Shown: positions 1 to 32,985 of the stretch, in pieces | How positions within the stretch are numbered: the stretch's first letter is position 1 | Layout of the letters: the number at the start of each line of letters is the position of its first letter | Source: Acrocarpospora phusangensis | GTDB lineage: Bacteria; Actinomycetota; Actinomycetes; Streptosporangiales; Streptosporangiaceae | Length of the DNA stretch: 32,985 nucleotides | Reading direction: 5' to 3' | Assembly (NCBI RefSeq): GCF_016862995.1 | Contig: NZ_BOOA01000031.1 | Location: 64,001 to 96,985, forward strand | Made by a program: the position numbers and the translations under genes | The notes under the pieces: generated by a model | What the model saw: only the letters and a program-made list of their open reading frames with translations | Told to the model about the DNA's origin: nothing | The model's database searches: none

Positions 1-1
1 C

Positions 2-418
2 CGGCTGCGGCGGGAGCACCCGGTGTTCCGGCGGCGGCGATTCTTCTACGGCCGCCCGGTTAGGGGCTCCGACGACCAGCTGAGCGACATCGTGTGGTTC
101 ACCCCGTCCGGGACGGTGATGGCCGACGGCGACTGGAGCAACGGGTACGCGCGGGCGCTGGCGGTCTTCCTCAACGGGGACGCGATCACCGAGCCCGACC
201 GGCGCGGCAGGCGCATCCGGGACGACTCGTTCCTGCTCCTGTTCAACGCCCACTACGACGTGATCACGTTCACCATCCCGAAGGACTACGGCGAGATGTG
301 GACCACCGAGTTGGACACCGCCATGCCGATCAGCACCGACTCCCGGATGTGCCGGGCGGGCGAGGGCATCCCGGTGGCCGGCCGGTCGGTACGGGTGCTG
401 CGCAGAGAAGCCGGGTGA
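2..418 (+). CDS. glgX: Glycogen debranching enzyme GlgX/TreX, C-terminal part (5' end outside window)
   Basis: The open frame enters from the left edge and ends with TGA at 416-418, so only the last 138 or so residues are visible. The piece begins with LRREHPVFRRRRFFYG and continues with IVWFTPSGTVMADGDW and a C-terminal beta domain containing FLLLFNAHYD. These are the usual end of GH13 isoamylase-type debranching enzymes (GlgX/TreX), which cut alpha-1,6 branches of glycogen to release maltooligosaccharides. The catalytic barrel lies outside the window, so activity cannot be judged. It lies 31 bases before treY on the same strand, the common actinobacterial treX-treY-treZ order. It would feed linear chains to TreY and TreZ. 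Confidence 0.9.
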   Translation, partial: RLRREHPVFRRRRFFYGRPVRGSDDQLSDIVWFTPSGTVMADGDWSNGYARALAVFLNGDAITEPDRRGRRIRDDSFLLLFNAHYDVITFTIPKDYGEMWTTELDTAMPISTDSRMCRAGEGIPVAGRSVRVLRREAG

Positions 419-449
419 TCCTCGCTTTCGACGGCCCGGAAAGGTCAGT

Positions 450-2657
450 ATGGGAGCTGTGAGAGAGGCCGTGACGTCCACGTACCGGGTCCAGCTGACG
501 CCCGAGTTCGGCTTCCGCGAACTCGCCGACCTGATCGGATACCTGCGCGACCTGGGGGTCGGGCACGTCTACCTGTCGCCCGTGCTCCAGTCGGTGCCCG
601 ACTCCCAGCACGGCTACGACGTCGTCGACCACGCGCACGTCCGGGCCGAGTTCGGCGGCCGGGAGGAGCTGGTGGCGCTGGCCGGGCAGGGGCTGGGGCT
701 GATCGCCGACATCGTGCCGAACCACATGACCGTGCCGGTGCCGGAGTCGGCGAACGCGGCGCTCTGGTCGGTGCTGAAGGACGGGCCGGAATCGCCGTAC
801 GCGGACTGGTTCGATCTGACCTGGCCGGTGGATCTGCCCGTGCTGGGCGACGACCCCGAGCTGGTGGTGGACGGGGACGTGCTGCGCTATCACGAGCACG
901 AGTTCCCGATCAGGGCCGGGACCGAGGGGCTGCCGCTGCACGAGTTGCTGGTGGCGCAGCACTACCGGCTGGTGTCCTGGCGGGACTCGCCCGGCTACCG
1001 GCGGTTCTTCGACGTGTCCTCGCTGATCGGGCTGCGGGTGGAGGATCCGGCGGTCTTCGACGCGACGCACGGGGTCATGCTGTCGCTGGTCGCGGACGGG
1101 GTGATCGACGGTCTCCGGGTGGACCATCCCGACGGGCTCGCCGACCCGTACGGCTACCTGCGGCGGCTGCGCGCGCGGGCGCCGGGCCCGGTCTGGGTGG
1201 AGAAGATCCTGATGGACGGCGAGCGGCTGCCGCCGGACTGGGACTGCGACGGGACCACGGGCTACGACGCCCTCAACATGGTGACGCGCCTGTTCGTGGA
1301 CCCCGCCGCCCGGGACCGGCTGGTACGCGCGTTCACCCGCCACACCGGCATGCCCGACGACTACGACCACGTCAAGTACGACGGCAAGAAGCAGGTGCTC
1401 GACCTGTTCTTCCGGGGCGAGGTGGACCGGCTGGCGGCGGCCCTGGGGGAGCCGGGGCTGCGGGACGCGCTGGTGGAGCTGCTGGCGGCCATGCCGGTCT
1501 ACCGGGCGTACGTGAATCCGGGGGAGGAGCCGGGCGAGGAGGCGACCCGGGTGATCCAGTCGGCCGCCTGGGAGGCCGCGGCGCACGCGGACCCGGCGGC
1601 CGTGGCGAAGGTGGCCCAGCTGGTGCTGCGCGGCCCGGCCGAGGCGGTGACCCGGTTCCAGCAGACCTGCGGGCCGGTCATGGCCAAGGGCGTGGAGGAC
1701 ACCGCGCTCTACCGGTGGTTCCCGCTGGCCAGCCTCAACGAGGTGGGCGGCGAGCCGGATCGTTTCGGGGTCTCCCCGGCCGAGTTCCATGCGTTCTGTA
1801 CGGAGATGCGCCCGACGACGATGACGACATTGTCGACGCACGACACGAAACGCTCCGAGGACGTACGCGCCCGTCTCGCCGTTTTGTCGGAAATTCCGGA
1901 TATTTGGGCGGATGCGGTGGAGTCGTGGGCGGGAGCCGTACGGTTCGATCCGAAGCTCGATTATCTGGCGTGGCAGACGCTGATGGCCGCCTGGCCCATC
2001 AGTCCAGAACGTTTCACGAAATATCTGCTTAAAGCCGCTCGTGAGGCTAAAACGTCGATTTCCTGGCAGAACCGCGAACAAGGATATGAAAAGGGGATCC
2101 GGGAGTTCGCCGCGAAGGCGATCGAGCTGTGCGGCTACTCGGTCGCCGCGTTCACGCGGGTCGTGGACCGCTACGCCCGCGTCAACTCGCTCGGCCAGAA
2201 GGTCGTCCAGCTGATGATGCCCGGCGTCCCCGACGTCTACCAGGGCAACGAGATCACCGACTTCTCCCTGGTCGACCCCGACAACCGCCGCCCGGTCGAC
2301 TACGCCCGCCGCCGCGAGCTGCTGAAGAGCGGCGAGGACAGCTGGGACGGCGACAAGCTGCTGGTCACCACGACCGCCCTCCACCTGCGCGGACGGCTCA
2401 CGCCCGGCGCGCCGTACCTGCCGATCGAGACCGGCGAGCACGCGGTGGCGTTCGCGCGCGGCGACCAGGCGGTGGCGGTGGCGACCAGGCTCCCGTACCG
2501 GCTGGAGCGGGCCGGCGGGTGGCGGCACGAGAGCCTGCGGCTCCCGCCCGGCAGCTGGCAGGACCTGCTCACCGGTTCCGAGCACACCGGCCTGATCCCG
2601 ATGGCTCACCTGCTGTCCCGTTACCCGGTTGCAATCCTGGAACGGAATACCCAATGA
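450..2657 (+). CDS. treY: Maltooligosyl trehalose synthase TreY
   Basis: 735 residues, the normal length for GH13 subfamily 26. The enzyme rearranges the reducing-end alpha-1,4 bond of maltooligosaccharides to alpha,alpha-1,1, giving maltooligosyl trehalose. The four GH13 regions are visible: DIVPNH (87-92), GLRVDHPDG with nucleophile Asp225, VWVEKIL with acid/base Glu251, and LSTHDTKR with Asp465. The N-terminal TYRVQLTPEFGF is typical of TreY. ATG 450 is preceded by a GGAAAGG at 439-445; GTG 471, closer to the conserved block, is a possible alternative start. The gene lies between glgX and treZ and is probably cotranscribed with them. From about 1795 to 2100 many codons end in A or T, unlike the rest of the gene. 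Confidence 0.95.
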   Translation: MGAVREAVTSTYRVQLTPEFGFRELADLIGYLRDLGVGHVYLSPVLQSVPDSQHGYDVVDHAHVRAEFGGREELVALAGQGLGLIADIVPNHMTVPVPESANAALWSVLKDGPESPYADWFDLTWPVDLPVLGDDPELVVDGDVLRYHEHEFPIRAGTEGLPLHELLVAQHYRLVSWRDSPGYRRFFDVSSLIGLRVEDPAVFDATHGVMLSLVADGVIDGLRVDHPDGLADPYGYLRRLRARAPGPVWVEKILMDGERLPPDWDCDGTTGYDALNMVTRLFVDPAARDRLVRAFTRHTGMPDDYDHVKYDGKKQVLDLFFRGEVDRLAAALGEPGLRDALVELLAAMPVYRAYVNPGEEPGEEATRVIQSAAWEAAAHADPAAVAKVAQLVLRGPAEAVTRFQQTCGPVMAKGVEDTALYRWFPLASLNEVGGEPDRFGVSPAEFHAFCTEMRPTTMTTLSTHDTKRSEDVRARLAVLSEIPDIWADAVESWAGAVRFDPKLDYLAWQTLMAAWPISPERFTKYLLKAAREAKTSISWQNREQGYEKGIREFAAKAIELCGYSVAAFTRVVDRYARVNSLGQKVVQLMMPGVPDVYQGNEITDFSLVDPDNRRPVDYARRRELLKSGEDSWDGDKLLVTTTALHLRGRLTPGAPYLPIETGEHAVAFARGDQAVAVATRLPYRLERAGGWRHESLRLPPGSWQDLLTGSEHTGLIPMAHLLSRYPVAILERNTQ

Positions 2658-2680
2658 GCCCTATGGGAAATAGGTGAAAC

Positions 2681-4378
2681 ATGTACGAAGTCTGGGCGCC
2701 CCTCGCGACGCGCGTCGAAGTCGAATCCGGGGGCGTCAGACGGGACATGTCTTCTGAGAACGGCTGGTGGCGGGCATCAGGCGGCGAACACGGCGACGAC
2801 TACGCATTCCACGTGGACGGCGCGGGCCCGTACCCCGACCCCCGGACGAGGCGGCAGCCGTACGGGGTGGAGGGGCCGAGCCGGGTCTACGACCACGCCA
2901 GGTTCACCTGGGGCGACCAGGACTGGCGGGGGCGCGGCCTGCGCGGTTCGGTCATCTACGAGCTGCACGTCGGCACGTACACGCCGGAGGGAACCTTCGA
3001 GGCCGTCGCCGGCAAGCTCGGGCACCTGGTCGATCTGGGCGTCGACTTCGTCGAGCTGATGCCGGTCGCGCCCGTGCCCGGCCGCCGCAACTGGGGCTAC
3101 GACGGCGTCGACCTCTACGCCGTGCGGGAGGAATACGGCGGCCCCGACGGCCTCAAGGTCCTCGTGGACGCCTGCCACCGGGCCGGGCTCGGCGTGATCC
3201 TCGACGTCGTCTACAACCACCTCGGCCCGTCCGGGAACTATCTGTCCAAGTTCGGGCCCTACCTGCACGGATTCAAGGGCTCGTACTGGGGCGACGCGGT
3301 CAACCTGGACGGCCCGCACTCCGACGAGGTGCGCCGCTACTTCATCGAGAACGCGCTCCAGTGGCTGCGCGACTACCACGTCGACGGGCTGCGCCTGGAC
3401 GCCGTGCACGCCCTCCACGACAAGCGCGCCACGCACTTCCTGGAGGAGCTCGCGGGCGAGGTCGAGGCCCTCTCCACGGTGCTCGGCCGCCCGCTCACCC
3501 TCATCGCCGAATCCGACCTCAACGACCCCGGCCTGATCACCCGGTACGGCCTGGACGCCACCTGGAATGACGACGTGCACCACGCCCTGCACTCGGCCGT
3601 GACCGGCGAGACCCACGCCTACTACGGCGACTTCGGCTCGCTGGCGGCCGTCGCCAAGGTGATGACCTCGGCGTACTTCCACGACGGCAACTACTCCACG
3701 TTCCGGGGCCGCTCGCACGGCCGCCCGGCCACCGGCGTCTCCGGTCACCGCTTCGTCTGCTGCGTGCAGAACCACGACCAGATCGGCAACCGGCCGCTGG
3801 GCGACCGGCTCCGCCCCGAGCAGCTCTGGCTGGCCGCCGGGCTGCTGCTGACCTCGCCGTTCACGCCGATGCTGTTCATGGGCGAGGAGTGGGGAGCGAG
3901 TTCCCCGTTCTACTTCTTCACCGACCACCACGACCCGGAGCTGGCCGCCGGGGAGGGCGAGCGCCGCCGCCGCGAGTTCGAGGCCTTCGGGTACGACTGG
4001 AAGGCCCCCGACCCGCAGGACGAGCAGACCTTCCTGCGCTCCAAGCTGGACTGGTCGGAGCCCGCCGAGGACGGCGCGGCCTCCCTGCTCGGCTGGTACC
4101 GCGACCTGATCGCGCTCCGCAAGGCCCACCCCGACCTGGCCGACCCCCGCCTGGACCGGGTCCGGGTGCGCTACGACGACGACCGCCACTGGCTGGTGGT
4201 ACACCGGGGCTCGATGCGGATCGCCGCCAACCTGGGCGACTTCCCCGTCCCGGTCCGGCTGAGTCCCGGCCACGTGCTGCTGGCCTCCGACGAGGGCATC
4301 ACGCTGACCGGCGCGGACCTGTACCTGCCGCCGCTCTCACTGGCCGTCGTTCACGTGGTTGCGCAGCCGAAGCTCTGA
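2681..4378 (+). CDS. treZ: Malto-oligosyltrehalose trehalohydrolase TreZ
   Basis: 565 residues, the usual TreZ length. It hydrolyses maltooligosyl trehalose to free trehalose, completing the TreY/TreZ route in the cytoplasm. An N-terminal carbohydrate-binding segment beginning YEVWAPLATRVEV precedes the GH13 barrel. Catalytic regions are DVVYNH (175-180), VDGLRLDAVHAL with nucleophile Asp240, LIAESDLND with Glu277, and QNHDQIGN with Asp366. The gene starts 23 bases after treY behind a purine-rich GGGAAATAGGTG. Its last 42 bases overlap the end of the convergent TudS-DUF1722 gene. Confidence 0.96.
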   Translation: MYEVWAPLATRVEVESGGVRRDMSSENGWWRASGGEHGDDYAFHVDGAGPYPDPRTRRQPYGVEGPSRVYDHARFTWGDQDWRGRGLRGSVIYELHVGTYTPEGTFEAVAGKLGHLVDLGVDFVELMPVAPVPGRRNWGYDGVDLYAVREEYGGPDGLKVLVDACHRAGLGVILDVVYNHLGPSGNYLSKFGPYLHGFKGSYWGDAVNLDGPHSDEVRRYFIENALQWLRDYHVDGLRLDAVHALHDKRATHFLEELAGEVEALSTVLGRPLTLIAESDLNDPGLITRYGLDATWNDDVHHALHSAVTGETHAYYGDFGSLAAVAKVMTSAYFHDGNYSTFRGRSHGRPATGVSGHRFVCCVQNHDQIGNRPLGDRLRPEQLWLAAGLLLTSPFTPMLFMGEEWGASSPFYFFTDHHDPELAAGEGERRRREFEAFGYDWKAPDPQDEQTFLRSKLDWSEPAEDGAASLLGWYRDLIALRKAHPDLADPRLDRVRVRYDDDRHWLVVHRGSMRIAANLGDFPVPVRLSPGHVLLASDEGITLTGADLYLPPLSLAVVHVVAQPKL

Positions 4379-5272
4379 CGGGTACGGCGCGAAGTAGCTC
4401 TGGTCCCGCACGTACGGCGCGGCCTCGCCGCGGGCGTGGTGGAGCAGGAGCGTGACCGGCACGGACAGCGGCACCTCGCGCCGCGCGTAGTCCACGATCA
4501 CCTCCGCCAGGTCGGCGCGGCGGACCCGGTCCAGCGCGTTGCCCACCATGCCCATGCAGTGCTGGAGCACGTTGACGTTGCGGCCGACGCTGGCCCGGCG
4601 GCACAGCGCCCGCCGGAACACCTCGGCGTAGGCGGCCCGCACGTCGCCGGATCCGGCGCCGGCGACGATCCGGCCGGCCTCCCGGTAGGCGGCGGCGTCG
4701 TGCGCGAGCAGCTGCATCTTGTGCCGCGTGTGGAAGGCGACCAGGTCCCGGGGGTGCCACTCGGCCGCCAGCAGCTCCCGCAGCCGGGCCGCCGCGAAGA
4801 TCCGCTCGACGAACTCCTCCCGGAGCACGGCGTCGTTGAGCCTGCCCTCGTCCTCCACCGGCAGCAGCGGGAACGCCTCGATGATCTTCTCGGCGAACAG
4901 GCCCCGGCCCTTGCGGCTCACGGCCTGGTCCCCGGCGTACACGGGGATGCCGTGCAGCCCGCAGGACGGGCTCTTCGCCTTGAACACGTACCCGTCGACG
5001 TCCAGCGTGCCGATCCGCCGCTCGGCCGCCTCCGTCACGGCCCCCGTCACATCGGTACGGCTCCGCCGCTGCACCAGCCTGCCGCCCCGCTCCAGCCGCA
5101 GCGTCTCCCTGGGCGTGCCGAGACCGGCCTCCATCTCCGGGCAGACGTGCACCCAGTCCACGAACCGGTCCAGCTCGTCGGCGAGGAACCGGTTGCGGCT
5201 GTGGCCCCCGTTGTAGCGGATGAGGTCGCCCAGCAGGCACCCGGAGACCGCCACCCTCGGCCGGGGGGTCAT
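4337..5272 (-). CDS. TudS (DUF523)-DUF1722 fusion protein, RudS-like putative tRNA 4-thiouridine desulfidase
   Basis: 311 residues. Residues 1 to about 150 match DUF523, the TudS thiouracil desulfidase family. The three Cys expected to hold a [4Fe-4S] cluster are present: SGCLLG (Cys12), HVCPEMEAGLG (Cys44) and KSPSCGLHG (Cys104). Residues from about 165 match DUF1722 (E. coli YbgA), with DLVAFHTRHKMQLLAHD. In the literature as I recall it, this fusion is the architecture of RudS, which removes sulfur from 4-thiouridine in tRNA; that activity here is inferred. ATG 5272 overlaps the sigma-factor stop as ATGA, so the two are translationally coupled. ybgA also neighbours phr in E. coli, and a photolyase gene lies close by here. 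The 3' end overlaps treZ by 42 bases. Confidence 0.85.
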   Translation of the reverse strand: MTPRPRVAVSGCLLGDLIRYNGGHSRNRFLADELDRFVDWVHVCPEMEAGLGTPRETLRLERGGRLVQRRSRTDVTGAVTEAAERRIGTLDVDGYVFKAKSPSCGLHGIPVYAGDQAVSRKGRGLFAEKIIEAFPLLPVEDEGRLNDAVLREEFVERIFAAARLRELLAAEWHPRDLVAFHTRHKMQLLAHDAAAYREAGRIVAGAGSGDVRAAYAEVFRRALCRRASVGRNVNVLQHCMGMVGNALDRVRRADLAEVIVDYARREVPLSVPVTLLLHHARGEAAPYVRDQSYFAPYPSELRLRNHVNDGQ

Positions 5273-5763
5273 GCCGCCACCAGCGTGGACAGGCGGTGCA
5301 GCGCCCGCGCGGTGCGCGCCTTGACGGTGCCGAGCGGCACGTCCAGCCGGTCGGCGATCTCCCGCTGGCTCAGCTCGGCGTAGTAGGCCAGCTCGATGGC
5401 CTGCCGCTGCGGCGCGGGCAGCACGGCGAGCGCCCGCCTGACCTCCTCGCGCCGGCTCAGCCGGTCGGCGTGGTCGTCGGGGTCGTGCGGGTCGCACGGC
5501 TCCGGCACCACGTCCAGCGGGACCGTGACCGGCGCGCGTCCGCGCAGGTAGTCGATGGCCCGGTTCCTGGCGATGGCCTGCAGCCAGGCCTCCAGGCTGC
5601 GGGACGGATCGTAGCGGCCCCGGCAGCGCCAGACCTCGGCGAACACGACCTGCAGCACGTCCTCGATGTCCTGGGACGGCACGAAGCGCCGGAGGTAGCT
5701 CCGCACCAGCGGCGCGTGCGCCCGGTAGCACTCCGTCACCGCGTCCGGTCCGGTGAGCGACAT
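5269..5763 (-). CDS. ECF-type RNA polymerase sigma factor (LitS-like by context)
   Basis: 164 residues with sigma region 2 (CYRAHAPLVRSYLRRF to AWLQAIARNRAIDYLRG) and region 4 (LPAPQRQAIELAYYAELSQ, EIADRLDVPLGTVKARTARA). ATG 5763 was chosen because a GGGGAGG Shine-Dalgarno lies five bases upstream; the in-frame TTG 5793 has no such signal. No anti-sigma gene is adjacent, so control is probably transcriptional through the MerR/B12-type regulator encoded just upstream. In Streptomyces coelicolor the LitR/LitS pair drives light-induced carotenoid and photolyase genes; equivalence here rests on gene order. The stop codon overlaps the next gene by four bases (ATGA). Confidence 0.92.
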   Translation of the reverse strand: MSLTGPDAVTECYRAHAPLVRSYLRRFVPSQDIEDVLQVVFAEVWRCRGRYDPSRSLEAWLQAIARNRAIDYLRGRAPVTVPLDVVPEPCDPHDPDDHADRLSRREEVRRALAVLPAPQRQAIELAYYAELSQREIADRLDVPLGTVKARTARALHRLSTLVAA

Positions 5764-5777
5764 GGTGACCTCCCCGA

Positions 5778-5810
5778 CTGAAAACTTACTCAAAACCTAT
5801 TCATATCTGC
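5778..5810 (+). promoter_or_regulatory. 11-bp tandem direct repeats upstream of the sigma gene, candidate operator
   Basis: Between the regulator stop (5843) and the sigma-gene Shine-Dalgarno, the plus strand reads CTGAAAACTTA then CTCAAAACCTA: two adjacent 11-mers sharing nine bases. A weaker third copy, TTCATATCTGC, follows. The block is strikingly AT-rich for this window. CarH, the best-studied B12-dependent MerR photoreceptor, binds tandem repeats with an 11-bp period, so the geometry suits a LitR/CarH-type operator. Binding is inferred. Confidence 0.45.
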
Positions 5811-5842
5811 TCGTGCGGAATCACGCAAGCGCAGGTGCGAGA

Positions 5843-6763
5843 TCAGCGCAGCAAGCCGACGATGCGGATGATCGCCTCGTTCATCGAGGCCAGGTGGGTG
5901 ATCCCGGGCGGCAGCTCGCGCCAGCCCGGCCCGCCGGTCATGATCGGGCTGGTCGGGCGGAGCACCGGCAGCCGGGTCAGCGGAGCGGGGTCGCCCGTCT
6001 CGGCCAGCTGCGACCAGACGAAGACGACGGCGGGGTTGAGGCGGCGCATCGCGTCGCCCAGCGCCGAGAACGGCGTGCGCGCGCCCAGCACCCGGACCTC
6101 CACCGAGTGCTCCGACGCCAGGGCGGCGGCCAGCGCGAACACGGGCAGGCTGTGCTGCTCGTCGGCCGCGCAGGCCAGCAGGGCCGGCCGGGGGTTGATG
6201 GGCAGGGCCGGGCGCCCGATCCGCGCGGTGAAGGCGGCCATGACCCGCTCGGAGAAGACGTGCTCCACGTCCACCCCGACGCCCGTGGCGGCCTGCCGCC
6301 TGCTGATCACCGCGAACGCGGGCAGGATCAGCCGGTCCCACGTCTCGGTGACCCCGAACCTGCCCAGGCCCGCCTCGACCGCCTCGGCCACCGACCAGCT
6401 GTCCAGCGCGATGGCGGCCCGCGCGAGCCGCCCGGCCAGCTGCTCGACCGGCAGCTCCGGCCGGATCTTCCCCCGTGGCGCGGGAGGTTCGGGCGTCCGG
6501 GGCGCATGGTCCGCCGGGACCGAGCGGATGCGCAGCGCGGCCTGCGCCGCCTCGGCCGGGGGCGCGCCGGCCTTGATCAGCCGGTTCATCTCCTCCAGGC
6601 GGGTCAGGTCCAGCGCGCCGTACCGGCGGTGGCCGCCCGGGCTGCGGGAGCTCGGGCCGATGCCGTAGCGGAGGTTCCAGGTGCGCAGGGTGGGCGCGGG
6701 CACGCCGAGCCGGCGCGCCACCGCGCCGATCCCGTAACTCAGGCCGTCCTGCGTTTCGTCCAT
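5843..6763 (-). CDS. MerR-family regulator with B12-binding-like domain (LitR/CarH type)
   Basis: 306 residues. The N-terminal MerR helix-turn-helix and wing span residues 10-48 (YGIGAVARRLGVPAPTLRTW, then PGGHRRY). After a proline-rich linker (about 83-100) comes a four-helix plus B12-binding-like region. Relative to CarH, the EH pair of the W-x9-EH motif is present (Glu167-His168), but the Trp position holds Gln157. The lower-ligand E-x-H is present as Glu202-Gln-His204, although the usual following Gly is Pro. It may therefore bind cobalamin, but photochemistry is uncertain. The gene is divergent from photolyase and 79 bases upstream of the sigma gene on the same strand. Its expected role is dark repression of the locus. 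Confidence 0.88.
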   Translation of the reverse strand: MDETQDGLSYGIGAVARRLGVPAPTLRTWNLRYGIGPSSRSPGGHRRYGALDLTRLEEMNRLIKAGAPPAEAAQAALRIRSVPADHAPRTPEPPAPRGKIRPELPVEQLAGRLARAAIALDSWSVAEAVEAGLGRFGVTETWDRLILPAFAVISRRQAATGVGVDVEHVFSERVMAAFTARIGRPALPINPRPALLACAADEQHSLPVFALAAALASEHSVEVRVLGARTPFSALGDAMRRLNPAVVFVWSQLAETGDPAPLTRLPVLRPTSPIMTGGPGWRELPPGITHLASMNEAIIRIVGLLR

Positions 6764-6856
6764 GTATGAGTCCGATCGGTTCCCGTGGATGACAAATCAT
6801 GCCCTGCCTGGGACACCTCTCGCCGATTCCTTCGGGCGCGACCTCGCAACGGATGC

Positions 6857-6875
6857 AACCGGTGAGCGGCCGGTT
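6857..6875 (+). promoter_or_regulatory. Inverted repeat upstream of photolyase, candidate operator or leader hairpin
   Basis: AACCGG, seven bases, CCGGTT: a perfect 6-bp dyad in the regulator/photolyase divergent region, ending just before the photolyase Shine-Dalgarno (GAAGG at 6879-6883). It could be a protein-binding site or an mRNA hairpin close to the start. Only the symmetry is observed. Confidence 0.35.
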
Positions 6876-6890
6876 TCCGAAGGTGTTCTT

Positions 6891-8174
6891 GTGAAGGAAA
6901 TCGCCAGGGAAACCGTCGTCGTGCTGTTCAACCGCGACCTGCGGGTCGGCGACCATCCCGCGCTCGCCGAAGCCTGCGCGGGGGCCCGGCACGTGCTGCC
7001 GCTCTTCGTGCTCGACCCCGGGATGGACGCGCGCGGCCGGGCCGGTTTCCTGGCCGAGTGCCTGGCCGACCTGCGGGCCTCACTCCGCGACCGCGGCGGC
7101 GACCTGGTGGTCCGCCGCGGCGACCCGGCGGCCGAGGCGGTACGGCTGGCGCGCGAGGTGAACGCGTCCGCCGTCTGGGCCTCCGCCGACGTGACCGCGT
7201 ACGCGCGGGCCAGGGAACGGCGGCTGGCCCGGGACTGCGAGCGGGAACGGCTGGAGTTCCGGCTGTTCCCCGGGGTCACGGTGGTCCCGCCCGGCCGGTT
7301 GATCCCCACCGGCGGGGATCACTACAAGGTGTTCACGCCGTACTGGCGGGCGTGGGCGGGGACGCGGTGGCGGGAACTCGTGGAGGCGCCGGAGCGGGTG
7401 AGCCTGCCGCCCGGGGTCGAGCCGGGGGAGCTGCCGGAGGCGGAGCGGGAGCCGTACGTGCCGGGTGGGGAGAGCAGGGTGCGGCGGCGGATGGAGCTGT
7501 GGCTGCGGCACGGCCTGGAGGACTACGCGGCCGGGCACGACGACCTGGCGGGGGACCGGACGTCGCGGCTGAGCCCGTACCTGCACTTCGGGTGTGTGTC
7601 GCCGCTGGAGCTGGCCCGGCTGGGATCGCGGAACGAGGAGTTCGTACGGCAGCTGTGCTGGCGTGACTTCTACCACCAGGTCACCTACGCGTTTCCTGAA
7701 ATTTCACGACGTGATTATCGGCCGCGTGGGCGGGACTGGAACGAGGACAAGGACGTCGCCCAGGCCTGGCGGGAAGGAATGACCGGAATTCCCATTGTGG
7801 ACGCCGGCATGCGGCAGCTCGCCGCCGAGGGCTGGATGCACAACCGGGCCCGCCTGATCGTCGCCTCGTACCTCACCAAGACCCTGGGCGTGGACTGGCG
7901 CGTGGGCGCCGACCACTTCGCCGACCTGCTCCTGGACGCCGACGTGGCCAACAACTGCGGCAACTGGCAGTGGATGGCGGGCACCGGCAACGACACCCGC
8001 CCCAACCGCGTGCTCAACCCGATCCGCCAGGCCAGGAAGTTCGACCCCGAGGGGGAGTACGTCCGGCGCTACGTCCTGGAACTCCAGTCCTACCCCGGCG
8101 GGGCCGTCCACGAGCCGTGGCGGCTCTCCCGCCCGGTGCGCGGCTACCCGTCACCGATCACAGCACAGGCCTGA
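6891..8174 (+). CDS. phr: Deoxyribodipyrimidine photolyase (class I CPD type)
   Basis: 427 residues from GTG 6891, which has GAAGG seven bases upstream and begins directly before the conserved VVVLFNRDLRVGDHPAL. The frame is open back to ATG 6762, but that would add 43 residues with no family match and overlap the divergent regulator start. The N-terminal antenna domain is followed by the FAD domain: WRDFYHQVTYAFPE, GIPIVDAGMRQL, GWMHNRARLIVASYL, LLDADVANNCGNWQWMAG and NPIRQARKFDP. The enzyme uses blue/near-UV light to split cyclobutane pyrimidine dimers. Being divergent from a LitR-type regulator and ECF sigma gene, it is probably light-induced. Codons around 7690-7800 are locally AT-ending. 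Confidence 0.95.
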   Translation: MKEIARETVVVLFNRDLRVGDHPALAEACAGARHVLPLFVLDPGMDARGRAGFLAECLADLRASLRDRGGDLVVRRGDPAAEAVRLAREVNASAVWASADVTAYARARERRLARDCERERLEFRLFPGVTVVPPGRLIPTGGDHYKVFTPYWRAWAGTRWRELVEAPERVSLPPGVEPGELPEAEREPYVPGGESRVRRRMELWLRHGLEDYAAGHDDLAGDRTSRLSPYLHFGCVSPLELARLGSRNEEFVRQLCWRDFYHQVTYAFPEISRRDYRPRGRDWNEDKDVAQAWREGMTGIPIVDAGMRQLAAEGWMHNRARLIVASYLTKTLGVDWRVGADHFADLLLDADVANNCGNWQWMAGTGNDTRPNRVLNPIRQARKFDPEGEYVRRYVLELQSYPGGAVHEPWRLSRPVRGYPSPITAQA

Positions 8175-8225
8175 CCGCTGGGCGAGTTGGCCCTGCTATT
8201 TCAGGAAATCGGGCATAGCGCGCGA

Positions 8226-8231
8226 TACGAT
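8226..8231 (+). promoter_or_regulatory. -10 element, probable leaderless promoter for the DUF574 gene
   Basis: TACGAT ends six bases before ATG 8238, so transcription would start at or next to the start codon. No Shine-Dalgarno lies before that ATG. No convincing -35 hexamer was found. Confidence 0.45.
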
Positions 8232-8237
8232 GCGCCC

Positions 8238-9011
8238 ATGGCCGACCGCAATCCCCCGGGCGGTGTGGACGTTTCGACGCCCAACTCCGCGCGCATCTAT
8301 GACTACATGCTCGGGGGCAAGGACAACTTCGCCGTCGACCGGGCGGCGGCGGCCGAGATCCTGAACGTCTTCCCGGAGTCCCGAGAGGGCGCCAGGGCCA
8401 ACAGGAAGTTCCTGGGCGACGCGGTGCGGTTCATGGCACGGTCCGGGATCCGGCAGTTCCTGGACATCGGGGCGGGCCTGCCCACGCAGGACAACGTGCA
8501 CCAGGTAGCGCGGCAGGAGGCTCCGGACGCGCGGGTGGTCTACGTGGACCGGGACCCCGTGGTCTGCGTGCACGGGCGCGCGATCCTGGCCAGCGACGCG
8601 GGCGTCTCGATGGTCGAGGCGGACCTCGCCGACGGCGAGAAGGTCACGGCGGGGGCGAGCGAGACCGGCCTGATCGACTGGTCCCAGCCGCTGGGCGTGC
8701 TGATGGCCGGCGTGCTCCACCACCTCCCCGACCCGTACGACCAGGTGGCCAAGATCCGCGAGGCGATGGCCCCGGGCAGCTACCTGGTGATCAGCCACAT
8801 GACCGTCCAGGAGTCCCGCCGCGGCGACACCGACGTGGTCAACGACACCTTCACCACCCCGCGCGGCGGCGGACTGTTCCCCCGTACGGTCGAGGAGATC
8901 GACCGTTTCTTCGGGGACTTCGAGAGGCTGGACACCCTCGACTTCATCGAGGCCTCCGTGCTGCGCAGGTTCGCCGCCCTCGGCTGGGGCGGAGTCGCCA
9001 GGAAGCCGTGA
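8238..9011 (+). CDS. DUF574-family SAM-dependent methyltransferase
   Basis: 257 residues. The opening VDVSTPNSARIYDYMLGGKD is the hallmark of the actinobacterial S-adenosylmethionine methyltransferase family PF04672 (DUF574). A Rossmann SAM site follows with FLDIGAGLPTQDNVHQVA, an acidic strand end in VVYVDRDPVV, and LMAGVLHHLPDPYDQVAK. The physiological substrate of this family, which is often present in many copies per genome, is not known to me. ATG 8238 was preferred over the upstream in-frame ATG 8187 because conservation begins near it and a -10 element lies at leaderless spacing. It follows photolyase after 63 bases and may be under its own promoter. Confidence 0.92.
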   Translation: MADRNPPGGVDVSTPNSARIYDYMLGGKDNFAVDRAAAAEILNVFPESREGARANRKFLGDAVRFMARSGIRQFLDIGAGLPTQDNVHQVARQEAPDARVVYVDRDPVVCVHGRAILASDAGVSMVEADLADGEKVTAGASETGLIDWSQPLGVLMAGVLHHLPDPYDQVAKIREAMAPGSYLVISHMTVQESRRGDTDVVNDTFTTPRGGGLFPRTVEEIDRFFGDFERLDTLDFIEASVLRRFAALGWGGVARKP

Positions 9012-9035
9012 GATCGGGCGATCTATCCTGGCCTG

Positions 9036-9575
9036 ATGGCACACGTTGAGGCGGTCAGCAGCAGCGGCGCGTACACCTTCAGCAAGCCCAACCAGGATGT
9101 GATCCGCCTGCTCGCCGGGCTCGGCGTGGAGGGCGACGCGCACCAGGGCGTCACGGTCAAGCACCGCTCCCGGATGGCCCGCGACCCCAGCCAGCCCAAC
9201 CTCCGCCAGGTCCACCTCATCCACGCCGAGTTCCACGACGAGCTGGCCGGCTCCGGCTTCTCCGTACGCGCGGGCGACATGGGGGAGAACGTCACCACCC
9301 GGGGTCTGGACCTGCTGGGGCTGCCCACCGGGACCAGGCTCCGGCTCGGCCCCGAGGCCGTGATCGAGGTGACCGGCCTGCGCAATCCGTGCGCGCAGCT
9401 CGACCGGTTCCAGGACGGCCTGATGAAGGAGTGCGTCTACCGCGACGAGGACGGCGAGCTGGTCCGCAGGGCGGGCGTGATGGCCGTCGTGATCACCGGC
9501 GGCGAGATCCGTCCCGGGGACCCGATCGCCGTGACCTACCCGCCCGAGCCGCACACGGCCCTGGTGCCCGTCTAA
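9036..9575 (+). CDS. MOSC domain-containing protein
   Basis: 179 residues. The sequence shows LAGLGVEGDAHQG, RQVHLIHAEFHDEL, FSVRAGDMGENVTTRGLDLL and the conserved Cys in GLRNPCAQLD (Cys119), all typical of stand-alone MOSC (molybdenum cofactor sulfurase C-terminal) proteins. These carry sulfur to metal-sulfur or substrate centres; the partner here is unknown. TATCCT at 9024-9029, six bases before ATG 9036, suggests a leaderless transcript. The stop overlaps the convergent glycosyltransferase-like gene by four bases. Confidence 0.93.
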   Translation: MAHVEAVSSSGAYTFSKPNQDVIRLLAGLGVEGDAHQGVTVKHRSRMARDPSQPNLRQVHLIHAEFHDELAGSGFSVRAGDMGENVTTRGLDLLGLPTGTRLRLGPEAVIEVTGLRNPCAQLDRFQDGLMKECVYRDEDGELVRRAGVMAVVITGGEIRPGDPIAVTYPPEPHTALVPV

Positions 9576-11491
9576 AAGAGGGCCAGGGATTCGGCCGGGA
9601 CGTACCCCTCCAGGGCGGCCGAGGCGAACAGCCGGCCTTCGGCGATCTCGCGGACGCAGACGTAGGAGTAGCGGTCGGCCGAGTAGACGCGGATGGCGTC
9701 CGCGCGGGCCTGGCGCATCAGGACCTCGTCCCAGTCGTCGGTGACGTCGGCGAAGCCCAGCTCCTGGAGGGCGGGACGGCGGGCGAGCAGGGTGCCGCCG
9801 GCGACCTCGGCCAGGAACCGGTGCTCGGTGCCGGGCTGGCGGAGCAGGGTGGCCCCGGCGACCTGGATGTAGCAGGAGGCCTTGCCGATGATCTCCGCGT
9901 CGGTGGCGGCGAAGTGGCGGAGGGCGTCGGCGAGGTAGTGCTCGCCGTACAGGTCGCGGGGGTCGAAGACGGCGACGTGGTCGCCGTCGGCGAGGCGGAG
10001 GGCGCGGTCGAGGGCGGCGCCGCGGGTGAGCGGGCCCGCGGTGCGGATGACCGCCTCCACGTCCAGGCCGTGCAGCGACTTCTCCACGAGCCCGGCGTCC
10101 AGGCCGTCGGCCACGATCACCAGCTGCTCCGGGCGGCGGAGCTGGCGGGCCAGCTGGGCGACCAGATGGTCCAGCTCGCCGGGCGAGGCCACGGCCGCGA
10201 TGGCGGTGACGACGCCGCTGTTGCGGACGCTGGGCACCCCGATCGTGTCCATGATCGGATCCAGGTACGGCGTGACCGCCGTGGTCGCCCGCCAGGCCAG
10301 ATGGGCGTTCGGGACGGCCTCGCCGAGGTCCGCCGGGGGCTTGGCGCCGGCCAGCCGGACCACGGGCGTGCCGCACGCCTCGATCTCGGCGATCACCCGG
10401 GGGTCGGCGTCCACCCCGGCGAGCACCGCGGCGGGCTGCCGGTAGGCCGTCAGCACGTCGTCGTAGCTGGACTTGTCGGTGGACGACTGGCCGATCAGCG
10501 GCTCCCACTCGCCCTCGACCGAGCCGAGCGTGCGGATCTCACCGGTCCGGCCGCCGGCCGCCGGGATCTGGTTGTGCACCCGCGGCTGCACGGTGTGCGG
10601 CAGCACGCCCACCCGGTCGTGGCGGAGCGCGGAGCGCCACTCCCGGGCGCGGGGTTCGCTGGTGGCCAGCACGTACTCGAACAGCTCGGCCGCGGGGAAG
10701 GCCTTCCCGACCGAGCCGGAGGAGTGCCAGTAGACCGTCTTCACGCCGCGCTTCTTGCACGCCTCGACCAGGTCGCGCAGCGCCCGCGATTGGCCGTCCA
10801 TGGCCTCCAGCCAGCGCCCGCCGTTGCCCTGGCGCGGCCCCGGCCGTACCGACTCCACGAAGAGCACGTGCGGCTGGTGCTCCTCCAGCATGGCCTGCCA
10901 GTTCTCGGGGCCGAAGTTGGTGACCTGCCGCCACTCGTACCGCATGAGCGCCTCGGTCTGCCGGTCCACGATCGCCGCCACCGTCAGGTACGGCCGGACC
11001 AGCGGCCCCTTCGGCACCACGAACGACTCGGCCAGCGGCGTGGAGACCGCGGGCCCGGCGGAGTCGGGCACGACCGGCGCCACGCCGCCCTCGTTCACCA
11101 CCGGGTCCGGCGTGAAGTCGGAGCGCTTGGGCGCGGGGCGTTTCTTGACGGGGGCCTTGAGCGTCCTGGCCACCGTGCCGGGGTTCTTCGTCTGGATCGC
11201 GTCGCCGAGCTGGGACCACCGGCTGCCCTGCACCGATTCGAGCTTCCACTGCGCCACCTCGGTCAGGTAGCGCTGCTCGGCCAGGTGCTTGGCCAGCTGG
11301 GCGGCCTGCCTTTCGACCGCCCTGAGCCGGGCTTCGGCGGTCTTGGCCCTGGTCAGGGCGTCGGCCTCGGTGCGGGCGGCCTCGTCCAGCCGCGCCTGGT
11401 AGTCGACGAGCAGCCGGGCCAGTTCGGCGGCGCCCGCAGCCTGCTCGACGGCCTGCGCCAGGGCCCGCCGGACGCTCTCCAGCTCACTCAT
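9572..11491 (-). CDS. Coiled-coil glycosyltransferase-like protein (CgeB-like region plus GT2-like region)
   Basis: 639 residues from ATG 11491. Residues about 3-95 are heptad-rich (LESVRRALAQAVEQAAGAAE and similar), predicting a coiled coil. A Pro/Lys/Arg linker follows to about residue 165. The middle part (YLTVAAIVDRQTEALMRYEW, PHVLFVESV, KTVYWHSSGSVGKAF) resembles CgeB/spore-maturation-type glycosyltransferases. The C-terminal third resembles a nucleotide-sugar GT-A domain (LVIVADGLDAGL, LRLADGDHVAVFDPRDLYGE). The sugar and acceptor are unknown; a cell-surface glycan is plausible. The start is not certain, because the best upstream Shine-Dalgarno (AAGGAGG, 11557-11563) is not placed for this ATG. 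It is divergent from the asparagine-synthase-like gene, suggesting one pathway. Confidence 0.72.
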   Translation of the reverse strand: MSELESVRRALAQAVEQAAGAAELARLLVDYQARLDEAARTEADALTRAKTAEARLRAVERQAAQLAKHLAEQRYLTEVAQWKLESVQGSRWSQLGDAIQTKNPGTVARTLKAPVKKRPAPKRSDFTPDPVVNEGGVAPVVPDSAGPAVSTPLAESFVVPKGPLVRPYLTVAAIVDRQTEALMRYEWRQVTNFGPENWQAMLEEHQPHVLFVESVRPGPRQGNGGRWLEAMDGQSRALRDLVEACKKRGVKTVYWHSSGSVGKAFPAAELFEYVLATSEPRAREWRSALRHDRVGVLPHTVQPRVHNQIPAAGGRTGEIRTLGSVEGEWEPLIGQSSTDKSSYDDVLTAYRQPAAVLAGVDADPRVIAEIEACGTPVVRLAGAKPPADLGEAVPNAHLAWRATTAVTPYLDPIMDTIGVPSVRNSGVVTAIAAVASPGELDHLVAQLARQLRRPEQLVIVADGLDAGLVEKSLHGLDVEAVIRTAGPLTRGAALDRALRLADGDHVAVFDPRDLYGEHYLADALRHFAATDAEIIGKASCYIQVAGATLLRQPGTEHRFLAEVAGGTLLARRPALQELGFADVTDDWDEVLMRQARADAIRVYSADRYSYVCVREIAEGRLFASAALEGYVPAESLALF

Positions 11492-11529
11492 AGCGGTCAC
11501 AATATCCGCATACCGGGCAGCGGAAGACG

Positions 11530-11563
11530 TCAATACGGCACCAAGCGCACCCCTCACCTCCTT
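11530..11563 (-). other. Strong Shine-Dalgarno plus six-codon ORF, candidate leader peptide
   Basis: Reading leftward, AAGGAGG (11563-11557) is followed six bases later by GTG 11550, then codons for MRLVPY and TGA at 11532-11530. It lies 38 bases before the glycosyltransferase-like start. This could be a translated leader, or the ribosome site may be coincidental. Only the sequence pattern is observed. Confidence 0.25.
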
Positions 11564-11596
11564 AAACTCGTCGGAATACCGATCGGGAGGACACAC

Positions 11597-13303
11597 GTGC
11601 GCAGAGGTGAGTGGCCGACATACCTGGCCAGGCCGTATGTGTGTGGTGCATTCGGGCCCTTCGACCAGTCCAGGCTGGACCTGCTGGCCCGCTCCGGGCC
11701 GCCGGTGGACGCCGCGTACGTCACGCGGGACGCCGCCGTGCTGAGCTCGGGGCCGCTCACGCCGTACGACAGCGGGCCGACCATGGCCGCGTTCTCGTGG
11801 GGCGACCGCAGGCCCATCGCCGGCGGGGACTGGCTGCGCGTCGCCGAGACCTTCGAGGCGCCCGGCCTCATCGACGCGCCGGACGCGGTGACGCTGCACA
11901 CCGGCGCGTTCGGGCTCATCGACGTGTACTACCTGACCGACGGCGACGCCGTGTACTTCTCCGGCCTGATCGAGCCGCTGCTGGCGCTGGCGCGGCGGCC
12001 GTACGAGGTCAACTGGGACGCGTGGGCGGCCATCCTCAAGCTCACCTACCCACTGCTGGAGGACACCCCGTACGCGCAGATCAAGCGGCTGCCCGGGGCG
12101 ACGGCGCTGAGCTGGTCGCGGACCAGGGGGCGGCTGGGCGTGGACCGGCGGGCGCCGCGCTGGGTGCGCGAGGAGCCGTTCGACCGGGGGATCACCGGCG
12201 GCGACATCGTGGCGCTGCTGCACGAGGCGCTCAAGCCGTACGAGAAGGTGCTGGTGCCGGTCAGCGGCGGGTACGACTCGCGGCTGCTGGCCAGCGTGGC
12301 GGTGGCCCAGCGCAAGGACATCGTCTCCTGGACGACCAGCCCGGACGACGGGCTGGACAACGACCTCGACTTCGCCAGGTACATCACCCGCGAGCTGGGC
12401 GTCGAGCACCGGATCGTGCCGCAGCGGGCCGAGGACTACCCGGACGAGGCCCGCTGGGCGGCCCGGCGGCTGGAGTACCTGACCAGCCACCACGCCTGGT
12501 ACTCGCCGTTCGCCCGGGAGGTCCACCAGGCCGGCCGGGCGGTCGTGGACGGGCTGGCCGGCGGGCCGCTGATGAAGAACTTCCTGATCACCGCGGACGC
12601 GGTGGGCGCGGGCACCGGCCAGGACCGCAGGCGGGCCCTGCTGGCCGCGCTGGCCGTGGGCGACCCGCACCTGCCGGTGCTGGGCGAGCGGGCCTCCGCG
12701 TGGATGGACGACACCGTGAGCACCGCCTTCGACCAGGCCACCTCCATGCTGCGCGGCCACCGCAGCGAGCTGCCGCTGAGCGTGCTGCACACCAGGACCG
12801 CGCGCGGCATCGCCCGCTCCCCGGTCAACCTGGTCGGCCCGGAGGCGACGCCGGTCTTCCCGTTCCTGTATCCGGACTTCTTCGACGCGGCGCTCTCGGT
12901 GCCGGTCGCCAGGAAGGAGGGCGGGCGCTTCTACCGCGAGATCCTGCGCGCCGCCAACCCGAAGGTGGCCGCGCTGCCCTCCACCAACGGCGCGCTGCCG
13001 CACCGGCGGGTGCCGCTGCGCTCGTCCGCCCCGGCGGCGCGCGAGTGGAACCACGCGATGCTGCGCAGGGCCGCCCGCGTCCCGGGGCTGATGTCGCCGG
13101 GCATGCTGGAGGTGGTCGAGGCCGGACCGGACGCGCTGGCCGCCTTCGGATCCTGGAATTCCCGTTTCTGGCTGCGCGGTTTAGTACTTTTCGGTTCCTG
13201 GCTGACGGACTACGAGGACGTGCTGGGCGACCTCACGCCTCCCTGGAGCGCTGGTGAGATCACCGATGGTAACCGCGTGGAAACGCCAGAAAACCCGCTG
13301 TAA
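11597..13303 (+). CDS. Asparagine-synthase-like ATP-dependent amide ligase lacking the glutaminase Cys
   Basis: 568 residues from GTG 11597, with GGGAGG six bases upstream. The C-terminal part carries the PP-loop ATP pyrophosphatase motif VSGGYDSRLL (Ser223-Ser228) and downstream asparagine-synthase features (ISWTTSP-like strand VSWTTSPDD, then NDLDFARYI, YLTSHHAWYSPFAREV). The N-terminal 200 residues look like the class II glutamine amidotransferase fold (HTGAFGLIDVYYLTDGDAVYF), but the protein begins MRRGEWPTY and lacks the N-terminal Cys nucleophile. It therefore probably uses ammonia or another amine, or acts as an acyl-adenylating ligase. The product is unknown. No lasso-peptide precursor or B1/C partner was found nearby. 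Codons near 13145-13300 are AT-richer. Confidence 0.8.
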   Translation: MRRGEWPTYLARPYVCGAFGPFDQSRLDLLARSGPPVDAAYVTRDAAVLSSGPLTPYDSGPTMAAFSWGDRRPIAGGDWLRVAETFEAPGLIDAPDAVTLHTGAFGLIDVYYLTDGDAVYFSGLIEPLLALARRPYEVNWDAWAAILKLTYPLLEDTPYAQIKRLPGATALSWSRTRGRLGVDRRAPRWVREEPFDRGITGGDIVALLHEALKPYEKVLVPVSGGYDSRLLASVAVAQRKDIVSWTTSPDDGLDNDLDFARYITRELGVEHRIVPQRAEDYPDEARWAARRLEYLTSHHAWYSPFAREVHQAGRAVVDGLAGGPLMKNFLITADAVGAGTGQDRRRALLAALAVGDPHLPVLGERASAWMDDTVSTAFDQATSMLRGHRSELPLSVLHTRTARGIARSPVNLVGPEATPVFPFLYPDFFDAALSVPVARKEGGRFYREILRAANPKVAALPSTNGALPHRRVPLRSSAPAAREWNHAMLRRAARVPGLMSPGMLEVVEAGPDALAAFGSWNSRFWLRGLVLFGSWLTDYEDVLGDLTPPWSAGEITDGNRVETPENPL

Positions 13304-13396
13304 GGGCTACGTAATCGTTCCCTGTCAACCCAGGTCAGATGGTATTTTCTGGCAACCGCCGCACTGAGCTGCGGACTTGAACAACCCTCCTCCCCC

Positions 13397-13410
13397 GTAA
13401 AGCGATGTTC
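13397..13410 (+). promoter_or_regulatory. 14-base motif before treS, repeated before the sugar importer
   Basis: GTAAAGCGATGTTC ends one base before treS ATG 13412. The identical 14-mer occurs at 18901-18914, just before the Shine-Dalgarno of the first sugar-binding protein gene. TTGAAC at 13377-13382 could serve as a -35 with a short spacer. Function is unknown. Confidence 0.35.
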
Positions 13411-13411
13411 G

Positions 13412-15100
<1,689 letters not shown>

Positions 15101-15107
15101 AAAGGCT

Positions 15108-15161
15108 GGCGGGCTGACCTGGGCGCGGACGGGCGCGGTTCCGGGTCCGGGTCAGCCCGCC
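15108..15161. terminator. Bidirectional terminator hairpin between treS and the FtsX-type permease
   Basis: GGCGGGCTGACC (15108-15119) and its perfect complement GGTCAGCCCGCC (15150-15161) flank a 30-base loop. The genes on both sides converge on it, and the right arm contains the permease stop. The stem is long and GC-rich with no U tract, as usual for actinomycetes. Confidence 0.7.
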
Positions 15162-17407
15162 GTCACCGGCACGCGGGCGCGGGCGGCCCGGCGGGCCGGG
15201 ATGAGGGCGACGAGCAGGCACGCGCCCACCGCGATCAGCACGGCGGCGGCGAGGGTGGCGGGGGTCGGGGCGCGGCCGATCCCGGCGCCCACGCCGCTGC
15301 CGTGCCCCTCCCAGTCGATCAGCGCCCGGGACAGCAGGGCCCCGGCCGCCGCGCCGGACAGCACGCCCAGCACGGCCAGGATGCCCGTCCCGGTCACGAG
15401 GGTGGCCATGACCTGGCGGGGGGTCAGGCCCATGGCCTGGAGCACGGCCAGGTCGCGCCGGTGGTCGCGCAGGCCAAGGGCGCTGGCGGTGAGCAGGGTG
15501 GTCAGGCCGATCAGGGCCAGCACGACGACCAGCGCGACGATGATCACGCGGATGACGGCCAGGCGGTCGGCCGGGTTGACCGTCTGGGTGACCTCCAGGC
15601 CGCGATCCGACCCGAGGAGCCTCGCCCTGACCTCCCGGGCGTCCGCGCCGTCCTTCAGCACGAGCGCGTAGAAGTGCGGCGGCACGGCGTCCTTGGCGGC
15701 CAGGGTGTCGATGCCGAAGGAGAGGACCTCGCCGTCCTGCTCGGGTTCGATCACCCGGCCGACGATGTGCACGATCAGCGGGGTGCCGCCGACGGTCAGC
15801 CGGACCCGGTCGCCGATCCGGATGCTGAGCAGGTCGAGCAGGCCCTGCCCGGCGACCGCCTCGCCGCGTTCGCGGAACATGCGGCCCTCGATGACGTGGA
15901 ACGGGTAGGGCGCGGTGGACGAGCCCAACGCCCGGGTCCGCACCGTTCTGGTCTGCCAGGGGACGAGGGCGTCCAGTTCGACGCCGGGGTAGGCGGCGAG
16001 CACGGCCGGGTCGGCCATCGCGCGCAGGCGCGCCTCGCCCGCGCCGAGGTCCCCGGGCCGGACGGACAGGGCCGCGGCCTGGCCGACCTTGGCCGGGTTC
16101 GCCGTGAAGTCGTCGAGGGTGGCCCAGCAGCCCAGGCCGATGGTGATCATCATCATCGGGACGGCCAGGCCGGCGCTGGTGAGGACCGCGGGGGTGCGCC
16201 GGGTGAACGCGTCCCGGGTGCCGAGGACCAGGGCGGGCGGGAGCCGTACCAGGAGGGCGAGGCGGGCCAGGCGGGACAGGCGGCCGTGGGGCGGGACCGC
16301 CGGAGCGGCCGGGATGGGGGCGGTCCTGCCGCCGCGCCAGGCGGGCAGCAGGACGGCGACCAGGACGATCAGGATGGTGCCGAGGCCGATCGCGGCCAGT
16401 TGGCCGGGGGAGGGCGGCACCCGCAGCGTGGCGGCGGTGATCACGTGCCCGGCGGCCAGGCCGATCAGGATGCCGAGCAGCCCCAGCAGCCCGTGCTCCG
16501 CCAGGAGCATGGCGGAGACCTGCCGGGGCGTGAAGCCGAGCGATTTGAGCGTGGCCAGGTCGCGCAGCTGGCCGAGCACCCGGCCGCCGGTCGCGTTGGC
16601 CAGCGCCAGCGCCGCGCCCACCAGGCCGGCCGCGCCGAACAGCGCGAGCAGCAGGCCGAGCAGCCGGTTGTCCAGTTCCATGGAGGCCCGCACCTCGCGC
16701 CAGGTGGCGACCCGCTGCACCTGCCCGGCCAGGACGGTCACCGACCGCTGCACCACCAGGTTGGTGTCCTCGGGGTCGGCGAGCCGCAGGCCCGTGACGT
16801 TCTCGCTGCGGCCGGGCGCGGGCTCGACCGTGCTCAGCGTCTGCCGGAGCGTCCAGGCCAGGCCGGGCGCCCAGTCGGGATAGAAGCCCTGGTCGCCGCT
16901 CTCCGCGACGCCCTTCACGAAGAGGGCGTGGGTGGCGCCGTCCAGGCCGGTCACGGTGAAGGCGCTGCCCGGCCGCAGCCCGGTGGCCGTCGCGAACGAG
17001 CGCTCCACGACCACGCCGCCGGGGTCGGCGGGGTCCAGCCACCGGCCCTCGGTCATCAGCGGTGTGGCGACCTTCGGGGGCACGGCGGGGGCCTCCTGGA
17101 GGGCGACGGGCACCTTGCGGCCGCCGGCCGCCAGCGTGGCGGGCGCGCTCACGTAGGGCCCGGCGATCTCGGTGACGCCCGTCAGGCCCCGCAGTTCCGC
17201 GACGTCGGGCGCGTCCTTGGTGTGGATCCAGACGTGCGCGCCATGGCCGCGGGTGAACAGCCCGCGCCACGGGTTGGTGCCCTCCTCCAGCAGCGTCGCG
17301 GCCGTCACCAGCGCCGCCACGATCCCCGCCACGGCCAGCACCGTGAGCGCCACCTGCGCCCGCCTGGCCAGGAGATCCGCCCGGATCCACCGCCACTCAG
17401 CGACCAT
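15152..17407 (-). CDS. ABC transporter permease with two FtsX-like domains
   Basis: 751 residues. The N-terminal membrane segment (VALTVLAVAGIVAALVTAAT) is followed by a large extracytoplasmic region, as in MacB/LolE-type permeases. The FtsX signature occurs twice, LKSLGFTPRQV near residue 285 and LQAMGLTPRQV near 660, each followed by hydrophobic helices; this gives the duplicated layout of single-chain permeases for export or lipoprotein/peptide handling. ATG 17407 has GAGGGG at suitable spacing. It is encoded downstream of the ATPase and PadR regulator, separated from the ATPase by 170 bases that hold two small overlapping ORFs. The substrate is unknown. Confidence 0.93.
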   Translation of the reverse strand: MVAEWRWIRADLLARRAQVALTVLAVAGIVAALVTAATLLEEGTNPWRGLFTRGHGAHVWIHTKDAPDVAELRGLTGVTEIAGPYVSAPATLAAGGRKVPVALQEAPAVPPKVATPLMTEGRWLDPADPGGVVVERSFATATGLRPGSAFTVTGLDGATHALFVKGVAESGDQGFYPDWAPGLAWTLRQTLSTVEPAPGRSENVTGLRLADPEDTNLVVQRSVTVLAGQVQRVATWREVRASMELDNRLLGLLLALFGAAGLVGAALALANATGGRVLGQLRDLATLKSLGFTPRQVSAMLLAEHGLLGLLGILIGLAAGHVITAATLRVPPSPGQLAAIGLGTILIVLVAVLLPAWRGGRTAPIPAAPAVPPHGRLSRLARLALLVRLPPALVLGTRDAFTRRTPAVLTSAGLAVPMMMITIGLGCWATLDDFTANPAKVGQAAALSVRPGDLGAGEARLRAMADPAVLAAYPGVELDALVPWQTRTVRTRALGSSTAPYPFHVIEGRMFRERGEAVAGQGLLDLLSIRIGDRVRLTVGGTPLIVHIVGRVIEPEQDGEVLSFGIDTLAAKDAVPPHFYALVLKDGADAREVRARLLGSDRGLEVTQTVNPADRLAVIRVIIVALVVVLALIGLTTLLTASALGLRDHRRDLAVLQAMGLTPRQVMATLVTGTGILAVLGVLSGAAAGALLSRALIDWEGHGSGVGAGIGRAPTPATLAAAVLIAVGACLLVALIPARRAARARVPVTAG

Positions 17408-17501
17408 CGCCGGACCCCTCGGTGTCGCCCACGGTGAATTCCATGTCGCGCACGGTATCCATCGCCACCGACATTTCCGCGCCCCGCGTCCCGCCGGTCA
17501 T
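17397..17501 (-). CDS. Candidate small ORF of 34 codons overlapping the permease start
   Basis: ATG 17501 forms an ATGA overlap with the stop of the preceding small ORF. The product begins [17 protein letters not shown], ends [13 protein letters not shown], and its stop lies 11 bases inside the permease gene. About 85 percent of codons end in G or C. No Shine-Dalgarno is visible, but stop-start coupling could supply ribosomes. No known family was recognised. It may be a true coupling peptide or a remnant. Confidence 0.35.
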
Positions 17502-17577
17502 CTCCCGGTGCCGTCCCCGGTGCGTGCCGGGTCGGGATCCGCCGTCTCCGACGATTTCGCGCGCCACGCGCCGCCGG

Positions 17578-17581
<4 letters not shown>
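17498..17581 (-). CDS. Candidate small ORF of 27 codons overlapping the ATPase stop
   Basis: ATG 17581 overlaps the ATPase TGA as ATGA, and its own TGA overlaps the next small ORF as ATGA. The product begins [17 protein letters not shown]. The first 11 bases (ATGACCGGCGG) are identical to the start of the next small ORF, suggesting a local duplication or repeated translation start. No family was recognised. Confidence 0.35.
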
Positions 17582-18308
<727 letters not shown>

Positions 18309-18312
<4 letters not shown>

Positions 18313-18818
18313 GTCACGAGGTCCTCCTGGCAGCGTTCCAGCCAGTCGAGGTCGGCCTGCAGGTGCAGGGTGGCGCCCTCGATGAGCAGGAGAGCGACCC
18401 GATCCCCCGGGTCGGTGCGCTCGGCGAGTTCGGTGAGATCCCGCATGAGCGAGAGGTAGTGGCGGCGCTGCCGGTTGATCAGCGCCATCCGGTCGGCGAT
18501 GCCGGTGAGCGGCGCGAGCACCAGCTTCATGAAGAACTCGTCGCGTACGCGCGGGCCCTCGGTCGGCTCGTCGACCCAGGTCTCCAGGGCCTCCCGGCCG
18601 TCGGCGGTGAGGTAGTAGACCTTCTTGTTCGGGCGGTTGGACTGCTCCACGTCGACGGCCCTGACCAGTCCGTCCTTCTCCAGGCGGCCGAGCGTGACGT
18701 AGATCTGCCCGATGTTGGGGGACGGGTAGGCGCTGCCGAAGGTCTGCTCCAGGGCCTGTTTCAACTCGTAGCCGTGGGCAGGTTCCTTCGCCAGGAGTGC
18801 CAGCAGCGGCAGCCGCAC
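18309..18818 (-). CDS. PadR-family transcriptional regulator
   Basis: 169 residues from GTG 18818, which has GGAGG seven bases upstream; the frame extends to 18896 but no signal supports a start there. The winged-helix domain reads LPLLALLAKEPAHGYELKQ, PSPNIGQIYVTLGRLEKDGL, then VYYLTADGREALETWV, and the C-terminal helical part (about 100-165) should dimerise. PadR proteins commonly repress neighbouring transporter genes and are released by a ligand. It heads the ATPase-permease operon, and a 15-bp palindrome in the divergent region is the likely target. The same palindrome overlaps the putative promoter of the sugar importer. Confidence 0.93.
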
Positions 18819-18846
18819 CCGCCCACCTCCGTTACCGAATTGCCGG

Positions 18847-18881
18847 TTGACGTCCACATTAGCGCTATGCATAACATGCAT
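18847..18881. promoter_or_regulatory. Divergent promoter region with palindrome ATGCAT-AAC-ATGCAT
   Basis: The plus strand has TTGACG (18847-18852), 17 bases, then CATAAC (18870-18875), a plausible promoter for the sugar importer. The minus strand has TAATGT (18861-18856) as a possible padR -10. The perfect dyad ATGCAT-AAC-ATGCAT (18867-18881) overlaps the importer -10 and lies just upstream of the padR -10, a suitable place for PadR to control both directions. Confidence 0.5.
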
Positions 18882-18928
18882 GCACCTACCTAACACGTAT
18901 GTAAAGCGATGTTCACGCGGAGGAAAAG

Positions 18929-20170
18929 ATGATGCGTCGAACGCTTGCGTTCCTGGTCGCTCTGGCGACCGGGTGCTCGGCGCTCGGCGCGCCCGGCGGC
19001 GAACCCCCGGCGGCGGGGCCGATCACCCTGGTCATCGGGCGGGACACCACCGCCTACCTCCGTCCCCTGCTCGAACGCTGGAACTCGGCCCACCCGGCCG
19101 AGCCGGTGACGCTGCTCGAACTGCCGGAAGCGGCCGACGAGCAGCGGGCCCAGATGGTGGCCAACCTGCAGGCGCGCTCCGACCGGTACGACGTGCTCGG
19201 GCTCGACGTCGTCTGGACCGCGGAGTTCGCCGACGCCGGCTGGATCGTGCCGCTGGACCGCGGCGCGTTCCCGCTGGCCAAGTTCCTGCCGCCGGTGGTG
19301 GACACCGCCGTGTACCAGGACAAGCTGTGGGCGGTGCCGTACACCAGCAACGCCGGGCTGCTCTACTACCGCACCGATCTGCTGGGTGCCGAGAAGCCGC
19401 CGCGGACCTGGGCCGAGCTGCGCGACCAGGCCATCCGCCTGGGCCGCGACAAGGGACTGGGCGGGTACGCCGGGCAGTTCCTCCCCTACGAGGGGCTGAC
19501 GGTGAACTTCGCGGAGGCCGTGCAGTCCGCGGGCGGGTCGATCCTCAGCCCGGACGCGCGGCAGGTCACCATGGACCCGCCGGTCGCCACGACCGCCCTC
19601 GACTTCCTGGCCTCCGGCGTACGGGAGGGCTGGATCCCCCAGGAGGCCCTCTCCTACAAGGAGGAGGAGTCCCGGCTGGCGTTCCAGGAGGGGCGCCTGC
19701 TCTTCGCCCGCAACTGGCTGCCCGCCTACGGCCCGGCCACCCACTCCGCGGTGGCCGGCAAGTTCGCGGTCACCCGGCTGCCGGGGCTGCACGGCCCCGG
19801 CTCCAGCTCGCTCGGCGGCGTGAACCTGGCCGTCAGCGCGTTCTCCCGCCGGCAGCAGTCGGCGATCGACTTCATCCGGTACTTCACCGGCCTGGAAAAC
19901 CAGCGCCTGGTGCTCACCGAAGGGTCCTTCCCGCCGGTGTGGACCCAGCTGTACGACGACCCGGCGCTGATCGAACGATTCCCCTACCTACCGGTGCTCA
20001 AGGAAGCCATCCTCACCGCCAGGCCCCGGCCGGTCACGGCCAACTACAACCAGGTCAGCCTGGCCGTCTCCAGCGCCGTCTCGGGCGCGCTTTCCGGCAC
20101 CACCCCCGTCGAGGAGACCGTCGCCGATCTGAAGCGACAACTCGGCGAGGTCATCCGCTCAGGAGGATAA
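18929..20170 (+). CDS. Sugar-binding lipoprotein, trehalose/maltose-binding type (LpqY/ThuE-like)
   Basis: 413 residues. A basic start (MMRRTLAFLVALATGC) with Cys in a lipobox marks an exported lipoprotein; GGAGG lies five bases before ATG 18929. Family features are DVLGLDVVWTAEFADAGWI, LWAVPYTSNAGLLYYRTDLL, PRTWAELRDQAI and YAGQFLPYEGLTVNFAEAV. The last resembles the YEGL..NF.E block of trehalose/maltose-binding proteins and mycobacterial LpqY. It would capture a disaccharide for the permeases encoded downstream. It is followed after two bases by a second, different binding-protein gene, which is unusual. Trehalose as ligand is inferred from family resemblance and the window's trehalose genes. 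Confidence 0.85.
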   Translation: MMRRTLAFLVALATGCSALGAPGGEPPAAGPITLVIGRDTTAYLRPLLERWNSAHPAEPVTLLELPEAADEQRAQMVANLQARSDRYDVLGLDVVWTAEFADAGWIVPLDRGAFPLAKFLPPVVDTAVYQDKLWAVPYTSNAGLLYYRTDLLGAEKPPRTWAELRDQAIRLGRDKGLGGYAGQFLPYEGLTVNFAEAVQSAGGSILSPDARQVTMDPPVATTALDFLASGVREGWIPQEALSYKEEESRLAFQEGRLLFARNWLPAYGPATHSAVAGKFAVTRLPGLHGPGSSSLGGVNLAVSAFSRRQQSAIDFIRYFTGLENQRLVLTEGSFPPVWTQLYDDPALIERFPYLPVLKEAILTARPRPVTANYNQVSLAVSSAVSGALSGTTPVEETVADLKRQLGEVIRSGG

Positions 20171-20172
20171 CC

Positions 20173-21489
20173 ATGCGCAAACCCGCCTATCTGCTGATCG
20201 CCGCCCTGGCCCTCACCACCGCGTGCGGCGGCGGGTCCGAAACCCCGGCGGCCCCGGCCGGGTCCGCCTCCGCCCCCGCGGCCAAGGCCCTGGCCGGCGT
20301 CAAGATCGAAGTCGCCGCCAAGTGGACCGGCGAGGAGCAGGCCAACTTCGAGCAGGTGCTGGCCGCCTTCGAGGAGAAGACCGGCGCCGACGTCGTCTAC
20401 GCCTCGACCGGCGAGGACACCGGCGCCTACCTCGGCCCGCGCATCGAGGGCGGCACCCCGCCGGACGTGGCGATCCTGCCGCAGCCCGGCCTGGTCCAGC
20501 AGTACGCGGACCAGAACGCGCTCAAGCCGCTGAGCGCCGGCGTGCAGAAGCAGATCGACGACAACTACACGCCGTACTGGAAGGAGCTGGGCTCGGCCGG
20601 CGGCCAGGTCTACGGCGTGCTGGTGAAGGCGGCGCACAAGTCGCTCATCTGGTACCGGACCCCCGCGTTCGAGGACGCCGGCGCGGCCGAGGCCACCACC
20701 TGGGACGACCTGATCGGCAAGACCGCGCAGACGCTGGCCGACGCCGGCACCCCGCCGTTCTCGCTCTGCGGCGCCTCCGGCTGGACGCTCACCGACCTGT
20801 TCGAGAACGTCTACCTGTCCAGCGCGGGCCCGGAGAACTACGACAAGCTGGCCAAGCACGAGATCCCGTGGACCGACGCCACGGTCACCACGGCGCTGAC
20901 CAAGATGGCGCAGATCTTCGGCAAGCCCGACTTCGTGCTCGGCGGCGCGTCCGGCGCCCTCCAGACCGACTTCCCGACCTGTGTGACCCAGGTGTACGGC
21001 GAGAAGAAGGCCGCCATGGTGATCGAGGCCGACTTCGTCGCCTCCTCCGCCACCCAGTCCGGCGCCACGGTCGGCGAGGACGCCAAGATCATGCCGTTCC
21101 CGACCGTGGGCGACACCGCCCCCGTGGTGCTCGGCGGCGACATCGGCGTGGCGCTGAAGGACACCGAGGGCGCCATGGCGCTGCTGGAGTTCCTGGCCTC
21201 CAAGGAGGGCGGCGAGATCTGGGCCAAGCTGCCCGGCTACCTGTCGCCCAACCGCAACGTCTCCCCGGACAACTACCCCAGTGAACTGACCAAGCAGCTG
21301 GCCCAGACGATCATCTCGGCCGGCGAGTCAGTCCGGTACGACATGTCCGACCTGGCCCCCAGCGCCTTCGGCGGCACCGACGGCAAGGGCGAGTGGAAGC
21401 ACCTCCAGGACTTCCTCCGCGACCCGGCCGACATCAAGGGCACCCAGGAGAAGCTCGAAGCCGACGCCGCGAAGTCCTACAAGGAGTAG
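20173..21489 (+). CDS. Second sugar-binding lipoprotein, alpha-glucoside type (AglE-like)
   Basis: 438 residues starting at ATG 20173 with AGGAGG six bases upstream. The signal peptide MRKPAYLLIAALALTTAC ends in a lipobox Cys, followed by a low-complexity Gly/Ala/Pro/Ser linker. The rest is a family 1 extracellular solute-binding fold (WTGEEQANFEQVLAAFEEKT, PPDVAILPQPGLVQQYAD, KSLIWYRTPAFEDAG, TTWDDLIG, ASGWTLTDLFENVYL), closest in pattern to AglE alpha-glucoside-binding proteins. It differs strongly from the preceding binding protein, so this is not a recent tandem duplication. AAGGAG at its end serves as ribosome site for the first permease gene. Confidence 0.88.
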   Translation: MRKPAYLLIAALALTTACGGGSETPAAPAGSASAPAAKALAGVKIEVAAKWTGEEQANFEQVLAAFEEKTGADVVYASTGEDTGAYLGPRIEGGTPPDVAILPQPGLVQQYADQNALKPLSAGVQKQIDDNYTPYWKELGSAGGQVYGVLVKAAHKSLIWYRTPAFEDAGAAEATTWDDLIGKTAQTLADAGTPPFSLCGASGWTLTDLFENVYLSSAGPENYDKLAKHEIPWTDATVTTALTKMAQIFGKPDFVLGGASGALQTDFPTCVTQVYGEKKAAMVIEADFVASSATQSGATVGEDAKIMPFPTVGDTAPVVLGGDIGVALKDTEGAMALLEFLASKEGGEIWAKLPGYLSPNRNVSPDNYPSELTKQLAQTIISAGESVRYDMSDLAPSAFGGTDGKGEWKHLQDFLRDPADIKGTQEKLEADAAKSYKE

Positions 21490-21493
21490 GTCC

Positions 21494-22807
21494 ATGGCCA
21501 CCCCCCAACCCCCGGGCGGGCGTCTCCGCCTGGGGCCGTCCCCCGCGATGGCATGGCTCTTCCTGGCCCCGGCGCTGATCCTGCTGGCCGCCTGGATGGT
21601 CTACCCGATCATCTACTCGATCTTCCGCAGCCTGCACGACTCCGGCGGGAACACCTTCGTCGGCCTGGCCAACTACGGCGCCATCTTCAGCGACCCGGCC
21701 ACCCTCATCACGATCCGCAACAACATCATCTGGGTGGTGGTCGCGCCGCTGGTGGTGACCGTGCTCGGGCTGATCTTCGCGGTGCTGACCGAGCGCATCC
21801 GCTGGGCGACCGCCTTCAAGCTCGTGCTGTTCATGCCGATGGCCGTCTCGCTGCTGGCCGCCGGCGTCATCTTCCGCCTGGTCTACGAGCAGAGCCCGGA
21901 CAAGGGTGTCGCCAACGCGATCATCACGACCGTGCAGAGCGTCTTCTCCGGCGACCAGGGCTACCCGGGGGCCCGCCCCCGGGAGAACGAGGCGGCGCCC
22001 GCGGCGCTCCAGAACGGCGCGGTGGTCACCAAGCAGCCGGCGCAGCCCGGTCAACCGGCGCTGATCCCGCTGGTGGGGCTGAGCCCCGACGCCGTGGCCG
22101 GCTTCCCGGCCGCGGCGGCCCCCGCCGCCGGCCCCGGCCTGTCCGGGACGATCTGGATCGACACCGTCCGCGGGGGCGGCGGCACGGTCAACCAGATCGA
22201 CCCCCAGGAGCGGGGCCTGGCGGGGGTGACCGTCGAAGCGCTGGAAGGCGACACGGTCCGGGCCACCACCGAGACCGAGGCGAACGGCAGCTTCCGCTTC
22301 GAGGAGCTCACCTCCGGCTCGTACACGCTGCGGCTGCCGCAGTCCAACTTCGCCGCCGCGTTCGGGGGCGTGACGTGGCTGGGGCCGGCGCTGATCACTC
22401 CGGCGATCATCGGCGCGTACATCTGGGTCTGGGCGGGGTTCGCGATGGTGCTGATCGCCGCCGGGCTCTCCGCCATCCCCAGGGACGCGCTGGAGGCGGC
22501 CAGGATCGACGGCGCCACCGAGTGGCAGGTGTTCCGCAAGATCACCGTACCGCTGCTCTCACCGGTCCTGCTGGTGGTCTTCGTGACGATGATCATCAAC
22601 GTGCTGAAGGTCTTCGACCTGGTCTTCATCATCGCGCCCGGCTCGGTCCAGCCCGACGCGAACGTGGTCGCGCTGGAGATGTGGCGGGTCTCCTTCGGCG
22701 GCGGCGGCAACCAGGGCATGGGCAGCGCGCTGGCGATCTTCCTGCTCCTGCTGGTCCTGCCGTTCATGTTCTTCAACATCCGCCGGTTCCGGAGGGACGA
22801 ACGATGA
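21494..22807 (+). CDS. CUT1 sugar ABC permease (AglF-like) with inserted extracellular Ig-like domain
   Basis: 437 residues, about 140 longer than usual. Three membrane segments (about 19-47, 77-98, 107-131) and QSPDKGVANAI are followed by an insertion from about residue 150 to 293. The family then resumes at WLGPALITPAIIGAYIWVW with the EAA loop LEAARIDGATEWQVFRKIT. The insertion has a Pro/Ala-rich linker and a beta-rich segment (about 216-290, including GLAGVTVEALEGDTV and NGSFRFEELTSGSYTLRLP) like carboxypeptidase-regulatory/Cna-B-type Ig-like repeats. Topology puts it outside the membrane, where binding proteins dock. ATG 21494 is four bases after the binding-protein gene; the stop overlaps the next permease gene (ATGA). 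Confidence 0.9.
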   Translation: MATPQPPGGRLRLGPSPAMAWLFLAPALILLAAWMVYPIIYSIFRSLHDSGGNTFVGLANYGAIFSDPATLITIRNNIIWVVVAPLVVTVLGLIFAVLTERIRWATAFKLVLFMPMAVSLLAAGVIFRLVYEQSPDKGVANAIITTVQSVFSGDQGYPGARPRENEAAPAALQNGAVVTKQPAQPGQPALIPLVGLSPDAVAGFPAAAAPAAGPGLSGTIWIDTVRGGGGTVNQIDPQERGLAGVTVEALEGDTVRATTETEANGSFRFEELTSGSYTLRLPQSNFAAAFGGVTWLGPALITPAIIGAYIWVWAGFAMVLIAAGLSAIPRDALEAARIDGATEWQVFRKITVPLLSPVLLVVFVTMIINVLKVFDLVFIIAPGSVQPDANVVALEMWRVSFGGGGNQGMGSALAIFLLLLVLPFMFFNIRRFRRDER

Positions 22808-23670
22808 GCGAGACGACCATCCAGCGCGGACCCGCCGGCCGTCTGATCGACCGGATCGGCGGCGGCGTGCTCCAGGTGGTGCTCATCCTGGTGGCGCTGT
22901 TCTGGCTGGTGCCGACCCTCGGCCTGCTGGTGGTCTCGCTGCGGAGGGAGACCGACAACAACTCCTCCGGCTGGTGGACGCTGTTCGCCAAGCCGGCGCA
23001 GCTGACCCTGGAGAACTACGGCAACCTGATCGCCTCCGGGTTCAGCGCGTCGTTCTGGAACACCGTGCTGATCACGGTGCCGGCCACGCTGCTGGTCATC
23101 GGGATCGCGGCCACGGCGGCGTACGCGTTCGCCTGGATCGAGTTCCCGGGCAGGGACGCGCTGTTCCTGGTGGTCATCGCGCTGCTGGTGGTGCCGGTGC
23201 AGATCGCCCTCATCCCGATCGCCAAGATGTACGGCGCGCTGGGCATCTTCGGCTCCGTCGCCGGGGTGGTGCTGTTCCACGTGGCCTTCGGGCTGCCGTT
23301 CGCCATCTTCCTGCTGCGCAACTTCTTCGCGGGCATCCCGCGGGAGCTGCTGGAGGCGTCCCGGATGGACGGGGCGCCGGAGTGGCGGATCTTCGTGACC
23401 GTGGTCTTCCCGCTGGCCAAGCCGGCGATCGCGTCGCTGGGCATCTTCCAGTTCCTGTGGGTCTGGAACGACCTGCTGGTGGCCCTGGTGTACGCGGACA
23501 CGGAGAACCAGCCGATGACGAAGGCCCTGCAATCACAGATGAGGCAGTTCGGGACGAATGTCGACATCCTCGCGCCCGGCGCGTTCCTGTCGCTGATCAT
23601 CCCGTTGGTGCTGTTCTTCGCCTTCCAGCGGTACTTCGTCCAGGGTCTGCTGGCGGGCTCGGTGAAGTAG
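22804..23670 (+). CDS. CUT1 sugar ABC permease, second subunit (AglG/MalG-like)
   Basis: 288 residues with about six membrane helices (for example VLQVVLILVALFWLVPTLGL, ALFLVVIALLVVPVQIALIP) and the EAA loop LLEASRMDGAPEWRIFVTVV. It pairs with the preceding permease to form the channel. ATG 22804 overlaps the previous stop by four bases. No ATP-binding gene follows; such actinobacterial importers usually share an MsiK-type ATPase encoded elsewhere, which is inferred here. Confidence 0.94.
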   Translation: MSETTIQRGPAGRLIDRIGGGVLQVVLILVALFWLVPTLGLLVVSLRRETDNNSSGWWTLFAKPAQLTLENYGNLIASGFSASFWNTVLITVPATLLVIGIAATAAYAFAWIEFPGRDALFLVVIALLVVPVQIALIPIAKMYGALGIFGSVAGVVLFHVAFGLPFAIFLLRNFFAGIPRELLEASRMDGAPEWRIFVTVVFPLAKPAIASLGIFQFLWVWNDLLVALVYADTENQPMTKALQSQMRQFGTNVDILAPGAFLSLIIPLVLFFAFQRYFVQGLLAGSVK

Positions 23671-23679
23671 GCCGGAAAT

Positions 23680-23720
23680 GTACGACATCGCGCGGCGGAT
23701 TCGTGCGCGCGATGTCGTAC
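23680..23720. terminator. 15-bp perfect inverted repeat after the importer operon
   Basis: GTACGACATCGCGCG (23680-23694) and CGCGCGATGTCGTAC (23706-23720) form a perfect stem with an 11-base loop, starting 10 bases after the permease stop. It is probably the operon terminator. Because it reaches to within nine bases of the putative ung -10 (TAGGCT, 23729-23734), it could also act as an operator. Confidence 0.7.
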
Positions 23721-23742
23721 CCGGTCGGTAGGCTCCGCGACC

Positions 23743-24420
23743 ATGACAGCACGTCCCTTACCCGAGATCATGGAAGCCGGTTGGGCCAAGGCCCTTGAGC
23801 CCGTCGCCGGGCGGATAACCGCGATGGGAGACTTCCTCCGGCAGGAGATCAGCGAAGGCCGGCAGTACCTTCCGGCCGGGTCCAATGTGCTCCGCGCGTT
23901 CCAGCAGCCGCTGGCCGACGTGCGGGTGCTGATCGTGGGGCAGGATCCGTACCCGACGCCCGGGCATCCGATCGGCCTGAGCTTCTCGGTGGCCGCCGAC
24001 GTGCGCCCGCTGCCGGGCAGCCTGCGCAACATCTTCACCGAGTACACGGCCGACCTCGGCCTGCCCGCGCCGTCCAACGGGGACCTCACCCCGTGGACCG
24101 AGCAGGGGGTGCTGCTGCTCAACCGGGTGCTCACCGTGATGCCGGGCAAGCCCGCCTCGCACCGGGGCAAGGGCTGGGAGGAGGTCACCGAGCAGGCCAT
24201 CCACGCGCTGGTCGAGCGCGGCGGCCCGCTGGTGGCGATCCTGTGGGGCCGCGACGCCCGGAACCTGCGGCCGATGCTGGGCCCGGTGCCGTGCATCGAG
24301 TCCGCGCACCCGAGCCCGCTGTCGGCGCGCAGCGGCTTCTTCGGCTCGCGCCCGTTCAGCCGCGCCAACGCGCTGCTGACCGAGCAGGGCGGGTCTCCGG
24401 TCGAATGGAAGCTCCCCTAG
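23743..24420 (+). CDS. ung: Uracil-DNA glycosylase (family 1)
   Basis: 225 residues, standard Ung length. The water-activating motif GQDPYP has catalytic Asp68 and the DNA-intercalating loop is [18 protein letters not shown] with His189; [24 protein letters not shown] is also characteristic. It excises uracil from DNA at the start of base-excision repair. TAGGCT at 23729-23734 lies eight bases before ATG 23743 with no clear Shine-Dalgarno, suggesting a leaderless or very short leader transcript. Confidence 0.97.
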
Positions 24421-24431
24421 GATTCACCACC

Positions 24432-24767
24432 ATGAGCGATGCAACGGACACCGGACGCTATCTGCGGCTGACGGTCGATCTTGTCGTAGAGGTCACCGAC
24501 GTGGCCGCCCTCCAGGCCGCCGCGCTGAAGGAGATCCGTCACCCCGAAGCCGATCTGGACGCCGACGAGCGCCAGGAACAGATTGACCTCGTCAACGGCG
24601 ACGAGACCGGCGCCGCGGCCCTGCAGTGGCTGATCGAGCCGGACCACGTGCTCAGCCTGGTCGACCACATCGACGAGGTGGAGCCCAGGGAGGCGATGCT
24701 CGGCGTCGAACCCTCCGACGGCACGCTCGAGGACGAGGACGACCCGCACGACCACGATCACGACTAG
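24432..24767 (+). CDS. Small acidic protein of unknown function with Asp/His tail
   Basis: 111 residues, strongly acidic. The body reads TGRYLRLTVDLVVEVTDVAA, LQWLIEPDHVLSLVDHIDEV, suggesting a small alpha/beta fold. The C-terminus is almost only acidic residues and His (EDEDDPHDHDHD), which could bind metal. No family recognised. TAGGAT (24418-24423), overlapping the ung stop, lies eight bases before ATG 24432 and may be a -10 for a near-leaderless transcript. A strong terminator follows 10 bases after the stop. Confidence 0.85.
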   Translation: MSDATDTGRYLRLTVDLVVEVTDVAALQAAALKEIRHPEADLDADERQEQIDLVNGDETGAAALQWLIEPDHVLSLVDHIDEVEPREAMLGVEPSDGTLEDEDDPHDHDHD

Positions 24768-24777
24768 ACCGGCACCC

Positions 24778-24812
24778 GGTGGACCGGCCCTTCCGCGAAG
24801 GGCCGGTCCACC
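24778..24812. terminator. Strong terminator hairpin between the acidic-protein gene and the PP2C gene
   Basis: GGTGGACCGGCCCTT (24778-24792) pairs perfectly with AAGGGCCGGTCCACC (24798-24812) around the loop CCGCG. The flanking genes converge on it. Just after it the heptamer GTCATGC occurs three times up to the PP2C stop. Confidence 0.85.
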
Positions 24813-24835
24813 GTCATGCGACGGTCATGCGACCG

Positions 24836-25651
24836 TCATGCCACGTGATCGGCCGGGTCGGGGGTGGGGTCTTGCTCGATGGCCGCGGCGCCGACCATGA
24901 TGGGGTGCCCGTCTCCGGCGGCCCCCTGCGCCAGATCGACCACGTCGAAGACGACGCAGGTGATGTTGTCGGGGCCGCCGCCCCGGTTGGCGAGGTCGAC
25001 GAGCGTGCGCGCGACGGTGTCGAGGTCGGCGACGGAGGTGAGAATCTCGTGCATCGTGTCCGGCGACACCACGGCGGGCAGCCCGTCCGAGCACAGCAGA
25101 TAACGGTCGCCCGGGTACGCGCCGCGCGTGGACATGTCCGGATTCACGTTGCCGGTGCTCTCCAGCGCCCGCATCAGCATCGACCGGCGGGGATGCTCGG
25201 CCGCCTGCTCCGGCGTCATCCGCCCGTCGTCCACCAGCGACTGCACCAGCGTGTGGTCATGGGTGATCTGGTACAGCACGCCGTCGCGCAGCATGTAGCC
25301 GCGCGAGTCGCCGACGTGGGCCAGCGCGAAGCCCTGGCCGTTCCACAACATGGCGGTCAGCGTGGTGCCCATGCCGTTCATCGCCGGGTCGGCCTCAGCC
25401 ATGCTCTTCAGCGTCTGGGCGGCGGTGTGCACCGCGGCCTCCAGCGCGGCCACGGGGTCGCCGTCCATGGGCAGCCCGGACAGCACTCGGATCGCGGTGG
25501 CTCCGGCGACCGCCCCGTGCGGGTGGCCGCCCATCCCGTCGGCGATGGCGAGCAGCCGCCCGCTCGCGTAGGCCGAGTCCTCGTTCTTCTGGCGGCGCTG
25601 CCCGACGTCGGATCGGGCGGCGTACCGGAGTCCCAGCGTGCTGTGTTTCAT
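24836..25651 (-). CDS. PP2C-family protein serine/threonine phosphatase, soluble
   Basis: 271 residues from ATG 25651 (MKHSTLGLRYAARSDVG). PP2C metal-binding motifs are present: GQRRQKNEDS, LAIADGMGGH (Asp38-Gly39), GTTLTAML, LAHVGDSRGYM, YLLCSDGLPAVV and GGPDNITCVVFDV. There is no transmembrane segment, so it is a cytoplasmic phosphatase that removes phosphate from Ser/Thr in a metal-dependent reaction. No good ribosome site is visible; TACTGT four bases before the ATG may be a -10 for a leaderless transcript. It is divergent from the methyltransferase gene and near a soluble kinase gene, so the kinase or its targets are natural candidates for its substrate. Confidence 0.94.
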   Translation of the reverse strand: MKHSTLGLRYAARSDVGQRRQKNEDSAYASGRLLAIADGMGGHPHGAVAGATAIRVLSGLPMDGDPVAALEAAVHTAAQTLKSMAEADPAMNGMGTTLTAMLWNGQGFALAHVGDSRGYMLRDGVLYQITHDHTLVQSLVDDGRMTPEQAAEHPRRSMLMRALESTGNVNPDMSTRGAYPGDRYLLCSDGLPAVVSPDTMHEILTSVADLDTVARTLVDLANRGGGPDNITCVVFDVVDLAQGAAGDGHPIMVGAAAIEQDPTPDPADHVA

Positions 25652-25700
25652 ATGCACAGTAAAACATTGGTTGAAGGACTTCACAAGTAGGCATGTCGTG

Positions 25701-25706
25701 TAGAGT
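25701..25706 (+). promoter_or_regulatory. -10 element, leaderless promoter for the methyltransferase gene
   Basis: TAGAGT ends six bases before GTG 25713, placing the transcript start at the start codon. The 61-base region upstream to the PP2C start is relatively AT-rich and must hold both divergent promoters. Confidence 0.5.
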
Positions 25707-25712
25707 GATGAC

Positions 25713-27431
25713 GTGACTTACGTGAACGCTGGCGACATCGCCCGGCTGGCCGACGTCGGCCGGGCCGCGGTGAGCAACTGGCGTCGCCGTCATGACGACT
25801 TCCCGCAACCGGTCGGCGGCACCGCCGCGAGCCCGCTGTTCTCGCTGGCCGAGGTCGAGTCCTGGCTGCGGCGCAACGGCAAGCCGTACGAGGTGTCGCA
25901 GGCGGATCTGACCTGGCAGCGGCTCCGGGCCGCGGGCGACGACCTGCACCTGGGGGAACTGGTAGCGGCGGCGGGAGACTTCCTGGAGGGCCGTCCGTCG
26001 GGCCTGCGTGCCGGGGTCACCGAACTGCTGGCGGACCTGGCCGCTGAGCGCGGGCCGCTGGACGCCTTCGAGTTCCTGTGCGAGCGCTACGTCGAGGCGC
26101 ACTCCCGCCAGCTGGCCGTCACCCCCGCCGACCTGGCCGAGCTGATGAGCCGCCTGTCCGGCGGCGGCGCGCTGCTGGACCCGGCCTGCGGGATCGGCAC
26201 CCTGCTGCTGGGGGCCAAGGCGGCCCTGGGCCAGGAGCTGTCCGGCTCCTCGGCCAGGATCGCGCAGATCCGGCTGCGCATGCGCGGCGTGGCCGGCCAC
26301 GTGGTGGCGGGGGACTCGCTGCGCCACGACGGTTTCCCCGGCGAGCGCGCCGACGCCGTCGTCTGCGACCCCCCGTTCAACGAGCGCGCCTGGGGTCACG
26401 AGGAGCTGGCCGGGGACCCGCGCTGGGAATACGGCCTGCCGCCACGCGGCGAGCCCGAGCTGGCCTGGGTGCAGCACTGCCTGGCCCGGGTGCGGCCCGG
26501 CGGCACCGTGGTGATCCTGATGCCCCCGGCGGCGGCCTCCCGCAGGACCGGCCGCCGGATCAGGGCCAACCTGCTCAGAGGCGGCGCGCTGCGCGCGGTG
26601 ATCGCGCTCGGCGGGGCCGACCTGTGGCTGCTGCGCCGCCCCGAGGCCGGGGAGCGCCCGCCGGCGCAGGTGCTGATGTTCAACGGCGACCTGGCGACCG
26701 TCTGGCCCGCCTGGCTGGAGTTCCAGCGTGATCCGCGCGGGGTGCCCGTCATCGACCTGCTCGACGACGAGGTGGACGTCAGCCCGCTGCGCTTCGACCG
26801 CAGGGGAACGCCCGCCGAGTTCCTCGCCGAGCAGGAGGGCTTCCGGCAGGCGGCGAGCAGCCTGACCGGGCCGGACCTGGGCGTGCTGGAGCAGCCCAGG
26901 GACCTCAACATGACCACGGTGGGGGAGCTGGCCAAGGCCGGGCTGCTGGCCGTGCACCATTCGGCGATGAAGCCGGACGAGGTGGCCGACCGGGGCGAGG
27001 TGCCGGTGCTGTCCGGCGAGGACGTGCTGCTCGGCGGCGTCCCGTCCGGGTGGGCGGGCTCGGCCGACGGGCAGATCGTGATCGAGTCCGGCGACGTGGT
27101 CACCACGCCCGCGGGCGTGGTCCGGGTGATCGCGGAGAGTGGCGCGGTGCTCGGCCCCCAGCTCACCCTCTACCGGCTGGACCCGGCCCGGCTGGACTCC
27201 GACTTCCTGGCCGGCTTCCTGCGGGCCGGGGGCGGGCTCAGCCGGGGGACCAGCCGGCTCGACGCGCGCAGGACCAGGGTGCCGCGCCTGCCGCTGGCGG
27301 AGCAGCGGCCGTACGGGGCGGCGTTCCGGCGGCTGGCGGAGCTGGACGACGCGCTGCGGGCCGCCACCCGCCGGGGAGAACGGCTCATCCGGCTCGGCTT
27401 GGACGGGCTCGCCAGCGGACATCTCCTCTAA
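25713..27431 (+). CDS. HTH-N6-adenine DNA methyltransferase-specificity domain fusion, no restriction partner
   Basis: 572 residues. Residues 5-33 form a helix-turn-helix (NAGDIARLADVGRAAVSNWRRR). The HsdM-like methyltransferase has motif I LLDPACGIGT (Asp156-Thr163) and motif IV CDPPFNERAW (Asp219-Phe222); the usual N of NPPF is D. From about residue 397 the sequence looks like a single HsdS half: VGELAKAGLLAVHH, VIESGDVVTTPAG, LDSDFLAGFLRAGGG and PLAEQRPYGAAFRRLAELDD. HsdR, HsdS and other restriction or defence genes are absent nearby. It could be a self-contained adenine methylase or a DNA-binding regulator. It sits between PP2C and kinase genes. Confidence 0.85.
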   Translation: MTYVNAGDIARLADVGRAAVSNWRRRHDDFPQPVGGTAASPLFSLAEVESWLRRNGKPYEVSQADLTWQRLRAAGDDLHLGELVAAAGDFLEGRPSGLRAGVTELLADLAAERGPLDAFEFLCERYVEAHSRQLAVTPADLAELMSRLSGGGALLDPACGIGTLLLGAKAALGQELSGSSARIAQIRLRMRGVAGHVVAGDSLRHDGFPGERADAVVCDPPFNERAWGHEELAGDPRWEYGLPPRGEPELAWVQHCLARVRPGGTVVILMPPAAASRRTGRRIRANLLRGGALRAVIALGGADLWLLRRPEAGERPPAQVLMFNGDLATVWPAWLEFQRDPRGVPVIDLLDDEVDVSPLRFDRRGTPAEFLAEQEGFRQAASSLTGPDLGVLEQPRDLNMTTVGELAKAGLLAVHHSAMKPDEVADRGEVPVLSGEDVLLGGVPSGWAGSADGQIVIESGDVVTTPAGVVRVIAESGAVLGPQLTLYRLDPARLDSDFLAGFLRAGGGLSRGTSRLDARRTRVPRLPLAEQRPYGAAFRRLAELDDALRAATRRGERLIRLGLDGLASGHLL

Positions 27432-27440
27432 AGTAGCCGC

Positions 27441-28328
27441 ATGGTCATCGCTGACCGATACGAGCTCGACGACCTCCCCCTCGGTCAGGGTGGCATGGGG
27501 GCCGTCTACGGCGGTCACGACAAACACCTGGACCGGAAGGTCGCGGTGAAGTTCCTGCGGCTGCCCGGCGGCCCCGACGAGGAGCTGGAGCTGCGCTTCA
27601 TCCGGGAGGCGCGCATCCTGGCCCGGCTGGAGCACCCCGGCGCGCCCGTGCTGTACGACTTCGGCACCCACGAGCAGCGCCTGTTCCAGGTGATGCAGTT
27701 CATCGAGGGCGTCACCGTGGCCGACGTGGTCAGCGAGCACGGGCCGCTCCCGGTGGCCTGGGCCGCCGCCATCGGCGCGCAGGCGTGCGCCGTGCTGTCG
27801 GCCGCGCACGCGCTCTCCATCTGCCACCGGGACTTCAAGCCGACCAACCTGATGCTCTGCCCGGACGGCACGGTCAAGGTGCTCGACTTCGGCCTGGCCA
27901 TCCTGCGGGAGGCCGACGGCGCCCAGTTCACCCGGGTCGGGCAGATCCTGGGCACCCCGGCGTACATGGCGCCCGAGCAGATCAAGCGCGGCGTCGCCGA
28001 ACCCCGCAGCGATCTGTACGCCCTGGGCTGCGTGCTCCACGAGATGCTCACCGGCCGTCAGCTCTTCACCGGCCCGACCGACTACGTCGTGTTCGAACGC
28101 CAGGTGAAGGAGCGCCCGCCGCCCGTCGAGGGCGTGCCGCCCGCGCTGGCCGACCTCATCGCCGCCCTGCTGGAGAAGGACCCGGAGCGACGCCCGGCCG
28201 ACGCCGACACCCTCTACCAGCTGCTCCAGACCTTCGCCGTGGACCTGCCCGCGCTGCCCGGCTTCCTGGACAAGGGCCCGGCCCCCGGCCGCATGTACGC
28301 CCGCGTGGTCGGCCGTGTCCCCGGCTGA
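27441..28328 (+). CDS. Soluble Hanks-type serine/threonine protein kinase
   Basis: 295 residues, essentially only a kinase domain. The glycine loop GQGGMGAVY (15-23), ATP-anchoring Lys37 (VAVKFL), catalytic HRDFKPTN (129-136), DFGLA (149-153) and [10 protein letters not shown] are intact, so it should be active. Unlike PknB it has no transmembrane helix or PASTA/sensor region; about 20 residues follow the last helix. TAAAGT (27429-27434), using the methyltransferase stop codon, ends six bases before ATG 27441, suggesting separate leaderless transcription in addition to any readthrough. The nearby PP2C is a likely antagonist. Confidence 0.95.
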
Positions 28329-28390
28329 GAATCCGCCAGGTGAAACGACCCGGGGCTCGGCGGGATGCGGTCGGGCGCTTGGCCGGGGAT

Positions 28391-28511
28391 CGCGCAGGGA
28401 TACGGCCGTGGGTTCGGCGGGGGTTCGGCGGGATCCAGCCGGGGTTCGGCGGGGATACAGCCGGAGGTTCGGCAGGGATACAGCCGGAGGTTCGGCGGGG
28501 ATGCGGTCGAG
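28391..28511 (+). repeat. Imperfect 23-bp tandem repeat between the kinase and DALR-protein genes
   Basis: The unit starts GGTTCGGCGGGGATACAG and continues CCGGA. Two near-identical full copies (28443-28465, 28466-28488) differ by one base. A third full copy (28489-28511) is diverged at its end, a 21-base copy lies at 28422-28442, an 11-base partial at 28411, and a degenerate copy before that. Copies abut without spacers, so this is not a CRISPR array. The 23-base period is not a multiple of three and no gene reads through it. It ends seven bases before the next -35. Confidence 0.8.
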
Positions 28512-28517
28512 TTCCGG

Positions 28518-28553
28518 TTGGTTCCGGTCGGGGTTGCGGTTAAGGTCCTCCGG
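28518..28553 (+). promoter_or_regulatory. Leaderless promoter for the DALR-domain gene
   Basis: TTGGTT (28518-28523), a 17-base spacer and TAAGGT (28541-28546), with GTG 28553 six bases after the -10. This is the clearest complete promoter in the window and predicts an mRNA starting at the start codon. It begins directly after the tandem repeat. Confidence 0.65.
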
Positions 28554-29197
28554 TGACTCCTGACCGGCTCGGCGCGCTGCTCGGCGCGCCCCCCACTCCG
28601 GTGGGCACCTGGGCGGACGCCGCGCGCTACACCTCGCCCGCCCTGCTGCACCCCCGCGAAGGGGCGGACCTCACCGTCGAAGGCCTGCGCTCGGTGGACG
28701 GTGTGGCGGCTGTCGAGACCCAGCCGAACGGCCTGCTTCTGGTCACGGTGACCCTTCCGGGTGAGCACGTCGCGGAGCTGGAGGAACTGCCGCATCTGGC
28801 CTGGTGCGTCTGGCCCGACCGCCCACGCACCTGGGACAATCCCGGATTTGTCGTGAAATTTGCATATGCGCGGGCGGTGGCCGTGGCCCGCTGGGCGGCG
28901 CGGCTGGACGTGCCGATGACGGGATTCCGGCCCGAGCTCCTCGACGCTCCCGAGGACCGCGCCGTGCTCCGGCGGCTGGCCGAACTGCCCAGCCGCCGGG
29001 CCAGCCGGGATCCCCGCTGGGCGTCCTTCGCCCAGCAGTTGGCCGGGGCGTACCACGATGCCCATGAACACGCCCCCGCGATCCCCGCCGGAGACGAGCC
29101 GGTGTGCGAGCGGCACACGGCTCGGCTGTGGCTCGCCCGGGCGGTGCGGATCGTGCTGGCGGCCGTGTCCGCCGAGGTTCCCCCCGACCGGCTGTAG
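28553..29197 (+). CDS. ArgRS-like protein with DALR anticodon-binding domain (no catalytic domain)
   Basis: 214 residues from GTG 28553. The second half matches the arginyl-tRNA synthetase DALR domain: [20 protein letters not shown], then an arginine-rich helical bundle ending [20 protein letters not shown]. There is no HIGH or KMSKS catalytic site, so it cannot charge tRNA. Short ArgRS-like proteins of this kind commonly precede lysA in actinobacteria, as argS does in corynebacteria; the role is not known to me, possibly tRNA binding or a relic of argS. A short AT-rich codon patch lies at about 28835-28875. Confidence 0.8.
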
Positions 29198-29243
29198 CGT
29201 CTCGCCCCTCGGGCAACCGTCTCAGCGGGGGTGGCGAGTCCGA

Positions 29244-29249
29244 TAACCT
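29244..29249 (+). promoter_or_regulatory. -10 element, probable leaderless promoter for lysA
   Basis: TAACCT ends seven bases before GTG 29257, in the 59-base gap after the DALR gene. No Shine-Dalgarno stands clearly before the start. Confidence 0.4.
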
Positions 29250-29256
29250 CGTTAGG

Positions 29257-30639
29257 GTGAGTCGATTCGCCCATCCGGCCGGTGACAGGCACGCCGAAGT
29301 GCTGCCCGAAGAACGCCCGCCGCACGCGCCCGCCGACCTGAACGCCCTCAACCCGGCGATCTGGCCGCGAACGTCGGAGCGAATCAACGGAACGATCACG
29401 ATCGGCGGCGTGGACGTCCGCGATCTGGCCGCCGAGCACGGCACGCCGCTCTACGTGATCGACGAAGAGGACTTCCGCTCCCGCTGCCGCGACTACCGCG
29501 CCGCCTTCCACGACGGCGAGGTGCACTACGCGGCCAAGGCGTTCCTGTGCCGCGAGGTGGCCCGCTGGATCATGCAGGAGGGCCTCGGCCTGGACGTGTG
29601 CAGCGCCGGCGAGCTCGCCGTGGCGCTGAGCGTCGGCTTCCCGCCCGAGCGCGTCACCATGCACGGCAACAACAAGTCGCCGGCCGAGCTGGAGCGCGCG
29701 GTCGTGACCGGCGTCGGGCACATCGTGGTCGACTCCTACGAGGAGATCGCCAGGCTCGGCTACCTGGCCGACAAGCACGGCACCCGCCCCAAGGTCATGA
29801 TCCGGGTGACCGTCGGCGTGGAGGCGCACACCCACGAGTTCATCGCCACCGCCCACGACGACCAGAAGTTCGGCCTCTCGCTGAGCAGCGGCGCGGCGGC
29901 CGAGGCGGTGCGCCGGGTGCTGGCGCTGCCCTCGCTGGAGCTGGTCGGCCTGCACTCCCACATCGGCTCCCAGATCACCGACACGGCCGGTTTCGAGGTG
30001 GCCGCGCGGCGGCTGGCCGGCCTGCTCGCCCAGATCAGGGACGAGCACGGGGTCGTGCTGCCGGAGCTCGACCTGGGCGGCGGCTACGGCATTCCGTACC
30101 TGGACGGCGATGACGCGCCGGACATCAAGCTGATCGCGGAGAGCCTGCGCGAGATCGTGGCGAACGTCTGCCGCTCCGCCGGGCTGCCCGTGCCGCGCCT
30201 CACCGTCGAGCCCGGCCGTGCCATCACGGGCCTGGCCGGCGTCACGCTGTACGAGGTGGGCACGGTCAAGGACGTCGAGGGCCTGCGCACCTACGTCAGC
30301 GTGGACGGCGGCATGAGCGACAACATCCGCACCGCTCTGTACGGCGCGGACTACACCGCCCGCCTGGCCTCCCGCGCCAGCCAGGCGGGGCCGATGCTGT
30401 CGCGCCTGGTCGGCAAGCACTGCGAGAGCGGCGACATGGTCATCCGCGACCTCTACCTGCCGGCCGACCTGGCCCCCGGCGACCTGATCGCCGTCGCGGG
30501 CACCGGGGCGTACTGCCGCTCGCTCGCCAACAACTACAACTACCTGCCCAAGCCCGCGGTGGTCGCGGTGTCCGGCGGCAAGGCCCGCGTGATCGTCCAG
30601 CGCGAGACCGAGGATGACCTGCTCAGGGGGCAGCTGTGA
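29257..30639 (+). CDS. lysA: Diaminopimelate decarboxylase LysA
   Basis: 460 residues from GTG 29257, matching the usual actinobacterial length. The PLP lysine is in HYAAKAF (Lys94); other fold III features are [51 protein letters not shown], and the substrate-contacting CESGD (389-393) across the dimer interface. It decarboxylates meso-diaminopimelate to L-lysine, the last step of lysine synthesis. The stop overlaps hom by four bases (GTGA), so lysine and threonine/methionine branches of the aspartate pathway are cotranscribed. Confidence 0.97.
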
Positions 30640-31925
30640 GTAAACCGCTGAAGGTCGCGCTGCTCGGCTGCGGCGTGGTCGGGTCCCAGGTCGTGCGGCT
30701 GCTGACCGAGCAGGCCGAGGACCTGGCGGCCCGGGTGGGCGCCCCGCTGGAGCTGGCCGGCGTGGCCGTGCGCAAGCTGGGCCGCAAACGCGACGTGCCG
30801 GTCCCCGAGGAGCTGCTCACCACCGACGCGCACGCGCTGGTCACCCGGGACGACGTGGACATCGTGGTGGAGGTGATCGGCGGCATCGAGCCGGCCAGGT
30901 CGCTCATCCTGGCCGCGATGGCGGGCGGCAAGTCCGTGGTCACCGCCAACAAGGCGCTGCTGGCCGAGGACGGCGAGACCGTGCACGCCGCCAACCGGGC
31001 CGACCTGTACTTCGAGGCCGCGGTCGCGGGGGCGATCCCGCTGATCCGGCCGATGCGCGAGTCGCTGGCGGGCGACCGGGTGCACCGCGTGCTCGGCATC
31101 GTCAACGGCACCACCAACTACATCCTCGACAAGATGGACTCCACGGGCGCGTCCTTCACCGACGCCCTGGAGGAGGCGCAGTCGCTCGGCTACGCCGAGG
31201 CTGACCCGACCGCCGACGTGGAGGGCTTCGACGCGGCGGCCAAGGCCGCCATCCTGGCCGGGATCGCCTTCCACAGCCGGGTGACCGCCGCCGACGTGTA
31301 CCGCGAGGGCATCACCGAGATCTCCGCCTCCGACGTGGCGTCGGCCAAGGCGATGGGGTATGTGATCAAGCTGCTGGCCATCTGCGCGCGCTCGGACGAC
31401 GGGCGTTCGGTCGGGGTCCGGGTGCACCCGGCGATGATCCCGCGGTCGCATCCGCTGGCGGGGGTGCGGGAGGCGTACAACGCGGTCTTCGTGGAGGCGG
31501 AGTCGGCGGGGCGGCTGATGTTCTACGGCGCGGGCGCGGGCGGCGCGCCGACCGCCTCGGCCGTGCTGGGCGACCTGGTCGCGGTCGGGCGCAACCGGCT
31601 GGCCGGGACGCGCGGGCCGAGCGAGTCGGTCTACGCCGATCTGGCCGTGCATCCGGTGGGCGAGACCGTCACGCGCTACCACGTGTCGCTGGACGTGGCC
31701 GACAAGCCGGGCGTGCTGGCCACGGTGGCGGACGTCTTCTCCCGGCACGACGTGTCCATCCAGACGGTCCGCCAGGAGGGCCGGGGCGACGACGCCCAGC
31801 TCGTCCTGGTCACTCACCGGGCCAGCGACGCGGCGCTGTCGGCGACCGTGGAGGGGCTGCGGGAGCTGGACATCGTCCGCGCGGTCGCGAGCGTGATGCG
31901 GGTGGAGGGCGACGAAACCCCCTGA
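30636..31925 (+). CDS. hom: Homoserine dehydrogenase with ACT domain
   Basis: 429 residues from GTG 30636. The NAD(P) fold opens [19 protein letters not shown]. The catalytic region has [10 protein letters not shown] (Lys106), [19 protein letters not shown] and VNGTTNYIL, and [20 protein letters not shown] is the family signature. The C-terminal residues from about 345 form an ACT domain ([20 protein letters not shown]), giving threonine feedback control in this class. It reduces aspartate semialdehyde to homoserine. thrC and thrB, often next, are not here; a secreted deacetylase gene follows after 139 bases. Confidence 0.97.
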
Positions 31926-31940
31926 AAAGCACCCCGAAAG

Positions 31941-31961
31941 GGCGGTTTGCGGAGAAACGCC
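31941..31961. terminator. Weak hairpin after hom
   Basis: GGCGGTTT and AAACGCC can pair with one bulge around a six-base loop, 15 bases after the hom stop. A terminator is plausible from position only. Confidence 0.3.
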
Positions 31962-32000
31962 TGGGGAAGCTGGGATTCGTCATAGAGATCGGGAATGGTT

Positions 32001-32010
32001 GGCACGTGCC
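32001..32010. promoter_or_regulatory. 10-bp palindrome upstream of the deacetylase gene
   Basis: GGCACGTGCC is a perfect 10-bp dyad in the hom-deacetylase gap, 54 bases before the deacetylase start. It could be an operator, but short palindromes of this kind are common by chance in GC-rich DNA. Confidence 0.25.
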
Positions 32011-32064
32011 CAATCGGTCGATGGCAGACTGTGCGGCACGCGAACTCCACTTTGGGATGATGTT

Positions 32065-32886
32065 GTGAGACTCCTCGGCGCTGTCTGCGCGCTCTTAGCC
32101 GCGACCTTGACTCTGGCCTTGACCGCGCCCGCCAGCGCGGATACGGCCCAGACCGCCGGCCGGGCCGCCAAACCCAAGATCATCGTGTCGCTGGGCTTCG
32201 ACGACGGCGACGCCAGCCACGCCATGGTCGGCAGCCTCCTCAAGCGGTACGGCATGCGTGGCACGTTCTACATCAACAGCGGCGACCTCGGGAAGTCCGG
32301 CTTCCTGACCCGGCGCCAGGTCAGGACCCTCGCCAAGCAGGGGCACGAGATCGGCGGCCACACCCTGCACCACGTACGCCTCACCGAGGTGGCCCCGCTC
32401 ACCGCCCGCAAGGAGATCTGCCAGGACCGCAAGGCCCTGCTCGGCATGGGCTTCAAGGTCCGCACCTTCGCCTACCCGTACGGGGCGGAGAACGCCAAGG
32501 TGCACAAGATGGCCGCGTACTGCGGCTACAACGCGGCCAGGACGGTCGGCGGCCTCACCCAGCCCGGCTGCCTGGAGTGCGGCGGCTACGCGGAGACCCT
32601 CCCGCCCCGGGAGCTGTACCGGGTCCGCACCCCGGGCTCCGTCCGCGCGGACAACACCCTGGAGGAGATCCAGGAAGAGGTGATCGCCGCCGAGGAGAAG
32701 GGCCACGGCCTGCTCCCGCTGGTCTTCCACCGCGTCTGCGAGGAGGACTGCGGCGAGTACTCGGTGACGCCCCAGCTGCTGGAGGAGTTCGTGGCCTGGC
32801 TCAAGGAGCGCGAGGCGGACGGCACGGTGGTCCGCACGCTCGCCGACGTGATCGGCGGGAAGGTCAGGCCGGTGCCCGGAAGGTGA
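32065..32886 (+). CDS. Secreted polysaccharide deacetylase (NodB/CE4 family)
   Basis: 273 residues from GTG 32065, preceded by GGGATGA; this start puts a classic signal peptide (MRLLGAVCALLAATLTLAL, cleavage after APASA) at the N-terminus, whereas the longer frame from 31999 would bury it. The NodB core has SLGFDDGD (Asp46, Asp47), the metal-binding HTLHH (His99, His103) and FAYPYG. Cysteines at ICQD, YCGY, GCLECGG and VCEEDCGEY could form disulfides outside the cell. The substrate is probably a cell-wall or extracellular N-acetylated glycan. Confidence 0.93.
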   Translation: MRLLGAVCALLAATLTLALTAPASADTAQTAGRAAKPKIIVSLGFDDGDASHAMVGSLLKRYGMRGTFYINSGDLGKSGFLTRRQVRTLAKQGHEIGGHTLHHVRLTEVAPLTARKEICQDRKALLGMGFKVRTFAYPYGAENAKVHKMAAYCGYNAARTVGGLTQPGCLECGGYAETLPPRELYRVRTPGSVRADNTLEEIQEEVIAAEEKGHGLLPLVFHRVCEEDCGEYSVTPQLLEEFVAWLKEREADGTVVRTLADVIGGKVRPVPGR

Positions 32887-32985
32887 GCCGCCGCAGGACC
32901 CGCGCGGCGCGCCCGCGCATGGTGGGCCTGCGGCTCAGCTTCGCGGCGGCCACCCGCCACTGCTCGGCCTTGTCCCGCCAGCGGG
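32864..32985 (-). CDS. C-terminal end of an unrecognised gene entering from the right edge
   Basis: The frame is open from the right edge to TGA at 32866-32864. Of 39 visible codons, all but one end in G or C, which strongly supports coding. The end is basic and helical (RWRDKAEQWRVAAAKLSRRP, RAARVLRRLTFRAPA). It overlaps the deacetylase gene tail-to-tail by 23 bases. Too little is visible to name a family. Confidence 0.65.
   Translation of the reverse strand, partial: RWRDKAEQWRVAAAKLSRRPTMRGRAARVLRRLTFRAPA

Follow-up and report, generated by a model that had tools for sequence, protein, structure and literature searches.

A putative two-layer light-type response locus joining a predicted tRNA 4-thiouridine desulfidase gene to photolyase in Acrocarpospora phusangensis

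Results and discussion

A locus of the soil actinomycete Acrocarpospora phusangensis with genes for a LitR/CarH-like regulator, an ECF sigma factor, a RudS-type protein and a DNA photolyase probably constitutes a two-layer light-type response to UV/blue light or photo-oxidative conditions, in which the LitR-like protein acts on ECF-rudS and the sigma factor acts on phr and litR. In the first layer, we infer from genome comparison that two 11-bp repeats placed over the -10 box let the LitR-like protein repress a sigma70-like promoter; a signal, most likely light, would relieve the repression and allow the ECF-rudS message to be made. In the second layer, the ECF sigma factor would act on a bidirectional promoter, whose two directions share a -35 element (GGWTGCAWCC), and thus express phr and litR, as well as carotenoid genes in relatives. 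RudS would strip sulfur from the 4-thiouridine (s4U) made by ThiI at tRNA position 8, so that near-UV may no longer cross-link tRNA or stall translation while photolyase repairs the DNA.

Gene content and conservation of the locus

The analysed window is a stretch of 32,985 nt (GCF_016862995.1, contig NZ_BOOA01000031.1, positions 64,001 to 96,985, forward strand), and all coordinates refer to it. The locus noticed in the initial annotation is real and its coordinates are right: the LitR/CarH-like gene, the ECF sigma gene and rudS follow each other leftward, and phr is divergent. Pfam matches bore out the identities given to all four genes. The gene rudS (4337-5272, minus strand) codes for 311 aa with a TudS domain (DUF523; 2-thiour_desulf, PF04463, E 4.7e-36, residues 7-142) followed by DUF1722 (PF08349, E 4.1e-30, residues 185-298), the fusion and domain order of the RudS family, and is a putative tRNA 4-thiouridine desulfidase gene. 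The ECF sigma gene (5269-5763, minus strand, 164 aa) has matches to Sigma70_r2 (E 1.5e-19), Sigma70_r4_2 (E 4.4e-15) and NCBIfam TIGR02937; as had been claimed, it is coupled to rudS, its stop codon and the rudS start sharing the ATGA at 5269-5272. The regulator gene occupies 5843-6763 (minus strand, 306 aa), the photolyase/cryptochrome family gene phr 6891-8174 (plus strand, 427 aa; FAD_binding_7, E 1.5e-67).

The neighbourhood, whose conservation had been proposed as a test, was found in relatives. Sixty-six actinobacterial RudS loci were compared, namely 69 fetched loci minus three of gammaproteobacteria, the count including three loci with partial RudS matches only (L098, L099, L104). An ECF gene was upstream of RudS in 45 of the 66 loci and a LitR-like gene less than 2 kb upstream on the same strand in 44; phr was within the examined locus stretch in 22, and all four genes occurred together in 21. 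With gene starts chosen by script in the related loci, 12 of the 45 ECF loci presented the ATGA overlap with rudS. The ECF-to-RudS gap of -469 calculated for L099 arose artificially because its RudS frame is broken.

For RudS_KT, the subject of PMC11417400, three cluster cysteines and the catalytic residues Glu51, Arg60, Ser111 and Ser113 are the reference. In 27 aligned proteins Cys12, Cys44, Cys104, Glu46, Arg55 and Ser101 were invariant, and the second catalytic serine, Ser103 in A. phusangensis, was Ser or Thr in relatives; the equivalence to the RudS_KT numbering was set by motif. The protein thus shares domain order, the three cysteines and the catalytic Glu, Arg and Ser with the tRNA s4U desulfidases of this family, but differs in the anticodon-contact motif of DUF1722, ASVGRNVNVLQH versus PTRSSHTNVLQH in the aligned gammaproteobacterial rows, and in the proposed two-layer switch above its gene. 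An s4U-forming enzyme, also named as a test, is encoded in the genome: ThiI was found with E 7.5e-63 and with 341 bits for TIGR00342 (cut-off 264.5). ThiI was missing in none of 182 RudS-positive versus six of 115 RudS-negative genomes, some of these six being incomplete.

Candidate promoter motifs

Two adjacent 11-bp direct repeats, TGAATAGGTTT and TGAGTAAGTTT (5782-5803, minus strand), are proposed as the operator of the LitR-like protein. The sigma70-like promoter of ECF-rudS (5800-5828, minus strand) consists of TTGCGT (5823-5828), a 17-bp spacer and TATGAA (5800-5805), and this -10 box overlaps the first repeat. Among 43 aligned related promoter sites, TATGAA was present in 34 and a spacing of 16-18 in 41. 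The repeats gave one match in the window and none in 100 shuffles; in the whole genome, with up to three mismatches, the locus held the sole match, the reversed control yielding also one. In the related loci, 42 matches were distributed over 42 of the 66 loci (reversed control 0, Markov shuffles 0), 41 of them before the ECF gene and one before rudS (L037). Passages of PMC9304148 set out that the Thermus and Bacillus CarH proteins have as operators 11-bp direct repeats in tandem which overlap the -35 or -10 box; the two candidate repeats lie likewise over a -10 box. The CarH/CarA systems of Thermus, Bacillus and Myxococcus covered there also share the MerR head and the cobalamin-type tail; they differ in repeat number, three or four compared to two here, in the repeat core, which reads nnnnTnnACAn there and nnnnTnnTCAn here on the complementary strand, and in the tryptophan of the Wx9EH motif, which the regulator of A. 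phusangensis lacks.

Two opposite ECF-type motifs, TGCATCC-N16-CGAAGG facing litR (6829-6857, minus strand) and TGCAACC-N17-CGAAGG facing phr (6854-6883, plus strand), overlap through the near-palindrome GGATGCAACC. These two matches in the window stand against a mean of 0.01 in 100 shuffles. Across 953,674 bases of loci, TGCAWCC-N16/17-CGAARR had 58 matches, at spacings of 16-17 only, versus 0 in the reversed control and a mean of 0.35 in shuffles; the motif is probably an ECF promoter. It precedes phr in 14 of 22 loci in the strict form and in 19 with CGAA alone, and litR in 21 (strict) or 30 (loose) of 47. In all 19 motif-bearing phr loci the start codon follows 7-10 nt behind CGAA, and the GTG at 6891 in A. 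phusangensis lies 9 nt behind it, suggesting that the phr mRNA probably has no leader or almost none. Due to this conserved distance the start at 6891 is favoured over 6762, an unlikely gene start from which the longer photolyase frame would begin inside the litR start.

In relatives the motif also stands before polyprenyl synthetase and phytoene-desaturase-like genes. A search of the A. phusangensis genome for the phytoene synthase family gave no match. The strict motif occurred four times in this genome versus three times in the reversed control, thus outside the locus it is not above background; two matches outside the window (L106, L109) were dropped as regulon members, no convincing leaderless gene lying behind them. 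Two Nonomuraea phr loci (L139, L140) are devoid of the motif, though G226, the genome of one of them, possesses the ECF gene; two further genomes (G206, G211) carry the ECF gene without this phr.

Losses within Acrocarpospora

The source genome and one other (G027) have LitR, ECF, rudS, phr and all motifs. The ECF gene and phr are absent throughout the A. macrocephala contig genome (G079) and G127, and the loci show no ECF motif, while LitR, the repeats and rudS were kept. In the locus of G079 (L037) the first ECF codons remain in frame with rudS, and in L037 and L009 rudS retains the repeat-bearing promoter after the ECF loss. In G106 the opposite loss was seen: LitR, ECF, phr and both motifs are kept and rudS is decayed, its middle part lost. 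That ECF, phr and motif were lost together, and that elsewhere rudS alone decayed, indicates that LitR probably controls ECF-RudS directly and that the sigma factor relays the signal to phr. A need of RudS for the ECF sigma factor in its expression was rejected, since two ECF-less genomes keep rudS under the operator; the pattern suggests that RudS does not depend on this sigma factor. The original proposal of one sigma factor for both outputs would therefore hold for phr, which is marked by the ECF motif, but probably not for rudS, which shares the operator promoter with the ECF gene.

Signal, linkage and relation to the Streptomyces system

The regulator gave matches of LitR/CarH type. MerR_1 matched with E 6.4e-12, B12-binding_2 with 24.2 bits (cut-off 23), and CarH (5c8d) with E 3.2e-12; the B12-binding family stayed at 19.3 bits against a cut-off of 32.1, and the cobalamin-binding region appears degenerate. 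In 48 aligned regulators the lower-ligand motif D/ExHx2G/P was recognized, with E and H in all and the last position Pro in 45 and Ala in three. The EH of Wx9EH was likewise found in all 48, its Trp in none; the position, placed by the phmmer alignment with CarH and by MAFFT, is occupied by Gln (42), His (3), Asp, Val or Tyr (one each). B12 photosensing of the CarH type is therefore not supported.

Absence of this Trp marks the B12-independent CarA in the account of PMC9304148, and it is quite conceivable, if somewhat less so than sensing of light by the regulator, that photo-oxidative or other stress is the signal and that the protein is a CarA-type repressor relieved by another factor. The conserved Glu-His and lower-ligand ExH beside the missing Trp form the CarA pattern, the SxT/V element of the B12 motif is unmatched, being shifted to 43 instead of 41 residues and reading SQL, and a class II LitR of Pseudomonas that uses a short LOV anti-repressor, reported in parts of PMC9758184, offers a precedent. 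Against this reading, the regulator retains two elements of the B12 motif, ExHxxP and GG, and the targets found in relatives, phr and carotenoid genes, make up the classical light set. CarS relieves CarA, but no obvious antirepressor gene was present within the operon. The light-type switch is preferred; it is improbable that rudS is a mere passenger behind the ECF gene, with a housekeeping role in s4U erasure from tRNA or with some other thiolated substrate. Seventeen of the 66 loci and 17 of 24 loci of another rudS set show neither LitR nor ECF nor repeats in the vicinity of rudS, hence RudS does not need the LitR/ECF switch, and in G106 it decayed while the other locus genes stayed. However, the repeat-bearing promoter has been kept by rudS after ECF loss, 12 of the 17 LitR-free members of the 24-locus set have rudS and phr in divergent orientation, and rudS adjoins carotenoid genes in L045, L050, L067 and L072, in the last lying itself directly behind an ECF motif.

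We consider it rather unlikely that the locus amounts to no more than the LitR-LitS system of Streptomyces plus one added gene. The logic is the same, a MerR-B12 regulator of LitR type, an ECF sigma relay and photolyase and crt targets, and a Nonomuraea LitR-ECF pair adjoins crtE-crtI-crtB. But the sigma factor has 37 % identity to the crt-linked sigma factor of Streptomyces atratus and was, with the latter as query, only the third-best match in the genome, so the orthology to LitS was rejected on this one Streptomyces sequence. The comparison comprised one cluster (L153/L155), its LitR-LitS identity read from the neighbour genes; L152 (H43) was dropped, no annotated sigma gene being nearby. 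In this cluster the regulator has 34 % identity to the LitR-like protein and keeps the Trp, no ECF motif was found in the stretch compared, and RudS was not found (L155). The Streptomyces LitR is described in sections of PMC12705666 as activating litS, not repressing it, a difference that counts against the repression proposed here.

Relation to known light-responsive systems and biological meaning

A light-inducible RudS has been proposed, and a Pseudomonas operon of PhrB, LitR (PplR) and RudS named, in the main text of PMC11417400, in which 'Actino' and 'Streptomyces' have no occurrence. The general idea is in print for Pseudomonas, and less is new than the initial annotation claimed; the wiring through a dedicated sigma factor looks like a novel version of it. 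As described there and in parts of PMC9758184, the Pseudomonas operon likewise unites a LitR-family regulator with photolyase and RudS in a single neighbourhood that responds to light, and light-induced s4U erasure is proposed; it differs by sigma70 promoters and the short LOV partner, whereas A. phusangensis has a dedicated ECF sigma factor between regulator and photolyase, a promoter motif of its own and a different operator. More speculatively, and with considerable doubt, Streptosporangiales may possess a new class of LitR-family light regulators, with Gln for the Trp cap and an own two-repeat operator, whose output is split in one operon into a direct s4U-erasing arm and a sigma arm with a bidirectional promoter for photolyase and, where present, carotenoids, both arms being independently losable, as in Acrocarpospora.

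The missing Trp raises the question how the LitR-like regulator senses light. With its operator and sigma-promoter motifs, the proposed wiring is open to direct test. Acrocarpospora itself offers three natural states, the complete locus, loss of sigma factor and phr, and decay of rudS, whose comparison could show the value of s4U erasure in sunlight. If the proposal is true, bacteria far from Pseudomonas would have wired DNA photorepair and s4U removal to one light-type switch with different regulatory parts.

Gene arrangement and its conservation

Taken as a conserved arrangement of genes, the coupling of LitR, an ECF sigma factor, RudS and photolyase is real, and two coherent DNA signatures accompany it. 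Domain searches of the window placed rudS (4337-5272, minus strand), a TudS (DUF523)-DUF1722 fusion gene for a putative tRNA 4-thiouridine (s4U) desulfidase, behind the ECF sigma gene (5269-5763, minus), the stop codon of which overlaps the rudS start as ATGA. A LitR/CarH-like MerR gene (5843-6763, minus) and the photolyase gene phr (6891-8174, plus) complete the locus; the positions of these four genes in the initial annotation were correct and their identities agreed with the domain searches. A glycosyl-hydrolase gene (2681-4378, plus) is convergent with rudS, and a SAM-dependent methyltransferase gene (PF04672; 8238-9011, plus) follows phr. The 3' ends of rudS and the glycosyl-hydrolase gene overlap by 42 bases (4337-4378), with an overlap of similar size in locus L036. 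Relatives of the methyltransferase were seen near phr or LitR at several loci, including the phr-less L037, L047, L052, L054 and L064.

A scan with one genome per species yielded 69 loci, the 66 actinobacterial ones forming the base of the locus counts; the nearest named rudS relatives were those of Acrocarpospora corrugata (83 %) and A. macrocephala (76 %). The neighbourhood was kept in relatives, a point that the initial annotation had proposed to check: an ECF gene lay upstream of rudS at 45 of the 66 loci, and all four genes occurred together at 21. A LitR-like gene was located within 2 kb upstream of rudS on the same strand at 44 loci and elsewhere in the stretch at three more, phr was present at 22 and carotenoid genes at 13. 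Seventeen loci carried rudS without LitR, ECF or repeats nearby; four of these adjoined carotenoid genes and one phr. In the family, 182 of 297 genomes had rudS (E 1e-20) and 291 ThiI, the s4U-making enzyme, while a search of 394 genomes of the class gave 33 with rudS (E 1e-30), all from the window's own family. The class search added 24 loci (L112-L135), seven with LitR and ECF and the repeats in front, 17 with neither gene. At 12 of these 17, rudS is divergent to phr, thus the rudS-phr neighbourhood also occurs without the LitR-ECF switch. RudS homologues were further found in 274 records of a plasmid collection (Klebsiella 99, Escherichia 58, Thermus 32), 174 of them typed conjugative, with identities of about 40-43 % (39 enterobacterial records among the matches listed). 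In locus L111 a RudS homologue gene and a DUF3833 gene overlap by ATGA.

The cluster cysteines and the catalytic Glu, Arg and Ser named in PMC11417400 are present in the predicted RudS. The s4U-forming enzyme, which the initial annotation had listed as a point to check, was found in the genome: ThiI is encoded on contig C8 (C8:39877-40458; 398-aa ORF in the fetched stretch L002) and reached 341 bits against TIGR00342 with a cut-off of 264.5. None of the six ThiI-less genomes of the family was rudS-positive.

Proposed operator and LitR-like regulator

In relatives, a sigma70-like promoter precedes the ECF gene; its -10 element overlaps a tandem pair of 11-bp direct repeats, TGAATARGTTT. The -10 element is TATGAA in 34 of 43 sites, and a spacing of 16-18 to TTGnnn was observed in 41 of them. 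The strict repeat pattern gave 42 matches in 42 of the 66 loci, of which 41 lie in front of the ECF gene and the remaining one, in L037, in front of rudS; reversed pattern and Markov shuffles gave none. The repeats of the window, a proposed operator (5782-5803, minus), had no match in 100 shuffles of the window; with up to three mismatches allowed, a genome-wide search found no second site, and the reversed control yielded one match. CarH proteins, B12-dependent light regulators, bind tandem 11-bp direct repeats nnnnTnnACAn over the -35 or -10 element (PMC9304148); compared with these operators, the complementary strand of the repeats here has nnnnTnnTCAn. The LitR-like protein presumably binds these repeats.

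In its DNA-binding head this regulator matches CarH; the match of the tail is weak. The lower-ligand motif ExH and the EH of Wx9EH are present in all 48 regulators, whereas the Trp of Wx9EH is replaced by Gln (42), His (3), Asp, Val or Tyr (one each). The neighbouring His, a cobalt ligand after light in CarH, is likewise not conserved among the 48. The Trp is the criterion separating B12-dependent CarH from B12-independent CarA in PMC9304148; since it is missing, light sensing via adenosylcobalamin cannot be assumed for the LitR-like regulator.

A putative ECF promoter and its possible targets

The litR-phr intergenic region carries TGCAWCC-N16/17-CGAARR on both strands, around a common near-palindrome (GGATGCAACC in the window); the pattern search of the window located it at 6829-6857 (minus) and 6854-6883 (plus). 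The 66 loci contained 58 matches, compared with none for the reversed pattern and 0.35 on average in shuffles, and spacings were exclusively 16 and 17 bar one match at 15. The motif preceded phr in 14 of 22 loci in strict form and in 19 with CGAA alone, being absent before phr in L051, L068 and L089. In all 19 motif-bearing loci the first in-frame start codon of phr follows CGAA by only 7-10 nt, so the phr mRNA is probably leaderless. For litR, 21 of 47 genes had the strict motif within 400 nt and 30 had it with CGAA alone.

Among relatives, where six of the motif-preceded genes were identified by Pfam and the rest by eye from the sequence, the motif also stood before polyprenyl synthetases (L061, L072 and others), phytoene-desaturase-like oxidases (L086, L090 and others), a DUF2867 protein gene (L082) and an MMPL-family transporter gene (L047, Pfam checked). 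In L072, from Sphaerisporangium sp. TRM90804, the motif (6852-6880, plus) directly precedes rudS; the polyprenyl synthetase gene divergent from this rudS has its own copy. In Planomonospora and Planobispora (L047, L051, L054, L062, L064) the motif precedes the transporter gene at about 10.0-10.3 kb, a possible further ECF target in these genera. In the whole genome of the window the motif was not above background (four matches, three in the reversed control) and no phytoene synthase was found; therefore, the recognisable targets there are litR and phr.

Gene loss in Acrocarpospora and the looser pattern in Nonomuraea

Five Acrocarpospora genomes were compared. All four genes are present in the window's own genome (G000) and in G027 (A. 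corrugata contig). Searches of the whole genomes G079 (A. macrocephala contig) and G127 gave no match for ECF (E 1e-25) or phr (E 1e-20), and the motif is absent from their loci L037 and L009; LitR, both repeats and rudS are retained. Of the lost ECF gene, L037 (6902-7927) and L009 still have the opening codons, which lie just after the conserved repeats and read in frame into rudS. The losses in both genomes may be one event. G106 (contig C89; L143/L147) kept LitR, ECF, phr and both motifs, and the only in-frame stop in phr falls at residue 405, close to where the protein normally ends; its rudS is decayed, the match covering residues 4-50 and 214-307 but not the part between. ECF, phr and motif go together, as three genomes have all and two none. 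Over these few genomes (n=5), rudS would thus go with the LitR operator, and ECF with phr and the motif. The pattern is looser in Nonomuraea: G226 has ECF and a phr that lacks the motif, ECF occurs without this phr in G206 and G211, G260 has phr without ECF, and G233 has neither. In this genus crtE-crtI-crtB adjoins the LitR-ECF pair.

Relation to published systems

In PMC11417400, RudS was shown to erase s4U and to reduce the UVA growth delay in E. coli. According to that paper, operons that respond to light often combine a RudS gene with photolyase or carotenoid genes; it names a PhrB-LitR-RudS operon of Pseudomonas and already proposes light-induced s4U removal. Pseudomonas light regulators and the Streptomyces LitR-LitS cascade are described in PMC9758184 and PMC12705666, respectively. 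In Streptomyces atratus (L155) a MerR regulator, a sigma factor and a carotenoid cluster lie near the end of an 898-kb linear plasmid. Searches of the open-licence literature listed no publication that describes a LitR-ECF-RudS operon from actinomycetes. The mechanism put forward for the locus is so far a proposal, well supported by sequence comparison. The link of light, RudS and photolyase is known already, and the idea is the same here; new is its wiring in Streptosporangiales, which would rely on another subtype of regulator and on relay through a sigma factor.
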